A stretch of 64,000 bases of DNA. Origin: Amphritea japonica ATCC BAA-1530. GTDB lineage: Bacteria; Pseudomonadota; Gammaproteobacteria; Pseudomonadales; Balneatricaceae. The stretch lies in the NCBI RefSeq assembly GCF_016592435.1, contig NZ_AP014545.1, positions 1,426,001 through 1,490,000 on the forward strand, written 5' to 3'. A program made the translations under genes and the position numbers. This document shows positions 1 to 64,000 of the stretch, one piece after another. How positions within the stretch are numbered: position 1 is the first letter of the stretch; every line of letters begins with the position of its first letter. The notes beneath the pieces were generated by a model. That model ran no database searches. It was not told where the DNA came from and saw nothing but the letters and a program-made list of their open reading frames with translations.

Positions 1-60
1 GTGAAACAAAGATGGTGTCTCTGACGTTTTGAGTCGCTGATAATGATTGAAGGTGAAGCT

Positions 61-3000
61 ATGACAAATACAACTGACCAGTTCCGGATAAAAATTCGTG
101 ATCATTACCTTGCTGAAGAGCGTCAGGTTATCCGTGATTTGGTTGCCAATGCGCGTATGACCGCAGAAGATCGGGATCAGATCTCTGCTAATGCGGCACA
201 ACTGGTGACCACAGTTCGTAACGAAAGCTCGCCTTCGATGATGGAAAAGTTTCTCGCAGAGTACGGCCTGACGACCAAAGAAGGTGTTGCTTTGATGTGC
301 CTGGCTGAAGCGCTGTTACGGGTGCCTGATGCGGTTACTATCGATGCGCTGATTGAAGATAAAGTGGCTTCTGGCAACTGGGGCGAGCATCTGGGCAAGT
401 CTCGTTCTTCTCTGGTTAACTCATCAACCTGGGCCTTATTACTGACTGGCAAGCTGATTGCTCCAACCGAAGATAAAGGTGTGACTCAGGCGCTACGGGG
501 GATGATTAAGCGTTTGGGAGAGCCTGTTGTACGTACTGCAGTTGGTCAGTCTATGAAAGAACTGGGCCGACAGTTTGTTCTGGGCCGCACTATAGATGAG
601 GCCACTAAGCGCGCGAGGAAATTAGAAAAACAGGGCTATTCATATTCCTACGATATGCTGGGTGAGGCCGCCCGTACGGATGCGGATGCCTTGCGTTATC
701 ACCAGTCGTACAGCGATGCTATTAGTAAGCTGACTCCAGCGTGTATTCATACTGATATTCGGATGAATCCGGGTATCTCGGTCAAGTTGTCTGCACTGCA
801 TGCCCGGTATGAGTTCGCACAGAAAGATCGGGTAATGGTCGAGTTGGTTGAGCGTACGAAAGCGCTGGCTCTGCAGGCGAAAGAAGCAAATATGGGTTTC
901 AATATTGATGCAGAGGAACAGGATCGTCTGGATATCTCGCTCGATGTTATTGAAGCTGTATTGTCTGATGAGGCCTTAGCAGGCTGGGACGGTTTTGGCA
1001 TAGTGGTTCAGGCGTTTGGTCCGAGAGCTTCATTTGTGCTGGATTGGCTCTACGATCTGGCAATTCGCCTGGATCGTAAAATCATGGTGCGCCTGGTTAA
1101 GGGTGCCTATTGGGATGCTGAAATTAAGCGAGCGCAGGAGATGGGTTTGGATGGTTTTCCTGTTTATACCCGCAAGGTTAATTCCGACGTATCTTATCTC
1201 TGTTGTGCTGAAAAATTGCTGGCGATGACCGATCGGATCTACCCACAATTTGCGACTCATAATGCTCATTCCGTTTCAGGCATTCTGCATTTGGCGCGTC
1301 ATTTGAATCATGAAGATTTTGAATTCCAGCGTCTTCATGGCATGGGAGAGTCTCTGCATGACGCTGTACTGAAATCTGAAAATACTCGCTGTCGGATCTA
1401 TGCACCGGTCGGGGCCCATCGGGATCTGTTGGCGTATCTGGTACGCCGTTTGTTGGAAAATGGGGCTAATAGTTCTTTTGTAAACCAGATTGTTGATACG
1501 CGTATTAAACCGGAGGAAATCGCCCGTGATCCTTTCTCCGCTGTTAGTGCTCTGGGTGAAAACATCAGCAGCAGTGCGATTTCACGCCCGGTTAACCTGT
1601 TTGGTGATAAGCGTGTTAATGCCCGTGGCTGGGATATCACAGATTCGGTTCAGGTTGAGGTGTTAGAAGCGCAACGACAGGAATTTAAAACGTTTAAGTG
1701 GACGGCTGCCCCTATAATCGCGGGCGAAGTGATGAGTACAGAATCCGTTGCCATTTATAACCCGGCGCTGCCTGATGACTGTGTCGGTCAGGTGACAAAT
1801 ACCTGTGCAGAAGATATTGAACTGGCTATTGAGGCCGCTCAGCAAGGTTATAACAGATGGTCACAAAAGAGTGCCGCAGAGCGGGCATCATGTCTGCAAA
1901 AATTTGCAGATCTGCTTGAAGAGAATGCGCCAGAGCTCTTTACACTGACGACCCGTGAAGCGGGTAAAACGCTGCTGGATGCGATTGGCGAACTACGTGA
2001 GGCGGTCGACTTTGCCCGTTTCTATGCTCTGGAGGCTATTCGCAATGAAACGGTTGGCGAAGCGCGGGGTGTTATTACCTGTATCTCTCCATGGAATTTC
2101 CCTCTGGCCATTTTTTCCGGCCAGGTATTGGCGGCAATTGCCGCAGGTAATGCGGTGTTGGCGAAGCCTGCAGATCAGACACCGCTAGTGGCTGCCCGTG
2201 CTGTTGAATTGATGCATCAGGCAGGCATTCCTAATGATGTGGTTCAGTTACTGCCGGGTAGTGGTATCGCTGTTGGCGCTCCTTTGACTTCTGATAGCAG
2301 AATTGCAGGTGTCTGCTTCACCGGTTCTACGGTGACTGCGCAACGAATCAATCGGGTAATGGCTGAGAATATGGCTCCAGAAGCGCCATTAGTTGCTGAG
2401 ACGGGGGGCATGAACGCGATGATTGTCGATTCGACAGCACTACCCGAGCAGGTTGTACGTGATGTACTGGCTTCCTCCTTTCAGAGTGCTGGTCAGCGCT
2501 GTTCTGCATTGCGGGTGCTTTATCTACAGAAAGATATTGCCGATAATTTACTGGAGATGCTCTTTGGTGCAATGGATGAGTTGCGTGTCGGTAACCCCTG
2601 GGCGTTGAGTACAGATGTAGGGCCGGTAATCGATCAGTTAGCTAAAGATAAGATTGAAGCGCATTGCAGGAAGTTTAGTGCTCAAGGGCGGGTGATGAAG
2701 TCCTTAGCTAAGCCAGATGAGGGGCTGTTTGTTTCTCCTACGGTCATTAAGCTGGACAGTATTGCTGAATTGGATGAGGAAATTTTTGGTCCGGTTCTGC
2801 ATGTAGTGACTTTTGAGGCGGATGAGATCGATGATGTTGTCGATGCAATCAATAACACAGGTTATGGCTTAACATTTGGCCTGCATACCCGGGTTGATAA
2901 CCGGGTCGCTCAGATCTGCAATCGTATCAAAGTGGGTAACATCTATGTCAACCGTAATCAGATTGGCGCCATTGTAGGTTCTCAGCCTTTTGGTGGTGAA

Positions 3001-3684
3001 GGTCTTTCAGGTACGGGGCCTAAAGCAGGTGGGCCTCAATACGTAAAGCGGTTTATGAAGACAGAAGCGACAGCAGAGGTCGAATCGGATTTGAGCGCAA
3101 CAGTGGGTTCCGCTCAGTTGCAAGAAGCGCTGGATCGTCTTGATAATAGTGGCTGGGTGGCAAAAACTGATAAGTCCGAACAGTTGCAGGCTCTGTTTCC
3201 TCAATTGGATATTACGTTTGCAGATTTGCAACAAGAAGCCGAGCCAATGCCCGGTCCCACAGGAGAGTTGAATCTACTTTCCTCTCATGCACGTGGAGTA
3301 GTGTTGTGCCTGGGGCCTGATCTGAAAAGTGCAATACGCCAGGCCGTATTGGCGCTTTCTCAGGGGAATGCAGTTATGGTTATTGCACCAAACACTGAGG
3401 GTAAGTTTCAGGCTGCTACAGAGGCTGGTTTGCCGGTAAAAGCGATCAGTGGGCTGCTGGATCCGAAAGCCCTGGCGAGTGTCACGGGTTTTGCTGCTGT
3501 AGTAAGTTGTGCCGATCAGGCTACTTTACATCGCTATCGGGTTGCGTTGGCTTCTCGTGACGGAGTGTTAATCCCACTCATTACTGAACGCAATGCGATA
3601 GAGCGTTTTACTTTAGAGCGTCATCTCTGTGTTGATACTACCGCTGCGGGGGGAAATGCCAGCCTGATTGCAGCGTCAGAATAG
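61..3684 (+). CDS. putA: Bifunctional proline dehydrogenase / L-glutamate-gamma-semialdehyde dehydrogenase PutA
   Basis: PutA oxidises proline to P5C with an FAD-linked proline dehydrogenase, then oxidises glutamate semialdehyde to glutamate with an NAD-linked ALDH. Visible parts: a proline dehydrogenase barrel (about residues 180-480, with VRLVKGAYWDAE and FATHNAHS), an ALDH domain (about 560-1010, with ISPWNFPLAIF, CFTGST, ETGGMN and catalytic Cys814 in GQRCSAL), and a C-terminal ALDH-like tail of about 170 residues. The N-terminal ribbon-helix-helix DNA-binding domain of E. coli PutA is absent, so this is the enzyme-only form with the C-terminal domain (type B in the usual scheme), and put regulation must lie elsewhere. 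I chose ATG 61 over ATG 43 because a GAAGGTGAAG ribosome site sits just upstream of 61. The gene is intact and ends before a strong terminator. Confidence 0.96.
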   Translation: MTNTTDQFRIKIRDHYLAEERQVIRDLVANARMTAEDRDQISANAAQLVTTVRNESSPSMMEKFLAEYGLTTKEGVALMCLAEALLRVPDAVTIDALIEDKVASGNWGEHLGKSRSSLVNSSTWALLLTGKLIAPTEDKGVTQALRGMIKRLGEPVVRTAVGQSMKELGRQFVLGRTIDEATKRARKLEKQGYSYSYDMLGEAARTDADALRYHQSYSDAISKLTPACIHTDIRMNPGISVKLSALHARYEFAQKDRVMVELVERTKALALQAKEANMGFNIDAEEQDRLDISLDVIEAVLSDEALAGWDGFGIVVQAFGPRASFVLDWLYDLAIRLDRKIMVRLVKGAYWDAEIKRAQEMGLDGFPVYTRKVNSDVSYLCCAEKLLAMTDRIYPQFATHNAHSVSGILHLARHLNHEDFEFQRLHGMGESLHDAVLKSENTRCRIYAPVGAHRDLLAYLVRRLLENGANSSFVNQIVDTRIKPEEIARDPFSAVSALGENISSSAISRPVNLFGDKRVNARGWDITDSVQVEVLEAQRQEFKTFKWTAAPIIAGEVMSTESVAIYNPALPDDCVGQVTNTCAEDIELAIEAAQQGYNRWSQKSAAERASCLQKFADLLEENAPELFTLTTREAGKTLLDAIGELREAVDFARFYALEAIRNETVGEARGVITCISPWNFPLAIFSGQVLAAIAAGNAVLAKPADQTPLVAARAVELMHQAGIPNDVVQLLPGSGIAVGAPLTSDSRIAGVCFTGSTVTAQRINRVMAENMAPEAPLVAETGGMNAMIVDSTALPEQVVRDVLASSFQSAGQRCSALRVLYLQKDIADNLLEMLFGAMDELRVGNPWALSTDVGPVIDQLAKDKIEAHCRKFSAQGRVMKSLAKPDEGLFVSPTVIKLDSIAELDEEIFGPVLHVVTFEADEIDDVVDAINNTGYGLTFGLHTRVDNRVAQICNRIKVGNIYVNRNQIGAIVGSQPFGGEGLSGTGPKAGGPQYVKRFMKTEATAEVESDLSATVGSAQLQEALDRLDNSGWVAKTDKSEQLQALFPQLDITFADLQQEAEPMPGPTGELNLLSSHARGVVLCLGPDLKSAIRQAVLALSQGNAVMVIAPNTEGKFQAATEAGLPVKAISGLLDPKALASVTGFAAVVSCADQATLHRYRVALASRDGVLIPLITERNAIERFTLERHLCVDTTAAGGNASLIAASE

Positions 3685-3735
3685 CTGCTTAAGAGCAGTG
3701 ATTTTGGTTGTATAAGGCCTCACCACTCTTTGTCT

Positions 3736-3775
3736 CTGGGATCTTATCCCAGCGTCGAGTAGTCGTACTACCGAC
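3736..3775 (+). other. Two tandem hairpins in the putA 3' region
   Basis: Between the putA stop and its terminator there are two compact stem-loops. One spans 3736-3752 (CTGGGAT / ATCCCAG, 3-nt loop). The other spans 3754-3775 (GTCG-a-GTAGT / ACTAC-CGAC, 3-nt loop, one bulged A). With the terminator at 3789 they form three hairpins in about 80 nt. This could be a structured 3' UTR or a small RNA. The structures are read by eye only. Confidence 0.5.
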
Positions 3776-3788
3776 CTCGATGTTTCAT

Positions 3789-3813
3789 GCCCCTCTTAGA
3801 GGGGCTTTTTTTT
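3789..3813 (+). terminator. Rho-independent terminator of putA
   Basis: GCCCCTC and GAGGGGC form a 7-bp stem with a 3-nt loop, followed by eight T. It lies about 105 bases after the putA stop and is oriented for + strand transcripts. Confidence 0.92.
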
Positions 3814-3968
3814 AGATAATTTAGGGATGCTTTTTTTTTCGCAACCAGCCCTGATCACAAAAGTACAATGACTCTCTCAGTTTGGTGATTCTAGTCAATA
3901 ATTGATATTGCTAATCCGTGGGTAAGGCTTACTGTTATAGAGTAAGGTTTACGACAAGGAATTAAGTT

Positions 3969-5597
3969 GTGAGAGTGGTAAATAGTTCAACCAGTGATTT
4001 TTTGCATAACAATGTCAAAGTGTTTCGTTCACGGGTTTCAAAAACTGCCTGGCAGGGTATATCTGTAGCTATTATTGCACTGACAGTAGCGACGGCGGCT
4101 GTCGCGTATTTAGAGTCCGGTCAGATAAGTATCGCTAGTTTACTTGAGGCCCAGCGAACTAACTTTGCCCTTTGGATACTGGATATAGTGCCCTTTATCT
4201 TTGCGTTCTGGGGACAGTATTCCAGTACGGTGTTAGCGTATGAAGCCAGCGCCATGGTGATGGATCAGACTCAGGAACTGCGCGATAAAGCGGATAGCTT
4301 TGAGAAGCAAGCTCGCCACAGTATTACCCACGATCTGTTAACCGATATGCCGAATAAAGAGTTGTTTTACGATCGGGTAGAACAGCACATAGTATCACCC
4401 CGCGGTCAGACAATCTTTTCCGTGCTTTTAATTGAAGTCTCCAATTATAAAGAGATTAGCGATACGCTGGGGCGTAACAGTAGCGATAGTTTAATTAAAC
4501 AGATCGCTGTTCGTTTAGAAAGCGCGTTTCCCAGTCCTTATTCTATTGCCCGTTTAGAAAGTAATACTTTTAGTTTGCTCGTTAGTGAAGAGCTGTCGGA
4601 AAGGTCAGTACTTGAACTGGCAGAGAGCGTTCATCGAGTGCTACATGATGCTTTCTTTGTTGAGAAGGTGAAGGTGTCAGCCCAGGCTAACATTGGTATT
4701 GTTCATTTCCCGCTGCATGGTACTGATGTTGATACGCTGGTCCAGCGTGCAGGTATTGCACTGTATATGGCGCAGAATTCGAATAAAGGCAGTGCGGTGT
4801 ATGACTCATCTTTTGATGCCCACAGCCCGAAGCAACTAACACTCATGAGTGATTTGAGTCATGCGCTCGAGAACCAGGAACTGGAACTGTATTATCAGCC
4901 CAAAGTTAAAGTGTCTGATGGGTCAATCAGTGGTGCAGAAGCTTTGGTGAGATGGAACCATCCTAAGCATGGTTTGCTCGGCCCTGATCAGTTTATCCCG
5001 CTGATGGAGCGTACGCGATTGATTCAGGGGTTAACGCTGTGGGTCATTCAGGAAGGTTTCTCCCAGTGTGCCGAGTGGCATAGGACAGGTCTGGACATTA
5101 TTCTGTCTATCAACCTTTCAGCCAAGGATCTGAACAACCCGGAACTGCCCGATCTGATCTCTGGTATTAAAGGTGCAACCGGTATTAATCCGGCCTGGAT
5201 TACACTGGAAATTACGGAAAGCTCAATCATGACGGACCCTGATGCAGCGATGGGAATAATCAGACGTATACATGATATGGGCTTTCAGTTTTCTATCGAT
5301 GACTACGGTACGGGCTACTCATCACTTTCATATCTCAAAAGCTTACCGCTAAAAGAGCTGAAGATTGATCGTTCTTTTGTCTCTGATATTTTACGTGATG
5401 AAAGTGATGCCGTCATTGTCAACGCTACCATCAATCTGGCACATAACCTCGGGTTAGAAGTGACAGCTGAAGGGGTTGAAGATCAGGCGACGCTGGAACT
5501 ATTGAAAGAAGAGGGGTGCGATCTGGCACAGGGGTTCCACCTGGGTAGACCTATGCCGCAATCGGAGTTTAATCAGTGGTGTAGTGAAAATAGATAA
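3969..5597 (+). CDS. Membrane GGDEF-EAL protein, probable c-di-GMP phosphodiesterase
   Basis: Two hydrophobic segments (about residues 30-50 and 68-86) precede a GGDEF domain (about 120-275) and an EAL domain (about 290-540). The GGDEF signature is degenerate (ARLESNTF where RLGGDEF is expected), so cyclase activity is unlikely. The EAL domain keeps AEALVRW, NLSA, EITES, the Asp pair in DDYGTGYS (residues 444-445), the Lys of LKIDRSF and AEGVED, so it should hydrolyse c-di-GMP to pGpG. The degenerate GGDEF may bind GTP and regulate the EAL domain, as in some characterised relatives. The start is GTG, with AAGGA upstream. It is a single gene facing a convergent radical SAM gene. Confidence 0.92.
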   Translation: MRVVNSSTSDFLHNNVKVFRSRVSKTAWQGISVAIIALTVATAAVAYLESGQISIASLLEAQRTNFALWILDIVPFIFAFWGQYSSTVLAYEASAMVMDQTQELRDKADSFEKQARHSITHDLLTDMPNKELFYDRVEQHIVSPRGQTIFSVLLIEVSNYKEISDTLGRNSSDSLIKQIAVRLESAFPSPYSIARLESNTFSLLVSEELSERSVLELAESVHRVLHDAFFVEKVKVSAQANIGIVHFPLHGTDVDTLVQRAGIALYMAQNSNKGSAVYDSSFDAHSPKQLTLMSDLSHALENQELELYYQPKVKVSDGSISGAEALVRWNHPKHGLLGPDQFIPLMERTRLIQGLTLWVIQEGFSQCAEWHRTGLDIILSINLSAKDLNNPELPDLISGIKGATGINPAWITLEITESSIMTDPDAAMGIIRRIHDMGFQFSIDDYGTGYSSLSYLKSLPLKELKIDRSFVSDILRDESDAVIVNATINLAHNLGLEVTAEGVEDQATLELLKEEGCDLAQGFHLGRPMPQSEFNQWCSENR

Positions 5598-5600
5598 ATA

Positions 5601-5646
5601 AAAAATAGTAAAACAGGTTAAGTGTTAATATCAAAGCACTTAACCT
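5601..5646 (-). terminator. Terminator of the radical SAM gene
   Basis: A perfect 10-bp stem (AGGTTAAGTG at 5615-5624 with CACTTAACCT at 5637-5646, 12-nt loop) overlaps the minus-strand stop codon. On the minus strand it is followed by a T-rich stretch (GTTTTACTATTTTTTA). It lies between convergent genes and may slow transcripts from both sides. Confidence 0.75.
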
Positions 5647-6338
5647 ACGATATCTAATTCCCGCTGTTTGAATTTGACGCCTCGTGCTTCTGCGAGTTCT
5701 TTGCAGGCGTCAATATCGACACCCTCCAATCCATTTATAGCACTGGCACTGACATCGCTGATATATTCAGGCGCCAGGGCAACAAATTCCAACATCGCTT
5801 CATAAGAACCTTTCAGAACAGGCTGACAGTGTCGGATATAAACCGCTTCATTCTGGGCGTTGAGTGAGATAGACAGTGCGTCGATACACTCACTTAGCTC
5901 CGGCAGGATGTTTCGTTTATTTACCAGACTGCCTAAACCATCGGTATTTAGTCGCGTTTTTCCACCTTGTGATTTCACCCAGTGTGCAATTTCAAGCATC
6001 GGCTTGAGTCGCAGAGTCGGTTCGCCATACCCGCAGAAAACGATACTTTCGTAATCTTTCGGGTTGCCAATTAAATCAATGATCTGCTGGGCTGGTGGAC
6101 GAACCTCTATCGCTAGGTCATATCCTTTTACTTCGGTGCAGCCGTTATGCTTAGGGCAGAACTGGCAGGCAAGAGTGCAGCGATCAGTGAGATTGATATA
6201 GAGGTTTTGTTCAATTTGATACACCAGTGTTTCATCATGTGGTATCGCATTTAACTGGTGTGGCTGGTTAGGCTTTTGTTGTGACTGAGTAACTTGCTCA
6301 GAAGACTGTTCTTTTAGTGAGTTGTTCAGAGAATGCAT
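5640..6338 (-). CDS. Radical SAM protein, TatD-associated type
   Basis: A short radical SAM protein of about 232 residues. The CxxxCxxC cluster motif is CTLACQFC (Cys54, Cys58, Cys61 from the chosen start), followed by a GYGEPTLR stretch typical of the SAM-binding region. The pattern NLYINLTDRCTLACQFCPKH and the short length resemble the TatD-linked radical SAM family. The substrate of that family is unknown to me, and no tatD gene is nearby. I prefer ATG 6338. A TTG at 6368 would add ten residues, and neither start has a strong ribosome site. The first 35 residues are rich in Gln, Ser and Asn and are probably disordered. Confidence 0.82.
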   Translation of the reverse strand: MHSLNNSLKEQSSEQVTQSQQKPNQPHQLNAIPHDETLVYQIEQNLYINLTDRCTLACQFCPKHNGCTEVKGYDLAIEVRPPAQQIIDLIGNPKDYESIVFCGYGEPTLRLKPMLEIAHWVKSQGGKTRLNTDGLGSLVNKRNILPELSECIDALSISLNAQNEAVYIRHCQPVLKGSYEAMLEFVALAPEYISDVSASAINGLEGVDIDACKELAEARGVKFKQRELDIVG

Positions 6339-6468
6339 GGAAAGGAGCCGCCATAAATTGAAGCACAAAGAATACCATTAACTAATTCAATTTATGATGA
6401 TAAGCGTCAAGAGGAGAAGCTCAAATTCTCGATGCCTGAATAAATTGCTTCTATATTCAAAGTTTCGC

Positions 6469-6488
6469 ATATATGATTAACCATATAT
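6469..6488. promoter_or_regulatory. Inverted-repeat operator upstream of arsR
   Basis: ATATATG (6469-6475) and CATATAT (6482-6488) form a perfect 7-bp inverted repeat with a 6-bp spacer, 21 bp before the arsR start. Position, AT-rich arms and dyad layout fit an ArsR/SmtB-family operator, so autoregulation of the arsenic cassette is inferred. Confidence 0.65.
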
Positions 6489-6509
6489 ATTGAATTGGGT
6501 GTGTTTGTC

Positions 6510-6854
6510 ATGGATCCGATAGTCTTTTTTAAGAGCATAGCTGATGAAACCCGGCTTAAATCTGTTCTTTTAATCGATCAGAAGCAAGAGCTCTGTGTAT
6601 GTGAACTGATGAACGCGCTGGAGTTAAGTCAGCCCAAAATCTCTCGCCACCTGGCTCAATTGAAAAAGTCAGGGTTACTGACTGACCGTCGTCAGGGCCA
6701 ATGGGTTTTTTATCGTCTTAACCCTGATCTGCCTGCATGGTGCCAGAATGTATTGCGGGAAACCTCTGAGATGAACAGGGGCTATCTGGAAAAAGCTAGT
6801 CTGTTATTGCAGCAGATGAACGTTCGCCCCGACCGTTTTAATAACCTCTGCTAA
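6510..6854 (+). CDS. arsR: ArsR-family metalloid-responsive repressor
   Basis: A 114-residue winged-helix protein of the ArsR/SmtB family, expected to repress this cassette until As(III) or a related metalloid binds. The DNA-reading helix follows a motif close to that of E. coli ArsR: ELCVCEL (Cys29, Cys31) then LSQPKISRHLAQL. The third E. coli cysteine position is Met here (Met34), so only two of the three helix cysteines remain; one more Cys is the C-terminal residue. I chose ATG 6510; TTG 6495 and GTG 6501 are in frame but less likely. The permease gene follows 15 bases later, so the two are probably one transcript. Confidence 0.9.
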   Translation: MDPIVFFKSIADETRLKSVLLIDQKQELCVCELMNALELSQPKISRHLAQLKKSGLLTDRRQGQWVFYRLNPDLPAWCQNVLRETSEMNRGYLEKASLLLQQMNVRPDRFNNLC

Positions 6855-6869
6855 GGGAAGGAGCAACAG

Positions 6870-7859
6870 ATGTTTGAGGTATTTACCAGACTAGCTGATT
6901 GGCTTGCATATGACCTGGCTGGGCTTTCATCCTCGACAAAGTCGGGACAGGCCCTGCATTTCTTCGTTGAAGATACCACGAAGATCTTTGTTCTCCTCAT
7001 CGTCATGATCTACCTGATCGCGCTTATCCGAGCTTCACTTAATGTAGATCGAGTACGAGATTTTTTAGCGGGAAAAAACCGTGGGGCAGGTTATCTGATG
7101 GGGGCGGGTTTTGGAGCAGTCACCCCTTTTTGCTCATGTTCGAGTATTCCGGTGTTCCTGGGTTTCACCTCAGCAGGTATTCCAGTGGGCATTACCATGG
7201 CGTTTCTGTTGACCTCGCCGTTAATTAACGAGGTTGCCGTACTGTTGTTACTGAGTTTGCTTGGCTGGAAGTTTACTCTTGTCTATATTTTCGTGGGTAT
7301 GATGGTGGGTATTCTTGGGGGTGTTTTCTTGGATGCAATTCGGGCGGAACGCTGGTTGCAATCCTTTGCTCTAAAAGCCTTAGAGCAGGGACGACAAACC
7401 AGTTCTGCTGGGTGTGTTTCGGTTGAGACAATGTCAATGACCGCACGGCATCGGTTTGCCCGCGATGAAACGCTGGAGATTTTTGGTCGGGTATGGAAAT
7501 GGGTGATTGTTGGTGTAGGGCTGGGTGCCGCGCTGCATGGCTTTGTCCCGGATGGCTGGATAGAAGCTAATCTGGGAGATGGACAATGGTGGACAGTACC
7601 TGCCGCTGTAGGTGTAGGTATCCCGCTGTACTCAAACGCGACCGGTGTTATTCCAGTGATGGAAAGTCTGATCACTAATGGCTTGCCAATAGGCACAACA
7701 CTGGCATTCTGTATGAGTACAGTAGCGGCTAGCTTTCCTGAATTTATTTTGCTGAAGCAGGTGATGCAGTGGCGTTTGCTGGCGATTTTATTTGCCATGC
7801 TTTTGTGTGCGTTTACCCTGATTGGCTGGATCTTTAATTTCCTTTTTCCGGTGTTATGA
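6870..7859 (+). CDS. ArsP-like permease (DUF318 / ArsP_1 family)
   Basis: A 329-residue integral membrane protein with about eight hydrophobic helices in two halves. The first half carries the family hallmark TPFCSCSS (Cys88, Cys90), followed by a GFTSAGIPVGI stretch; the second half has GVGIPLYSNATGVIP. Characterised relatives (ArsP) export trivalent organoarsenicals, and others are of unknown substrate. Placement between arsR and a small CxxC protein, upstream of gap/arsJ, supports an arsenic or organoarsenical role. An AAGGAG ribosome site lies a few bases before ATG 6870. Confidence 0.85.
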   Translation: MFEVFTRLADWLAYDLAGLSSSTKSGQALHFFVEDTTKIFVLLIVMIYLIALIRASLNVDRVRDFLAGKNRGAGYLMGAGFGAVTPFCSCSSIPVFLGFTSAGIPVGITMAFLLTSPLINEVAVLLLLSLLGWKFTLVYIFVGMMVGILGGVFLDAIRAERWLQSFALKALEQGRQTSSAGCVSVETMSMTARHRFARDETLEIFGRVWKWVIVGVGLGAALHGFVPDGWIEANLGDGQWWTVPAAVGVGIPLYSNATGVIPVMESLITNGLPIGTTLAFCMSTVAASFPEFILLKQVMQWRLLAILFAMLLCAFTLIGWIFNFLFPVL

Positions 7860-7874
7860 CCGAAGGAGTTCGAT

Positions 7875-8111
7875 ATGAAAACGATTAAAGTGTTAGGTAG
7901 TGGCTGTACAAAATGTCGTAAAACTGCAGAGCTGATTGAGAAGCTATCGTCTGAATTAGGGGTTGAGGTGGCAGTGCTGAAAGAGACCGATGTTCAGGTG
8001 ATAATGGAATATGGCGTGATGCGTACTCCGGCTGTAGTAGTTGATGAACAGTTGGTACATAGCGGAAGCATTCCGAGTCAAAGTGATGTTACAAGCTGGC
8101 TTAAAAACTGA
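7875..8111 (+). CDS. Small thioredoxin-fold redox-disulfide protein
   Basis: A 78-residue thioredoxin-fold protein of the 'redox-active disulfide protein 2' type, with CTKC (Cys11, Cys14) after the first strand and a cis-Pro region MRTPAVVVD. It is likely cytoplasmic, as there is no signal peptide. Genes of this family often sit beside ArsP-type permeases, as here (15-base spacing, GAAGGAG ribosome site). A plausible role is to keep the permease CxC pair or its substrate reduced, but this is inference. Confidence 0.85.
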   Translation: MKTIKVLGSGCTKCRKTAELIEKLSSELGVEVAVLKETDVQVIMEYGVMRTPAVVVDEQLVHSGSIPSQSDVTSWLKN

Positions 8112-8186
8112 GAAGTATAAGTTAAGCAAGTTGAATCAGGCGTTGAGCTACCCTTAGGGCTAAACAGTTAAAAAGAGGCGAGTCGA

Positions 8187-9203
8187 GTGACAATAAAAGT
8201 AGGTATTAACGGGTTTGGCCGGATGGGGCGTTTGGCATTACGGGCAGCATGGGACTGGCCTGAGCTTGAATTTGTACAGATTAATGACCCCGCAGGGGAT
8301 GCTGTTACCCTGGCCCATCTGCTGACCTTTGACTCTGTTCATGGCATCTGGAAGCATGAAGCCACGGCAGATACTGGTAGCAGTGAAATGCTTATCGAAG
8401 GCAAACACCTGCACTGTACTCAGAACAGGGCGATAGAAGATACAGACTGGTCTGACTGCGATATTGTCATTGAAGCCTCCGGGGTGATGAAGAGCAAAGC
8501 GAAATTACAGCCCTATCTCGATCAGGGGGTTAAACGGGTAGTAGTGACAGCGCCGGTGAAAGAAGAGGGCGTGCTCAATATTGTGATGGGGGTTAATCAC
8601 CATCTGTATGATAAGGATCTCTATCCGATAGTCACCGCTGCATCTTGTACTACCAATTGTCTGGCGCCTGCCGTCAAAGTGATTCATGAGAAGCTGGGTA
8701 TTAAGCATGGTTCTATGACTACCATTCACGATATTACAAATACTCAGACTATTCTCGACGCCCCCCATAAAGATCTGCGCAGGGCTCGGGCATGCGGCAG
8801 TAATTTAATTCCAACCACGACGGGGTCTGCAACGGCTATCACGCATATCTTTCCTGAGCTGAAGGGCAAGCTGAATGGTCATGCGGTACGGGTTCCTCTT
8901 GCCAATGCTTCGATTACGGATTGCGTTTTTGAACTGCAGCGTCCGACAACGGAAGCAGAGGTAAACAGCTTGCTTAAAGAGGCTGCAGAAGGTGAGTTGA
9001 AAGATATTCTGGGTTATGAAGAGCGCCCACTGGTGTCTGTCGATTACAAGACTGATCCGCGTTCCTGTATTGTCGATGCGCTGTCCACTATGGTGGTAAA
9101 TGATACCCAGCTTAAAATGTACCTCTGGTACGATAATGAGTGGGGCTATGCGAACCGTACTGTAGAACTGGTACGGATGGTTGCAGCGCAGGAACAGGTA
9201 TAA
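8187..9203 (+). CDS. ArsJ-associated glyceraldehyde-3-phosphate dehydrogenase
   Basis: A complete 338-residue GAPDH: Rossmann motif INGFGRMGR at the N-terminus, catalytic Cys154 in AASCTTNC, general base His181 in [10 protein letters not shown], and C-terminal [10 protein letters not shown]. With arsenate in place of phosphate, the enzyme makes unstable 1-arseno-3-phosphoglycerate, which ArsJ exports in the characterised Pseudomonas pathway. The partner arsJ gene starts 6 bases downstream, which is why I assign it to arsenate resistance rather than central glycolysis. The start is GTG 8187, with AAGAGGCG upstream. The chromosomal glycolytic gapA is probably elsewhere. Confidence 0.93.
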
Positions 9204-9209
9204 GCTTTG

Positions 9210-10418
9210 ATGTCGGCCGTTCGACAGCTGTCGCCAGCGTTGCGGCAGTACCTGATCGTGACTGGGAATTACTGGGCCTTTACCTTAACTGATGGGGCTC
9301 TGCGGATGTTGGTGGTGCTGCATTTCCATCAACTGGGTTATAGCCCGCTAGATATCGCTCTGTTGTTTCTGTTCTATGAGTTTTTCGGTGTAATCACTAA
9401 CCTATTTGGCGGCTGGCTGGGTGCGCGTATCGGCCTTAACCGAACGATGAATATCGGATTGGGAATGCAAGTCGTGGCATTGTCGATGTTGTTAGTACCC
9501 ACCGCGATGCTTACAGTACCCTGGGTGATGCTAGCTCAGGCGCTGTCAGGTATCGCCAAAGACTTGAATAAAATGAGCGCTAAAAGTTCGGTTAAGCAGT
9601 TGGTTCCGGCGAATGCAGAAGGGGCGTTGTATAAATGGGTAGCGATACTAACCGGCTCTAAGAATACGTTGAAAGGAGCGGGTTTCTTTCTCGGTGGTGC
9701 AATACTATCAGTCCTGAGCTTCCAGGGGGCTGTTTTGGCCATGTGTATCGCTTTGGGATGCGTATGGATTCTTAGCCTAGTAGCGTTAAAAGCGGAGCTG
9801 GGTAAGGCGAGAAGTAAGCCTAAGTTTAGTCAGATTTTTTCCCAAAGTAGGGCTGTTAATTACCTTTCAGCCGCGCGGATGTTTCTGTTTGGGGCGCGTG
9901 ATGTCTGGTTTGTGGTGGCGTTACCGGTCTATCTGGCCAGTACGCTCGGCTGGGATCATTGGTCTGTCGGTGGCTTTCTGGCGCTTTGGGTGATCGGTTA
10001 CGGCATTATCCAATCAGTGGCGCCATACTTCACCGGTAAGCGTTCTGGGCGACTCCCCGGCGGACGTGAAGTCTGTCTATGGGCTTCAGCACTGGTGTTG
10101 TTGCCCGTGATGATCGCGCTGTCACTGACAAATAATCTTTATCCTCAGACAGCCCTGTTCGTTGGCTTACTGATCTTCGGTGGAGTTTTTGCTATCAACT
10201 CCTCGCTGCACAGCTATCTGATTGTCAGTTATGCCCGTGAAGATGGCGCATCAATGGATGTTGGCTTTTACTATATGGCCAATGCGATGGGACGGCTTAT
10301 CGGCACTGTGTTGTCGGGATATCTGTTTCAAGTTTCCGGACTAACCGCCTGTCTTTGGGTCTCCGCGCTGTTTTTAGCTATTGCTGCTGTTATCTCCCTT
10401 CTGTTGCCCCGTGCTTAA
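9210..10418 (+). CDS. arsJ: ArsJ, MFS exporter of 1-arseno-3-phosphoglycerate
   Basis: A 402-residue major facilitator protein with about twelve hydrophobic helices. The N-terminal NYWAFTLTDGALRMLVVLHF stretch and the loop SGIAKDLNKMSAKSSVK are characteristic of ArsJ. Together with the upstream GAPDH it completes a two-gene arsenate detoxification route that needs no arsenate reductase, and no arsC gene is visible here. ATG 9210 is preferred over TTG 9207. The gene closes the cassette that begins with arsR. Confidence 0.93.
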   Translation: MSAVRQLSPALRQYLIVTGNYWAFTLTDGALRMLVVLHFHQLGYSPLDIALLFLFYEFFGVITNLFGGWLGARIGLNRTMNIGLGMQVVALSMLLVPTAMLTVPWVMLAQALSGIAKDLNKMSAKSSVKQLVPANAEGALYKWVAILTGSKNTLKGAGFFLGGAILSVLSFQGAVLAMCIALGCVWILSLVALKAELGKARSKPKFSQIFSQSRAVNYLSAARMFLFGARDVWFVVALPVYLASTLGWDHWSVGGFLALWVIGYGIIQSVAPYFTGKRSGRLPGGREVCLWASALVLLPVMIALSLTNNLYPQTALFVGLLIFGGVFAINSSLHSYLIVSYAREDGASMDVGFYYMANAMGRLIGTVLSGYLFQVSGLTACLWVSALFLAIAAVISLLLPRA

Positions 10419-10525
10419 TTTTCATATGCTGGAGATAACCGATACATGAATAGGCTGTTAAAGTGGTATTAACTTAATGTTTTGTTTCAATCAACGTTCA
10501 TCTTGTGAGTGTTAGAGGAAAAGTA

Positions 10526-11308
10526 ATGCGACAGGCTGACATTCAAGCGGCAGCAAAAGTCTTAGTGGATCGTCGGTTGAATAACCGATTAACAGGCCCG
10601 CTAGAACCGCCATTCAGGCCCAGCACGGTGGATGACGCACTGGCCATCCAGCAAGCTGTGATTGAACTGGCAGAAGATAGTGTCGGCGGTTGGAAGTGTG
10701 CGTTGCCGATAGAGATTGATGGCTTAAAGGAAGTTCCGGTTCTGGCCCCCATCTTTACTGAAAGTGTCTATCAAGGTTCGTGCTGTTCAATGAATACCGA
10801 TGAGGGTGTTTGCAAAATAGAGCCTGAGATCGCATTTCAATTTGGACAGACTCTTCCCAGGCGCCCACAACCCTATACGGATCAGGAAATTGTCGCGGCA
10901 TTGTCGGGTGCCCGGTTGTCATTAGAGCTTATTCAGAGTCGCTATCTTGACCCAGACTCGATTAGCTATTTTGAGCACCTGTCGGATTGCCTTTTTAATC
11001 AGGGGCTCTACCTTGGCCCTGAGATTAGTCTTGAACAGGCGTTTAAGGCATCCGAGATCGAATTTTCACTGAAGATTGGCTCGATATCAGAATCTGTTGG
11101 CATTTCAGGCAAACACCCAAACATCTATCCGCAGGTACCACTGTTCTGGTTGGTGAATTTTCTTAGAGAGCGAGGGAGGGGGATTGAAGCGGGCCAGTGG
11201 GTGATTACAAGCTCTTATGCGGGGGTTATTGAAATACCGACAGATAAGGTTTTCACCTTAGCGTATGAAAAATTAGGTGAGATTTCTTTACAGTTTGAGC
11301 TAAACTAA
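10526..11308 (+). CDS. 2-keto-4-pentenoate hydratase / FAH-superfamily protein
   Basis: A 260-residue protein of the hydratase/decarboxylase branch of the fumarylacetoacetate hydrolase superfamily (MhpD-like). Visible metal-site region: CKIEPEIAFQFG, then LELIQSRY, and the C-terminal GQWVITSS with a following Tyr-Ala-Gly stretch. Family members hydrate 2-hydroxypenta-2,4-dienoates or decarboxylate 4-oxalocrotonate in meta-cleavage pathways. No aromatic ring-cleavage genes are nearby, so the real substrate is unknown. ATG 10526 is chosen because AGAGGA precedes it; an upstream GTG at 10505 would add seven residues without a clear ribosome site. Confidence 0.82.
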   Translation: MRQADIQAAAKVLVDRRLNNRLTGPLEPPFRPSTVDDALAIQQAVIELAEDSVGGWKCALPIEIDGLKEVPVLAPIFTESVYQGSCCSMNTDEGVCKIEPEIAFQFGQTLPRRPQPYTDQEIVAALSGARLSLELIQSRYLDPDSISYFEHLSDCLFNQGLYLGPEISLEQAFKASEIEFSLKIGSISESVGISGKHPNIYPQVPLFWLVNFLRERGRGIEAGQWVITSSYAGVIEIPTDKVFTLAYEKLGEISLQFELN

Positions 11309-11341
11309 CTACTTAATATTTATATGAAAATGGGGTGGGAT

Positions 11342-11587
11342 ATGGGGATTATATCGTGGATTGTTTTAGGTCTGATCGCGGGGATGCTGGCTAAATGGTT
11401 GATGCCTGGCAAAGACGGTGGCGGTTTTATTATCACAACTCTGTTGGGTATCGCAGGTGCTTTTGTTGGTGGTTTCCTGGGTAGTCTGATTGGCCTGGGT
11501 GGATTGGACGGTTTGAGTCTGGGTAGTATTGCTACTGCGACTGCGGGAGCTTTCATCCTGCTGTTTGCTTATAACAAGCTTAAATAA
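11342..11587 (+). CDS. GlsB/YeaQ/YmgE family small membrane protein
   Basis: An 81-residue hydrophobic protein with three glycine-rich membrane segments: GIISWIVLGLIAGMLAKWL, then a FIITTLLGIAGAFVGGFLG stretch, and a C-terminal helix ending AYNKLK. The sequence matches the 'transglycosylase-associated' GlsB/YeaQ family, often stress-induced; despite the name, enzymatic activity is unproven. The start at 11342 follows a GGGGTGGGA purine run; ATG 11324 would add six charged residues not typical of the family. Confidence 0.85.
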   Translation: MGIISWIVLGLIAGMLAKWLMPGKDGGGFIITTLLGIAGAFVGGFLGSLIGLGGLDGLSLGSIATATAGAFILLFAYNKLK

Positions 11588-11591
11588 AAAA

Positions 11592-11620
11592 CAGAATCAG
11601 ATCAGTTTCACCAGATTCTG
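11592..11620 (+). terminator. Weak hairpin after the GlsB-type gene
   Basis: CAGAATC (11592-11598) pairs with GATTCTG (11614-11620) across a 15-nt loop, just after the stop. There is no T-run after it, so termination is only possible, not clear. Confidence 0.3.
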
Positions 11621-11746
11621 CATAAAAGGTTGTGCTCAGGTAGTCTGCCACGGCCGATAGTTCTTTCAAACAATTTGTCATCGGATACAGGTGGCTTAAG
11701 TTAAAAGTTGATACCCTGAAATCAAAGTGTTTAAAGGTACCCCCAT

Positions 11747-12178
11747 ATGATTAATGAAGTACTTGAACTCAGATCTGGTCAGGTTGCCTATATCAGTAGT
11801 CTGATGGCCGGTTTTTCTTTGTCTATTGCGGTACAAATTATTCGGGGTAAAGATCAGCGCTTAGTTGCTACGGTTAATTACCTTTTATTTATCGTAACGA
11901 CTTTGCTGTTTTTAATCGCGTTGTATATCGATGTTTCGATCAGCTTACGTGTCGTCGGCATTGAACATTTTACTGAGGAAGCACTTAGTCGTATTGGACG
12001 AATCAGAAATTTTGGTACTTCCGCTGCAACGTCAGCCTTTTTGTTGTTCATATTGTCTATAGGCGTTTTGGGTTGGCTAAAGTCAAATCGAACAGGGATT
12101 ATTAGCACTATCATCGTTGCGATGACTTTAGCCACTATTATCGTGGCCAGAAACATGATTGTTGGTTTAGATATATAG
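11747..12178 (+). CDS. Hypothetical four-helix membrane protein
   Basis: A 143-residue protein I do not recognise. It has four hydrophobic segments at about residues 13-31, 44-66, 92-110 and 117-136. Between the second and third lies a polar stretch (GIEHFTEEALSRIGRIRN). No catalytic motif is visible. It appears to be monocistronic, in the same direction as its neighbours, with about 160 bases before it and 236 bases after it. Confidence 0.65.
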   Translation: MINEVLELRSGQVAYISSLMAGFSLSIAVQIIRGKDQRLVATVNYLLFIVTTLLFLIALYIDVSISLRVVGIEHFTEEALSRIGRIRNFGTSAATSAFLLFILSIGVLGWLKSNRTGIISTIIVAMTLATIIVARNMIVGLDI

Positions 12179-12414
12179 AGCAACCAGGAGAATAAATCCG
12201 TACGTTTTTAAGTCAGTAGTGCTGACCAAAAAAGCGAGAATTTTTTGAGAAAGAACGTGATACAGGAAGTATCTTGCCCGAATGGAAGGCTTAGTTGCGG
12301 CTGTTCCATTGAATTGCCAGTCTCCACTTTTCTTTCTGATGGCACAATCAGGCCTGTATCAGTTCAATTTATGCTAAAGTGCCTGCCTGATTCTCATTTG
12401 TCTGGACCTTTTTT

Positions 12415-13122
12415 GTGACTAATAACGATATTCTGCGCCGCCTACGCTATACATTCGATTACAGTGATACCAAAATGATTGGTGTTTTTCGTCATGCCGA
12501 TATGGCGGTGACTCGTGTTCAACTGACTAGTTGGATGAAAAAAGAGGAAGATGCAGAGTATGTGCGTTTGACTGACCTGGAAATGGCAACTTTCCTGAAT
12601 GGCCTTATTGTTGAAAAACGTGGCCGTCAGGATGGTCCCCAGCCAGTGCCTGAGCGCCAGGTGAATAACAACATCATATTCCGTAAACTAAAGATCGCGC
12701 TTAACCTGAATGCGGAAGATATTCTGGAAATGCTCAAGCTCGCAGGTGTTGGCCTGAGTAAGCATGAATTGAGTGCTCTTTTTCGCAAGCAGGGTCACCA
12801 GAATTATCGTGAGTGTAAGGATCAGGTACTGCGTAATTTTCTGTCGGGTTTACAGTATAAGTTGCGGGACAAAGTGCCTCAGAAGGACAGCGATAAGCCA
12901 TTGAGAAAAACCGCGAGTGTTGCGGATCAGTCCGGTGCCCCTGTACGTAAACGTTCACAGCATAAAAGTGCAGCATCAGAAAGAGAATTTATTGTCGATA
13001 AGCCCGCCGCCGACAAGAGCCAGGCTACATCGGTAAAAGAGAGCACCCCTGCTAAAACTGAAAACGAGAGTAATTCAGTCTGGGCAAAGGCGTTGGCAAA
13101 AAGCAGTAAAAAGCACGATTAG
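12415..13122 (+). CDS. yehS: DUF1456 family protein, YehS-like
   Basis: Residues 1-150 contain the two tandem DUF1456 repeats of YehS. The first begins NNDILRRLRYTFDYSD, and the second begins NNNIIFRKLKIALNLN after the FLNGLIVEKRG linker. The function of YehS is unknown. The last 85 residues are rich in Lys, Ser and Asp and look disordered, making this longer than E. coli YehS (about 156 residues). The start is GTG 12415; no AUG start with better context is visible. The exonuclease gene follows 52 bases downstream and may be co-transcribed. Confidence 0.88.
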   Translation: MTNNDILRRLRYTFDYSDTKMIGVFRHADMAVTRVQLTSWMKKEEDAEYVRLTDLEMATFLNGLIVEKRGRQDGPQPVPERQVNNNIIFRKLKIALNLNAEDILEMLKLAGVGLSKHELSALFRKQGHQNYRECKDQVLRNFLSGLQYKLRDKVPQKDSDKPLRKTASVADQSGAPVRKRSQHKSAASEREFIVDKPAADKSQATSVKESTPAKTENESNSVWAKALAKSSKKHD

Positions 13123-13174
13123 CTTTCGTAGAGTGTTTATATTTGATGCACCGATATAAGGAAATGACTGACAG

Positions 13175-13804
13175 ATGAAAGAGAAACGGTTGCCGCCGAC
13201 CAAAGATCAGATAGCACTGTTCACTCTTTTCAATGGCATGACTTTAGAAGATATAAAGCAGCCAGTCGGAGTTGATGAGCTGGCATTAGCATTGCAAGAT
13301 CTGCTCGGTAGTCCGTTTGTCGGCTTTGATACCGAATCGAAGCCTGTGTTCCGTAAAGAACAGAAATCTGATGGTCCCCATGTTGTTCAGCTATGTACTG
13401 CTGATACGGCCTATATTTTCAAATTACATGACAAAGAGACTTACTCTGTTATCAGTCAGGTTTTAGGTGCGGCGCAAGTGGTGAAGGTTGGCTTTGGGCT
13501 TCAATCTGATCGTAGTCATATCCGACGTAAATTTGGTGTCGAGATCAAGGGAATACTGGATCTGGATACGGTTTATCGTAAACTGGGCTATCGTCGTCAG
13601 CTGGGTGTTAAAGCGGCTGTTGCAGTACAGTTTGGCCAAAAATTTATTAAGTCAAAACGTGTGTCGACCTCAAACTGGTCGCTACCCCAATTGAGTGATG
13701 CTCAGTTACTTTATGCTGCGAATGATGCTTTTGCCGCGCTGCGGATATTGCAGGGGCTAGAGGATAAAGGTCATGGGCAGATAGTACGTGAACTGATTTG
13801 TTAA
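13175..13804 (+). CDS. 3'-5' exonuclease domain protein (RNase D / DEDDy type)
   Basis: A 209-residue stand-alone DEDDy exonuclease domain. The three signature motifs are present: FDTES (motif I, Asp and Glu), a central Asp in FGLQSDRSHI (motif II), and YAANDAFAALRIL (motif III, Tyr and Asp). There is no HRDC domain, so it is shorter than RNase D, and no polymerase domain. It should remove nucleotides from the 3' end of RNA or DNA using two metal ions. It sits between YehS and a small unknown gene on the same strand. Confidence 0.87.
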   Translation: MKEKRLPPTKDQIALFTLFNGMTLEDIKQPVGVDELALALQDLLGSPFVGFDTESKPVFRKEQKSDGPHVVQLCTADTAYIFKLHDKETYSVISQVLGAAQVVKVGFGLQSDRSHIRRKFGVEIKGILDLDTVYRKLGYRRQLGVKAAVAVQFGQKFIKSKRVSTSNWSLPQLSDAQLLYAANDAFAALRILQGLEDKGHGQIVRELIC

Positions 13805-13857
13805 GTCCGGTAGAACAAGTCTCTAGCGCCTTAAATATTGAATAGGATGTTTATAAA

Positions 13858-14277
13858 ATGATTCTGAAGACCTTTTCCGAACTGCCTGCGCTGGAGATTG
13901 AGCCGGGTACAGACTGTTCTTTTCTTAGCCACAGCCCTAAAGGTGAGTCTGTTCTGACAGTTGCCTATGCGACTAAAAGGGACTTTCTATCGGTACCTAA
14001 AACTTACACTGCGATTCAGTTTAAAGGCAGTGAGCTAGTGCCACTGGAGTTTCATGCGGTATCTCGACAGGATTACCTGGAACAGCTGGAACTTGCTGAA
14101 AGCTGGTTTAAATCAGGCCTTTACGAGCTAGAAAAGGCAAAGGATTACACCATTCTGTTACTGCTGACCAATGATCGTGCGCTAGAGATAATTTTTGGTA
14201 GCTATGATGTGTTGGAAGACAGTTATCACTGCGCAGATTCACAAGCGGCGTTGATAGCCCATATTAGCGGCGAGTAA
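13858..14277 (+). CDS. Hypothetical protein, 139 residues
   Basis: I do not recognise this gene. It encodes a soluble, acidic protein with no signal peptide or membrane segment. A central helix-rich part (SRQDYLEQLELAESWFKSGL) is followed by a strand-rich hydrophobic stretch (DYTILLLLTNDRALEIIFG). It starts 53 bases after the exonuclease stop, which suggests possible co-transcription with the exonuclease and yehS. The codon usage looks like that of the neighbours. Confidence 0.65.
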   Translation: MILKTFSELPALEIEPGTDCSFLSHSPKGESVLTVAYATKRDFLSVPKTYTAIQFKGSELVPLEFHAVSRQDYLEQLELAESWFKSGLYELEKAKDYTILLLLTNDRALEIIFGSYDVLEDSYHCADSQAALIAHISGE

Positions 14278-14359
14278 CCATCAGATGAAGTAATCACGTC
14301 CTTCCAGTGGCGCAACTTCGATGTAACCACTGCTCTTAATAAGAATAGGGATGCATTCA

Positions 14360-15151
14360 ATGGAACTTGATATTTTTATTGTTGATGCCTTTACGCAAGA
14401 TCAGTTTAAAGGTAATTCTGCAGCTGTTGTCCCATTGGATGAGTGGCTTGAACCTGAGTTAATGCAGCAGATTGCCGCAGAAAATAATCTATCTGAAACG
14501 GCTTTTATTAAGGCTCTATCTTCTAATCAATATGAGATTCGCTGGTTTTCTCCTCTAACTGAAATAGATTTTTGTGGGCATGCAACTCTGGCTTCATCTT
14601 ATGTGATCTTTAACCATTTTAATTGTCATGGTGAGATTGAGTTTTTTACATTGAAAGTTGGATCGCTGGGCGTCAATCAATTAGATGATGGCCGGATAGA
14701 GATGAGCTTTCCGAATCAATGTCCTGAACTGGTCAGCGATATACCTCAAGCGCTATTGAGTGGTTTGTCGGTAAAACCGGTTAAAGTGTTAAAAAATCGT
14801 CAGGCCTATTTCGCAGTGATGTCTTCAGAAGATGAAGTGAGAGCGGTTAGGTATCAGATTGAACAGCTAAAGCAGTTAGCGCCGTTAGATGTTGTCGTCA
14901 CCGCTAAGTCCAATGAGTACGACTTCATTTCGCGTTATTTTTGGCCTGCAAATGGTGGTGATGAAGATCCGGTGACAGGCTCTATACACTCAGGTCTGGC
15001 GCCTTATTGGGCAGAACAGTTAGCTAAGACCGATTTAGTGGCTTATCAGTCATCACAGCGTGGTGGGGTCCTGTTTTGTTGCGTTGTGAAAGACCGCGTA
15101 TTAGTGTCAGGTTTTGGTGTTCTATACCTGCAGGGTAAAGCTTACGTATAG
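14360..15151 (+). CDS. PhzF-family isomerase
   Basis: A 263-residue member of the PhzF (phenazine biosynthesis isomerase-like) family. It carries the family start IFIVDAFTQDQFKGNSAAV, the proposed catalytic Glu46 in SETAFI, the FCGHATLA motif and the C-terminal DPVTGSIHSGLAP motif. The fold is the diaminopimelate-epimerase type. No other phenazine genes are present, so it is probably one of the many PhzF homologues with unknown substrate. I prefer ATG 14360, with AATAGGG about nine bases upstream; ATG 14351 would add three residues. Confidence 0.9.
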   Translation: MELDIFIVDAFTQDQFKGNSAAVVPLDEWLEPELMQQIAAENNLSETAFIKALSSNQYEIRWFSPLTEIDFCGHATLASSYVIFNHFNCHGEIEFFTLKVGSLGVNQLDDGRIEMSFPNQCPELVSDIPQALLSGLSVKPVKVLKNRQAYFAVMSSEDEVRAVRYQIEQLKQLAPLDVVVTAKSNEYDFISRYFWPANGGDEDPVTGSIHSGLAPYWAEQLAKTDLVAYQSSQRGGVLFCCVVKDRVLVSGFGVLYLQGKAYV

Positions 15152-15264
15152 TGGTAATTATTAGTAATTTGATCAGGACAAAAGTATGAAGTTAATAGCT
15201 CAATACGATTAACTATAAAATCATATCTCTGACACTTTCTCTTAAAATAATTAAGAAGGCTCTC

Positions 15265-15350
15265 CTAGCAACGAGCAAGCGGCGAAGCTGCATCTAGCAA
15301 GTCGCGAAGCGACGTTCTAGCCACTGTTTTGAACGCTTTAGCGTTCAAAA
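15265..15350. repeat. REP-like hairpin cluster between phzF-like and araC-like genes
   Basis: Two units flanked by CTAG tetramers are followed by a perfect hairpin. Unit 2 (15294-15320) folds into a stem with GTCGC / GCGAC around a GAA loop and CTAG at both ends, with 10 of 12 positions paired. Unit 1 (15265-15293) is a degenerate relative with GGCGAAGC. The hairpin at 15327-15350 is TTTTGAACGC / GCGTTCAAAA with a 4-nt loop and overlaps the araC-like stop. The cluster probably ends the convergent transcripts and may belong to an intergenic repeat family. Confidence 0.55.
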
Positions 15351-16168
15351 TATCTCCCCGGTGTCTTGCCTAATGCTTTACGAAACATTGTGATAAAAGC
15401 ACTCTGGCTATTGTAGCCCAGATCCTGAGCGATATTGGCTACGGCATCTCCTTCGGCGATACGGGTTAAAGCTGCGAGCAAACGAGCCTGTTGTCGCCAC
15501 TGTCCGAAGGTCATCCCGGTTTCTTGTCTGAAATGTCGTGCCAGAGAGCGAGTGCTGGTGCCGAGTTCTTCAGCCCAGTCATCCATTGAACGAGGGTCTG
15601 CGGGGTCGGTGCGTAACTGAGCAGCAATTGCTAGTAATAATCTGCTGCTAGGCTGGGGAAGATGCAGGGGGACTTCTGGTGTGGTTTTTAGCTGATCAAG
15701 AAACACATCAACTATGCGTCCCTCGGTACCGGCTTCTTCATAAAGGGGCTCAAATTTCACCATCTCAAGTATCAGTTCCCGTAGCAACGGCGTGACATGC
15801 ATTACCTGACATTGGGTGGGTAAGGCTTTAGCGGCTTCCGGAGATATGTAGACATTGCGCATCTGCACCGGGTGGATGGTACGGGCATCATGTTCAATGA
15901 AGGCAGGAATCCAGACTGCTCGCTGTGGTGGTACGACCCAATAGCCGACCTCCTTAGCAGAGACTTGTATTAGCCCGTCGGCGATAAACAGCAGCTGCCC
16001 CCAGCCGTGGCTGTGAAAAGGAGAATAAAAACCTGCATCGTGATCAGCTTTGCGCACTACAACTTTGCGTGGCACATGTTCGAGTCGGTTAACCGGTTTT
16101 CCATTCACCTTGACCCAGTGTTTAGGCACTTCCGGTAGCTCTGTCTGTTTCTCGGTATAAATTGGCAT
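15338..16168 (-). CDS. AraC-family regulator with cupin domain
   Basis: A 276-residue regulator. An N-terminal cupin-type ligand domain (about residues 40-130, with FHSHGWGQLLFIADG) precedes a C-terminal double helix-turn-helix (about 180-275), with DWAEELGTSTRSLARHF and IAQDLGYNSQSAFITMF. The family usually activates or represses a divergent transporter, and here an MFS gene starts 116 bases away on the other strand, the same arrangement as E. coli nimR/nimT. Regulation of that gene is inferred. The ligand is unknown. Confidence 0.9.
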   Translation of the reverse strand: MPIYTEKQTELPEVPKHWVKVNGKPVNRLEHVPRKVVVRKADHDAGFYSPFHSHGWGQLLFIADGLIQVSAKEVGYWVVPPQRAVWIPAFIEHDARTIHPVQMRNVYISPEAAKALPTQCQVMHVTPLLRELILEMVKFEPLYEEAGTEGRIVDVFLDQLKTTPEVPLHLPQPSSRLLLAIAAQLRTDPADPRSMDDWAEELGTSTRSLARHFRQETGMTFGQWRQQARLLAALTRIAEGDAVANIAQDLGYNSQSAFITMFRKALGKTPGRYFER

Positions 16169-16284
16169 GTTTTATTATATACGCCATATGCTTTGTTTTT
16201 TAAAGTAGATGACTGATTAATTAAGTAATGCTGTCCGATATTACGTTTGCATACAGTACTTATACTTATTCTGGAGAAATTGCA

Positions 16285-17469
16285 GTGAATCTTATTCGTC
16301 GACCCGAGATGTTTCTATTTTTAATGGCCGCGGCAATGCCATTATCGATGGGTGTCTGGATGGCTCTGCTGAATAATTTTTCTATCGAGCAGGCTGCTTT
16401 TACCGGTGTTGAAATCGGTATCTTGCAATCCTTACGTGAGATTCCTGGATTTTTATCTTTCGCCGCGGTGCTGTTGTTAGTGTTATTGCGAGAACAAACG
16501 CTGGCCTTAGTATCGATGTTACTGCTGGGTCTGGGAACCGCGATGACCGGTTTTTTCCCCACTGAGATAGGCCTGTATTGTACAACGGTGCTGATGTCGC
16601 TTGGCTTCCACTATTACGAGACCATGAATCAATCTCTGTCACTGCAGTTATTCAGTCAGGAAGAGGCTCCACATCGGTTAGGTCAGATGGTGGCAATAGG
16701 CTCATTTGCCAGTTTGATCGCTTTTGGGCTGGTGTGGTTGGCACTGGATGTCTATGGACTAGAGATGAAAACTGTCTACCTGTTAGGGGGGGGAATGACC
16801 GTTGGGATCACTCTGTTCTGCTGGTTAGCCTTTCCCCGTATGACTGGAAAAGTTGAGCAACACAAAAAGCTGGTTGTGCGAAAACGCTACTGGCTATATT
16901 ACGCATTGGTGTTTATGGGAGGTGCGCGTCGGCAGATTTTTATGGTATTTGCGAGCTTTCTGATGGTTGAGAAGTTTGGTTTCTCTGCCGGCGAAATCTC
17001 GATCATGTTTTTGGTGAATGGGGCGCTGAACATGTTTTTTGCGCCTAAAATAGGCAAGCTGATTGGGCATTGGGGAGAGCGTAAAACGCTGACAGCTGAA
17101 TATATTGGTCTGATTGCAGTCTTTACTGCTTATGCGATTGTGTCGAATCCCTGGATAGCAGTAGGGCTGTATATTGCAGACCATCTTTTGTTCTCTATGG
17201 CGATAGCTCAGAAAACCTATTTGCAGAAGATTGCCGACCCTAAAGATCTGGCATCTACCGCCGGTGTCTCCTTTACCATCAATCACATTGCCGCCGTAGT
17301 GCTCCCAGCGGCTTATGGTTTGCTTTGGATCTTTTCACCAGCGGCGGTATTTCTTACCGGTGCAGCAATGGGGGGGGTGTCGCTGGTTCTGGCTCGAATG
17401 GTGCCTGAAAAACCAGGGCCAGGGGTCGAGACTGTCAGGTTTAAGGGAGCGGTTGTAGAAACGCACTGA
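16285..17469 (+). CDS. MFS transporter, divergent from the AraC regulator
   Basis: A 394-residue major facilitator protein with about twelve hydrophobic helices. It is probably an exporter, judging from the divergent cupin-AraC regulator, but the substrate cannot be read from sequence. I chose GTG 16285 because TGGAG lies nine bases upstream and the first helix then begins normally. An ATG at 16228 would add nineteen polar residues ahead of the first helix. The C-terminal tail after residue 375 is short and charged. Confidence 0.85.
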   Translation: MNLIRRPEMFLFLMAAAMPLSMGVWMALLNNFSIEQAAFTGVEIGILQSLREIPGFLSFAAVLLLVLLREQTLALVSMLLLGLGTAMTGFFPTEIGLYCTTVLMSLGFHYYETMNQSLSLQLFSQEEAPHRLGQMVAIGSFASLIAFGLVWLALDVYGLEMKTVYLLGGGMTVGITLFCWLAFPRMTGKVEQHKKLVVRKRYWLYYALVFMGGARRQIFMVFASFLMVEKFGFSAGEISIMFLVNGALNMFFAPKIGKLIGHWGERKTLTAEYIGLIAVFTAYAIVSNPWIAVGLYIADHLLFSMAIAQKTYLQKIADPKDLASTAGVSFTINHIAAVVLPAAYGLLWIFSPAAVFLTGAAMGGVSLVLARMVPEKPGPGVETVRFKGAVVETH

Positions 17470-17520
17470 TCAGGTAGCCGCGCATGACTGATGGGGCTGT
17501 CCTATGGCTAACTGGAAAGA

Positions 17521-17973
17521 CTATTGGGTGATTTCTTTCCATGCCTTGTCTGCCTGTTCCTTATAAGATTTCCAGTCACCGTTAAGCCAGCGTTGGCGAC
17601 CACGCTCTGCATAGAACAGATGGAGACTATTGTCGAAAAATTCCCAGACAGTGCCATCTGTGTGTATTAGTCCTTCACCGAGGCTTAGTGCGTTGGCACA
17701 ATGGCCGTTATATTGTGGTTTGTATTGACTGGGGTTTGCTGCAAACTTATCCGCTGACGCCTGGCTGGTAAAGCGCCAATTAGCGCCAGCCCACTCTACA
17801 GTGAATGTTTTCTTACCGATCACTTCGTTGTGACTTTCCCGCACTTCTGGGGAGTGATAGGCAACCGTATCATGACCCTCAATAGCGATGCCGCCAAAAA
17901 AACTCTTGCTGACAGGTTCCGCTGCAAAAGCGAGGCTACTGATGAATAAAAGTAGTAGTAGGGTGTTTTTCAT
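17521..17973 (-). CDS. Exported YHS-domain protein
   Basis: A 150-residue protein with a signal peptide (residues 1-18, cleavage probably after AFA). A YHS domain follows, recognisable from the family-like GYDTVAYH-type start (EGHDTVAYHSPEV), then the aromatic-rich core WAGANWRFTSQASADKFAANPSQY and a YNGHCANAL segment. YHS domains are small metal-binding folds and the exported form is common in marine proteobacteria; its exact role is unknown. It lies downstream of, and in the same direction as, the diguanylate cyclase gene (88 bases apart). Confidence 0.83.
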   Translation of the reverse strand: MKNTLLLLLFISSLAFAAEPVSKSFFGGIAIEGHDTVAYHSPEVRESHNEVIGKKTFTVEWAGANWRFTSQASADKFAANPSQYKPQYNGHCANALSLGEGLIHTDGTVWEFFDNSLHLFYAERGRQRWLNGDWKSYKEQADKAWKEITQ

Positions 17974-18061
17974 AAGGCTTTCGGTGTGTTGTTATTGGTT
18001 TAATTGTAGGTAATAACCGGGAAGGGTATCCAGAAGTTAAGTGGCGCGATATTCCACCTTT

Positions 18062-20029
18062 TTAGCGATCAAACCTATATCCATTCCCGCCAGCCTTTTT
18101 GGCTTCATACATGGCTTGATCTGCTTCGTGCAAAAGTGATTCCATCGGTTGCCCGTTATAGTGGATAGCGATACCGATGCTTATGCCAACATTCAGGGAT
18201 TGTTCGTTGAAGATCATAGGCTCCTTGAAAGTATGGATGATACGTTGAGCGATAACTTCAAGGTGCTCTTTTGTACCTGGGATAGGAAGAATTGCAGCGA
18301 ATTCATCGCCGCCTAACCGGGCCAGGGTATCGCTTTCTCGAAGTATCAGTTTTAATCGTTCGCTGAATTGTTCTAGAACGTAGTCTCCAGCGCTATGACT
18401 GTACACATCATTTATTGATTTAAAATTGTCCAGATCAAGATAGACTAAGGCGAGCGAACCTTTATGCCGTTTAGTCCGTGCTAACTCAAGTTCTAAGACT
18501 TGCGAGAATAGTCTGCGGTTACATAGCCCTGTCAGGGGGTCATGGTGAGCAAGGTGATGGATTTTCTGTTGAGCTTTGATGTTGTTGTGTTGTACCCGGT
18601 AATACATCAGGGCACCTATGCCAGTTACCAGGGTGACCATAATAAAAAACAAACCCAGTGGAGGAGATACGTCACTGAGATCTGCTGCAATAATTTCGGG
18701 TCTGACCAGGGTGACTAGCTTCCAAACGGGGTGTTGTTGCTTTTGACCTGAGCTGTTTAATGCTAAGAGGGGTTGACTTGTTTCTACTGTTTCAAAAACA
18801 AAGTAGCCATCTGGCGTCTTAAGAAAACCGTTTTTATTGGCGCTGATTGTTTTCCATACCCCAGGATAGTATTTTTCCATTGTTCTGTTTTTGAATTCAG
18901 GAAACATGAAAGCCCAGGCTGCATCCTGCTCTCGTCCAGAAATCCAGTAACCATCTTGGTTGAGTAACATCATTTCGCCAATTGACGTCTTAGCCGAAAG
19001 CTTCAACTGTTTTAATAACTCGGAGGCGTTAAGGTTGATAATTACGATACCCTGTTTATTACCCAGAGAGTCACTGACCGGTGTAGCGGTTCGAACTATC
19101 GGTTTAAAGGGCAGCTCTATGCGTCCTTTCTCAATATTCAGGTCCATGGGAGAGATGTAGATTTCGCCTGGGTTAAGATGGAATGCATCAGTGAAGTAAT
19201 AACGGTTAGATTTATCCTGAAGTTTGTCTTCAGTGACAACTAATTGTCCCTGATAGTCCTGGTTAATTCTGAGTCGCTCTAACCCTTCGTGATTTATAAA
19301 ACGGATCTGTTCATAGGAGGGTTTGATTTCTGATAGATTGATATAATCAGTGGTCAGCTCGGACAACGCTTCAGGTTGGTTGATCAGAACGTTTTGCAGG
19401 TTAACCTGGCGAGCTAATATCAATGTGTCCAGCGTTGCATCATAGACTTGATGAGTCAGATTCTCTTTGATCAGACTTAACTGTTGCTGTTCCTGGTCTA
19501 TCAGCTGAGTGATGTGTATTTGTTTCTGTTGTTGAGTCATGTTGATCAAAAACAACAGAAATAAGCTCAGGCAGAAAAGATAGCAAACAAGCAGAAAGAC
19601 TTTTAATGCAGACTTCTGTGCTTTAACTGTCGGGACTTGTGGGTTTTCGTTGCTGCCTGTTGCAAGGTAATAGTGAACTACCAGGAGGGTTAGGGAAGCA
19701 AACAGAATACCATCTAATAAGATTATCAGCTGGTGGTGTGTGGTGAATGTAAACAACGGAAATATCAGCATCAGTAATGCTTCAATGCCAAATGCAAACA
19801 CACCTGCCTGAAGTTGCATGGACTCTCGTCTGAGATTCATCCGGGGCGTTAATCGACCGGTACGTAAAAGGTAGCGAGTTATTAATACAACGACCACGGC
19901 GACGGTGCCGGCATCAATAAAAATTTCCAGCCAGAAATAGTTTTTACTGATGTGCATTGCTTGAACCAAGTTCATTATCAGAACTTCAGTTATCATCAAT
20001 GCAGCAAATAGAAATAATCGAGCTAGCAT
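18062..20029 (-). CDS. Membrane sensor diguanylate cyclase (GGDEF)
   Basis: A 655-residue protein. Residues 1-165 have about five hydrophobic helices. A large extracytoplasmic region (about 170-450, Cache-like, with a HEGLERLRI segment) ends in a further helix (about 455-475), followed by a GGDEF domain (about 495-655). The active-site motif is intact (ARLGGDEFAAILP), with a RESD inhibitory site five residues upstream. It should synthesise c-di-GMP in response to a periplasmic ligand and be subject to product inhibition. An inverted repeat at 20061-20081 lies 32 bases before the start. Confidence 0.93.
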   Translation of the reverse strand: MLARLFLFAALMITEVLIMNLVQAMHISKNYFWLEIFIDAGTVAVVVVLITRYLLRTGRLTPRMNLRRESMQLQAGVFAFGIEALLMLIFPLFTFTTHHQLIILLDGILFASLTLLVVHYYLATGSNENPQVPTVKAQKSALKVFLLVCYLFCLSLFLLFLINMTQQQKQIHITQLIDQEQQQLSLIKENLTHQVYDATLDTLILARQVNLQNVLINQPEALSELTTDYINLSEIKPSYEQIRFINHEGLERLRINQDYQGQLVVTEDKLQDKSNRYYFTDAFHLNPGEIYISPMDLNIEKGRIELPFKPIVRTATPVSDSLGNKQGIVIINLNASELLKQLKLSAKTSIGEMMLLNQDGYWISGREQDAAWAFMFPEFKNRTMEKYYPGVWKTISANKNGFLKTPDGYFVFETVETSQPLLALNSSGQKQQHPVWKLVTLVRPEIIAADLSDVSPPLGLFFIMVTLVTGIGALMYYRVQHNNIKAQQKIHHLAHHDPLTGLCNRRLFSQVLELELARTKRHKGSLALVYLDLDNFKSINDVYSHSAGDYVLEQFSERLKLILRESDTLARLGGDEFAAILPIPGTKEHLEVIAQRIIHTFKEPMIFNEQSLNVGISIGIAIHYNGQPMESLLHEADQAMYEAKKAGGNGYRFDR

Positions 20030-20221
20030 AGTTATGAATTTGCCTCGCGTTGCGTCAGATACAGAGCACTAAGGGCTCTGTATAAATTTGAATCTCTACT
20101 TTTCAAATCACTAATCTGTTTCACGTTAAGCACTTAGATCGGTATCTCAGCGAGTAATTAAGGCCTATTTTATCAGAGCGGGCAGGTGACAATATGTGTA
20201 AAGGTGGCAAACTGGGGACAT

Positions 20222-20246
20222 AAAAAAGCCCCCGGGAAGGGGGCTT
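20222..20246 (-). terminator. Rho-independent terminator of phoX
   Basis: On the minus strand AGCCCCC and GGGGGCT form a strong stem with a 5-nt loop, followed by five T (six A on the + strand at 20222-20227). It lies 17 bases after the phoX stop. Confidence 0.93.
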
Positions 20247-20262
20247 GAGTTTAGTCAGTTGT

Positions 20263-22161
20263 TCATGCGCCGACGATACCGCCATCAATGCGCTGAACAG
20301 TCATGATGGTCGAACGGGGTTTACTGTTTCCGCCTGCTGGAAAGTGCGACGGTTTACCTTTCTCGCCTGGGTGTTGCACTCCCACAAACAGGGTGCGCTG
20401 ATCTGGAGAGAAGCTTAATCCTGTGATCTCACAAGCGATAGGGCCGGTTGCGAAACGCCGGACTTCTCCTGTTTCCGGGTCTGCAACCAGCATTTGATTA
20501 TTACCCATGCCAGCGAAGTCTCCTTCGTTGGAATATTTTCCATCGGTTAGGATCCAGAGCCGGCCATCCAGATCAAAACCAAGCCCATCCGGACTGTTAA
20601 ACATATTCTCATTATTGATGTTAGCCGAACCGGCAAAGAAGTCTTTATGTACTGAGGGGTTGCCGGCAACCAGGAAAAGATCCCATTTGAAGCTTGTTGC
20701 TGTGTTATCGCTGTTTGTTTCAGTCCAGCGAACAATCTGCCCATACTTATTGTTAGCGCGTGGATTAGGGCCGCCAACAGGCTGATTGTCCTTTTTCCCA
20801 CGATGTTTGTTATTGGTTAGGGTGCAGCAGACAGTCTTCGTTGTAGGGTGCACTGCAACCCACTCAGGGCGATCCATAGTGGTTGCACCAACAACGGTAG
20901 CAGCTTCGCGAGCGAAGATGACAACTTCTGCCTGGCTGTTAAAGCCGTTTTCACTTGTCAGGCCGTTCTTTCCGTAAGTGAGCTCAATCCACTCACCTTT
21001 ACCCTGAACTTCACCAGTCTCAGCGCTAAAACGGGCAACGTACAAGGTCCCTTCGTCCAGCAGATTTCGATTTGCTACCTTTTCTGAAGGGTTGAACTTC
21101 TGCTTGCTGACAAATTTGTACAGATGCTCGCCACGCTCATCGTCACCAAGATATACAACTACTTGGCCGTTATCGGCGATAGTCACCGCAGCATTTTCAT
21201 GCTTAAAACGGCCTAGTGCCGTGCGCTTAATCGGCGTCGATGTTGGGTCCATCGGATCGATTTCTACAACCCAGCCGTGGCGATTAGGTTCATTTGGCTC
21301 TTGGGTGATATCGAAGCGGTTATCAAACTTGTACCACTGATATTTACTGTCATCTTTCAGGCCATAGCGCTTTTCATGGCCATTTAATTCAGCCCCGGGC
21401 TTGGCAAAGTAGCCATTAAAATTCTCTTCGCATGTCAGGTAAGTTCCCCAGGGCGTTTCACCATTAGCGCAGTTATTAAATGTTCCCAGTACTTTTTTTC
21501 CGCTCTTATCGGCGCTGGTTTTCAGAAGATTATCTCCCGCTGCCGGGCCGGTAAGCATCATCTCAGTGTTAGCGGTGATACGACGGTTATAGTCAGATGT
21601 TTTACTGTATTCCCAGCCATCTGCAGTACGTGTAATTTCAAAAATAGAGACGCCATGCGCAGCCTGAGCTTTTTTTACATCATCGGCGGTCATAGCGTCG
21701 CCTTTGTGATCAAACAGCAGTTTATAGTTAGTATATTCGTTGTTAACGGCCAGCAGAGCACGGTCTTCAGAGAGTGGGAAGAAAGTCATTCCGTCGGTGT
21801 TATCACCGAATTGAGCTGCCTGAGCACTGGCGGGCTGTGTCCCGCTTTCATCAAATGCTGGTGCGCCTTTCAGGATAGGGTCTCCCCAGGAAATCAGTGG
21901 CTTAGCCGTATAGCCTTCAGGCACGATAAAAGTGTCTGCAGTGCTGGTCGCGACAGGCTTGAACCCCAGTAGCTTACTGCTTGGGTGGGTCGTCGCGGCC
22001 ACTGCATTGGCCAGCGGATTTGTCGCCAGGAAAAGCCCCATCGCTGTCGCTCCACCTTGCAGAAAGCGGCGACGGCTGAGGCCAGCGTCTATGATTTTGC
22101 TGAAATCGGAGTCTTTTTCGGCGTGTAAAGCTGAGTCGGCCTGCAGTTGGTCTTTGTTCAT
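20263..22161 (-). CDS. phoX: PhoX-family alkaline phosphatase, Tat-exported
   Basis: A 632-residue PhoX (DUF839) protein. The twin-arginine signal SRRRFLQGG lies at about residues 28-36, with a hydrophobic stretch to about residue 55. PhoX is a Ca/Fe-dependent phosphomonoesterase exported folded through Tat that releases phosphate from organic phosphates; it is widespread in marine bacteria. Recognisable blocks are NNCANGETPWGTYLTCEENF, ENAAVTIADNGQVVVYLGDDERGEHLYKF (the first part), and SPDGLGFDLDGRLWILTDG. A strong Pho box lies 80-105 bases upstream, so phosphate-starvation control by PhoB is likely. A terminator closes the gene. Confidence 0.95.
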   Translation of the reverse strand: MNKDQLQADSALHAEKDSDFSKIIDAGLSRRRFLQGGATAMGLFLATNPLANAVAATTHPSSKLLGFKPVATSTADTFIVPEGYTAKPLISWGDPILKGAPAFDESGTQPASAQAAQFGDNTDGMTFFPLSEDRALLAVNNEYTNYKLLFDHKGDAMTADDVKKAQAAHGVSIFEITRTADGWEYSKTSDYNRRITANTEMMLTGPAAGDNLLKTSADKSGKKVLGTFNNCANGETPWGTYLTCEENFNGYFAKPGAELNGHEKRYGLKDDSKYQWYKFDNRFDITQEPNEPNRHGWVVEIDPMDPTSTPIKRTALGRFKHENAAVTIADNGQVVVYLGDDERGEHLYKFVSKQKFNPSEKVANRNLLDEGTLYVARFSAETGEVQGKGEWIELTYGKNGLTSENGFNSQAEVVIFAREAATVVGATTMDRPEWVAVHPTTKTVCCTLTNNKHRGKKDNQPVGGPNPRANNKYGQIVRWTETNSDNTATSFKWDLFLVAGNPSVHKDFFAGSANINNENMFNSPDGLGFDLDGRLWILTDGKYSNEGDFAGMGNNQMLVADPETGEVRRFATGPIACEITGLSFSPDQRTLFVGVQHPGEKGKPSHFPAGGNSKPRSTIMTVQRIDGGIVGA

Positions 22162-22239
22162 GCTGAAATCCCTGAAACGGATGTGAATGTAATGTATAGG
22201 TTCGTAGAGCGCAGACTAGACGCTAATTATGTATCATAG

Positions 22240-22266
22240 ATGACTCTAGTATGACGAAGCGATGAC
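22240..22266 (-). promoter_or_regulatory. Three-unit Pho box upstream of phoX
   Basis: ATGAC occurs at 22240-22244, 22251-22255 and 22262-22266, exactly 11 bp apart. Read on the minus strand these are GTCAT units toward phoX, matching the 11-bp period of PhoB half-sites. Downstream on the minus strand a TATGAT / CATAAT region could be the -10 element. Perfect spacing across three units makes chance unlikely. Confidence 0.85.
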
Positions 22267-22377
22267 ATTAGGTTAAGGGACGATACCGGCTTTATCTATC
22301 GGTAAAGAAAGATCAATGTAATATTTCTGTGTTTATCTAATGCTATATAGCTAAAGTAAATAACGAAAGGGAACAGC

Positions 22378-22947
22378 ATGTTAGTTTTAGTATTGGGTTT
22401 GATTCTATTTCTGGGAATTCACTCTGTTTCAATTGTAGCTCAGCCGCTACGTGAACGGGCCGTTGCCATAAGTGATAGTGGCTGGAAACTGTTGTATGCG
22501 GTGATATCGTTTTTGGGCTTGTGGCTAATCATCAGTGGTTATGGTGAATCCCGGCTGGACCCATACATCGTTTATGTTACGCCTGGATGGATGAGGCATC
22601 TGGCCGCGTTATTGCTGTTGCCGGTATTTGTACTATTTCTGGCGCCATACTTTCCTGGGCGTATTAAGCGGGCAACGGGGCATCCGCAGCTTATTGCCGT
22701 TAAGCTCTGGGCGGTTTCTCACTTACTGGTCAACGGAGCTCTTGCTGATCTGCTGTTGTTTGGCGGTTTTCTTGCCTGGGCGGTTGTTGACCGTATCTCA
22801 ATGAAAAGACGTCAACAACGCCCATTGCCTGGCGCGCCTGAATCATCCTATAACGACCTGATTTTGATCGTAGCCGGGGTTGTGCTTTACGGTGTCACCG
22901 TTGGCTGGGCTCATAAGTGGCTGATCGGTGTAGCGCCATTCGGTTGA
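22378..22947 (+). CDS. NnrU family membrane protein
   Basis: A 189-residue protein with about five hydrophobic helices, matching the NnrU family: GIHSVSIVAQPLRERAV near the start, then GWKLLYAVISFLGL, HPQLIAVKLWAVSHLLVNGALADLL (the first half) and a final GWAHKWLIG. NnrU-type proteins are linked to denitrification and NO metabolism in some species, and related proteins synthesise or modify carotenoids or tetrapyrroles; no nir or nor genes are next to this one. It is transcribed away from phoX and toward the csiR-like gene. Confidence 0.86.
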   Translation: MLVLVLGLILFLGIHSVSIVAQPLRERAVAISDSGWKLLYAVISFLGLWLIISGYGESRLDPYIVYVTPGWMRHLAALLLLPVFVLFLAPYFPGRIKRATGHPQLIAVKLWAVSHLLVNGALADLLLFGGFLAWAVVDRISMKRRQQRPLPGAPESSYNDLILIVAGVVLYGVTVGWAHKWLIGVAPFG

Positions 22948-22966
22948 TTGACTGTTAATTCGGGTT

Positions 22967-23668
22967 TTAACGATCGAGTTCTTCTAAACCCTGGTTGGCT
23001 TCAAGTGCCCGACTTGGGGTCAAGAGGTGCTCTTTGATGAGGTCTTGTGCGCTTGTATTGTTGCGACCGAGTAAGGCCTCAATCAGGCGTTCATGTTCTT
23101 TTTGGTTGATATCAAAGATGGCACTTTCAGCCATGTTTTTCTTTAACCAGAGATTTCGATACCGAGAGGCTTTTTCATATAGCGAACGGCGAACCTGCAG
23201 TAGCGCCGGAGAGTTGCAGCCAATCGCAATAGCAGTATGAAAGGCCTGGTGACGGCGCTCCCACTCCTGTGGGTCTTTTTCTACTAAGTCACCAAATTTA
23301 CTCATCTTATGAGCGGCAGCCAGAATACCTGCTTCCCATTCATCATCCCCTTTTTCAATGGCCAGGCCAATACAGAGCGCTTCAATTTCTGCGCGGGTGG
23401 CGTAGATATCCAGCATCTCTTCGCGGGAAACCGGGTGAACTTTAAATCCCCGTTGGTTTTCCACGACGACCAGCTGTTCGATTAAAAGTTGTGATAATGC
23501 TTCCCGCAGGGGGCTAACCCCGACTTGGTAGCGCTCTTTCAAACGCGTCATCTTAAGCTTTTCGCCGGGTTGGAAGTAGCCGTTGAGAATATCCTGTTTA
23601 AGTTCGCTTACCACTATCAGGGCAGAGCTATTCCGGTTGTTATCTGCGGCTACAGGCGATCTATTCAT
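22967..23668 (-). CDS. csiR: GntR/FCD repressor, CsiR-like
   Basis: A 233-residue GntR-family regulator. The winged helix covers about residues 15-85 (LNGYFQPGEKLKMTRLKERYQVGVSPLREAL, first part) and the FCD ligand domain about 95-220. The FCD His residues are visible (HKMSK, RRHQAFHTAI, EHERLIEALL). It is divergent from csiD, exactly where the E. coli regulator CsiR (GlaR) controls csiD-lhgD, so it is likely the glutarate-responsive repressor here. Palindromic sites lie in the shared intergenic region. Confidence 0.87.
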   Translation of the reverse strand: MNRSPVAADNNRNSSALIVVSELKQDILNGYFQPGEKLKMTRLKERYQVGVSPLREALSQLLIEQLVVVENQRGFKVHPVSREEMLDIYATRAEIEALCIGLAIEKGDDEWEAGILAAAHKMSKFGDLVEKDPQEWERRHQAFHTAIAIGCNSPALLQVRRSLYEKASRYRNLWLKKNMAESAIFDINQKEHERLIEALLGRNNTSAQDLIKEHLLTPSRALEANQGLEELDR

Positions 23669-23770
23669 GGCTATTTTGACTTAGTTATCTGTTTTTAAAG
23701 GCTTTGTGATCATTTTACAGCTCTATTCTAAAGTAGCGACATTCATTAGTTAAGTGAAGTATTTAAAAAT

Positions 23771-23801
23771 AATGTTGACGTTATACGAAAATGTCGACAT
23801 T
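23771..23801. promoter_or_regulatory. Probable CsiR operator, two related palindromes
   Basis: AATGTCGACATT (23790-23801) is a perfect 12-bp palindrome, and AATGTTGACGTT (23771-23782) is a near copy with the centres 19 bp apart. A third half-site, GCGACATT, is at 23736-23743. The sites lie between the divergent csiR and csiD genes, as expected for a dimeric GntR repressor acting on both. The binding assignment is inferred. Confidence 0.65.
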
Positions 23802-23948
23802 ATTTAGTTGCCTTGCTACTGACTCAATTTTAACGGCCTTGATTCAGAGCTTGTTAGCGAGAAAAAATTGATAAGAACTCCAGTATCTGGTCGTGGTACC
23901 TGAAGAGAGTTCGCTGGACAGAATAAATACAGTTTTGGAGAGAACACT

Positions 23949-24899
23949 ATGACAGCTCAGCTGCGTGAAGTTGAATCGACTGCCCCTCAAGGATTTTCTG
24001 TAGCACCCTATGCTGCGAATAAACGCTTGCAGGTTGTTACCCTGACATCAGAGACAATCAGCGCTTTTGATAAAGCGATTGCTGAGTGGCCAGTACAAGC
24101 GTTGGAATATAAGCCATTTCTACGTTATGCGGTTGCTGACAAGCTTGACGCTATCACCGGCTACGCGCTGGGTAAGTTTCTGAACGAGACCATGCAGGAT
24201 CGTGATACCGGTGCTTTCATGCTGCAGTATGAGGGTGCTCCTGATATTGAAGCGGGAGAGTTACGTACAGAGTTTGATGTTAAATTGTCGACTGCGATCT
24301 CACATATTATCGGTATGCCGAACCATGACGCGATGTATGGTAAGTACTACGCTCGTTTCACAGTATTGAACGATGATAATTCTGATAGTTATCTGCGCCA
24401 GGCTCACCGTCGTATGGAACTGCATAACGATGGCACTTATGTAAACGAGCGTACTGATTTTGTCTTGATGCAGAAGCTGGGTGAGGCTCATATGGAAGGC
24501 GGTGACTCATTGTTGCTGCACGTCGATGACTGGGCAGAGCTGGATCGTTTCTATCATCACCCAATGGCTAAGCAGGATATTGTCTGGGGTGCGCCGAAAT
24601 CTAAGAACGTAGAAACGAAGATTGAGCATCCTATCTTTTTTGAAGAGGACAAAAATGGTAAGCCGCATATGCTGTTTATCGATCAGTTTGCTGAACCACA
24701 GAATATGGCAGAAGGTCTTTATCTGTATGAGATGGGTGAGTCGCTGGAAGGGGATGAAAACTTTTTCGGAGTTCGCTTACCGGTAGGTACTATGCTGGTG
24801 GTTCAGAATCATTGCTGGCTGCATGGACGTGACAAGTTTGTTGCTCATCCTCAGTTAAGCCGCGAACTACTTCGCCAGCGCGGTCACTTTACTAAGTAA
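23949..24899 (+). CDS. csiD: Glutarate 2-hydroxylase CsiD (GlaH)
   Basis: A 316-residue Fe(II)/2-oxoglutarate-dependent dioxygenase that hydroxylates glutarate to L-2-hydroxyglutarate in lysine/5-aminovalerate breakdown. The iron facial triad fits: His159 and Asp161 in LHNDGTY, and His292 in WLHGRDKF. The sequence is close to CsiD throughout (TGYALGKFLNE, GGDSLLLHVDDWAEL). A GGAGAG ribosome site precedes ATG 23949. It lies upstream of lhgD and is divergent from csiR, forming a two-step route to 2-oxoglutarate. No cadaverine or aminovalerate genes are in this window. Confidence 0.95.
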   Translation: MTAQLREVESTAPQGFSVAPYAANKRLQVVTLTSETISAFDKAIAEWPVQALEYKPFLRYAVADKLDAITGYALGKFLNETMQDRDTGAFMLQYEGAPDIEAGELRTEFDVKLSTAISHIIGMPNHDAMYGKYYARFTVLNDDNSDSYLRQAHRRMELHNDGTYVNERTDFVLMQKLGEAHMEGGDSLLLHVDDWAELDRFYHHPMAKQDIVWGAPKSKNVETKIEHPIFFEEDKNGKPHMLFIDQFAEPQNMAEGLYLYEMGESLEGDENFFGVRLPVGTMLVVQNHCWLHGRDKFVAHPQLSRELLRQRGHFTK

Positions 24900-24989
24900 T
24901 GATACGCGTTAATAAGTGCTGATATACTTCGGCGGGGCTGTTGCAGAGCAACTGTTCCGTCGTTTTTTGCTTTATAAGGGTGAATACTA

Positions 24990-26198
24990 ATGACATACGA
25001 TTACATCATTATCGGCGGCGGTATCGTTGGTATGTCGACCGGATGGCAGCTACAGCAGCGTTATCCTGACGCCAGGATTCTGTTGTTAGAAAAAGAGTCT
25101 GTGTACTCCAAGCACCAGACAGGCCATAACAGCGGAGTTATCCACGCGGGTGTTTATTATGCACCTGGGAGCCTGAAGGCACAGTTTTGTAAAGCGGGTG
25201 TTGCCGCAACAATGAAATTCTGTGATGAGAACAGTGTTCCATACAATCAGTGCGGTAAATTGCTGGTGGCTACGACCGATCTGGAAGTAGAGCGGATGCA
25301 AGCGCTTTATAAGCGCTGTCATGAAAATGGCATCGATGTTGAGCTGTTGGATGCTGAACAGTTGCAAGCCCGTGAACCGAATATTATTGGTCTGGGTGCG
25401 ATTCTTGTGAAAGATACAGCCATCGTGAATTACCAACAGGTAACCACTAAGATGGCGGAGCGTTTTGTCGAGATAGGTGGGGATGCCCGCCTGAATCACA
25501 AAGTAACGGGCTTAAAAGAAACGGCAGATGAAGTAACAGTTGATGCTTTGCATAATGGGCAGCAGGTTAGTTTCAAAGGTCGTTTTCTGATTACCTGTTC
25601 CGGTCTGATGGCGGACCGCACCACGAAGATGCTGGGTATTGAGACTGACTTCCAGATCATCCCGTTTCGGGGGGAATACTATAAGCTCCCGGAAAAATAC
25701 AATCAGATAGTTAACCACTTAATCTATCCGATTCCCGATCCAGACTTACCGTTCCTGGGTGTACATTTGACACGAATGATTGACGGTTCTGTTACCGTTG
25801 GTCCGAATGCCGTACAGGGGTGGAAACGAGAAGGCTATGGGAAGATCAATATCAGCCTGCGCGATATTTGGGATATGGTGACCTTTCCCGGTTTCTGGCG
25901 GGTACTTAAGGGCCATATTGGTACCGGTATTGTTGAAACTAAGAACTCTCTCTGGAAGCCGGGTTATCTGAAATTGGTTCAGAAGTACTGTCCGCAGCTT
26001 AAAACGGAAGATCTGCAGCATTATCCGGCGGGAATCCGTGCTCAGGCGGTTATGAAAGATGGATCATTGGTACACGATTTTCTGTTTGCTGAAAGCCCAC
26101 GATCACTGCATGTCTGTAATGCGCCATCGCCTGCAGCAACATCAGCGATTCCTATTGGCGAGTATATTTGCGATAAAATAGTGGAGCAGACTAGTTAA
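24990..26198 (+). CDS. lhgD: L-2-hydroxyglutarate dehydrogenase / oxidase
   Basis: A 402-residue FAD-dependent oxidoreductase that oxidises L-2-hydroxyglutarate to 2-oxoglutarate and passes electrons to the respiratory chain. The FAD-binding GGGIVG loop is near residue 9; HNSGVIHAGVYYAPGSLKAQ is the family signature. It lies 90 bases after csiD, on the same strand, with an AAGGG ribosome site. It ends before a strong bidirectional terminator. Confidence 0.94.
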   Translation: MTYDYIIIGGGIVGMSTGWQLQQRYPDARILLLEKESVYSKHQTGHNSGVIHAGVYYAPGSLKAQFCKAGVAATMKFCDENSVPYNQCGKLLVATTDLEVERMQALYKRCHENGIDVELLDAEQLQAREPNIIGLGAILVKDTAIVNYQQVTTKMAERFVEIGGDARLNHKVTGLKETADEVTVDALHNGQQVSFKGRFLITCSGLMADRTTKMLGIETDFQIIPFRGEYYKLPEKYNQIVNHLIYPIPDPDLPFLGVHLTRMIDGSVTVGPNAVQGWKREGYGKINISLRDIWDMVTFPGFWRVLKGHIGTGIVETKNSLWKPGYLKLVQKYCPQLKTEDLQHYPAGIRAQAVMKDGSLVHDFLFAESPRSLHVCNAPSPAATSAIPIGEYICDKIVEQTS

Positions 26199-26224
26199 TT
26201 GCCAGCTATTGAAAATTGTTTATT

Positions 26225-26250
26225 AAAAAGCACCTCAGGGTGCTTTTTTT
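26225..26250 (+). terminator. Bidirectional terminator after lhgD
   Basis: AAAAAGCACC pairs with GGTGCTTTTT across a 4-nt loop, with a further TT on the + strand and A5 on the other side. It lies 27 bases past the lhgD stop and could also stop transcripts of the convergent lysR gene. Confidence 0.92.
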
Positions 26251-26427
26251 GTTTATAACCCAGATTAGAGGCCTTTGCCGGTCTGCTGTAATCTGAATAT
26301 TCAAAGCCGTTGTCTTATGAACTTATCGGAGTGCCTTCAGATATCTGGCCAATATTTGCTGAACTTGCCTCAACCGCGATATCCAGAATTGGTGTAGTTG
26401 TTAATATTTCGTATGTAGTTTGGAATG

Positions 26428-27360
26428 TTATTGCCCCCAATTCAGAAAGCGCTCGGGGTTTTCTATCACGTTTTCAATTCGGTTGCGTAAAAGCTCGGCA
26501 AATTCTAACGTTATCATCGATGAAGGAGCATCGGATGGGAACATAAGCCCGACACGTAAATGTACATCAGGTTGAAAACGACGGAAGACTACTTTTCCCG
26601 GTTGAGCGTAGGTGGTGTAACTGAATGCTGATATTGGGTCTAATACACAGACTCCGAGTCCACGCTCAACAAACTTAAGTGCAGGTATAAAAAAGCGGGT
26701 TTGCAAGCATACGTTCATACGATGCCCGCTGGCTTCGAATAGCTGTAATAAGTCGTGGAAGATCATGTGATCGGGGTGCAGCGTTATCATTGGCTCTTCA
26801 TCGAGCATTGCCGGTGTGATCACTGAGTGTTCTGCTAGAGGGTGGTTTGCAGGGATGGCGCAGGTACATAATAGTTCGAAGATTTGATTCCGACTGCCGT
26901 TTAACTGATGCATCGACATCTCTGCCAGGCCCAGGTCATATTGGTTAGAGGCGATCCACTCAACCACGGAATCAGAAGTTCGAGTCTGTAATGACGCTTG
27001 AACGTTGGGGTGTTCTTCTAAGTAGTCCGCCAGGATATCAGGTATAAAAAAGTTCGATGGGCCTGGCATACAACCAATGCGGAGGAAGCCGTATTGTTTG
27101 TTCTGAATGTCCTGTACAGTCTGACTTAGATCCTGGATTCGGGAGAAAATTGCTGCTACCTCGTTATAAAGGTAGTTAGCTTCCGGGGTAGGATATAGTC
27201 GTTTTTTCCTCCGTTCGAATAGTTGGAAACCTATATCCTCTTCCAGTGAACTAAGCATCATACTGACTGCTGGTTGGGTTCGATATAGCTGCTTGGCAGC
27301 TTGAGAAACCGAGCCGGTCAGCATTACTGCTCGAAAGGCTTCCATTTGTTTGAGGTTCAT
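26428..27360 (-). CDS. LysR-family transcriptional regulator
   Basis: A 310-residue LysR protein with an N-terminal helix-turn-helix (MNLKQMEAFRAVMLTGSVSQ, about residues 1-60) and a periplasmic-binding-like effector domain. It is on the same strand as, and 300 bases downstream of, the tct transporter operon and is the most likely regulator of it. Its own upstream region contains CTTAT / ATAAG half-sites, which also appear upstream of tctB, supporting that link. The effector is unknown. Confidence 0.9.
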   Translation of the reverse strand: MNLKQMEAFRAVMLTGSVSQAAKQLYRTQPAVSMMLSSLEEDIGFQLFERRKKRLYPTPEANYLYNEVAAIFSRIQDLSQTVQDIQNKQYGFLRIGCMPGPSNFFIPDILADYLEEHPNVQASLQTRTSDSVVEWIASNQYDLGLAEMSMHQLNGSRNQIFELLCTCAIPANHPLAEHSVITPAMLDEEPMITLHPDHMIFHDLLQLFEASGHRMNVCLQTRFFIPALKFVERGLGVCVLDPISAFSYTTYAQPGKVVFRRFQPDVHLRVGLMFPSDAPSSMITLEFAELLRNRIENVIENPERFLNWGQ

Positions 27361-27385
27361 CGGTCGGCCTTAATTATTAGTTTTT

Positions 27386-27430
27386 CTTATGATTGGTGTT
27401 ATAAGTTGCGCCTGACATTATGTTATAAGT
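27386..27430. promoter_or_regulatory. Candidate LysR sites upstream of the lysR gene
   Basis: CTTAT (27386-27390) and ATAAG (27401-27405) form an inverted repeat with a 10-bp spacer, 26 bases before the lysR start. GTTATAAGT occurs twice, at 27398-27406 and 27422-27430. A separate dyad TAACGT-ATA-ACGTTA is at 27492-27506. LysR autoregulation through these is a guess. Confidence 0.4.
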
Positions 27431-27603
27431 AGAAATACGTTAAAGATCAACTCTGGTACTTAAAGGCAGTACAGATGCAGGAGTCATTAGCTAACGTATA
27501 ACGTTAAGAATGAAATCGAACTATCCTGTCTATTGGCAGTTTGAGTAGGTTGTGATTGAGGGCTTTGAATTAAAACAGGGGTTGGCTTTTTAAAAGTAAA
27601 GCT

Positions 27604-27643
27604 CAACATCAGCTGGATACGCATAAGTACCCTGCTGACGTTG
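27604..27643 (-). terminator. Possible terminator of the tct operon
   Basis: On the minus strand CAACGTCAGC (27643-27634) pairs with GCTGATGTTG (27613-27604), 9 of 10 positions Watson-Crick and one G-T, followed by a T-rich AGCTTTACTTTT. It lies about 17 bases after the tctC stop. The 20-nt loop is large, so this is only moderately supported. Confidence 0.45.
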
Positions 27644-27659
27644 AAAGCCTGAGAAGTAC

Positions 27660-28613
27660 TTACTTCTTCTTGCTAGTCCGTGCCGCTTCGTCTGTGTAGA
27701 TTTTGTAGGTGACTTTCAGATCTGCTATCCACTCAGGGCCGTGGCGGAAGTCTACAAGGGCTCCAATATTCTCGTATGCCTCCAGGACTTTAGGGTCTTT
27801 CATGACTTTAGCGGTAACCGCTGTCAGTTTGTCCACAACCTCCTGAGGTACCCCTTTTGGTGCGAAGACACCAGACCAGCCGCCAAAGCTACCTTTGATA
27901 CCGTAGTCAGCAAAGGTTGGAACACCGGGGAACGCGTCCATTTTCTGGTCGATAACCAAAGCTCGTGCACGGTCAGCTTTTACGTGAGGACCAAAGGCTG
28001 GCGGAAAGGATACGGCCGAATCGATGTGACCTCCTACCACGGAAACCATTGACTCCGCTGCCCCTTTTCCGTGAACGTACTTTGGTGTGTAGCCGGCCTG
28101 ATTAGCGATAATATTGGCCATGATGGTGCCGGAAGAGGAAGCCCCCCAAGAGCCCTGAGTCACTCTGCCATTTTTTGCGCCAGCGATAAAATCATCAAAT
28201 GTTTTGAAGGGGCTATCTTTAGCGACGACTACTGCCAGCGGTACAGAGGTGTATTTTACCACTGGCGTAAAGGTACTAAAGTTATAAGGCGTGTTGGTAA
28301 AATTAGGCGTCACCATCATGTTACTGACACCTGCGTTAATCAGAGTGTAACCGTCGTTTTTGGCTCGCGCCACAAATGAGGTACCAACCACTCCGCCGCC
28401 GCCGGTTTTGTTGATAACAACCACCGGAACACCCAGCTCTTTCTCGACTGCATCTGCCCAGATACGAGTGGTCAGGTCGGAGTCACCGCCGGCCCCCCAA
28501 GGTACGATTACCTGGATTGGTTTCTCTGGATATTCTGCCAGTGCAGCTCCTGATGCGAATGTCATAGTAACTGCAGTAGCAATAGATAGGAGGGTTTTTT
28601 TAGGGCTTTTCAT
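27660..28613 (-). CDS. Tripartite tricarboxylate transporter substrate-binding protein TctC
   Basis: A 317-residue Bug-family periplasmic binding protein. The signal peptide (about residues 1-26, cleavage near ALA-EYP) is followed by the family start YPEKPIQVIVPWGAGGDSDL, and the middle has the loop SWGASSSGTIMANIIA. It delivers a carboxylate-type ligand to TctAB. It is the last gene of the tctBAC operon and its start is 78 bases after the tctA stop. The specific ligand cannot be read from sequence. Confidence 0.92.
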   Translation of the reverse strand: MKSPKKTLLSIATAVTMTFASGAALAEYPEKPIQVIVPWGAGGDSDLTTRIWADAVEKELGVPVVVINKTGGGGVVGTSFVARAKNDGYTLINAGVSNMMVTPNFTNTPYNFSTFTPVVKYTSVPLAVVVAKDSPFKTFDDFIAGAKNGRVTQGSWGASSSGTIMANIIANQAGYTPKYVHGKGAAESMVSVVGGHIDSAVSFPPAFGPHVKADRARALVIDQKMDAFPGVPTFADYGIKGSFGGWSGVFAPKGVPQEVVDKLTAVTAKVMKDPKVLEAYENIGALVDFRHGPEWIADLKVTYKIYTDEAARTSKKK

Positions 28614-28691
28614 ACTTACTTCCTTTGACTTATTTTTATTTACGTTTAGCGGTCTTCACAGGGCAGTCCTGTAAAGGGGATCTTTTTATGA

Positions 28692-30212
28692 TCAGGCAGT
28701 TTTTTCTTTTGCCTGAGGTGGGGCTTTTGACGTTTTTCGTTTCATTCGCATACTCGAGAAAACAAAGAATGCGGAGAGCGCTATAAATACCCATGAGAAT
28801 GGAGAAGCAAAGAGTAGGTAATACTCAGAACCAACGATGGCAAATGCTTGATCCAGGTTCTGTTCCAGAAACGGTGTCAGGATGAAACCAATGATGAATA
28901 CAGCGGGGTTTAAGCCAACCATTCGCATGCCGAAACCCATAATAGTGAAGGCTATCAGTACTAGAATGTCATCCATATTCTGGCCTGCAGTGAAGGCGCC
29001 AGTAAAGGCAAATACAGTAACGCATGGGAATATGTAGTAGCGACGCAGTGATGCCATTTTCACGAAGAACTTAAAGCCGGTTCGGGCGATGGCCAGCAGA
29101 AACAGGTCAGTGATCAGAAAGCCGGCAAATATCGCGTAGATAGTCTCTGTATGCTCAAAGAATATCATCGGACCTGGTGTCAGACCGTGGATAAGGAACG
29201 CTCCCATCAACAGTGCTGCTACATCGTCACCCGGAATGCTCAGGGTTAGCATTGGGATCATACTAGAGCCGCATACCGCATTATTAGCAGATTCAGCAGC
29301 TGCGATACCTTCAACAGAACCTTTACCGTACTCGTCAGGTTTTTTTGAAGTACGCTTTGCTTCACCGTAAGCGATAAAGGCCGCGGTACTGGAGCCCAGA
29401 CCAGGAAGAGCGCCGACAAAAGTACCGATACCGCTGGATTTAAGGATAGTTCGGAATACTTGTTTGAACTCCTTAAAGCTGATTCGATTATCAGCAGGAT
29501 TCGGTGAATGGGTGATCGCTAGTTCATGGTGTGGCACTTTGCGGCGCCGGATAACGTTGAATACCTCAGGCATTACCAGTATTCCGATCAACATAGGTGT
29601 GAAGGTAAAGCCGCCCATTAGTTCGTCGATACCAAAGGTAAATCGGGCGGAGCCGGTAATGGAGTCCATGCCTACCATGGCAAATAACATACCCAGGCAG
29701 CAGGAGAGTAAACCACGGGGAATGGATTCGCCTGCCATGGAGCCGATAACAGTAAAGGCAAACAGTAACAGGAATACTTTTTCGATCGGCCCCGCTTGCA
29801 GTGATATCGCAGAAATAGGCGCGGCTACCAGTATCAGAACCAAAGTTGCCAGCATCTCACCGGATACTGAGGAAAACAGCGATATATCAAGCGCTTTGCC
29901 TGCTTTTCCTGCTTTCGTTAGTGCATGTCCGTCCTGAGCGGTCAGAAATGACGCTGCCGCACCGGGCGTGTTAATCAGGATAGCGGAGATTGAGCCACCG
30001 TAGATACCTGCTTTATATACAGCAAGCAGCATGGTAATCCCGATGATCGGATCAACATAAAATGTCATTGGCAATATAATTGCTATTGCCATGATGCAGG
30101 ATATACCGGGGATGGCGCCGAAAATAATACCGATGAATACACCGGCAATAATACCGAGAATAGGGCCAACCGCCAGGATTGCCGAAAAACCACTAAGAAT
30201 GTTATCTAACAT
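28692..30212 (-). CDS. Tripartite tricarboxylate transporter large permease TctA
   Basis: A 506-residue TctA protein with about eleven to twelve hydrophobic helices. Family blocks are visible: GIIFGAIPGISCIMAIAIILP (first part), the glycine-rich PGAAASFLTAQDGH, and ALPGLGSSTAAFIAYGEAKR. It is the secondary-transport subunit that moves the substrate with Na+ or H+. TctB starts 14 bases upstream, TctC follows 78 bases downstream. Confidence 0.93.
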   Translation of the reverse strand: MLDNILSGFSAILAVGPILGIIAGVFIGIIFGAIPGISCIMAIAIILPMTFYVDPIIGITMLLAVYKAGIYGGSISAILINTPGAAASFLTAQDGHALTKAGKAGKALDISLFSSVSGEMLATLVLILVAAPISAISLQAGPIEKVFLLLFAFTVIGSMAGESIPRGLLSCCLGMLFAMVGMDSITGSARFTFGIDELMGGFTFTPMLIGILVMPEVFNVIRRRKVPHHELAITHSPNPADNRISFKEFKQVFRTILKSSGIGTFVGALPGLGSSTAAFIAYGEAKRTSKKPDEYGKGSVEGIAAAESANNAVCGSSMIPMLTLSIPGDDVAALLMGAFLIHGLTPGPMIFFEHTETIYAIFAGFLITDLFLLAIARTGFKFFVKMASLRRYYIFPCVTVFAFTGAFTAGQNMDDILVLIAFTIMGFGMRMVGLNPAVFIIGFILTPFLEQNLDQAFAIVGSEYYLLFASPFSWVFIALSAFFVFSSMRMKRKTSKAPPQAKEKTA

Positions 30213-30226
30213 CTTTATATCTCCCC

Positions 30227-30691
30227 TTACAGAGTCCAGGTTGGCAGATAGACCCGCAGAAACTCTTTCGATCCGTAATAGATTAGTACTGGGGTGATTA
30301 CAGACATTGCGATGAGGGGGGGCCAGTTTCGACCTCCCAGTAATACTGCAACGCCGAGCATGATAAAGGGTGTAGTCACTATAAAGCCGAGATGAGGTAC
30401 GGCGAGCCAGTAGGCTACAAAGATGCCTATATAGATGAAGATACCGGAATAGCCGTTAGTGATTATCAGCTCCGGCCCTTCAGGTTCAGTGCCTTTAGAA
30501 AGCTTGTTGAACGACTGGATAGCGATAGTTGCAGCGAAGATGATCATAAAGCCTGCCACGACACGAGGTAGGAACATAATACCCAGATCACTTTCGGCGC
30601 CACCTTCTGCAAGGTTGTCATTTGTGAGGATGATCAGTGAAAAGATGATTAAAATCGTCGAAATGACAATATCTATTTTTCTTCTGTCCAT
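30227..30691 (-). CDS. Tripartite tricarboxylate transporter small permease TctB
   Basis: A 154-residue membrane protein with four hydrophobic segments (about residues 8-24, 43-60, 77-95, 108-145), the TctB subunit. The N-terminal DRRKIDIVISTILIIFSLII (about 20 residues) and the glycine-rich middle are typical. It is the first gene of tctBAC. The likely operator lies about 170 bases upstream at 30863. Confidence 0.9.
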   Translation of the reverse strand: MDRRKIDIVISTILIIFSLIILTNDNLAEGGAESDLGIMFLPRVVAGFMIIFAATIAIQSFNKLSKGTEPEGPELIITNGYSGIFIYIGIFVAYWLAVPHLGFIVTTPFIMLGVAVLLGGRNWPPLIAMSVITPVLIYYGSKEFLRVYLPTWTL

Positions 30692-30862
30692 TGTTTTACC
30701 TAAATGGTTATTATTTTTATTGACCTTAGTTAACCATTGAATAGCTGCTGTATATGGAGTTTATGCTGTTTTGGTAGCCAAACTTTCTATGCATAAGGTC
30801 ACTAATGAATTCAGTGTAATCAAATTAATAATAGAAAAATATTCTAAAAAATATTTGATTAT

Positions 30863-30877
30863 ATAAGTTATTCTTAT
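30863..30877. promoter_or_regulatory. ATAAG-N5-CTTAT dyad upstream of tctB
   Basis: ATAAG (30863-30867) and CTTAT (30873-30877) form a perfect 5-bp inverted repeat. The same half-sites occur upstream of lysR. It lies 172 bases before the tctB start, far but acceptable for a LysR activator site. Chance occurrence in AT-rich DNA is possible. Confidence 0.4.
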
Positions 30878-31256
30878 GTTTTTTTGTGTGTTGTACACCT
30901 TTCATCAGAGAGGGGCTGAAGGTGTAAACATAGTTGCTAAGGCTGTTCTGGTATTCAAACGGCCCTATACAACTTGTTACAGAAAAAGAATCAGAGCTCT
31001 GTAGTAAATAAGATATAAAACGACAGGTTTTAGTTTAGAGAGACAAGTCAGAAGCAAATAACTTAGGGGGGGAGGGTGACCATTCTTCTGCCGGGCTACC
31101 TTGGCTTAAGAGATTGCTTTGTCGATTGTAGGTCTTAATGTGATTTCAGAGTACGGCGATAATATTACCTTCTATAAGAAAACCTGATGAAATACTAAAT
31201 ATTTCCGATTTGGAATTATGTTTGTTGGCGCTAATAATAATTGCACTAAGGCCTGT

Positions 31257-31274
31257 ATCTAAATTGTTTTAGAT
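31257..31274. promoter_or_regulatory. Perfect 7-bp inverted repeat before ridA
   Basis: ATCTAAA (31257-31263) and TTTAGAT (31268-31274) with a 4-bp spacer, 38 bases ahead of the ridA start. It could be an operator or a short 5' UTR hairpin. The regulator is unknown. Confidence 0.45.
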
Positions 31275-31312
31275 AACAAGCGAAAGAACAATTGATAATA
31301 AGAGAGTAACTC

Positions 31313-31660
31313 ATGATCCAACGCCAACATTCCAATCAGCGTATGAGTCAGCTGGTGAGCTTTGCAAATCTGATCTGGACAGCTGGCCAGGTAGCTAAAG
31401 ACCCCTCTGAGGGTATGGCTGGGCAGACCCGCCAAATTTTGGCTCAGATAGATGCGCTGCTTGCAGATGCTGGTACCGATAAGAGTAACCTGATCAGCGC
31501 TAATATTTGGCTCTCCGATATCCGTCAGTTCGCTCAGATGAATGAAGTCTGGGACGCCTGGGTGGATAGCGAAAATCCCCCCGTGAGAGCCTGTGTGGAA
31601 TCCCGTCTGGCACGCCCTGAATTGTTAGTTGAGATTCAGGTAGTCGCAGTTAAACCTTAA
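31313..31660 (+). CDS. RidA-family enamine/imine deaminase
   Basis: A 115-residue RidA (YjgF) protein, which hydrolyses reactive enamines or imines made by amino-acid oxidases and PLP enzymes. Family blocks: LIWTAGQVAKDPSEG, the NIWLSD strand, and RACVESRLARPELLVEIQVVA (first part) with the conserved Arg near the active site. Its place just before an FAD amino-acid oxidase and a racemase fits: it would clear imino acids released by the oxidase. An AGAGAG ribosome site precedes ATG 31313. Confidence 0.9.
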   Translation: MIQRQHSNQRMSQLVSFANLIWTAGQVAKDPSEGMAGQTRQILAQIDALLADAGTDKSNLISANIWLSDIRQFAQMNEVWDAWVDSENPPVRACVESRLARPELLVEIQVVAVKP

Positions 31661-31695
31661 GTTTTTAGGCGTGGTGATCCCGCCAGGTAGAACCT

Positions 31696-32937
31696 ATGAA
31701 AAGTTCACATATTGGAATTATAGGAGGAGGTGTTGTTGGCCTTGCCACAGCGCTGACTCTGCAAGCTGCGGGTTATAAGGTGACCTTAATCGATAAGGAG
31801 GCTCCAGGTATGGGAGCCTCTTTTGGCAACGCTGGTTTGTTTGCTGATTATGCCAGGTTACCGTTCCCCCGGTTTTCGATGATGTGCAAGATGCCAGGGA
31901 TGTTGCTGGATAAAACCAGCCCGTTGTCTATGCAGGGGCGCTATTTGCCCACGCTTGTACCTTATGGACTTGAGTTCTTCAAAGCCTGTTTTCCGGCTAA
32001 GTACCGGCAAGGTAAGGCGGCGATGAAGTCTTTGCAAGAGCATAGTCGACAGGCTGATCAACAGCTGCTGCGTATTACTAATGCACAGGATCTAATCAAA
32101 TCTGAAGGTTGTTTGGGACTTTTTTCGACAGAAGATGGTTTTGCTAAAGCACAAGGTGGTGATCTTAAGGAGCGTCGAGAACAAGGTGTAAACCTTGAGT
32201 TCTTAAATGCGGCTCAGGTGCGTGAGCTGGAACCGGATATAGCTGATTTTCACGTTGGTGGTGTTTTTTATCCTGATACTCGTTTCACAGTAAGCCCGGT
32301 TGAGCTGAGTCGGCGTTACGCGCTTCACTTTGAAAACAACGGCGGAGTGATTCTGCTGGATGAGGTGAAGGCTGTATTACCTAATGATGATGAGGTATCG
32401 GTTCGCTTGAGCAACAGTGTTGCTACTTACGATCAGGTTGTCGTATGCACTGGAGTGGCATCCAAAGAGATTTTGACGCAACTCGGTGTAAAGATGCCAA
32501 TGGTCAGCGAACGGGGCTATCACCTGACACTTGATATTGGCGCTAAATCGTTGAGTCGCCCAGTAGGTTGGCTGGATAAATCGGTATTTCTTACTCCGAT
32601 GGAAGACGGGATACGATTAGCGGGTACAGCTGAGTTTGCATTTGCTGATGCTCCGCTAAATCCACAGCGTACCGAAGGGATGTTAGAGCATGCGAAGGTC
32701 ATGCTGGGTAATAACCCGACTATCAAATCGACTTGGGTAGGGAGTCGACCATCGACACCGGATACACTGCCAGTCATCGGCCCATTGGAGAAGTTCCCCC
32801 GCGTAAAAGTAGCCTTTGGGCATGGCCACCTTGGGCTAACCTTTGCCGCGATAACCGGTAAATTGATTACAGAATGTATTCAGGGTGAGGCATCGTCGGT
32901 TGATCTGAAACCGTTCTCTGCTTCACGATTTAGTTGA
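31696..32937 (+). CDS. DadA-like FAD-dependent D-amino-acid dehydrogenase
   Basis: A 413-residue FAD oxidoreductase of the DadA / DAO family. The nucleotide-binding loop GIIGGGVVGLATALTLQAAG lies at residues 8-27, followed by the MGASFGNAGLF segment; the C-terminal part has GHGHLGLTFAAITGKLI. It would oxidise a D-amino acid or an N-methyl/imino amino acid to an imino acid. Its partners are RidA upstream and a racemase 12 bases downstream, so a D-amino-acid route is favoured; the substrate is unknown. Confidence 0.86.
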   Translation: MKSSHIGIIGGGVVGLATALTLQAAGYKVTLIDKEAPGMGASFGNAGLFADYARLPFPRFSMMCKMPGMLLDKTSPLSMQGRYLPTLVPYGLEFFKACFPAKYRQGKAAMKSLQEHSRQADQQLLRITNAQDLIKSEGCLGLFSTEDGFAKAQGGDLKERREQGVNLEFLNAAQVRELEPDIADFHVGGVFYPDTRFTVSPVELSRRYALHFENNGGVILLDEVKAVLPNDDEVSVRLSNSVATYDQVVVCTGVASKEILTQLGVKMPMVSERGYHLTLDIGAKSLSRPVGWLDKSVFLTPMEDGIRLAGTAEFAFADAPLNPQRTEGMLEHAKVMLGNNPTIKSTWVGSRPSTPDTLPVIGPLEKFPRVKVAFGHGHLGLTFAAITGKLITECIQGEASSVDLKPFSASRFS

Positions 32938-32949
32938 TAAGGTGAAAAA

Positions 32950-33666
32950 ATGATACTGAAAGGCGGCAATAACTATTATGGGTTGACCCTTGGAGTCATC
33001 TCTTTGGAATCATATTTTCCGAAGCCAGATGGGCATATTAAAAATCCGGCCAGCTTTGATTTTCCGATTCTTTACAATACGGTCAAAGGAGCGACTATCG
33101 ATCGTTTGATTCGAGAGCGGGATCCTGAGTTACTGAAACCATTTATCGAGGCGGCACAAGAGCTGGAGCGTGAAGGCGTCAAAGCGATCACTGGTAGTTG
33201 CGGTTTCCTCGCGCTGTATCAGAAAGAGATCGCTGATGCAGTCAATGTTCCAGTATTTATGTCAAGCCTGATTCAGGTGCCGTTGGTCTCTCGTTTATTG
33301 AAGAGCGATCAAAAAGTAGGTGTGGTTGTCGCCAACAGTGACGCTCTGAGCGATGATCACCTGAAAGGAGTCGGTATTGCAGACGAGCTTATTATGGTTG
33401 CCGGTATGCAGCATCAAAAGCAGTTTTCCGAAGTTATTCTGTGTGGTAATACAGATGATCTGGATATGGATCTGTTTGAGCAAGAATTGAGTTCGGTGAT
33501 ACAGGGCATGTTGGATGAAAGTCCGGAAGTGGGGGCAATCGTTCTAGAATGTACGGATCTATCGCACTTTGCTCCGATACTGCAAGAGCGGTTCGGTTTA
33601 CCTATCTTTGACTTGAGTAGCCTCACCCGAATGGTAGCGGCGACGGTGAATCGTCAGATCGCTTGA
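32950..33666 (+). CDS. Aspartate/glutamate racemase family protein
   Basis: A 238-residue protein of the Asp/Glu/hydantoin racemase superfamily. The two cysteines expected for a cofactor-independent racemase are visible, in ITGSCGFLALYQ (about residue 81) and LECTDLSHFA (about residue 198). It may interconvert D and L forms of an amino acid, feeding the oxidase. It closes the ridA-oxidase-racemase operon, ahead of a terminator. The superfamily also contains maleate isomerases and hydantoin racemases, so the substrate is open. Confidence 0.85.
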   Translation: MILKGGNNYYGLTLGVISLESYFPKPDGHIKNPASFDFPILYNTVKGATIDRLIRERDPELLKPFIEAAQELEREGVKAITGSCGFLALYQKEIADAVNVPVFMSSLIQVPLVSRLLKSDQKVGVVVANSDALSDDHLKGVGIADELIMVAGMQHQKQFSEVILCGNTDDLDMDLFEQELSSVIQGMLDESPEVGAIVLECTDLSHFAPILQERFGLPIFDLSSLTRMVAATVNRQIA

Positions 33667-33711
33667 AGCAGGTTCTTCATAACCTGATTAAGCGGTTACT
33701 CGCACTATTAT

Positions 33712-33746
33712 TGCTGACTTGGACTGAACGCCAGTCAGCATTTTTA
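33712..33746 (+). terminator. Terminator of the ridA-oxidase-racemase operon
   Basis: TGCTGACT (33712-33719) pairs with AGTCAGCA (33733-33740), an 8-bp stem with 13-nt loop, then TTTTTA. It lies 46 bases after the racemase stop. Confidence 0.85.
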
Positions 33747-33906
33747 TCTCTTTCTATTGGCATGATGCCTTTTATTTCATTATCAATGAAAAATTTGTGG
33801 GGCTAATTGGTTATTCAAGAATCTTGAATAAATCCTGCTCATTGCATCTATTCATTGTCTGTTTAGCTTTTTTATTAATCTGATAATACATAGTTGTAAC
33901 CTAAAT

Positions 33907-34821
33907 ATGCGACGATTTAATCTCCCACAAAATGGTCTGTTATGGACCACTTCTGCCTATATTGTTTGGGGACTAACGCCGCTTTTCTATCAGCATTTAC
34001 GTGGTGTGGAGGCAATGGAAATCTTTGCCTTACGCGTGCTTTGTTCTGTACCCCTTATGCTGGTATTACTTTGGGTAACAGCTACTCCGTTTCGTGTTCT
34101 TAAAATGTTGATGGTACCGAGAACGTTTTTTTGGTTGTTTCTTTCTACCGCTTGTATCTCTATCAGTTGGTACCTAAACACCTGGGGAGCCACTAACGGT
34201 CAGGTATTAATGGTCAGTCTGGCGTACTTTCTCACGCCGCTTATCAGTATCTTGATAGGTGTGATTTATCTGCGTGAGCGGCTAAATTCACTCCAGTGGC
34301 TGGCATTACTGCTCTGCGCGTGTGGCTTTTTATACGCTTGTATGAGCTTAGAAAGTTTTCCATGGATAACCATCGGTATAGCATGCGCTTTTGGTTGTTA
34401 TGGAGTAATTAAGAAGCAGGTGCGAATCGATACTCTCAATGGACTAACCGCTGAAACGCTGTTGATGGTTCCTTTCGCTTTGTTTTATCTGGTGAGTATG
34501 GTGGGGCAGACCCATTGGGAATCTGACGTAGATAACGTACGGATTTTCTTAGTCATGACAGCCCCGATGACGATTGTACCGCTGGGCCTGTTCGCTTTTG
34601 GTGTAGCGCGGATTAATAATTTGTCTACCATCGCTGTACTGCAATACATCGAACCTACACTGTATTTTTTGCTGGCCGTTTTTGTGTTTGGAGAAGCGAT
34701 GGACATGGAGCGTTTGACAACATTTCTTCTGGTATGGGCAGGCTTCATTATCTTTTCTATTGATGCGACCCGACGTGCCAAATTAGCCAAGCTTGTAGGG
34801 CCAAAGAAACTAGATATCTGA
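33907..34821 (+). CDS. rarD: RarD, EamA-family transporter
   Basis: A 304-residue DMT/EamA membrane protein with about ten hydrophobic helices. The start LLWTTSAYIVWGLTPLFYQHL and WYLNTWGATNGQVLMVSLAYF (first part) match RarD (chloramphenicol-sensitive protein). The substrate of RarD is not known to me. It is a single gene with its own terminator-bounded upstream region. Confidence 0.88.
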   Translation: MRRFNLPQNGLLWTTSAYIVWGLTPLFYQHLRGVEAMEIFALRVLCSVPLMLVLLWVTATPFRVLKMLMVPRTFFWLFLSTACISISWYLNTWGATNGQVLMVSLAYFLTPLISILIGVIYLRERLNSLQWLALLLCACGFLYACMSLESFPWITIGIACAFGCYGVIKKQVRIDTLNGLTAETLLMVPFALFYLVSMVGQTHWESDVDNVRIFLVMTAPMTIVPLGLFAFGVARINNLSTIAVLQYIEPTLYFLLAVFVFGEAMDMERLTTFLLVWAGFIIFSIDATRRAKLAKLVGPKKLDI

Positions 34822-35059
34822 TTTCTTCTTCGATTGAAAATATTGAATTTATCAAGAACTACTCTTCTAAAACTGGTCGAATATATCACTTGCAAACACT
34901 TATGACTGTAATGGGCAATCAATCTGTATTGGGGCTTGTTTCAGTGAAATACCTGACTTAAATTTGACTCCTGTGGAGCCCTTTTACTCAACTGCCTGTC
35001 AGAATATGCCGACTCTCTCAGGACCTTTTTCAAAGGGGTGTGTTACTTGTGTTAGCTGT

Positions 35060-35917
35060 TCAATCTGCAAAGACAACGGTGCGATTCCCGTTCAAAAATA
35101 CCCGTTGTTCAACGTGGTAGCGCACGGCGCGGGTGAGAGTCATTCGCTCGATATCACGACCTTTAGCGATCAGATCCTCGGGGTAATAGCTGTGGTCTAC
35201 GGGTTCTATCTCTTGAGTAATAATGGGGCCTTCATCCAGATCATCATTGATGTAGTGGGCGGTCGCTCCGACCGTTTTAACGCCTTTCTCCCATGCCTGA
35301 TGGTAGGGTTTAGCGCCTTTAAATCCTGGTAACAGGGAGTGGTGAATGTTGATCGCCCAGCCTTCGAGTTTTTGGCACATATCGGATGATAAAACCTGCA
35401 TGTAGCGGGCAAGTACGACCAGTTCAGCATTGCTGTCCTGAATTATTTGCCACACTTGTGCTTCCTGTTGAGCTTTAGTGTCGGCTGTAATAGGGAGGCG
35501 GTGATAGGGAATGTTATACCAGCGAGCCAGGTCTTCCAGATCAGGGTGGTTTGAGATAATAGCGGGTATCTCAATGTTCAGAGCGCCTATTTTGTGTTGG
35601 TACAACAAGTCATTCAGGCAGTGATCAAATTTCGAAACCATGATAACAACCTTAGGGCGGTAATTAGTTGGACGAAGTTCCCATTGCATCTCAAATCGGT
35701 TGGCGCGTTCCAGAAATTCATTACGGAAGGTTTTATCATCGAAGCGATCATCAGAGCGAAAGTTTGCCCTGATAAAGAAGCGCTGGCTGTTACAGTCATC
35801 GAATGAATGTAGCTCGGTGATATAAAGCTGGTTTTGATATAACAGCCCGGTGACGGCATCGATCGTACCGAGGCGGCTAGGGCATTGCGCGGTCAGTATC
35901 CATTGGGTATCCGACAT
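35060..35917 (-). CDS. purU: Formyltetrahydrofolate deformylase PurU
   Basis: A 285-residue PurU with an N-terminal ACT domain (about residues 5-80) and a C-terminal formyltransferase-type domain (about 85-285). The active-site region HHSLLPGFKGAKPYHQA, with the GATAHYINDDLDEGPII segment, is complete. It hydrolyses 10-formyl-THF to formate and THF, balancing one-carbon pools. CCGGAGTACAGTT before the start serves as ribosome site. It is a single gene on the minus strand. Confidence 0.95.
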   Translation of the reverse strand: MSDTQWILTAQCPSRLGTIDAVTGLLYQNQLYITELHSFDDCNSQRFFIRANFRSDDRFDDKTFRNEFLERANRFEMQWELRPTNYRPKVVIMVSKFDHCLNDLLYQHKIGALNIEIPAIISNHPDLEDLARWYNIPYHRLPITADTKAQQEAQVWQIIQDSNAELVVLARYMQVLSSDMCQKLEGWAINIHHSLLPGFKGAKPYHQAWEKGVKTVGATAHYINDDLDEGPIITQEIEPVDHSYYPEDLIAKGRDIERMTLTRAVRYHVEQRVFLNGNRTVVFAD

Positions 35918-36209
35918 AACTGTACTCCGGCAGGTGGCTACCCTTTCAGTTTAATCATAAAAAAAGAGATGCGAGAGTTTATTTAGGCCTGCGAACAAAA
36001 ATTATGTTCATTGAGAGCTGGTTTTTGATAGGTGAAGAGGAAAAATGAGGGAGGGGATTGCCAGGTTAATGCTGCAGGGCTTGTATCGGGAAGTTTAGTG
36101 GTACTGCGAGCTGGAGTTAAATGGCGATTGAAATAAGATATTTCCTATTCAGCGGGATATCGGAGGCCGCTGAAAAGAAATATGAAGCGATAGAGCGTGT
36201 TAGTGGGCT
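35918..36209. other. Intergenic region, 292 bp, one hairpin
   Basis: No gene is visible between purU and the small minus-strand gene. TTCAGCGG (36149-36156) pairs with CCGCTGAA (36166-36173), a perfect 8-bp dyad with a 9-nt loop. It lies downstream of the small gene and lacks a T-run, so I do not call it a terminator. Confidence 0.5.
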
Positions 36210-36524
36210 TTACTCCATTACGACACGCAGAGGCTCACCGAAATCATCATAGATTACTTTTTTACGTTGGCGAGTACTTTTCTGTACCGCCGTTGCTCGT
36301 TGAGTACGTTCGGATTTGCGGGCATCAATCTGAGCCAGTACGCCATTCAAAGGAGTACGTTCCTGACGTTGAGGGTTTAGAATAAAACCGGCGTTTCGAT
36401 ATGAACCGTTTACTAAGCCAGTGGCGCCGGTTTCAACCTCAGCAACCGCTCCGCCTTTACTCAGAAAGGCTTGGGTTTCCTGCTGTAATTGTCTTCGCAG
36501 TTCTGCTTTAGTTTGACGCTTGAT
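36210..36524 (-). CDS. Small hypothetical protein
   Basis: A 104-residue basic protein. The N-terminal helix AELRRQLQQETQAFLSKGG is followed by AVAEVETGATGLVNG. A FLxxGGxVxEV motif of this kind is also found in the RNA-polymerase-binding protein SutA and in other small proteobacterial proteins, but overall similarity is too short to assign a function. The C-terminal part is rich in Arg, Lys and Gln. ATG 36524 is chosen; an upstream start at 36554 would add ten residues without better context. It may sit with the ATPase operon, which ends upstream on the same strand at 36624. Confidence 0.6.
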   Translation of the reverse strand: MKRQTKAELRRQLQQETQAFLSKGGAVAEVETGATGLVNGSYRNAGFILNPQRQERTPLNGVLAQIDARKSERTQRATAVQKSTRQRKKVIYDDFGEPLRVVME

Positions 36525-36623
36525 CATATCCGATATCCCAGTGTTGTATAACAAACGATCAATTATGCCCTATTTTAGAGAGCTTTTGGTAAATATCATT
36601 CGCATTTTGTGTTTAGCCTCGCT

Positions 36624-39377
36624 TTATTTTTTATTCTGTGGTCCATGAATGAGTTTCTTCTCCAGTTCCACGGCCAGAAAGAGTATGAAGCCGACGAGTA
36701 ATATTCTTCCCCAGGCGGCAGCGTCAATGCTAACGGTATGGAAGAAAAGCTGCATAATGGGTAAATAAGTAAAGAGTAGCTGGAAAAAGATTACCAGCGC
36801 TATCGCGTAAAGGGCGTACGGATTACCCAGTATTCCATCCCGTGTTAATACTGATCGGGTGAGGAAACGTGAATTCAAAAGATAGAAAATCTCTAGAATG
36901 ACTAAGGTATTAACGGCGATAGTACGCGCCGTATTAATATCGGTTCCGTTGCTCCGCTCCCATAGGAAGAGACCAAAGGTCCCGGCCACCATGAGCAGAG
37001 ATACAAACACAATACGCCAAACCATGAAGGGGGAGAGGATCGGGCTACGGGTATTGCGGGGTGGGCGTTGCATAACGCCGGGTTCAGTTGGCTCGAAGGT
37101 TAGCGACAACGCCAGCGTAACGGCGGTGATCATATTGACCCAGAGGATTTGTGCTGGTGTTACTGGCAGCAGTGTTCCCAGTGCGATGGCCGCCATCACT
37201 GTCAGTGCTTCACCGCCGTTAGTGGGTAAGATAAACAGAATAGATTTGCTGATGTTATCGAATACCGTGCGTCCCTCTTCTACCGCGTGAGTGATAGAGG
37301 CAAAGTTATCATCTGCCAGGACCATTTCGGAGGCCTCTTTGGCCGCTTCGGTGCCTTTAACACCCATGGCCGTACCGACATCGGCGCGTTTAAGAGAGGG
37401 TGCATCGTTTACCCCATCCCCGGTCATTGCAACCACATGATGGCGAGCCTGAAGAGCACTGACAATGCGCAGTTTGTGCTCGGGACTGGCCCGTGCAAAA
37501 ACCTGGACACTTTCGACTTTGTCCTGGAGCTCTTCGTCTGTCATCTGTTCTATCTGGCTGCCTGTCAGCGTGTGTGGAGATTCAGTAATTCCCATCTGTA
37601 AGGCGATAGCCGTGGCAGTGGTAACATGGTCACCGGTAATCATTTTGACCTGTACACCGGCCTGGTGACACTCTGCCACCGCTTTTATCGCTTCTTCCCG
37701 TGGAGGATCAATAATGCCAACGACACCCAGTAGGGTCAGGTTATTACTGATATCGTTGAAGTGCAGAATTCTATGTGCTTCCGTGACCTCTAGCTGCGCC
37801 AAAGCTAAGGTTCTTTTCCCCTGACGGGCAATCAATTCTTGCTGAAGGTTCCAGTAATCTGCATCTAAATTCACATTATCCTCACCCACTTTTTGCCAGT
37901 GACAACGGGGTAAAATGGCTTCGATTGCGCCTTTTACATAGATTATCCCGTTACCCAGGTGGTCATGGTGCAGAGTCGCCATAAAGCGGTGCTCAGACTC
38001 AAATGGAATGAGGTCATCTCTGGGCATGGTCAAATGCAATTCTTGCAGATTAATACCAGATTTGGCCCCCATCACCAGCAAAGCGCCTTCAGTCGGATCG
38101 CCTTCAATAGTCCAGTCTTCATCTCTTTGTGTTAACTGTGCGTCATTACACAGGACGGCGGCCCGACAGAGTTGTTGAAATTCATCAAACTCTTTAAGAT
38201 TCAGATCCTTATTCTCGCAACTGAAGGTGCCATGAGGGTTATAACCCACGCCACTGATATCGGCACTGCAGCGGGCTGAGGTAACCGTAGTAACAGTCAT
38301 CTCGTTGCGGGTCAGTGTGCCGGTTTTATCGGAGCAGATAACAGAGACTGAGCCTAATGTTTCAACGGCGGGGAGACGGCGGATGATCGCACGGCGATTA
38401 GCCATACGCTGAACCCCGATTGCCAGAGCGATCGTTATGACCGCCGGTAAGCCCTCAGGTATCGCTGCAACTGCAAGACCGACTGCTGCGAGGAACATAT
38501 CCCCCAAGGCGTAATCTCTGACAAGATAGCCAAATGCCATGGTGGCCAGAGCGATCAGCAATATAGCTCCGGTCAGCCAGCGGGCAAAACTATCCAGCTG
38601 TCGAGTTAAGGGGGTGGTGAGTGTGTGAACCTCTGCCAGAAGGGTGCTGATGCGACCGATCTCAGTTGCTGCACCGGTAGCAATGACAGTACCCATACCT
38701 TGTCCATGGGTAACCAGCGTACCGGAAAAAGCCAGGTTCGTTCTATCGCCTAAATCAGCATCAGAGGCTACCGGGTTAGTTTGTTTTAAAACCGGTACGG
38801 ACTCTCCGGTAAGCAGTGCTTCCTCAATATTCAGCTCTTTTAGCTTAAAGAGCTGAAGATCTGCCGGAACCCTGTCGCCTGACTGGATAAAAACCACATC
38901 GCCAGGTACCAGTTCTTCCGCTGGAATCTGTTTGCGTTGTCCATGGCGAATTACAACGGCTTGTTGAGACAGCATATGACGTACGGCATCAATGGCTTTT
39001 TCAGCTTTACCTTCCTGGATGAAACCCACTAAAGCGTTGATAATAACGACGGCGATAATAACGCCGGAATCGACGCTGTGCCCAAGTAGTGCTGTCACTA
39101 TGGCTGCAACTAAAAGTACATAGATAAGAACGTTATGAAACTGTGACAGAAGCCGGGTTAATCCACTACGGCGGGGCGGGGCGGGTAAACGGTTCTCCCC
39201 AAACTTCTTCAAACGCGCAGCAGCCTGTTCTTCACTCAGGCCCTGATCTGAAGTATCTAGCTTTCCAGTTACCTGTTCGGGGCTATAGCTGTGCCAGTCT
39301 GTCGGTGTTTGAATAGATGTTTGAGTATCGAGAGTATCGAGAGTGTCGAGAGTGTCGAGAGTGTCGAGAGTGTCCAT
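36624..39377 (-). CDS. P-type cation-transporting ATPase (P2 type)
   Basis: A 917-residue P-type ATPase. The phosphorylation motif DKTGTLT is near residue 348, with TGES upstream and the hinge MTGDGVNDAPSLKRADVGTAM (first part). The PEGLP motif in the fourth helix (VAAIPEGLPAVITIALA) and the overall length fit the Ca2+/Na+-type P2 subfamily rather than heavy-metal P1B pumps, and there is no CPx motif. The N-terminal 17 residues are a repeat of Asp-Thr-Leu. I chose ATG 39377 because AAGGA lies eight bases upstream; a GTG at 39404 would add nine residues. The transported ion is not certain. Confidence 0.9.
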   Translation of the reverse strand: MDTLDTLDTLDTLDTLDTQTSIQTPTDWHSYSPEQVTGKLDTSDQGLSEEQAAARLKKFGENRLPAPPRRSGLTRLLSQFHNVLIYVLLVAAIVTALLGHSVDSGVIIAVVIINALVGFIQEGKAEKAIDAVRHMLSQQAVVIRHGQRKQIPAEELVPGDVVFIQSGDRVPADLQLFKLKELNIEEALLTGESVPVLKQTNPVASDADLGDRTNLAFSGTLVTHGQGMGTVIATGAATEIGRISTLLAEVHTLTTPLTRQLDSFARWLTGAILLIALATMAFGYLVRDYALGDMFLAAVGLAVAAIPEGLPAVITIALAIGVQRMANRRAIIRRLPAVETLGSVSVICSDKTGTLTRNEMTVTTVTSARCSADISGVGYNPHGTFSCENKDLNLKEFDEFQQLCRAAVLCNDAQLTQRDEDWTIEGDPTEGALLVMGAKSGINLQELHLTMPRDDLIPFESEHRFMATLHHDHLGNGIIYVKGAIEAILPRCHWQKVGEDNVNLDADYWNLQQELIARQGKRTLALAQLEVTEAHRILHFNDISNNLTLLGVVGIIDPPREEAIKAVAECHQAGVQVKMITGDHVTTATAIALQMGITESPHTLTGSQIEQMTDEELQDKVESVQVFARASPEHKLRIVSALQARHHVVAMTGDGVNDAPSLKRADVGTAMGVKGTEAAKEASEMVLADDNFASITHAVEEGRTVFDNISKSILFILPTNGGEALTVMAAIALGTLLPVTPAQILWVNMITAVTLALSLTFEPTEPGVMQRPPRNTRSPILSPFMVWRIVFVSLLMVAGTFGLFLWERSNGTDINTARTIAVNTLVILEIFYLLNSRFLTRSVLTRDGILGNPYALYAIALVIFFQLLFTYLPIMQLFFHTVSIDAAAWGRILLVGFILFLAVELEKKLIHGPQNKK
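39324..39374 (-). repeat. In-frame 9-bp tandem repeat (Asp-Thr-Leu) in the ATPase gene
   Basis: Five copies of a 9-bp unit encoding Asp-Thr-Leu, plus a partial sixth ending Asp-Thr-Gln, immediately after the start codon. The unit is GACACTCTC, with a C-to-T change (GATACTCTC) in the fifth copy and in the partial sixth. Copy-number changes would stay in frame and alter only the N-terminal tail. Confidence 0.9.
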
Positions 39378-39531
39378 TGATGCATTCCTTACTGTAGACA
39401 ACACAGAATAAGAATAGCGACTAAAGAGGTAAAAAACGCTAACCCAGATCAGTTTGTTGAGCGCCTTTTAGAACGCGCTGGATTTCAGGAAAGAATACTG
39501 ATCGGGGTCATAACTTTTTTAAAAGGGGCGT

Positions 39532-39897
39532 TTAGGCTTCATCAATCCAGTGAAGGGCTTGTAAAAACTGGCTTTCCGAAAAATGCTTTGCCTCACCAGT
39601 GATAAAAGCAGCACTGATCTTAACGGCCCAGTCCAGCCAGTTACCGCCGCCCACGACGGCAAGCCGGATAAAGTCATTGCCATGGCGAGTTCCCAGTTTG
39701 GCATCTTCCCACATAGCCCCGGCTTGCCAGCCCTTGAAATCAGGATCAAGATAGATAAGGCAGCGAACTTTTTGATGGGCTGCTGTTTTTTCTTCGATCA
39801 GAGGGATGAAAGTCTCTTGATAATCCTCTGATGTTAGCGTGCCTGTGGCTTGAAGCACTATGATATCTCCGGCTGTTTCCGGCAGAATATGAAGCAT
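39532..39897 (-). CDS. SpoIIAA-like (STAS-fold) protein
   Basis: A 121-residue cytoplasmic protein of the SpoIIAA-like family (PF11964). Typical blocks: MLHILPETAGDIIVLQATGT, the LIYLDPDFKGWQAGAMWED segment (19 residues) and a GGGNWLDW turn. The fold resembles STAS domains that bind nucleotides or lipids, but the role is not established. It stands alone between the ATPase gene and the divergent NlpC lipoprotein gene. Confidence 0.85.
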   Translation of the reverse strand: MLHILPETAGDIIVLQATGTLTSEDYQETFIPLIEEKTAAHQKVRCLIYLDPDFKGWQAGAMWEDAKLGTRHGNDFIRLAVVGGGNWLDWAVKISAAFITGEAKHFSESQFLQALHWIDEA

Positions 39898-39994
39898 CGG
39901 TATTTCCTTTAATCAGCAGACTGAATGGGGTGTAGTGTATCGGCGATGATTCTCCTGTCAAAAAATATTCAAAATTGCCGATACAGTAGCGACT

Positions 39995-40465
39995 ATGACA
40001 AAAACTATTATTCTGATGTTGATACTCTGCCTGAGCGGTTGTGCTGCTCAGCCGCAGCGTATTGCTCAACCTGAGGTAATGTCTGCTGAAGGCGCCGAAG
40101 TAAGGCAGCGCTTGCTGGTTCAGTATCAAGAGTGGCAGGGTGTACCTTATCGGTTGGGCGGTACTGACAAGCGGGGAGTGGATTGTTCTGCCTTTACTCA
40201 GTTAACTTTCCGTGAACAGTTAGGTGTAGAGCTGCCCCGCACCACTGTGGATCAGGTGAAACAAGGGAAGCAAGTTTCGCTGGCGTTAATAAAGCCGGGA
40301 GACTTATTGTTCTATCGCAGCAGCATTAAAGTTCGCCATGTCGGTATTTATCTGGGCGAAGGTCAGTTTCTGCACGCTTCTACCAGTCGGGGGGTGATGA
40401 TCTCTGAATTGGATAATCCTTATTGGGTTGAACATTTTTGGCAGGCTCGGCGACCAGATCTTTAA
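39995..40465 (+). CDS. NlpC/P60 family lipoprotein, peptidoglycan hydrolase
   Basis: A 156-residue lipoprotein. The lipobox LSGC sets Cys16 as the lipidated residue. The NlpC/P60 domain has the catalytic Cys64 (GVDCSAF), His115 (RHVGIY) and His127 (FLHAST). Members cleave peptide cross-links in peptidoglycan (for example Spr/MepS). The Lol-sorting residue after Cys16 is Ala, so it should reach the outer membrane. Confidence 0.93.
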   Translation: MTKTIILMLILCLSGCAAQPQRIAQPEVMSAEGAEVRQRLLVQYQEWQGVPYRLGGTDKRGVDCSAFTQLTFREQLGVELPRTTVDQVKQGKQVSLALIKPGDLLFYRSSIKVRHVGIYLGEGQFLHASTSRGVMISELDNPYWVEHFWQARRPDL

Positions 40466-40488
40466 GTCCATTTGATGGTTACACTTTC

Positions 40489-40517
40489 AGCAGAAGCGCT
40501 TTCTGCTTAAGTTCTTT
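40489..40517 (+). terminator. Possible terminator of the NlpC gene
   Basis: AGCAGAA (40489-40495) pairs with TTCTGCT (40501-40507) with a 5-nt loop, followed by TAAGTTCTTT. The tail is only moderately T-rich, so support is moderate. It lies 24 bases after the stop. Confidence 0.45.
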
Positions 40518-40566
40518 CTGGTATAGTGTGGCGGCATTGTGAATGCCCTGAAACCTCCCAGCAGTA

Positions 40567-41055
40567 ATGAGCTATTTTTTAATGAATTATCAGCCAATAG
40601 AACAATATAAAAAGATCTGGATTTTTAAGCATAAAGATATGCCTGTCAGTGATGAGGATCTGGCTGAGATTAAACCTTTGACTGAAGCGCGAGCTGAACA
40701 GGTGTGGTCACAACAGATTAGTAAAGAGAACAGCCATCCGGAGCTTTTTGGTGAAGGTGACTGGGCGAACAAGAAACAGACCTGGCTGGAAACCGATAAC
40801 TGGCAAAAGCTCTGGGAGTCTGATGACCCGGCTTTACCGGAAATGCTGGCAGAGCACCTGCAATGGGATGAGTCTACCGTTATCTGGTTCTGTTATGAAA
40901 GCGAACATGTGATAGAAACCACCTGGGATGTATTTCGCCGCAACTGGAAGAATTTCCTGTTCTTCGATGATGGTCCCCTGTTGATTGGCCGTAAGCGTAA
41001 GCAGGTGGTGCAGTTTCATCAGACGGGAAACTATCGTATCGGAAATCGCAAGTAA
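40567..41055 (+). CDS. DUF2947 family protein
   Basis: A 162-residue cytoplasmic protein, rich in Trp and acidic residues, matching DUF2947 (known from Vibrio and Shewanella). Blocks such as YKKIWIFKHKDMPVSDEDL and FRRNWKNFLFFDDGPLLIG are visible. The function is unknown. It is on the same strand as the upstream lipoprotein and the downstream nuclease but about 100 bases from each. An ATG at 40582 is an alternative start. Confidence 0.8.
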   Translation: MSYFLMNYQPIEQYKKIWIFKHKDMPVSDEDLAEIKPLTEARAEQVWSQQISKENSHPELFGEGDWANKKQTWLETDNWQKLWESDDPALPEMLAEHLQWDESTVIWFCYESEHVIETTWDVFRRNWKNFLFFDDGPLLIGRKRKQVVQFHQTGNYRIGNRK

Positions 41056-41167
41056 GACCTCTATCGCCCATTTAGTATCAAATAAACCATTTTAATGATC
41101 TATAAACCGTCATCATGGATGATGAGTCATAGGGAGGGATTCCTATTGTTCTTTTTAAGGAATCTCA

Positions 41168-41941
41168 ATGTTCAAGCCGTTTCTGGTTGTTCTATGTACT
41201 TCGTTGTTTTCAATGTCAGCCGCTGCTGAACCACCCTCATCTTTTAGTAAGTCTAAACGTATTCTGACCGGGTTGTATCAAACGAACCCTGTGAGTTTTT
41301 ATTGCGGTTGTGATTATCAGGCGAAAGGAAGGAAGCTCGTCCCCCAATGGGATAGCTGTGGGTATAGTCCGCGCAAAAATGCTAACCGGGCAGGCAGAAT
41401 AGAATGGGAGCATGTTGTCCCAGCCTGGGCCTTTGGTCATCAGTTACAATGCTGGCAGAATGGTGGGCGTAAAGCCTGTAAAAAAGAAGCGGATTTTCGT
41501 CGCATGGAAGCCGATTTACACAATCTGGTACCGGCGATTGGCGAGGTAAATGGTGACCGGTCAAACTATAGCTTTTCGATGTTAGAAGGTGAGCCTCGGG
41601 TCTATGGTCGCTGTGATATGGAGGTCGATTTCAAACGTCGTAAGGTTGAACCTCCATTAGGACGGCAGGGTGATATCGCCCGAACCTATTTCTATATGCG
41701 TGATCAGTATGGTTTGAAGATCAGCTCAAAGCAGGAAAAGTTATTTGCAGCCTGGCATAAACAGGATCCGGTTGATCGTTGGGAGTTGGATCGCAATCAA
41801 ATGATCAGTGAAGTGCAGGGCAATAGTAACCCTTACGTGACTGAAGCCTTTTCAGAACAGCCTCAGAAAGCTAGTGTCCTCCCTGAAGACTCAAAAGAGT
41901 CATTGATTGATCGCATATTGACAAAACTCGGTAAGCTTTAA
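41168..41941 (+). CDS. endA: Endonuclease I, exported DNase
   Basis: A 257-residue exported nuclease of the EndA/Dns family. The signal peptide ends near SAAA-EPP. The His-metal finger core is complete: RIEWEHVVPAWAFG with the catalytic His, the DLHNLVPAIGEVNGDRSN segment, and the Cys pairs around YCGCDY and SCGYSP. The enzyme degrades extracellular or periplasmic DNA and can limit or feed on external DNA. AAGGA precedes ATG 41168. Confidence 0.93.
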   Translation: MFKPFLVVLCTSLFSMSAAAEPPSSFSKSKRILTGLYQTNPVSFYCGCDYQAKGRKLVPQWDSCGYSPRKNANRAGRIEWEHVVPAWAFGHQLQCWQNGGRKACKKEADFRRMEADLHNLVPAIGEVNGDRSNYSFSMLEGEPRVYGRCDMEVDFKRRKVEPPLGRQGDIARTYFYMRDQYGLKISSKQEKLFAAWHKQDPVDRWELDRNQMISEVQGNSNPYVTEAFSEQPQKASVLPEDSKESLIDRILTKLGKL

Positions 41942-42073
41942 GCTGTGGGAAAGTTTTGTCTGAAACGTCAGAACTGTTGTACCCAGTTTGTGGTTTATAT
42001 AAGCCGGAGGGCCGCTTTAACTGATATTCTGCAATCAGCCTATTTATCCTGAGTGTCCTTACCGGGGAATCTG

Positions 42074-42886
42074 ATGACAACATCCTATTATCGTACCGTT
42101 TTGGTCTACTTAGTCTTCGCTTCTTTGTGGATCTATTTTTCAGATGCGGTCGTAGCCAGCCTGTTTCATACCCCGGAGGGGATTACCCAGGCCCAGAATT
42201 TTAAAGGTCTGGGGTTTGTCGTTTGTACTTCTTTACTGCTTTTCTTTCTGATTCGCTCGGACTTTAATCGCATTAATGATGTTAATAAACAGTTGCGAAA
42301 AAGCTATGACCAGACTCTTGAGGGTTGGGTTCAGGTGATGGATATCCGTCATAAAGAAACCCGTGAACATAGCCTGCGGGTCACCCGGATGACCGTTAAA
42401 CTTGCAAGTTTGATGGGTATAGAGGGGGAAAAACTGACTTACATCGGCCGTGGCGCGATGATGCATGATGCGGGTAAGGTGGGTATTCCTGATAGTATTT
42501 TGATTAAACCGGGTCCTCTGAATGAAGATGAGTGGGAGCTTATGAAACAGCACCCTGTGATTGCCCGTGACATGATGCAGGATATAGAGTTTCTTAAGCC
42601 GTCAATTGATATTCCCTACAGTCATCATGAACGTTGGAATGGCAGTGGTTACCCTGAAGGTCTGCAAGGAGATGCGATTCCTATTGCTGCCAGATTGTTT
42701 GCCATTATTGATGTCTGGGATGCGCTGTTGGAGAAGCGGGTTTATAAAGAGCCCTGGCCTGAGGATCAGGTACTGTTTTATCTGCAGGAGCAGGCGGGCA
42801 TTCATTTCGACCCGCAGGTGGTTGATCTGTTTTTGGCTAATTATGAAGAAATTAAAGCTGCAGCACTTCAACCTTCTGTCTTTTAA
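42074..42886 (+). CDS. HD-GYP domain c-di-GMP phosphodiesterase
   Basis: A 270-residue membrane protein. Two hydrophobic helices (about residues 6-26 and 47-64) precede an HD-GYP domain (about 90-255). The HD motif is MMHDAGKVGIP and the GYP motif HHERWNGSGYPEGL, both intact, so it should hydrolyse c-di-GMP to GMP or pGpG. ATG 42074 follows CCGGGGAA; an upstream GTG at 42053 is in frame. Its 3' end is only four bases from the convergent GGDEF-EAL gene. Confidence 0.93.
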   Translation: MTTSYYRTVLVYLVFASLWIYFSDAVVASLFHTPEGITQAQNFKGLGFVVCTSLLLFFLIRSDFNRINDVNKQLRKSYDQTLEGWVQVMDIRHKETREHSLRVTRMTVKLASLMGIEGEKLTYIGRGAMMHDAGKVGIPDSILIKPGPLNEDEWELMKQHPVIARDMMQDIEFLKPSIDIPYSHHERWNGSGYPEGLQGDAIPIAARLFAIIDVWDALLEKRVYKEPWPEDQVLFYLQEQAGIHFDPQVVDLFLANYEEIKAAALQPSVF

Positions 42887-42890
42887 TGCA

Positions 42891-45800
42891 TCAGTTCGCC
42901 AGTGCTGTTTTCTGTTCGCTGAATTCAAGATACCAGTGTTCAAATTCGTCGGCAGTCATCGCTTTCGCGTAATAGAACCCTTGCACGTAGTCACAATTGG
43001 CCTGGCGCAGCAGCTCTTGCTGTTCAAGTGTTTCAACACCCTCTGCGATGACTTTCAATCCAAGTGTATGTGCCATGACGATGATGGCATTACAGAGCAC
43101 CATATTATTAGTATCTGATTGTATTGTGCGAATAAAGTCCCGGTCTATCTTCAAAAAGTCGATGTCCAGTTGATTCAGGTGAGTTAACAAAGAGAAACCG
43201 GTGCCAAAATTGTCTAGCGTCACTTGTATGTTTGCTTCTCTGAGTTGCAATATTCGTTGCTTTGTTTCCGCGGATGAATCGGTCAACAGATGCTCTTTTA
43301 TTTCGATACCGATGCAAGAGCAGGGAGCAGAGGTACTCTCTGGGAGTGTGTTATCACAACCGGACTCCCGGATGAGTTGAATCCAGCGCTCGGGTATGGA
43401 GCTGCCGACGTTGTTTTCGAAATGAGTGGCAGATGTATTTACACAAAGCTGCAGTTCCGGAGTAAGCGAAGAGCGCCACAGCAGAGCTTGTTGTAAAGCA
43501 GCTCTGAAACTCCAGTCATCTAACTCAACTATCAGACCGCTATCTTCCGCTTCCGGAATGAACTGAGAGGGGTGTAATAGTCCTTGAACAGGGTGGTTCC
43601 AACGAATCAGTGCTTCAGCTTTTATAACGTTTTGACTATGCAGATCGATAACCGGCTGGAAATAAAGTTGGAATTGAGATTCGTCGATTGCCCGACGAAG
43701 CTCTTTGATCAGGTTTGCCCGCTTAAGTGCGAGTGTCTGCATGCTGGGGGTAAAGTAATGTAATTTACTGCGTCCCGCTTCTTTGGCCGCATACATCGCC
43801 TGGTCAGCATTTTTAATCAGTTGTTCCGGATGCTCGCCATCCTGAGGATAGAGCGTTGCACCGATACTTGCCGAGATATGCAGGGATTCCTGGTTTATCT
43901 CAAAGGGGAGCTCCAGAGAGGTGAGTATCTTATTGGCCACCTGATCAACCTGAGCACTGTTGTCAATCTGTGGCAGTATAATGGTAAATTCATCTCCCCC
44001 CAGCCGAGCGATGGTATCGCTACTGCGAACCAGTTCTCTGAATCGGTTTGCGACCTCTACCAGCAATTGGTCACCGACATTGTGTCCCAGTGAATCATTG
44101 ACCTCTTTGAAGCGATCAAGGTCGAGGAAAAGAAGTGCCAGAGAGGTTTCGGAGCGGGAAGCCAGGCGGATCTCCTGAGCCAGACGATCCATAAACATGC
44201 GTCGGTTAGGCAGGTTGGTAAGCGGATCAAAGTTTGCTTGTTTCCATATCAGCTCTTCGGTGCGTTTCTTTTCGGTAATGTCGGAGAAGGTAGCGATGCG
44301 TTGATAGATGCTACCGTCATCGTTGTATAGCGTATTGATGTTTAGCCAGGCGATATAAACATCCCCTTCTTTATGCCGGTTCCAGATCTCTCCTTGCCAT
44401 TTGCCGGTTTTGCTAAGACTTTTTTGCATCTCTTTGTAGAACGGACTTTTATGAATACCGGAACGCAAAATAGCAGGAGAATGGCCTATCGCATCTTCAG
44501 AAGAGTAACCAGTGATCTGGCTGAACGCATTATTAACTTTGGCAATCATACCTTGAGAGTCAACAATCATAATGGCGTCGTTGGCTTCAAATGCTGCGGC
44601 GGCCATGTGCAATTGTTCTGTCTGCCGCTGCTTCTCAAAATTCAGATGAGTACCGGCGATACAGAGTGGATGGTTATTACGGCCAAAGCGGATAGGTTTT
44701 CCCCGGCTTTGAACCCACAGCCATCTATTGTCATTAGTAAGAAGCCGGAACTCAATTTCGGCTGTGTGGTTATTGAGCATTTGTGGCAAAAAGTTGATAT
44801 AGAAACGCACCTGATCTTCCGGGTGCATCAGCTTGCGGAATAATTTTCGGGTAAGCTGGAATGCCTGATCTTTAAAGCCGAGCATTTTATAACACTGGCT
44901 ATCCCAATGAATTGAGTCATCGGTTAGATCCCAGCTCCATAAGCCTGTCTCGGTCGCTTCCATGGTTAGCCGGTAACGTTCCTCAGACTCCTTAAGGGCG
45001 TGTTCGTAACGGTAGCGGGTGCGGTGTAACTGGTTGAACGCCTGGAGTAATTGCCCCACCTCATCGTGGCTACGAACCGTCAGGGTGTGTTCTGAAAGTT
45101 GTCCGTCCGCCATCATCCGAATTTCGCGAGAGGCCTGGGTTAACGGTGTTAGTAGCCGCCTTAAAAAGAAGGCGATTAAAGAGCCCATTACCAGAATGGT
45201 TATGATGCTAACCAGAACAATTTTATTGGTGAGTTGATTAATCGTGGCCATCGCTTTTTGCAGCGGGTAGGTCCGGATGACAATCCAGCCCATTTTATCT
45301 ATTTTAGCCGAAGCGTATAAGACGCTGTTCCCCAGAAGGTCCTGGCTAATGCCCGATGGGTTGCCAGCCAATACCGCTTCTATACAGCGGCAATGTTTGT
45401 CTTTTAGATAGTTTTCCAGTGGCCTGCCAGCCTGGGTATCAGTGACAAAAATTTTCAGATTGGGGTCGATAATCATCATGCGACCGCCATCACTGAAGGA
45501 TTGTCGGGAAATCTCTTTAAGCAGATTGTCATCGGCTAGTACATTTACCCCAAAAATATAGCCGAGTACTTCATCTGTACCAGATAATATCGGGGAATTG
45601 ATGGCAAACAGAGGTGTGTTTAGGCCTTTCCCGATGAGGGGTTTGGAAATAACAGTGGCTTTTCTACTACGGGCTTTTTTCAGATGCTGGCGGTCGGAAA
45701 AGTTTATGCCTGTACGGTTCGGTACCATCGGGTAATCAACAACAGAAATTCCCTGACGGTTAAGAACCACTATGCCACCATTAAACATCGACTGGAGCTG

Positions 45801-46097
45801 GGTGTCCCGCTTGAGTGTTTCCTGAATTATCCCATTGGAGTGCAGTCGGGTTCTTGAATGGAGTGTGTCGGCAAATTTTTCCAGTTCGAGTACGCGTTTT
45901 CGCAGAGCTGAATCCATCTGTCGCGAGACCATATCCACCATCGTTTGTTGTTGTTCAACTAATAAGTGGATGGAGTCGTGTTGGATATAACGAAAAATTA
46001 GCGTGGTGATCGCGATGGCTGAGATAAGAAAACCCGCCAGCGTCAGTATTAAGACCCGGTTATGCAGTGATGTCGGTAAAAAACGAAATAAAGCCAT
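42891..46097 (-). CDS. dCache-HAMP-PAS-GGDEF-EAL sensor protein
   Basis: A 1068-residue protein: first helix (about residues 13-33), extracytoplasmic dCache-like sensor (about 40-290), second helix (about 292-315), HAMP (about 315-370), two PAS domains (about 375-500 and 505-620), GGDEF (about 630-790) and EAL (about 800-1060). The GGDEF motif RLGGDEFTII and an RSSD inhibitory site upstream are intact. In the EAL domain AEALIRW, VNTSA, IEIKEH, KIDRDF and AEGVET are retained, but the usual DDFGTG is DNFGTG: the second metal-binding Asp is Asn. It is therefore probably a cyclase with a weak or dead phosphodiesterase domain. Confidence 0.93.
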   Translation of the reverse strand: MALFRFLPTSLHNRVLILTLAGFLISAIAITTLIFRYIQHDSIHLLVEQQQTMVDMVSRQMDSALRKRVLELEKFADTLHSRTRLHSNGIIQETLKRDTQLQSMFNGGIVVLNRQGISVVDYPMVPNRTGINFSDRQHLKKARSRKATVISKPLIGKGLNTPLFAINSPILSGTDEVLGYIFGVNVLADDNLLKEISRQSFSDGGRMMIIDPNLKIFVTDTQAGRPLENYLKDKHCRCIEAVLAGNPSGISQDLLGNSVLYASAKIDKMGWIVIRTYPLQKAMATINQLTNKIVLVSIITILVMGSLIAFFLRRLLTPLTQASREIRMMADGQLSEHTLTVRSHDEVGQLLQAFNQLHRTRYRYEHALKESEERYRLTMEATETGLWSWDLTDDSIHWDSQCYKMLGFKDQAFQLTRKLFRKLMHPEDQVRFYINFLPQMLNNHTAEIEFRLLTNDNRWLWVQSRGKPIRFGRNNHPLCIAGTHLNFEKQRQTEQLHMAAAAFEANDAIMIVDSQGMIAKVNNAFSQITGYSSEDAIGHSPAILRSGIHKSPFYKEMQKSLSKTGKWQGEIWNRHKEGDVYIAWLNINTLYNDDGSIYQRIATFSDITEKKRTEELIWKQANFDPLTNLPNRRMFMDRLAQEIRLASRSETSLALLFLDLDRFKEVNDSLGHNVGDQLLVEVANRFRELVRSSDTIARLGGDEFTIILPQIDNSAQVDQVANKILTSLELPFEINQESLHISASIGATLYPQDGEHPEQLIKNADQAMYAAKEAGRSKLHYFTPSMQTLALKRANLIKELRRAIDESQFQLYFQPVIDLHSQNVIKAEALIRWNHPVQGLLHPSQFIPEAEDSGLIVELDDWSFRAALQQALLWRSSLTPELQLCVNTSATHFENNVGSSIPERWIQLIRESGCDNTLPESTSAPCSCIGIEIKEHLLTDSSAETKQRILQLREANIQVTLDNFGTGFSLLTHLNQLDIDFLKIDRDFIRTIQSDTNNMVLCNAIIVMAHTLGLKVIAEGVETLEQQELLRQANCDYVQGFYYAKAMTADEFEHWYLEFSEQKTALAN

Positions 46098-46380
46098 TCA
46101 TGCATATCCATGAGGTCTGTAGGTGGTGGCGAGTACAATTGCCTCACACGACAGACTATAGAAACCCAAATATTCAATTGATATTTTATCGCAGCTTAGC
46201 CCAGATAGGTTAAGTTTATGGGGTTTACTGGTCAAAATGGTGATGGAAAATCTTTGTGTTACCTTAAGGGAGAGCTGATTCAATCGCTGACTCAGTGCGT
46301 ATTTAACTGCTTCAGTTTAGGGTATTATTTTCCCTCAGCTCCCACTCTTAGTACATCGCGTGCCGCTTTCGGATCTAATC
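46098..46380. other. Intergenic region, 283 bp, nothing seen
   Basis: Divergent control region between the GGDEF-EAL gene and the ABC exporter. I see no open frame with coding character, no strong hairpin and no recognisable operator. Promoters for both genes must lie here. Confidence 0.6.
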
Positions 46381-48213
46381 ATGCTGCAATTTTTTGAACG
46401 TTTAACCAATCCCTATCCAGAACCTGAGCCGGGACAACCGCCTTCCGGTATTTATGCTTTTTGTCGTTACTATATGCGGGGAATGGAGTGGCCTCTTCTC
46501 CTAATGGCACTGCTTTCAGCGGTATTAGCTATGCTGGAAGTTGCTCTGTTTGGTTTCCTTGGGCAATTGGTGGATTGGCTCAGTACTAAGCAGCCTGAAA
46601 CTTTCTGGCAGGAGGAGGGGGATACACTTACATTGGTGGGGATCATTTTACTATTGGGACTGCCTGCCTTAGTTATGCTTCATTCGCTGGTTGTCCATCA
46701 GGTCCTTCTGGGTAACTTTCCCATGTCGATCCGCTGGCTGGCCCACCGTTATCTGTTACGACAAAGCCTTTCATTCTATCAGAATGACTTTGCTGGCCGG
46801 ATAGCGACTAAAGTGATGCAAACATCATTGGCTGTACGTGAGGCGGTGATGAAGTTGCTTGATGTACTGGTGTATATAGCGGTCTATTTTTTGTCGATGT
46901 TGGTACTGGTAGCGCAATCGGATATCAGGTTGATGTTGCCATTGCTGGGGTGGCTAACGGGCTATGTGCTGCTTATGTGGTATTTCGTTCCCCGGCTACG
47001 CGATATCTCAGCGGCTCAGGCGGATGCTCGATCATTAATGACCGGAAGAGTCGTTGATAGTTATACTAATATTTCCACCGTGAAACTGTTTTCTCACAGC
47101 CAGCGGGAATCTGATTATGCCCGCGAAAGTATGGATGGTTTTCTTCATACGGTGTATCGCCAGATGCGTTTAGCTACGGGCCTGAATGTGATGGTTCAAT
47201 GCCTGAACTATCTGCTTGTATTTATCATTACCGGTGTTTCAATCTATCTTTGGAGTTTTAGTCTGGTGAGTGTTGGCGCGATCGCTATTGCGATTAGCCT
47301 GGCGCTTCGTCTGAACGGTATGTCTCAGTGGGTGATGTGGGAAGTGAGTATGCTGTTTGAGAATATTGGCACAGTCAATGACGGCATGAATACACTTTCC
47401 CAGCCGCTTGAGGTGACCGATGGGGACGAAGCAAGACCGTTGGTTGTTAAGAGTGGCGCGATTCGGTTTGAAGATGTTTCGTTTCATTACGGCAAGACGG
47501 AAGGCGTAATGGAACATCTCAACCTGCATATAAAACCCGGTGAAAAGGTCGGGGTTGTGGGACGTTCGGGAGCGGGTAAGTCGACGCTGGTGAACCTGTT
47601 ACTGCGTTTCCATGATCTCGCGGATGGCCGCATTACAATTGATGAGCAAGATATCAGGCAGGTCCAGCAAGAGAGTTTACGTAGCCAGATTGGAATGGTG
47701 ACCCAGGATACTTCGCTGCTGCATCGTAGTGTGAGAGACAATATCCTTTATGGCCATCCGGACGCGTCAGAGGATGAGATGCTGGCCGCTGCCAGCAGAG
47801 CAGAGGCCCATGAATTTATACTCGGCCTGAGTGATCCGGAAGGAAGGACCGGTTATGACGCCCAGGTGGGAGAACGGGGTGTTAAGCTTTCCGGTGGACA
47901 GCGCCAGCGGATCGCTATTGCCCGGGTTATTCTAAAGGACGCACCGATTTTGATTCTGGATGAGGCTACATCGGCACTGGATTCAGAAGTTGAAGCCGAT
48001 ATTCAGCGGGGACTGTCTAATTTGATGCCCGGAAAAACCGTTATCGCTATTGCACACCGGCTCTCGACCATCGCGGCAATGGACCGACTAATTGTGATGG
48101 ATAAGGGGCAGATTGTAGAGCAAGGCTCTCACCATGAACTGATCAGACAGGGTGGGATCTATGCTCACCTTTGGGCACACCAATCGGGTGGTTTTATTGG
48201 AATGGATACTTAA
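46381..48213 (+). CDS. ABC exporter with fused permease and ATPase
   Basis: A 610-residue half-transporter: six membrane helices (about residues 35-320) then a nucleotide-binding domain (about 360-600). Walker A GRSGAGKSTLV, the LSGGQRQRIAIARV signature and Walker B LILDEATSALDSE are intact. It belongs to the MsbA/multidrug half-exporter type and should work as a dimer. I chose ATG 46381; a GTG at 46360 would add seven residues. The substrate is unknown. A fetB-like permease gene follows 58 bases downstream but is of a different transporter class. Confidence 0.92.
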   Translation: MLQFFERLTNPYPEPEPGQPPSGIYAFCRYYMRGMEWPLLLMALLSAVLAMLEVALFGFLGQLVDWLSTKQPETFWQEEGDTLTLVGIILLLGLPALVMLHSLVVHQVLLGNFPMSIRWLAHRYLLRQSLSFYQNDFAGRIATKVMQTSLAVREAVMKLLDVLVYIAVYFLSMLVLVAQSDIRLMLPLLGWLTGYVLLMWYFVPRLRDISAAQADARSLMTGRVVDSYTNISTVKLFSHSQRESDYARESMDGFLHTVYRQMRLATGLNVMVQCLNYLLVFIITGVSIYLWSFSLVSVGAIAIAISLALRLNGMSQWVMWEVSMLFENIGTVNDGMNTLSQPLEVTDGDEARPLVVKSGAIRFEDVSFHYGKTEGVMEHLNLHIKPGEKVGVVGRSGAGKSTLVNLLLRFHDLADGRITIDEQDIRQVQQESLRSQIGMVTQDTSLLHRSVRDNILYGHPDASEDEMLAAASRAEAHEFILGLSDPEGRTGYDAQVGERGVKLSGGQRQRIAIARVILKDAPILILDEATSALDSEVEADIQRGLSNLMPGKTVIAIAHRLSTIAAMDRLIVMDKGQIVEQGSHHELIRQGGIYAHLWAHQSGGFIGMDT

Positions 48214-48271
48214 ACCTGAATGACATACAACTCTGCTATGAATGGCTTTCGGAGAAAAGAGGAGTATTTGA

Positions 48272-49000
48272 ATGCACGTTATTTCATGGCTATCACTCGC
48301 CTGGTGCGTGGTTCCCGTGGTGTTGATTGCCATCGTCTATGCTCGCTGGTCTGGTAAAGCCTCTGAAGTGTTGCTATCTGCTGCCCGGATGACGCTACAG
48401 TTGATTGCAGTGGGTTACGTACTGGTAGCTCTGTTTGAAAATCCATCTCCCTGGATTACAGCTGTGGTGTTGGTAATGATGGTTTGTATTGCCAGTTGGA
48501 TTGCGCTTCGTCCGGTGGGACATCAACGCAGCTATTTTAAGCCAGCAATAATAGCACTGGCCAGTTCTGCCGGATTACATCTGTTCATCTCTCTGGTGTT
48601 AGTGATCGGTGTGGAATCCTGGTATGAGCCACGTATCGTTATTCCGTTGGCCGGTATGTATTTTGCCAACACAATGAATGCTATTAGTCTGGCAACTGAA
48701 CGTTACCAGGCAGAGCTTGAGGAAGGGAAATCGGAGCCTGAAGCCAGGCTTAAGGCCTTTCAGGCGTCGATGATTCCTCAGATTAACAGCCTGCTGGCCG
48801 TAGGCTTAGTCTCTTTGCCGGGAATGATGACTGGGCAGATACTATCCGGAGTATCGCCACTGGTTGCTGTGCGTTATCAGATCATGATTATGGCTATGGT
48901 GTTGGGTTCAGGTGGCTGTGGCGCAGCATTGATGCTTTGGCAGCTGGGGCGGGTTTATCAGGTAAAAAGTAACGATGGCGATAAAAGAGAGAGTCGTTGA
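48272..49000 (+). CDS. FetB-like (YbbM) ABC permease
   Basis: A 242-residue membrane protein of the UPF0014/FetB family, with about seven hydrophobic helices. The block NTMNAISLATERYQAELE and the QASMIPQINSLLAVGLVSLPG stretch (first part) are family-specific. E. coli FetB works with the ATPase FetA in iron export. No fetA-like stand-alone ATPase gene is adjacent, so the partner must be elsewhere or it uses another ATPase. The downstream EamA gene overlaps its stop by one base. Confidence 0.87.
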   Translation: MHVISWLSLAWCVVPVVLIAIVYARWSGKASEVLLSAARMTLQLIAVGYVLVALFENPSPWITAVVLVMMVCIASWIALRPVGHQRSYFKPAIIALASSAGLHLFISLVLVIGVESWYEPRIVIPLAGMYFANTMNAISLATERYQAELEEGKSEPEARLKAFQASMIPQINSLLAVGLVSLPGMMTGQILSGVSPLVAVRYQIMIMAMVLGSGGCGAALMLWQLGRVYQVKSNDGDKRESR

Positions 49001-49893
49001 TGAGTCAGCGTACAGTGTTATCTACGGTTTTGTTTACGGTCTTTGCTCTGCTGGCCTTTGCGGGTAACTCTGTCCTTTGTCGTCTGGCTCTGGGGGAGCA
49101 AAGTATTGATGCAGGTAGCTTTACCGTTATCCGTTTACTCTCAGGTATTGTGGTGTTATCGCTGCTGTGGCTTTTGCAGCAGTCGCATAAGGCGAAATGC
49201 TCTGATGGGCGGGGTAGTTGGCGGGCTGCTGTTATGTTGTTTATATATGCTCTGGCCTTTTCATATGCCTATCTCAGTCTGGATACCGGTACAGGTGCAT
49301 TGATCTTATTTGGCGCAGTGCAGATAACCATGATTCTGGTTAGTCTGTTTAAGGGAAACCGGCTACTGTGGATTGAATGGCTGGGGTTGCTTCTGGCGTT
49401 CAGTGGCTTTGTTTATTTATTAGCGCCGGTGATCAGCACCCCCGGATTGTGGGGTTCTATATTGATGACCGCGGCAGGTATCGCCTGGGGAGGGTATACC
49501 TTAATGGGGCGTGGGTCTGAAAACCCACTGTCTGATACTCATTTTAATTTTTTCAGAACCTTGCCCTTTGTTGCGGTTACACTGGTTTTAATTCTGCTTG
49601 CCGGCGATATTAACCTGACAACTAAGGGGGTTCTGTTGGCTATTTTGTCCGGGGCTTTAGCTTCGGGAGTTGGTTATGCCGTCTGGTATCAAGCCCTGGG
49701 TGGGTTATCTGCAATACAGGCTGCAGTGCTACAACTTCTGGTACCTGTAATTGCCGGGTTTGGCGGAGTAGTGTTTACCGATGAAGTTATCTCTATCCGG
49801 TTGATGATCGCTTCTTTATTAGTGCTGGGGGGGATATTGCTGGTGGTTACAGGTCGTTATTATCTGCTTCAGCGTCGAGTAAATCAGGTATGA
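49000..49893 (+). CDS. EamA/DMT-family transporter
   Basis: A 297-residue drug/metabolite transporter with about ten hydrophobic helices in two EamA repeats. It is typically a small-molecule exporter; no substrate can be read. ATG 49000 overlaps the fetB-like stop (TGATG), so translation is probably coupled. The C-terminus is short and basic (YLLQRRVNQV). Confidence 0.85.
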   Translation: MSQRTVLSTVLFTVFALLAFAGNSVLCRLALGEQSIDAGSFTVIRLLSGIVVLSLLWLLQQSHKAKCSDGRGSWRAAVMLFIYALAFSYAYLSLDTGTGALILFGAVQITMILVSLFKGNRLLWIEWLGLLLAFSGFVYLLAPVISTPGLWGSILMTAAGIAWGGYTLMGRGSENPLSDTHFNFFRTLPFVAVTLVLILLAGDINLTTKGVLLAILSGALASGVGYAVWYQALGGLSAIQAAVLQLLVPVIAGFGGVVFTDEVISIRLMIASLLVLGGILLVVTGRYYLLQRRVNQV

Positions 49894-49964
49894 TTATGTC
49901 TTTTTGCGTACTTATAATGCGAACTACGCGAGCGGGTACATTTTAGTTAAATTGGAATTTGATT

Positions 49965-50597
49965 ATGGATACACAGCTGTTTCTGACCTTTTTGATAGCG
50001 ATATCGTTACTGACCCTGACACCAGGAGTCGATACGATGGTGACTATTCGTAATAGTGCCCGGGGCGGCTGGAAAGATGGTTTTGCTACCAGCACTGGGA
50101 TCTGTAGCGGTTTGTTTCTTCATGCGGCTGTTTCAGCGTTGGGGATATCGGTTATCTTGCTGCAATCAGCTTATGCTTTTCAAATTCTGAAGCTGATCGG
50201 TGCGGGATACCTGGTCTGGCTGGGATTGAGCAGCTTGCGTGCATTATTCAAAGGACAAGGGATCTTCACCCTACCAGAGGCCAAAGAAAGTGGGTTTCTG
50301 CTTAAGCGCTCGTTTCGGGAAGGGTTTCTTTCGAATGCTCTGAACCCTAAAACGGCCTTGTTTTATATGGCCTTTTTACCTCAGTTTATCGATCCCACCG
50401 GTTCTGCTCTTATTCAATCGTTAGGGTTAGCAGCAGTTCATTTTTGCATCGCAATGTTGTGGCAATGTACGCTGGCGTTGGCGGTTAACCGGGCGCGCCA
50501 GTGGCTTCAGCGACCATTTGTCAGCCGAGGCATTAATGGGGTTTGTGGAGGAGTACTGGTTTATCTGGGTGCACGGCTGGCCCTGGCTGAAAACTAG
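49965..50597 (+). CDS. LysE/RhtB-family amino-acid exporter
   Basis: A 210-residue LysE-type exporter with about six hydrophobic helices. TPGVDTMVTIRNSARGGWKDG and NALNPKTALFYMAFLPQFI are family motifs. It should export an amino acid or homoserine lactone-like compound. ATG 49965 is chosen over TTG 49959. The nitronate monooxygenase gene starts 18 bases downstream, suggesting an operon. Confidence 0.87.
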   Translation: MDTQLFLTFLIAISLLTLTPGVDTMVTIRNSARGGWKDGFATSTGICSGLFLHAAVSALGISVILLQSAYAFQILKLIGAGYLVWLGLSSLRALFKGQGIFTLPEAKESGFLLKRSFREGFLSNALNPKTALFYMAFLPQFIDPTGSALIQSLGLAAVHFCIAMLWQCTLALAVNRARQWLQRPFVSRGINGVCGGVLVYLGARLALAEN

Positions 50598-50615
50598 AAG
50601 CAGAGGAGTAGGCAA

Positions 50616-51659
50616 GTGCAGATTGAAGAACTTTTTGGCATCAACTTGCCGTTGATTCAGGCGCCGATGGCGGGTGCTCAGGATGCCGCGTTGGCGATTG
50701 CGGTGTCTGAAGCGGGTGGGTTGGGGTCTTTACCTTGTGCCATGCTTACGCCGGATCAGCTCAGAGCAGAATTAGAGAACATTCGTGCGATTACAAATAA
50801 CCCTGTAAATCTTAATTTCTTTTCTCATACGATGCCTGCTTCTGATACACACCTGGAACAGCAATGGCGGGCATGTCTGCAGCCCTATTATCAGCAATAT
50901 GGTATTGATCCTGAGAAGATTACCTCAGGTGCAACTCGAATCCCCTTTGACTATAGGATGGCTGAGGTACTGGAGGAACATCGTCCGGCTGTAGTGAGTT
51001 TTCATTTCGGGTTGCCGAAATCTGATTTGCTTCAGCGTGTGCGCGACTGTGGTTGTAAAATCCTATCTAGCGCAACCACTGTCGCCGAAGCCCGTTGGCT
51101 GGAACAGCAGGGGGTGGATGGCATCATCGCCCAGGGGTTGGAAGCCGGCGGTCACCGGGGTTTTTTCCTGAACGCGGACCTGAATACTCAGTTAGGAACG
51201 ATGGCGCTGGTACCACAGATTATTGCTGCTACGGACCTGCCTGTTATCGCTGCGGGTGGGATTGCGGATAGAGCGGGGATAAAGGCTGCGCTGTCGATGG
51301 GTGCCGCTGGCGTGCAGTTAGGTACGGCATTCCTGTTGTGTGACGAGTCTCGTATCAGCAAAGTCCATCGTCAGGCATTACAAGATGTTGAAAGCCCGAC
51401 AGCACTGACAAATCTATTCTCAGGCGGGCCCGCCCGGGGAGTTGTAAACAGAGTGATGGCGGACTTAGGGGCGATGGCAGAGGCCCCGCCGCCATTCCCT
51501 TTGGCTACCAGTGCTATTGCTCCATTGCGGACAATCGCTGAACAGCAGGGCGTTGGCGATTTCTCTCCTCTCTGGAGCGGTCAAAATCGCACCGGTTGCC
51601 GATCAGTTTCAGCGGCTTCGTTGATAAGTAGCTTATTTGAAGGTCTGGAGCAGGGATAA
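50616..51659 (+). CDS. Nitronate monooxygenase (2-nitropropane dioxygenase family)
   Basis: A 347-residue FMN-dependent TIM-barrel protein. It carries the N-terminal LIQAPMAGAQDAALAIAVSEAGGLG region (first part), the central GLEAGGHRGFF motif and the phosphate-binding IAAGGIADRAGI and GAAGVQLGTAFLL motifs. Members oxidise toxic nitronates (propionate 3-nitronate) to semialdehydes. The start is GTG 50616 with AGAGGA upstream. It probably shares a transcript with the LysE gene. Confidence 0.9.
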   Translation: MQIEELFGINLPLIQAPMAGAQDAALAIAVSEAGGLGSLPCAMLTPDQLRAELENIRAITNNPVNLNFFSHTMPASDTHLEQQWRACLQPYYQQYGIDPEKITSGATRIPFDYRMAEVLEEHRPAVVSFHFGLPKSDLLQRVRDCGCKILSSATTVAEARWLEQQGVDGIIAQGLEAGGHRGFFLNADLNTQLGTMALVPQIIAATDLPVIAAGGIADRAGIKAALSMGAAGVQLGTAFLLCDESRISKVHRQALQDVESPTALTNLFSGGPARGVVNRVMADLGAMAEAPPPFPLATSAIAPLRTIAEQQGVGDFSPLWSGQNRTGCRSVSAASLISSLFEGLEQG

Positions 51660-51771
51660 ATTCTAAACAGGGGTTGATATATTGTGACTCACCCCCAGAT
51701 TAGAAATAATTCACTAATTTAGGCCTCTGTCAGCAGTGCTGTTAACGTCTTATCCTACTGAGGTCTGAACC

Positions 51772-52254
51772 ATGCAAATTGCTGACAATAAAATTGTCCT
51801 GATTCACTACACCCTGACTAATCTCGATGACGAAGTAATGGACTCATCTGACGGTGGCGAGCCACTGGCATACCTTCACGGTAAAGGAAATATCGTTCCA
51901 GGTCTGGAAAAAGAGTTGCTGGGTAAGCAAGCTGGGGACAAGGTTAATGTTGAGGTTTCTCCTGAAGAGGGCTACGGCGAGTTAAACGAAGAGCTAATAC
52001 AAGAAGTGGATCGTGCGGCGTTTGAAGGTGTTGAAGCCATTGAAGTAGGCATGCGCTTTATGGCACAGACCGCCTGGGGACAGCAGCCAGTCGTTGTCAC
52101 CGCAGTAACGGAAGAGAGTGTTATTGTTGATGGTAATCATCCACTGGCCGATCAGACTTTAAAGTTTGATGTTGAGGTGGTTGAAGTACGTGATGCTTCT
52201 GAAGAGGAACTGGAGCATGGTCATGCGCATGGTGCCGGTGGCCACCATCATTGA
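51772..52254 (+). CDS. slyD: FKBP-type peptidyl-prolyl isomerase SlyD
   Basis: A 160-residue SlyD-type isomerase. The FKBP core (YTLTNLDDEVMDSSDGGEPL, about residue 15 onward) has an IF-domain insertion (about 65-130), and the C-terminus is His-rich (HGHAHGAGGHHH) as in metal-binding SlyD. It is a cytoplasmic folding chaperone/isomerase with Ni handling in E. coli. A strong terminator follows 20 bases after the stop. Confidence 0.94.
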   Translation: MQIADNKIVLIHYTLTNLDDEVMDSSDGGEPLAYLHGKGNIVPGLEKELLGKQAGDKVNVEVSPEEGYGELNEELIQEVDRAAFEGVEAIEVGMRFMAQTAWGQQPVVVTAVTEESVIVDGNHPLADQTLKFDVEVVEVRDASEEELEHGHAHGAGGHHH

Positions 52255-52273
52255 TTAGTTGATTTTGTATAAT

Positions 52274-52299
52274 AAAAAAGGCGCTTAGCGCCTTTTTTT
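52274..52299 (+). terminator. Terminator of slyD
   Basis: GGCGC and GCGCC with a TTA loop form the core, flanked by A6 before and T7 after, so it may work in both directions. It lies 20 bases after slyD. Confidence 0.92.
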
Positions 52300-52379
52300 G
52301 TTTGTCCTGTGTACTAACATTTTTGATCTCGCTGCATATATACTTGAGCGATAGACCCAGTATCCTCCAGTGAGTGCCG

Positions 52380-53300
52380 ATGAGAGAGCCGATTGAATCC
52401 GCTATAACAGAAATATCCAAAGTACTATATGGCAAACAGGAACAGGTAAAACTGGCCCTGACCTGTATCTTCAGTCAGGGACACTTATTGATTGAAGACC
52501 TGCCGGGAATGGGTAAAACGACATTGGCCCATGCGTTAGCTAAAGTACTGGGATTAGATTATCAGCGTTTACAGTTTACCAGCGATATGCTGCCGGCAGA
52601 TATTTTAGGCGTCAGCATCTTTGAACCATCCAATAATTGTTTCCGGTTTCATCCAGGCCCTGTTTTTACGCAGTTGTTACTGGCCGATGAAGTCAATCGT
52701 ACAACCCCTAAAACTCAGTCAGCACTGCTTGAAGCGATGGAAGAGGCCAGGGTTAGTATTGATGGACAGACATATCCGTTACCTCAGCCTTTTTTTGTTA
52801 TCGCGACACAGAACCCGGTGACACAGCAGGGAACGTTTCCGCTCCCGGAATCTCAGCTAGATCGCTTTCTGATGCGGATCGAATTAGGTTATCCAGACGT
52901 TCTGGCTGAACGGGAATTGTTGAAAGGTGGCGACCCCCGTGACCGACTCAGAGAGCTTTCTCCTATTATCTCCGATCTGGAGCTAAAGCGAATTACTGCT
53001 GACTGTGCTGCCGTTAAAGTATCGGACAGTATTCTTGATTATCTTCAACGTCTTATCGCCCATAGCCGTCAGGCGCCTGAATTCAGTTTTGGTATATCCC
53101 CGCGTGGTGCGTTGGCGCTACTCAGTGCCAGTCGCAGTTGGGCTTATATCGAAGGCCGGGATTATGTGATTCCGGAAGACTTACAACAGCTTCTGGGGCC
53201 GATTACCGGGCACCGGTTGCGAGCGGCGGAGGATATTGGTGGTTTTGGTGCGAACGCTTTGGTTCAACAGATGCTGAGTCAGGTGGATGTGGTAGCCTGA
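52380..53300 (+). CDS. MoxR-family AAA+ ATPase
   Basis: A 306-residue MoxR ATPase. Walker A GMGKTT places Lys46 in the nucleotide site; Walker B is LLADEVNR; sensor-1 is FFVIATQNP; the arginine-finger region QLDRFLMRI follows. MoxR proteins act as chaperones for metal-cofactor and cell-envelope complexes and commonly precede DUF58 and transglutaminase genes, as here. ATG 52380 is preferred over GTG 52374. The DUF58 gene starts nine bases after its stop. Confidence 0.93.
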   Translation: MREPIESAITEISKVLYGKQEQVKLALTCIFSQGHLLIEDLPGMGKTTLAHALAKVLGLDYQRLQFTSDMLPADILGVSIFEPSNNCFRFHPGPVFTQLLLADEVNRTTPKTQSALLEAMEEARVSIDGQTYPLPQPFFVIATQNPVTQQGTFPLPESQLDRFLMRIELGYPDVLAERELLKGGDPRDRLRELSPIISDLELKRITADCAAVKVSDSILDYLQRLIAHSRQAPEFSFGISPRGALALLSASRSWAYIEGRDYVIPEDLQQLLGPITGHRLRAAEDIGGFGANALVQQMLSQVDVVA

Positions 53301-53309
53301 GGGCCGTTT

Positions 53310-54338
53310 ATGATCAGAACTGATATACGAACGGGGCTGGGGGCTTTTCGGCAACGCTTGAGGCGAGGGTTCTTAGACTGGAGCCTGCGCCGTAGTCCTC
53401 GACTAAAGCAGCTTACGCTAAGTCAGCGACGTATCTACATTTTACCTTCACGGGCCGGTTTCGTGTTCCTGTTATTGTTGCTGGTTATGCTGTTACTGGC
53501 GATTAACTACCAGAATAATCTGATGTTTGCAGCGACTTTCCTGCTTGGGAGTGTATTTGTCGTGGCTATTTTACACACCTACGCAAATCTTTCAGGTATC
53601 CGTATTCAGTTTGCTCGTGCACACGCCTGCTTCACAGGAGAGCAGATCGCTTTTGATCTAGTCTTATCTGCTAACGGCACTCGTCAATATGAAAGTATTC
53701 AACTGCGTCTGGCTGAAGGAGCTGGTTGTGCTGTTGATCTGCTTGAACAGCGACAGGTAAGTATTAGCCTGTATCAACCGACTCATTATCGTGGTCCTCT
53801 GCGGGCGTCGCCGATGTTGATTGAAACCTTTTATCCACTGGGTCTTTTCCGAGCCTGGACCTGGTTGCAAGCAGACCTGCAGGCTTTGGTTTACCCGCGC
53901 CCCGTGGCAGGAGGGGCTTTGCCTGATCTCACTGGATCTGGATCAGGTGAACAGGCTCTGACGCGTTCTACCGAGCACTCAGGCGGTGAAGAGTTTGCGG
54001 GGTTAGAACAATATCAGCCCGGTATGTCGCTGAAGCGGGTTGCCTGGAAAAATTATGCCCGTGGTCAGGGAATGTATGCAAAACACTTTGTTGAGTTGGG
54101 TGATAACCAACGATGGTTAAGCTGGCAGTTCTGGCCTGAACTGGAGCGGGAAGCCCGCTTATCAAGGCTTACCTGGTGGGCTTTACAGTTACACCGACGG
54201 GGGGAAAAATATGGTTTGCTGTTGCCGGGTATAGAAATTTCTCCTGACAGAGGCGAGGTGCACCGGGTTCAGGTACTTGAAGCGCTGGCCTGTTTCGGTC
54301 TGGATACCGATATAGGTAGCACGGAGCAGCACCCGTGA
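53310..54338 (+). CDS. DUF58 family protein
   Basis: A 342-residue DUF58 protein with an N-terminal pair of hydrophobic helices (about residues 47-65 and 70-88). The typical DUF58 signature GEEFAGLEQYQPGMSLKRVAW (first part) is in the middle. It is a predicted partner of MoxR. Its stop overlaps the next gene's start (GTGA). The usual von Willebrand-like C-terminal part is short here. Confidence 0.87.
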   Translation: MIRTDIRTGLGAFRQRLRRGFLDWSLRRSPRLKQLTLSQRRIYILPSRAGFVFLLLLLVMLLLAINYQNNLMFAATFLLGSVFVVAILHTYANLSGIRIQFARAHACFTGEQIAFDLVLSANGTRQYESIQLRLAEGAGCAVDLLEQRQVSISLYQPTHYRGPLRASPMLIETFYPLGLFRAWTWLQADLQALVYPRPVAGGALPDLTGSGSGEQALTRSTEHSGGEEFAGLEQYQPGMSLKRVAWKNYARGQGMYAKHFVELGDNQRWLSWQFWPELEREARLSRLTWWALQLHRRGEKYGLLLPGIEISPDRGEVHRVQVLEALACFGLDTDIGSTEQHP

Positions 54339-56359
54339 AGCCTTTGTTTCAGCTGACGCGTAGCAGTATGGTTTGGTTGCTGATCAGCATTTTACTGGTG
54401 ACCATTCCGTTTGTTTCTGTGCTGCCGGGTTGGCTGTATCTGTTAGCTTTTCTGACGGTGGGGTGGCGGCTGATGGTACACAGCGGCCGCTGGAACTTCC
54501 CTCACTGGAGCGTCCGCTTTGGCTTATTATTAGCGGTGGTGGTTGGCCTATTGATTGAGTTGCGAAGCGGTTCTGTGATGGCAGTGACCGTGGGCTTGCT
54601 TGTGTCTGCTTTTCTGCTAAAACTGACAGAGATGTACCATCGGCGAGATGCTTTAGTGGTGTTATATGTAGCTTTCCTGTTGACCGCCTGTAGTTTTCTG
54701 TTTCATCAGTCGATTCCCATGGCGCTCTATGCATTGTTGTGTTTAATCGTGGTTACCGCTTGCCTGAACACTGTCTATCGCAGCCAGCAGAATAGCGATA
54801 TTTGGCGCCCTCTAAAGCATGCCTTCACACTCTACATGCAGGCGTTGCCGATAATGTTGGTGTTGTTTCTGATTTTTCCCAGAATAGGGCCTTTGTGGCA
54901 GGTAGATATGAATACCGGTCAGAGCTTTACGGGGTTGTCTGACTCAATGTCACCGGGGGATGTCAGCCAGCTTACCCGCTCAGCTGAGGTCGCTTTCAGG
55001 GCCCGCTTTGAGGGGCCATCACCCTCGGAAAATCAACGCTACTGGCGAGGGCTGACGTATGACCGCTTCGATGGTCGTCGCTGGACTCGTTCTGATCAAA
55101 AAATGACAACGCTTCCTGATCCAGAGATCTCTATCAGTGGGCAGGCGTATCGTTATCAGATCGTGATGGAGGCGACAGGTCAGCCCTGGCGCTATGGATT
55201 GGATATTCCGACGGATTATCCGGCTAACATTCGTCGTATCCCGGATCTGACTATAGTGGGCAATACACCGTTGATGCAAAGGGCGCAGTACCAATTGGTG
55301 TCTCAGTCTGGCCTGGTTCGTGAGCAATTGACGGGAGATCGTCACGCTCAGTATCTGCAACTGCCGCCGCAGAGTAATGAGCAGGCACGGCAACTGGCGT
55401 TGAAATGGAAAGCGGAGAGTGCAGGAACAAAAAACTATACCGACCGCTTGATGGCTTTCTTTGCCAGCGATTTTCGTTACACCCTTAAGCCCCCTAAGTT
55501 ATTGACTGCTGACCCTGTTGATCAGTTTTTGTTCCAGACCCGACGTGGTTTTTGCGGACACTTTTCCAGTGCTGCGGTGTTTATGCTGCGTGCTGCGGGT
55601 ATTCCTGCCAGAGTAGTGGGTGGATATCTTGGGGGGGAGTTGAATCCCCTGGATGATACATTCACTATCCGACAATATGAGGCTCATGCCTGGCTGGAGT
55701 ATTGGGATATACAAGATCTAAGTTGGCACAGACTTGATCCTACCTCTGTGGTGGCGCCTATGCGGCTAGAACAGTCGGCGGAGCAGTTATTCCGCTCGGA
55801 ACCCTCCTTTCTTGCTGACGCCCTGATGATGCGTAATGGTTTTTTGAGTGGCTCAGTGTTGAAGCAGCTAAGGCTTCGATATGAAGCGATGAACTACGGA
55901 TGGCATCGCTGGGTGCTTAATTTTCATCAGCAACAGTCAGGTGTACTGCAACAGTTGTTAGGTGATATTTCAGTGGTCAAAATTCTATTATTGATTCTGG
56001 TACCTGGCAGTCTAGTGCTACTGCTGGTGGCGGCAAGTTTGCTTTTGCGTCAGGGGCCTCGTAAAGATCCTTTATTAAAAGCCCTCGAACGACTGGATAA
56101 AAGATTAGAACCTGCCGGGTTAGAGCGTCTTCGTGGTGAGACCGTCACTCAGTTTGCAATGCGATTATCTAACTCTTTTCCACCCCTTGCGCATGAGTTC
56201 AGAGAGTTGGCACGTTGTTACGAGCTTATTTGTTATGCCGAAAGCATTGATCCGGATCTGGAGCAACGCTTTAACACGCTTATTCGCCTCTGTTGCAAAG
56301 TAACACTGAAACCGGTCAACAGGAATAGAGATAATATCGGAGTTGATGGCATTAGATGA
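54335..56359 (+). CDS. Transglutaminase-like membrane protein (TgpA type, DUF3488)
   Basis: A 674-residue protein with about six N-terminal hydrophobic helices (residues 10-190), an extracytoplasmic transglutaminase core (about 390-480), a late helix (about 550-575) and a C-terminal cytoplasmic part. The Cys of RRGFCGHFSSAAVFMLRAAGI, the His of YEAHAWLEYW and the Asp of HRLDPTS form the expected catalytic triad. P. aeruginosa TgpA is an essential member. GTG 54335 overlaps the DUF58 stop and ATG of the next gene overlaps its own stop, so the operon is translationally coupled. Confidence 0.9.
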   Translation: MKPLFQLTRSSMVWLLISILLVTIPFVSVLPGWLYLLAFLTVGWRLMVHSGRWNFPHWSVRFGLLLAVVVGLLIELRSGSVMAVTVGLLVSAFLLKLTEMYHRRDALVVLYVAFLLTACSFLFHQSIPMALYALLCLIVVTACLNTVYRSQQNSDIWRPLKHAFTLYMQALPIMLVLFLIFPRIGPLWQVDMNTGQSFTGLSDSMSPGDVSQLTRSAEVAFRARFEGPSPSENQRYWRGLTYDRFDGRRWTRSDQKMTTLPDPEISISGQAYRYQIVMEATGQPWRYGLDIPTDYPANIRRIPDLTIVGNTPLMQRAQYQLVSQSGLVREQLTGDRHAQYLQLPPQSNEQARQLALKWKAESAGTKNYTDRLMAFFASDFRYTLKPPKLLTADPVDQFLFQTRRGFCGHFSSAAVFMLRAAGIPARVVGGYLGGELNPLDDTFTIRQYEAHAWLEYWDIQDLSWHRLDPTSVVAPMRLEQSAEQLFRSEPSFLADALMMRNGFLSGSVLKQLRLRYEAMNYGWHRWVLNFHQQQSGVLQQLLGDISVVKILLLILVPGSLVLLLVAASLLLRQGPRKDPLLKALERLDKRLEPAGLERLRGETVTQFAMRLSNSFPPLAHEFRELARCYELICYAESIDPDLEQRFNTLIRLCCKVTLKPVNRNRDNIGVDGIR

Positions 56360-57117
56360 ATCGTAACCGTAATGTTCCGGAATACACTCTGCGCCGAAGT
56401 GCAAGGCGTCGAACTATCGAAATTCAGGTCAGGCCGGACAGTATTAAAGTGCTGGCTCCGAGTCGGGTGAATCAAATTCGAATTGATAACTTTGTAGCTG
56501 AGAAAGCGCAGTGGATTCATGCTCGTCAGCGAGAGCTCCAAATGAGGCAGCCGACTCCGCCAATCGATACGGTGCTTGATCAGGGTAGCCAGATACTCTG
56601 GCTGGGGCATCGATACTGTCTTGAAGTGTCTGATGGTGAGGCGCAGACCCGCATGGTTATTCTGCCAGAGGGAATACGTCTGGAGCTCTCAAAACGTATA
56701 CGAAAACCACGAATTGAGGCGATCTCTGAGCAGCTTGAACGTTGTTATAAAGAGCAGGCTTTGCTGTTCTTCCAGCAACGGGTGATTTTTTGGAGTGAGC
56801 AGACAGGAGCTACGCCGTCTAAGGTCGTTGTTCGTTATTACCGGCGTAAGTGGGGCTGCTGTAACAGCCGGGGTGTGGTGAGTTTTAACTGGTTATTGAT
56901 GATGGCGCCGCTAACGATTATTGATTATGTCATCGTACATGAGCTTAGCCACTTGCGTGAGATGAATCACTCTTCTCGATTTTGGCTTGAGGTAGATAAA
57001 TTTTATCCCGAGTGCCGCCAGGCGCAGACGTGGTTAAAGCTTAATGGTGGATCATTACAATGGCCGCCTGTTCAGGAAATAGCCGGGCATGAGCAGCCTT
57101 TTCCGGACAAAGGGTAG
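56356..57117 (+). CDS. YgjP-like zinc metallopeptidase (DUF45)
   Basis: A 253-residue protein of the YgjP/DUF45 (SprT-like) family. The HELSHLREMNH motif (His195, Glu196, His199, His205) is the zinc site, preceded by the YYRRKWGCCNSRGVVSFNW block. It may be a metal-dependent protease; the substrate is unknown. It overlaps tgpA-like by four bases (ATGA), extending the MoxR-DUF58-TgpA operon to a fourth gene, which suggests a shared function. Confidence 0.88.
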   Translation: MNRNRNVPEYTLRRSARRRTIEIQVRPDSIKVLAPSRVNQIRIDNFVAEKAQWIHARQRELQMRQPTPPIDTVLDQGSQILWLGHRYCLEVSDGEAQTRMVILPEGIRLELSKRIRKPRIEAISEQLERCYKEQALLFFQQRVIFWSEQTGATPSKVVVRYYRRKWGCCNSRGVVSFNWLLMMAPLTIIDYVIVHELSHLREMNHSSRFWLEVDKFYPECRQAQTWLKLNGGSLQWPPVQEIAGHEQPFPDKG

Positions 57118-57288
57118 TAGGGCTTTTTAATGGTTACAGATGTGGATTTGTTAGACTTTAGTTCTATTCCTTGTGGATTTCCAAGAAATGGGTAGTGTTT
57201 TCCTGTTTATAAATGGATTTTTCATTTAAACAGTTATTTGAATGTGGCTAAAAAATAAAAATTAACAATAACTTAGAAGCGAACGAGT

Positions 57289-59082
57289 ATGAGTCTTTAC
57301 GATACGGTCGAACGGAATTTTTTTAACTCACTCACCCGTAAAATTATCGGTAATGTGCTGTTTTTACTTCTGCCTTCAGTGCTGTTTGCTGGCTTGATCT
57401 GGTATGGCATTGGTCAACTGGGCCAGATGGTTGAGCTAAAAGGAGGCTTGCCTGAGTTGCAATCGGCACTTGATCGCATCCTGTTTATGAGCTGGGTTTT
57501 ATTTGGCTTTGCGATCGCAGCAGCGGTCTTTACTATCTTTTTTATGCGTCATATTTTCTTGCGACCGATTGGGAAGATGATTGATGTCCTGAGTGCAATC
57601 AAGGATAAAGATGGTGATATCTCAGCGACATTGCCTGACTTTACTCATGACGAAATATCGACCATGGCGTCGAGCTATAATGGTTTTTCTACCAGTCTGA
57701 AAAAAATTATCTCTGATACCCGTAACCATAGTGTGCGGGTCGCTTTGAGTGCGACTCAGTTGAGCAAAGTGCTGCAAGAAGTGCATAAGTCTACCAGTGA
57801 TCAGGAAGAGCAGGCTCAGCAAGTATTAGTCTCGAGCCTTGAATCTACTACAGCGATCGAAGAGGTTGCTGGAAATACCCTTAGAATATCTGAATACACC
57901 AGTAACAATCTGAATGAGATCAGAACCTCAAGCGACGAACTGGAAAAGGTGTTAGGTCAGGTTAGAAATATTAGTGAGTTGGCCCAGGGGTTTCAGGACA
58001 CCGTTGAGAAGCTCAGTGCCAGCTCTGAAACAATTACTGAAATTCTATCGATGGTTAAACGTTTTTCAGATCAGACTAATCTGCTTGCTTTGAATGCTTC
58101 TATTGAAGCTGCGCGTGCGGGTGAGGCTGGACGAGGTTTTGCCGTGGTGGCCGATGAAGTAAGAAACCTTTCTCAGCAGGTACAGCTAGCGACTGCTGAA
58201 ATTGATGAGAATATCTCGGTCATGGGAGAACTGGTTAAAGATACGAAAGTTAATTCTGCCAATATTCTTGAGTACACTCGCAACACCGAAGGTTTTATCG
58301 GCTCTACCAGTGAGCAATTTACACGCCTGGTACAAGATTTCGAAGGCGTTAATAATCAGTTAACGACGATTAGTTCAACCCTGGATGAGCTTTCCTATAC
58401 CAATAAAGCATCGCATACCCATGTAGAGCGAATTGCGGGCATCAGTGGAGATATCCGCGATGAGATGGAGCGTTCGCGGGAGTTTTCGGGAGAGCTGGAA
58501 AGCGCTACAGAGGAAACACAGGAGCTGCTGTCACGCTTTATTATCGGCTATGGAAGTTTTGAAGAGATTATACAAGCGGGACGAGAGTGGTCTCGTCAGG
58601 TACAGGAAGCACTGGAAAAGCTGAATAGTCAGGGCTTTGATCTGTTTGATAAAAATTATAGACGCACAAACGATGGAAAGCTGCCTGAAAAGTTTGATGT
58701 TAGTTATGTCGATGCTTTTGAATCTCTCCTGCGGCCTATGTACGATAATTGTCTGAAAGAGAAACCTGATCTGATCTATGCTTTGGCTGTCAGCCTTGAT
58801 GGCTATGCGCCAGCTCACCACCTGAAAGTGTCTGAGCCGATGACCGGTAACTTTGATGTTGATAATGTAAAGAGTCGTCATCGTCGATTCTTTACTGGTA
58901 ATCGTGCTGAAATTCGACGTGTAACCAACACTGCGCCATTTCTTTTACAGACCTTTGTTCGTGATACAGGTGAGGTATTGAACGACCTTACGTTCCCCAT
59001 CTATGTCAATGGTAAGCATTGGGGGGGATTTGCAGTTGGTTTCAAGCCGGAACTGTTGCTTGATAGTGAAAGGAACCACTGA
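57289..59082 (+). CDS. Methyl-accepting chemotaxis protein with C-terminal sensor domain
   Basis: A 597-residue chemoreceptor. Two hydrophobic helices (about residues 21-40 and 62-85) enclose only a short periplasmic loop; a HAMP-like segment follows. The signalling hairpin [20 protein letters not shown] lies near residue 265. After it, residues 425-597 form a separate soluble domain ([10 protein letters not shown] ... [20 protein letters not shown] ... [11 protein letters not shown]) seen at the C-terminus of other proteobacterial MCPs. The small periplasmic part suggests cytoplasmic sensing by this C-terminal domain. A terminator follows. Confidence 0.9.
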
Positions 59083-59416
59083 GTTGCCATAACCCTTCAT
59101 AGTCAGTGTTTTTATCTGATAAACCCGCAGTCTTTTGATGCGGGTTTTTTTATGCGTTGCTTAATTCAGAGCCGAATACTGTCCTGGATAGTCGTAAGGG
59201 GCTTAGCACTAAAGGTGTAATTATAATGCCAGTTATAGATAAGGTACTTTCGCTTTACGCCAACTTCTCCTTTACGTGTGGGGCTATAGAGAGGTTGGGT
59301 AGTAGCTACGTTTTTAGGAGTTAAACGGCGCTAAAGTTGCCTGTTGTCTGTTTTCTCTAGCCCCAATAATGCCCTTACTCACAAACATAACTTTCGATGA
59401 AGAATCAGAGGGCATA
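59083..59416. other. Intergenic region upstream of the porin, 334 bp
   Basis: No gene is seen. It holds the chemoreceptor terminator, a TATAAT-like -10 (59222-59227) without a good -35 partner, and a long-range pairing TGGGGCTA (59279-59286) / TAGCCCCA (59358-59365) in the region that would be the porin 5' UTR. Confidence 0.55.
59121..59152 (+). terminator. Terminator of the chemoreceptor gene
   Basis: AACCCGCA (59122-59129) pairs with TGCGGGTT (59139-59146), followed by T5 beyond the stem. It lies 39 bases after the stop. Confidence 0.9.
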
Positions 59417-60535
59417 ATGAATAATAAAAAACTGTGGCGCAGCATGCCGTTAGCCTTAGCTGTTGTACTGAGTAACAGTGCGATGGCTGAGATCAGCCTG
59501 TATGATCAGGATGGTACAACCTTTTCTGTAGATGGGCACTTCAATGCATTCTACACTTATCAGGACAGCGAAGATAAAGTCGCTGATACCAGTGTTAAAA
59601 CATCACGTGTACGTATGGGTTTCCTGCCTAACTATATCGGCTTTAATGTTTCAAAGCAGATAGATGATTTGAAAGTGGGTGGGCGTTCATCTTTTTGGGT
59701 TTCTATCAATGATAGTAATCAGGATGGTGATGGCACTAAAACTGATTCAATGATTGACGTTCGTCAGTTTTACGCAACCGTAGACGGTGATTTTGGTCAG
59801 GTTCTGTTTGGTAAGGATTTTGGTCTTTACGGTCGCTCAAATATCTTTGGTGATGAATTGTTGATGGGTGTGGGTTTTGCTCCTGCTGCATCTTCTAATA
59901 CAACCTTTGGTAACATTACTACGGGTTACCCTTATGCTAACCCAACGGCTCAGATCACTTACCGTTCACCGGTTATGAGTGGTTTGCAGGTTGCAGTGGG
60001 TGTTCTTGACCCTAACACGACCAGTACGACTGCAGCAGGCGATACTAACTCGGCCCGCTTTGAAACTGAAGCGACTTATACTGCAGATTATGATGGTGTT
60101 GCATTAAAGGCCTGGGTTGGTGGTGCAATTGGTGATTCTGTAACCTCTGGTGTTGACGCTAGCGGTATTTCGTATGGTGCACGCGTAGCAGCAGCCGGCT
60201 TTGCGTTGACAGCTTCCGGTTTTAATCAGGAAGGTATTAGCCATGTATTTGCCAGTAATACTTTGACAGATAGTGCTGAGTCAGAAGGGTACCTGGTACA
60301 GGGGTCATACTCTTTTGATGCTAATCGAGTGGTGCTGTCTTATGGTCAGACCGAGGCGACCGCTGCAGGAAGTTCTGTCACAAGTCAGGATGATCTGACA
60401 GGTATTGCTTTGTTCCATAAGGTTAATGACAACCTGGGTTTAGTTGCTGAGTATACGGTACATAAAACTGACAATGGGACCGTTGATCTTACTCAAACGG
60501 ATACCTTTGCTCTGGGTGCAACACTGAGCTGGTAA
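59417..60535 (+). CDS. Outer-membrane porin (Gram-negative type)
   Basis: A 372-residue porin. The signal peptide is residues 1-24 (cleavage at AMA-EIS), followed by alternating beta-strand sequence and a C-terminal terminal-Trp strand (ALGATLSW), the usual assembly signal of porins. RVRMGFLPNYIGFNVSKQID and GQVLFGKDFGLYGRSNIFGD are typical of general diffusion porins of marine gammaproteobacteria. AGAGGG precedes ATG 59417; an ATG at 59369 would add 16 residues that break the signal peptide. Confidence 0.92.
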   Translation: MNNKKLWRSMPLALAVVLSNSAMAEISLYDQDGTTFSVDGHFNAFYTYQDSEDKVADTSVKTSRVRMGFLPNYIGFNVSKQIDDLKVGGRSSFWVSINDSNQDGDGTKTDSMIDVRQFYATVDGDFGQVLFGKDFGLYGRSNIFGDELLMGVGFAPAASSNTTFGNITTGYPYANPTAQITYRSPVMSGLQVAVGVLDPNTTSTTAAGDTNSARFETEATYTADYDGVALKAWVGGAIGDSVTSGVDASGISYGARVAAAGFALTASGFNQEGISHVFASNTLTDSAESEGYLVQGSYSFDANRVVLSYGQTEATAAGSSVTSQDDLTGIALFHKVNDNLGLVAEYTVHKTDNGTVDLTQTDTFALGATLSW

Positions 60536-60563
60536 CAGCCTAGCCTGTTTTTTTAAACAGGAT

Positions 60564-60609
60564 GCACCCAACTGGCAACCCCCTTCCTCTGTCAGCTTGG
60601 GTGCTTTTT
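60564..60609 (+). terminator. Porin terminator 1
   Basis: GCACCCAA (60564-60571) pairs with TTGGGTGC (60597-60604), a perfect 8-bp stem with a 25-nt loop, followed by T5. It lies 28 bases after the stop. Confidence 0.8.
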
Positions 60610-60612
60610 GCT

Positions 60613-60640
60613 ACTTTAGTACTGTGGCTAAAGTTTTTTT
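60613..60640 (+). terminator. Porin terminator 2
   Basis: ACTTTAG (60613-60619) pairs with CTAAAGT (60628-60634) across an 8-nt loop, followed by six more T. It is directly behind terminator 1, making a tandem stop. Confidence 0.75.
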
Positions 60641-60771
60641 ATTCAATTAAATCAATAAGCTGTGTCTATAGCTTGTTTCTATTACTACCCAGTAGGTACT
60701 CAAGTATACTATTTTCAATTGTCTATCCCTTTTAGACTCAAAGGTCATCTTATACTTGCGGGGTCATAGTT

Positions 60772-61935
60772 TTGACCATTGGATCATCTCAGAATATTTC
60801 TCAACCAGAGCTGCGCACTGCTTTTTCGTCCGATCGGGATGAAAGAGAAGCGGTTGAACAGCTATATCAACAATTAAACTGGCCTGAACTTGGTTTTGTT
60901 CTGTTTTTTTGTTCTGCAGAATATAACCTTGAAAAATTGGCTGATGCGGTACAAAAACGATTTCCGGATATATTGGTTGCGGGTTGTACAACCGCCGGAG
61001 AGATTACGGCGGAAGGTTACGATCAGGGCTCTGTTTCAGCAGTGGGTTTTTCCAGTGACGCTTTCGCCGCTAGTGGAGTACTGATTGAAAGTCTTGATAA
61101 TTTTAATTTCAATGATGCACAGGGTGTGGTGCAAGAGCTCTCTGAACGCTGTATGGCGCAGCAGATAGCACCTATTAAAGATCACAGTTTTGCTCTGACA
61201 TTATTCGACGGCCTGTCGACTCAGGAAGAGAAAGTATTGATTACCCTGGATTCTGCACTGGGTAGTATTCCTCATTTTGGTGGTTCAGCAGGCGACGATA
61301 TCTGCCTTGCTAATACTCATGTTTACTTCAATGGCGCCTTTCATACGGATGCAGCCGTCATCATTCTTGTGAATACTAATTGCGAATTCAGAGTGTTCAG
61401 TGGGCATCACATGGACAGTAGAGAAAGTAAACTGGTGGTGACCGAAGCGGATAGCGATCAGCGACGTGTTCTGGAACTGAATGCTGAGCCTGCAGCGCTG
61501 GAATATGCGCGGGTGGTGGGTTTACCTTTGGAAGAGTTAAACCATCATGTGTTTGCGCTTAACCCCATTGCTGTGCGGATTGGCGAGGAATACTTTGTTC
61601 GTTCGATACAGAGTGTTAATGATGATCTGAGCCTGACTTTTTATTGCGCAGTTGAAAACGGCATTGTGCTTACCCTGATGCAACCAGGTGAAATGGCGCC
61701 TTTGCTCGATCAGCAGCTAACCCGAGAGGAGAACGCTCTGGGAGAGCACCTGTTGACCCTCGGGTGTGATTGTTTCTTACGGCGACTGGAGGCTGAGCTT
61801 AGAGGGGAGAGTGAGCGGATTTCTAATCTGATGCAGCGTCATAGGGTGGTTGGGTTTAATACTTATGGTGAGCAAGTTGATGGCATGCATGTTAACCAGA
61901 CATTTACTGCGGTCGCGATCGGGAGAAAAACATGA
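60772..61935 (+). CDS. nosP: FIST-domain protein, NosP-like nitric-oxide sensor
   Basis: A 387-residue FIST protein: FIST_N (about residues 30-210, with VLFFCSAEYN and VAGCTTAGEITAEGYDQG) and FIST_C (about 220-365). In P. aeruginosa the equivalent FIST protein NosP binds haem, senses NO and controls the histidine kinase NahK encoded beside it. Here the kinase gene overlaps the FIST stop by four bases (ATGA), matching that gene pair. The start is a TTG at 60772 with GGGG upstream and is uncertain. Haem binding is inferred from the pair, not seen. Confidence 0.82.
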   Translation: MTIGSSQNISQPELRTAFSSDRDEREAVEQLYQQLNWPELGFVLFFCSAEYNLEKLADAVQKRFPDILVAGCTTAGEITAEGYDQGSVSAVGFSSDAFAASGVLIESLDNFNFNDAQGVVQELSERCMAQQIAPIKDHSFALTLFDGLSTQEEKVLITLDSALGSIPHFGGSAGDDICLANTHVYFNGAFHTDAAVIILVNTNCEFRVFSGHHMDSRESKLVVTEADSDQRRVLELNAEPAALEYARVVGLPLEELNHHVFALNPIAVRIGEEYFVRSIQSVNDDLSLTFYCAVENGIVLTLMQPGEMAPLLDQQLTREENALGEHLLTLGCDCFLRRLEAELRGESERISNLMQRHRVVGFNTYGEQVDGMHVNQTFTAVAIGRKT

Positions 61936-64000
61936 GTGGTAAGGTGACGGTTCAATCCACCGAACCCGCTGATCGTATCGAAGCGTTAGAACGGGAAAAT
62001 AAAAAGCTCCTGAAAATTAACAGAGTTCTGATTGAGCGGGTTGAAGTCAGTGCAACGACCCGTACAGACCCCTATGCTGCGTTCGAGCACTCGGTTGTTT
62101 TAGCTGAGCAGGTGCGTGAACGAACCGCGGCATTGAATGTCGCGCTGGGTGATCTTAAAACCAGTAATACTGCACTGAGTCAGGCCAAGCAGCAGGCTGA
62201 AGTTGCCCATCAGCGGTTAACCGATGGTATTGAGAGTATTTCTGACGCATTTGTGTTATTCGACAGTGATCGTCGTATTGTTTTGTATAACAGCAAATTT
62301 GAATCTGTTTGGGCGGGTATCGGCGTTGCTATAAAGCAGGGTTTAGGTATTCAGGAAATTCGGCTTTTGGCGGATCAGCATAAGTTGATTGCAGAGGAAT
62401 ATCGGGGTGATGAAACTGATAATTCAGTCTTTTATCGCCTCAATGATGGCCGTTGGTTTCAGGTTAGCGAGCGTGGAACGCTCGATGGCGGTTTAGTTAT
62501 CCTCTATACCGATATTACCGAATTGAAACAGAATGAAACGGCCCGTCGGGAACGCGCGTTGGCTGATAAGTCCAGAGTGTTGCAAAATACGGTCGACAAC
62601 CTTTCTCAGGGCGTTGTACTGATTAATGCCGAAGGGCGGCTTGAGGTATGGAATCAGCGCTTTCTCGAGCTGTCGGGCTTTACTGAAGCGGAATTGAGCA
62701 CGCAACCGCTTTTTGGTGATCTTATCGCACAGTGTGAGTTAATTCTGTTAACGCCATTTAGCAATCACCATAGTAGTAATGGGACTATCGAGCTTGAACA
62801 GAGCTTACGAAATGGCCAGGTTATTGAAATTCGTACGCACCCCATCCCTGAAGGCGGATTTGTTAATACCTATACCGATATCACTGAACGACACCAGTAT
62901 GCTGAGACTCTACGAGAAAGTGAGCAGTGGATACGTTTAATTACCGATCATGTTCCAGCGCTTATCGCTTATGTTGGCGATGATCTTCGCTATCAATTTA
63001 CTAATAAAGTGTATGAAGACTGGTATGGCTGGTCCCGTGTAGCGTTGACCGGTAAAACGATTACCATGATTCACGGCGGCGAGCAGTTTGTGAAGCTTAA
63101 GCCGTATATTGATAAAGCACTGTCCGGTGAAAGTGTCACCTTTGAAATTGAGGAGAAAGATCCTCAGGGCGAGCCACGCTACATGCTCAAAGCCTATGTT
63201 CCTAACCTGGACGCAGAAGGTAAGGCGGTTGGATTCTTTGTTTTGATCCGGGATATTACTGAAAGGCGTAAGGGTGCTCAGGCGTTACAAGAGTCTTATC
63301 AGACGATGGAGCAGCGGGTTATTGAGCGAACGTCAGAACTGACGAAACTGAATGATCAACTGTGGCAGGAAATCACCGAGCGAAAGCAGGTTGAAGGGCG
63401 CCTGCTGGAAGCGAGTAAGCATGCTGAACAAGCGAATCTATCAAAAACAAAGTTTCTTGCAGCGGTAAGTCATGACCTGTTGCAGCCGTTAAACGCAGCA
63501 CGCTTGTTTACCAGTGCATTACAGGAAAAGTCTGCGGTGCAAAGTGAGCGTCACCTGATCGACTCAGTGGGGACTTCACTAGATGATGTGGAATCACTGC
63601 TGAGTACTCTGGTGGATATTTCTAAGCTGGATGCTGGCGTAATTGAGCCGGATGTGACGGTTTTTCCGGTAAATAGTTTGCTTAACAATATTGCCAATGA
63701 GTACCAGCAAATTGCAGGTAGTGAGCAGTTAAAGCTGCGTTATGTTGCCAGTAGCGCCGTGATTTCATCTGACTCACAGTTATTAGCGCGGATTCTGAGA
63801 AACTTTCTGACCAATGCTATGCGGTATACCGATAGCGGCTCTGTGCTACTTGGCTGTCGGCGTAAACGACATAGTCTGGTGATTGAAGTGTGGGATACCG
63901 GTCGTGGTATTCCTGAAGAGAAGCTGGGTGATATTTTTCTTGAGTTCAAGCGCTTGCAAGGGAATCGTGACGAGAGTGATAAAGGTCTGGGGTTAGGGTT
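61932..64000 (+). CDS. nahK: PAS-rich sensor histidine kinase, NahK-like, cut by the window end
   Basis: An incomplete kinase of at least 689 residues. From the N-terminus: a coiled-coil (about 15-95), three PAS-type domains (about 95-195, 215-325, 335-455), a second coiled coil, HisKA (about 500-570) with phospho-acceptor His514 in AAVSHDLLQPLNAARLF, and the start of the ATPase domain (NFLTNAMRY N-box, WDTGRGIPEE G-box). No membrane helix is visible, so it is cytoplasmic. It overlaps the FIST gene by four bases. Any receiver domain would lie beyond the window. Confidence 0.9.
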   Translation, partial: MSGKVTVQSTEPADRIEALERENKKLLKINRVLIERVEVSATTRTDPYAAFEHSVVLAEQVRERTAALNVALGDLKTSNTALSQAKQQAEVAHQRLTDGIESISDAFVLFDSDRRIVLYNSKFESVWAGIGVAIKQGLGIQEIRLLADQHKLIAEEYRGDETDNSVFYRLNDGRWFQVSERGTLDGGLVILYTDITELKQNETARRERALADKSRVLQNTVDNLSQGVVLINAEGRLEVWNQRFLELSGFTEAELSTQPLFGDLIAQCELILLTPFSNHHSSNGTIELEQSLRNGQVIEIRTHPIPEGGFVNTYTDITERHQYAETLRESEQWIRLITDHVPALIAYVGDDLRYQFTNKVYEDWYGWSRVALTGKTITMIHGGEQFVKLKPYIDKALSGESVTFEIEEKDPQGEPRYMLKAYVPNLDAEGKAVGFFVLIRDITERRKGAQALQESYQTMEQRVIERTSELTKLNDQLWQEITERKQVEGRLLEASKHAEQANLSKTKFLAAVSHDLLQPLNAARLFTSALQEKSAVQSERHLIDSVGTSLDDVESLLSTLVDISKLDAGVIEPDVTVFPVNSLLNNIANEYQQIAGSEQLKLRYVASSAVISSDSQLLARILRNFLTNAMRYTDSGSVLLGCRRKRHSLVIEVWDTGRGIPEEKLGDIFLEFKRLQGNRDESDKGLGLG

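Follow-up and report, generated by a model that had tools for sequence, protein, structure and literature searches.

A structured element after putA in part of a bacterial genus, possibly a 3' UTR-derived small RNA

We investigated the region behind putA in a 64-kb stretch of DNA (the window). The window opens with a putA-type ORF that ends in a TAG stop codon at 3682-3684, and a transporter-like ORF upstream of it is presumably putP, judging by its sequence and position. The spacing from the putA stop codon to an intrinsic terminator is 104 nt, the second half of which is occupied by two hairpins, named here H1 and H2. The features of the locus are as follows.

43-3684, plus strand: putA, encoding a bifunctional proline dehydrogenase/aldehyde dehydrogenase of 1213 aa (ORF; Pfam Pro_dh, Pro_dh-DNA_bdg, PRODH and Aldedh)
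3685-3735, plus strand: early putA 3' UTR, weakly structured (sequence; fold z = -1.10)
3736-3752, plus strand: H1, 7 bp with a CTT loop (fold; alignment with the relatives G012 and G004; pattern search)
3753-3782, plus strand: H2, corresponding to the GTCGG...CCGGC hairpin seen in relatives (fold; alignment with relatives)
3783-3788, plus strand: linker between H2 and the terminator, TTTCAT (sequence; T-rich in relatives)
3789-3813, plus strand: intrinsic terminator, GCCCCTC-TTA-GAGGGGC followed by eight T (sequence)
3969-5597, plus strand: GGDEF-EAL gene, downstream and outside the element (ORF and domain search)

Refolding confirmed that the three hairpins after putA are real, and the coordinates that a previous sequence-only reading had assigned to them proved right. 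H1 (CTGGGAT-CTT-ATCCCAG) has 7 bp, a 3-nt loop and an energy of -8.4 kcal/mol, which is reached by 4 of 200 shuffled sequences. H2 has an energy of -11.9 kcal/mol (2/200 shuffles as low). Both had been described as stem-loops with 3-nt loops. This is correct for H1, but the best fold of H2 has 7+4 bp with a bulge of 2 nt and a loop of 6 nt; the 3-nt loop belongs to an inner helix, GTAGT-CGT-ACTAC (3759-3771), that competes with it. The terminator hairpin (3789-3805) has seven pairs, six of them G-C, and a 3-nt loop ahead of the eight T. The whole unit (3733-3813) folds with -35.5 kcal/mol and z = -5.65, and with the terminator left off (3733-3784) z is still -4.70; none of 200 shuffles is as low in either case. 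The fold of the sequence upstream of H1 (3685-3732) is not significant (32 of 200 shuffles as low), and its surroundings include a C/T-rich stretch, TCACCACTCTTTGTCT, which makes up the last 16 bases before H1 (3720-3735). A single promoter-like match was found within 3000-4800, at 3118 (shuffle mean 2.3). The element has the placement expected of 3' UTR-derived sRNAs, in the 3' UTR of the putA mRNA and ending at a Rho-independent terminator, as read from the sequence.

A layout with several hairpins before the terminator is rare in the approximately 12% of the genome that we sampled (464 kb, comprising the window and 20 stretches of 20 kb). By criteria specific to this analysis, we counted terminators at most 300 nt from the end of an ORF of at least 120 codons, and hairpins of -6 kcal/mol or better between the stop codon and the terminator. 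No hairpin precedes 34 of the 48 sampled terminators, one hairpin precedes 12, two precede 1 and three precede 1, that of putA; the third hairpin counted for putA is a weak, non-significant fold before H1. Two strong hairpins thus precede just one of the 47 other terminators.

We then investigated 17 genomes of the genus, including the window genome (G000). PutA with at least 69% C-terminal identity is encoded in 12 of them, the window genome included (group A). More distant PutA proteins (58-59%) are found in G001, G002, G003 and G013, and G014 gave no match to the PutA C-terminus at E 1e-50. A single terminator close behind the putA stop codon is found in the four genomes with a distant PutA; the putA 3' UTRs of group A are longer than these and contain many hairpins. 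By eye, an H2 with the 5' arm GTCGG, or nearly so, stands directly before the terminator in 9 of the 12 group-A genomes (G000, G012, G004, G010, G016, G006, G009, G008 and G005), and an H2 like these was not seen in the other three (G011, G007 and G015). At four loci (L036, L033, L034 and L038), a further long hairpin lies ahead of H1 (GTGAAGTAACTC...GGGTTACTTCAC in G006), with what appear by eye to be compensatory changes across species.

The element is best preserved in letters among four sister species (G006, G010, G016 and G009), which we compared in six pairs over the 66 nt ahead of the putA terminator; G015 was omitted from all identity comparisons because no terminator was recognised in it. 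Identity over these 66 nt is 82-91%, loops included; neither CUCCGC in the H1 loop nor any position of the 7-nt H2 loop varies. In the same four species, identity is 74-87% in PutA coding DNA, 44-69% at its fourfold sites, 42-81% in the earlier 3' UTR and 47-54% in the 100 nt downstream. The putP-putA spacer of these species served as a yardstick; its 66-nt windows reach 70-77% at the median and 86-97% at most. By this measure the conservation of the element matches that of the better-kept spacer segments and does not exceed it, some spacer windows being equally or more conserved, which weighs against the sRNA reading. Conservation beyond the terminator is present among the four sister species and absent when the window species is compared with G012 and G004, where identity is 65-66% in H1 and H2 and 66-70% downstream. 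Since the former does not exceed the latter, no selection on the letters of H1 and H2 is shown in the window species.

From the four sister species only, we built a covariance model (R1). The window species was excluded, and G008 and G005 were kept out to serve as tests. R1 was searched in all 17 genomes of the genus, with 150 of 858-2264 candidates scored per genome, and the terminator contributes part of each R1 score. Among the scored candidates, the putA 3' end is the top genome-wide match in five of the eight other group-A genomes (G008, E 1.4e-6; G004, 5.7e-4; G012, 1.3e-3; G005, 7e-3; G011, 9.8e-3). In G007 it is the second of two among the scored candidates, and in G015 it was not found among them. 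In the window genome, the putA end has an E-value of 0.92, joint second by E-value and third by bits, and the best match (0.41) lies elsewhere. None of the four sister genomes has a second match better than E 0.24 among the scored candidates.

Pairing was examined in a seven-species alignment made independently of R1; two MAFFT alignments (A3 and A4), in which the terminators are misaligned, were excluded from the counts. In the seven species, 98.2% of the H1 pair cells are kept, and 95.6% of those of H1 and H2 together, as compared to 32.5-48.3% when the pairing is slid. RNAalifold proposes the same helices from this alignment. Paired cells are not above shuffles in which the 3' letters are exchanged among species (mean 94.6%; 129 of 500 as high). 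Covariation is likewise not above chance in the seven species: both sides change at 2 of 13 pairs, a score equalled or exceeded by 112 of 500 shuffles. The H1-H2 structure is kept, and covariation as an independent proof of it is missing. The sequence-only reading had proposed a check of relatives for conservation or covariation of the first two stems. Some species of the genus do retain an H1-H2-terminator element behind putA, but the covariation stays at the level of the shuffles.

The H1 of the window species differs from that of its relatives. In the alignment with G004, the H1 5' arm found there (ACAGTCC) is three bases short in the window species. The 5' arm of the window H1, CTGGGAT, aligns to TAAGGGT of G004, the end of the old loop and the 3' arm, while the 3' arm, ATCCCAG, stands opposite ATCCTAC, the old linker. 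The alignment holds over the whole of H2 and the terminator. As judged from this alignment, the window H1 is a lineage-specific re-pairing, in which a hairpin at the H1 position is kept but not the same hairpin. It is mainly this re-pairing that holds the sRNA reading, discussed below, at no more than 0.45 for the window species.

A near-palindromic word, GGATCTTATCC, is found inside H1 at 3739-3749. The 3.83-Mb genome has four exact copies of it, two of which flank putA, the other two lying inside long ORFs. The upstream copy (G000:C1:1425937-1425947) is located in the spacer before putA, 54-64 nt ahead of the window start. The two flanking copies would fit a DNA-level operator, with the word as a candidate regulator site both before putA and in H1. 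However, the word was noticed post hoc, and none of 10 other genomes compared has this word both ahead of putA and in the putA 3' UTR. We consider an operator very unlikely.

We also asked which gene owns the element. The GGDEF-EAL gene is on the same strand, 155 nt past the terminator, and, with its N-terminus recognised by look, it is the next gene after putA at 8 of the 11 group-A loci examined; G008 is probably a ninth case. This arrangement might suggest a leader, riboswitch or attenuator for the GGDEF-EAL gene. On the other hand, a full terminator separates the element from that gene, and the downstream flank is unconserved among the four sister species, as seen above. The elements of G010 and G006 are 93% identical, and no GGDEF-EAL gene is seen in either genome within 1.5 kb past putA, where the longest ORF is on the opposite strand. 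A leader function is largely contradicted by these two genomes and was set aside as extremely unlikely. Because the element is retained in them without the neighbouring gene, it goes with putA.

No Rfam family matched the element at its gathering score. Matches to anti-hemB, suhB, NsiR1, RF02278 and ncS54 are all sub-threshold and were not used for naming. Full-length matches to anti-hemB (RF02837; gathering score 49.5) are found at the putA 3' end in G000 (24.4 bits, with an E-value of 0.19 for the 64-kb window), G009 (27.5 bits) and G010 (24.8 bits). The Betaproteobacteria toxic sRNA family (RF02278) scores 16.1 bits against a gathering score of 50. A repeat family was also rejected: within G000, a 124-nt query matched once over its full length and twice more over the terminator alone, and the element DNA has a single match, at putA, in each of the four sister genomes. 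Several other genomes, G008 and G007 among them, match the element DNA only by terminator-like pieces at other places. Elsewhere in the window, positions 52228-52366 carry a cluster of sub-threshold Rfam matches on both strands (sraA, 31.9 bits of 56; STnc40, 28.1 of 45), near a terminator counted in the genome sample (ORF end at 52254).

Outside the genus, 45 genomes of the family have a PutA match at E 1e-50, and 40 putA 3' ends were read. R1 matched 4 of these 40 at E < 0.02, all of them in one genus, g8, with E-values from 1e-4 to 0.013 for 20 kb; these matches may be homologous, or may reflect just a hairpin and a terminator. At each of the four g8 loci found (L138, L139, L140 and L154), the terminator coincides with or directly follows a strong hairpin, for example GCCGGATC...GATCCGGC. 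To the eye, the putA 3' ends read from other genera, in 40 of the 45 genomes with a match, look unrelated. This would agree with hairpins that arose by chance or persist neutrally, with no function beyond the terminator, as would the difference between the window H1 and that of the nearest relatives. Such an origin is very unlikely in view of the fold that persists without the terminator (z = -4.70), the conservation within the genus and the performance there of R1 as a leave-out model.

Tandem intrinsic terminators are a known arrangement, and a more serious alternative follows from them. H2 and the T's behind it would be a first terminator and the hairpin at 3789 a second, H1 and H2 would block 3'-5' exonucleases, and the putA 3' end would yield no trans-acting RNA. 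The relatives resemble such tandem terminators in having H2, then T's, then a second terminator: by eye, T-rich letters follow H2 in all eight relatives with an H2, and a run of at least four T in six of the eight (CGACTTTTTT in G012 and G004, CCGGCTTTTTT in G008, CCGGCTTTT in G006). The g8 hairpins described above, present in 4/4 putA 3' ends, point the same way. The window species keeps a hairpin at H1 despite its changed letters and pairing, as expected if structure alone matters. However, few T's follow H2 in the window (GATGTTTCATG), and only one of the 47 other sampled terminators of the genome has two strong hairpins ahead. Moreover, despite high synonymous divergence, the four sister species have kept the loops of H1 and H2, a conservation that neither a terminator nor a barrier needs. 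Conserved loops and the additional H1 distinguish the putA element from tandem terminators as such. We regard a terminator and stability module as nearly as probable as the sRNA reading, and sequence alone cannot decide between them.

Our preferred reading, to which we assign a probability of about 0.45, is a genus-level structured 3' UTR element of putA, composed of H1, H2 and the intrinsic terminator, that is possibly a 3' UTR-derived sRNA. A structured 3' UTR or an sRNA processed from the putA mRNA had already been proposed in the sequence-only reading. The structure and its conservation in part of the genus favour that proposal, whereas the re-paired H1 of the window species and the possibility of reading H2 and its T's as another terminator weaken it. 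We infer the following steps. Transcription would pass through putA and halt at the terminator, and an endonuclease such as RNase E would cut the weakly structured C/U-rich stretch ahead of H1. The terminator and its U tail, probably bound by Hfq, would leave a stable fragment of ~80 nt; an hfq gene is present in the genome. Unpaired C/U-rich letters, located in the H1 loop (CUCUCCGC) in G006 and G010 and in the pre-H1 stretch in the window species, might then pair with the ribosome-binding sites of putative targets.

A broader proposal is that the put mRNA of this genus also gives rise to an Hfq-type sRNA, not described before, during proline use, and that its C/U-rich H1 loop would shut the ribosome-binding sites of other catabolic or transport genes; the window species would then illustrate how such an RNA can change the pairing of its first hairpin without losing the three-hairpin shape. 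We consider this possible but rather doubtful. Autoregulation through pairing at the putA start region was rejected as inconsistent over 10 genomes. Such pairing is not beyond chance in the window species (80 of 300 shuffles as strong); the corresponding numbers are 3 in G007, 11 in G011, 17 in G006, 30 in G008 and 88-253 in the other five. No title among the literature matches listed concerns an sRNA from the putA 3' UTR.

Release of an sRNA would add proline utilisation to the metabolic mRNAs that carry their own regulatory RNA, such as glnA and sdh-suc, and would do so outside the enteric bacteria and vibrios, from which most known examples of 3' UTR-derived sRNAs come. Within the genus, four species have the element almost unchanged, another five have a recognisable version, the window species has a re-paired one, and in the remaining species it is not seen; this series would then be a small natural experiment on the origin and turnover of such RNAs. 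If the element is just a terminator module, it is ordinary.

A review recommends searching the 3' ends of genes for conservation that is not confined to the terminator, as a sign of 3' UTR sRNAs such as CpxQ, SdhX and OppZ, and describes these RNAs as often being cut from the mRNA by RNase E and using Hfq (PMC9438474). GlnZ is a 3' UTR-derived sRNA from glnA (PMC9731577). Like GlnZ (glnA), SdhX (sdh-suc) and CpxQ (cpxP), the putA element lies between a stop codon and a terminator and has a U tail, in a genome with Hfq (PMC9731577; PMC9438474; PMC6393394). It also shares with them conservation beyond the terminator, for the putA element in the four sister species (PMC9438474). The putA element differs in its parent gene, in being known from sequence, and in being recognised within part of one genus, with letters that are not conserved in the window species. 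A second comparison is with the double-hairpin sRNAs of Burkholderia (RF02278), which have CU-rich unpaired letters and a predicted action on ribosome-binding sites; one of them slows growth when overexpressed (PMC5688073). The likeness lies in short two-hairpin RNAs whose CU-rich unpaired letters are complementary to ribosome-binding sites, while the Burkholderia candidates are described as independently transcribed (PMC5688073). By analogy, the putA 3' element fits the plan of known processed or double-hairpin sRNAs.
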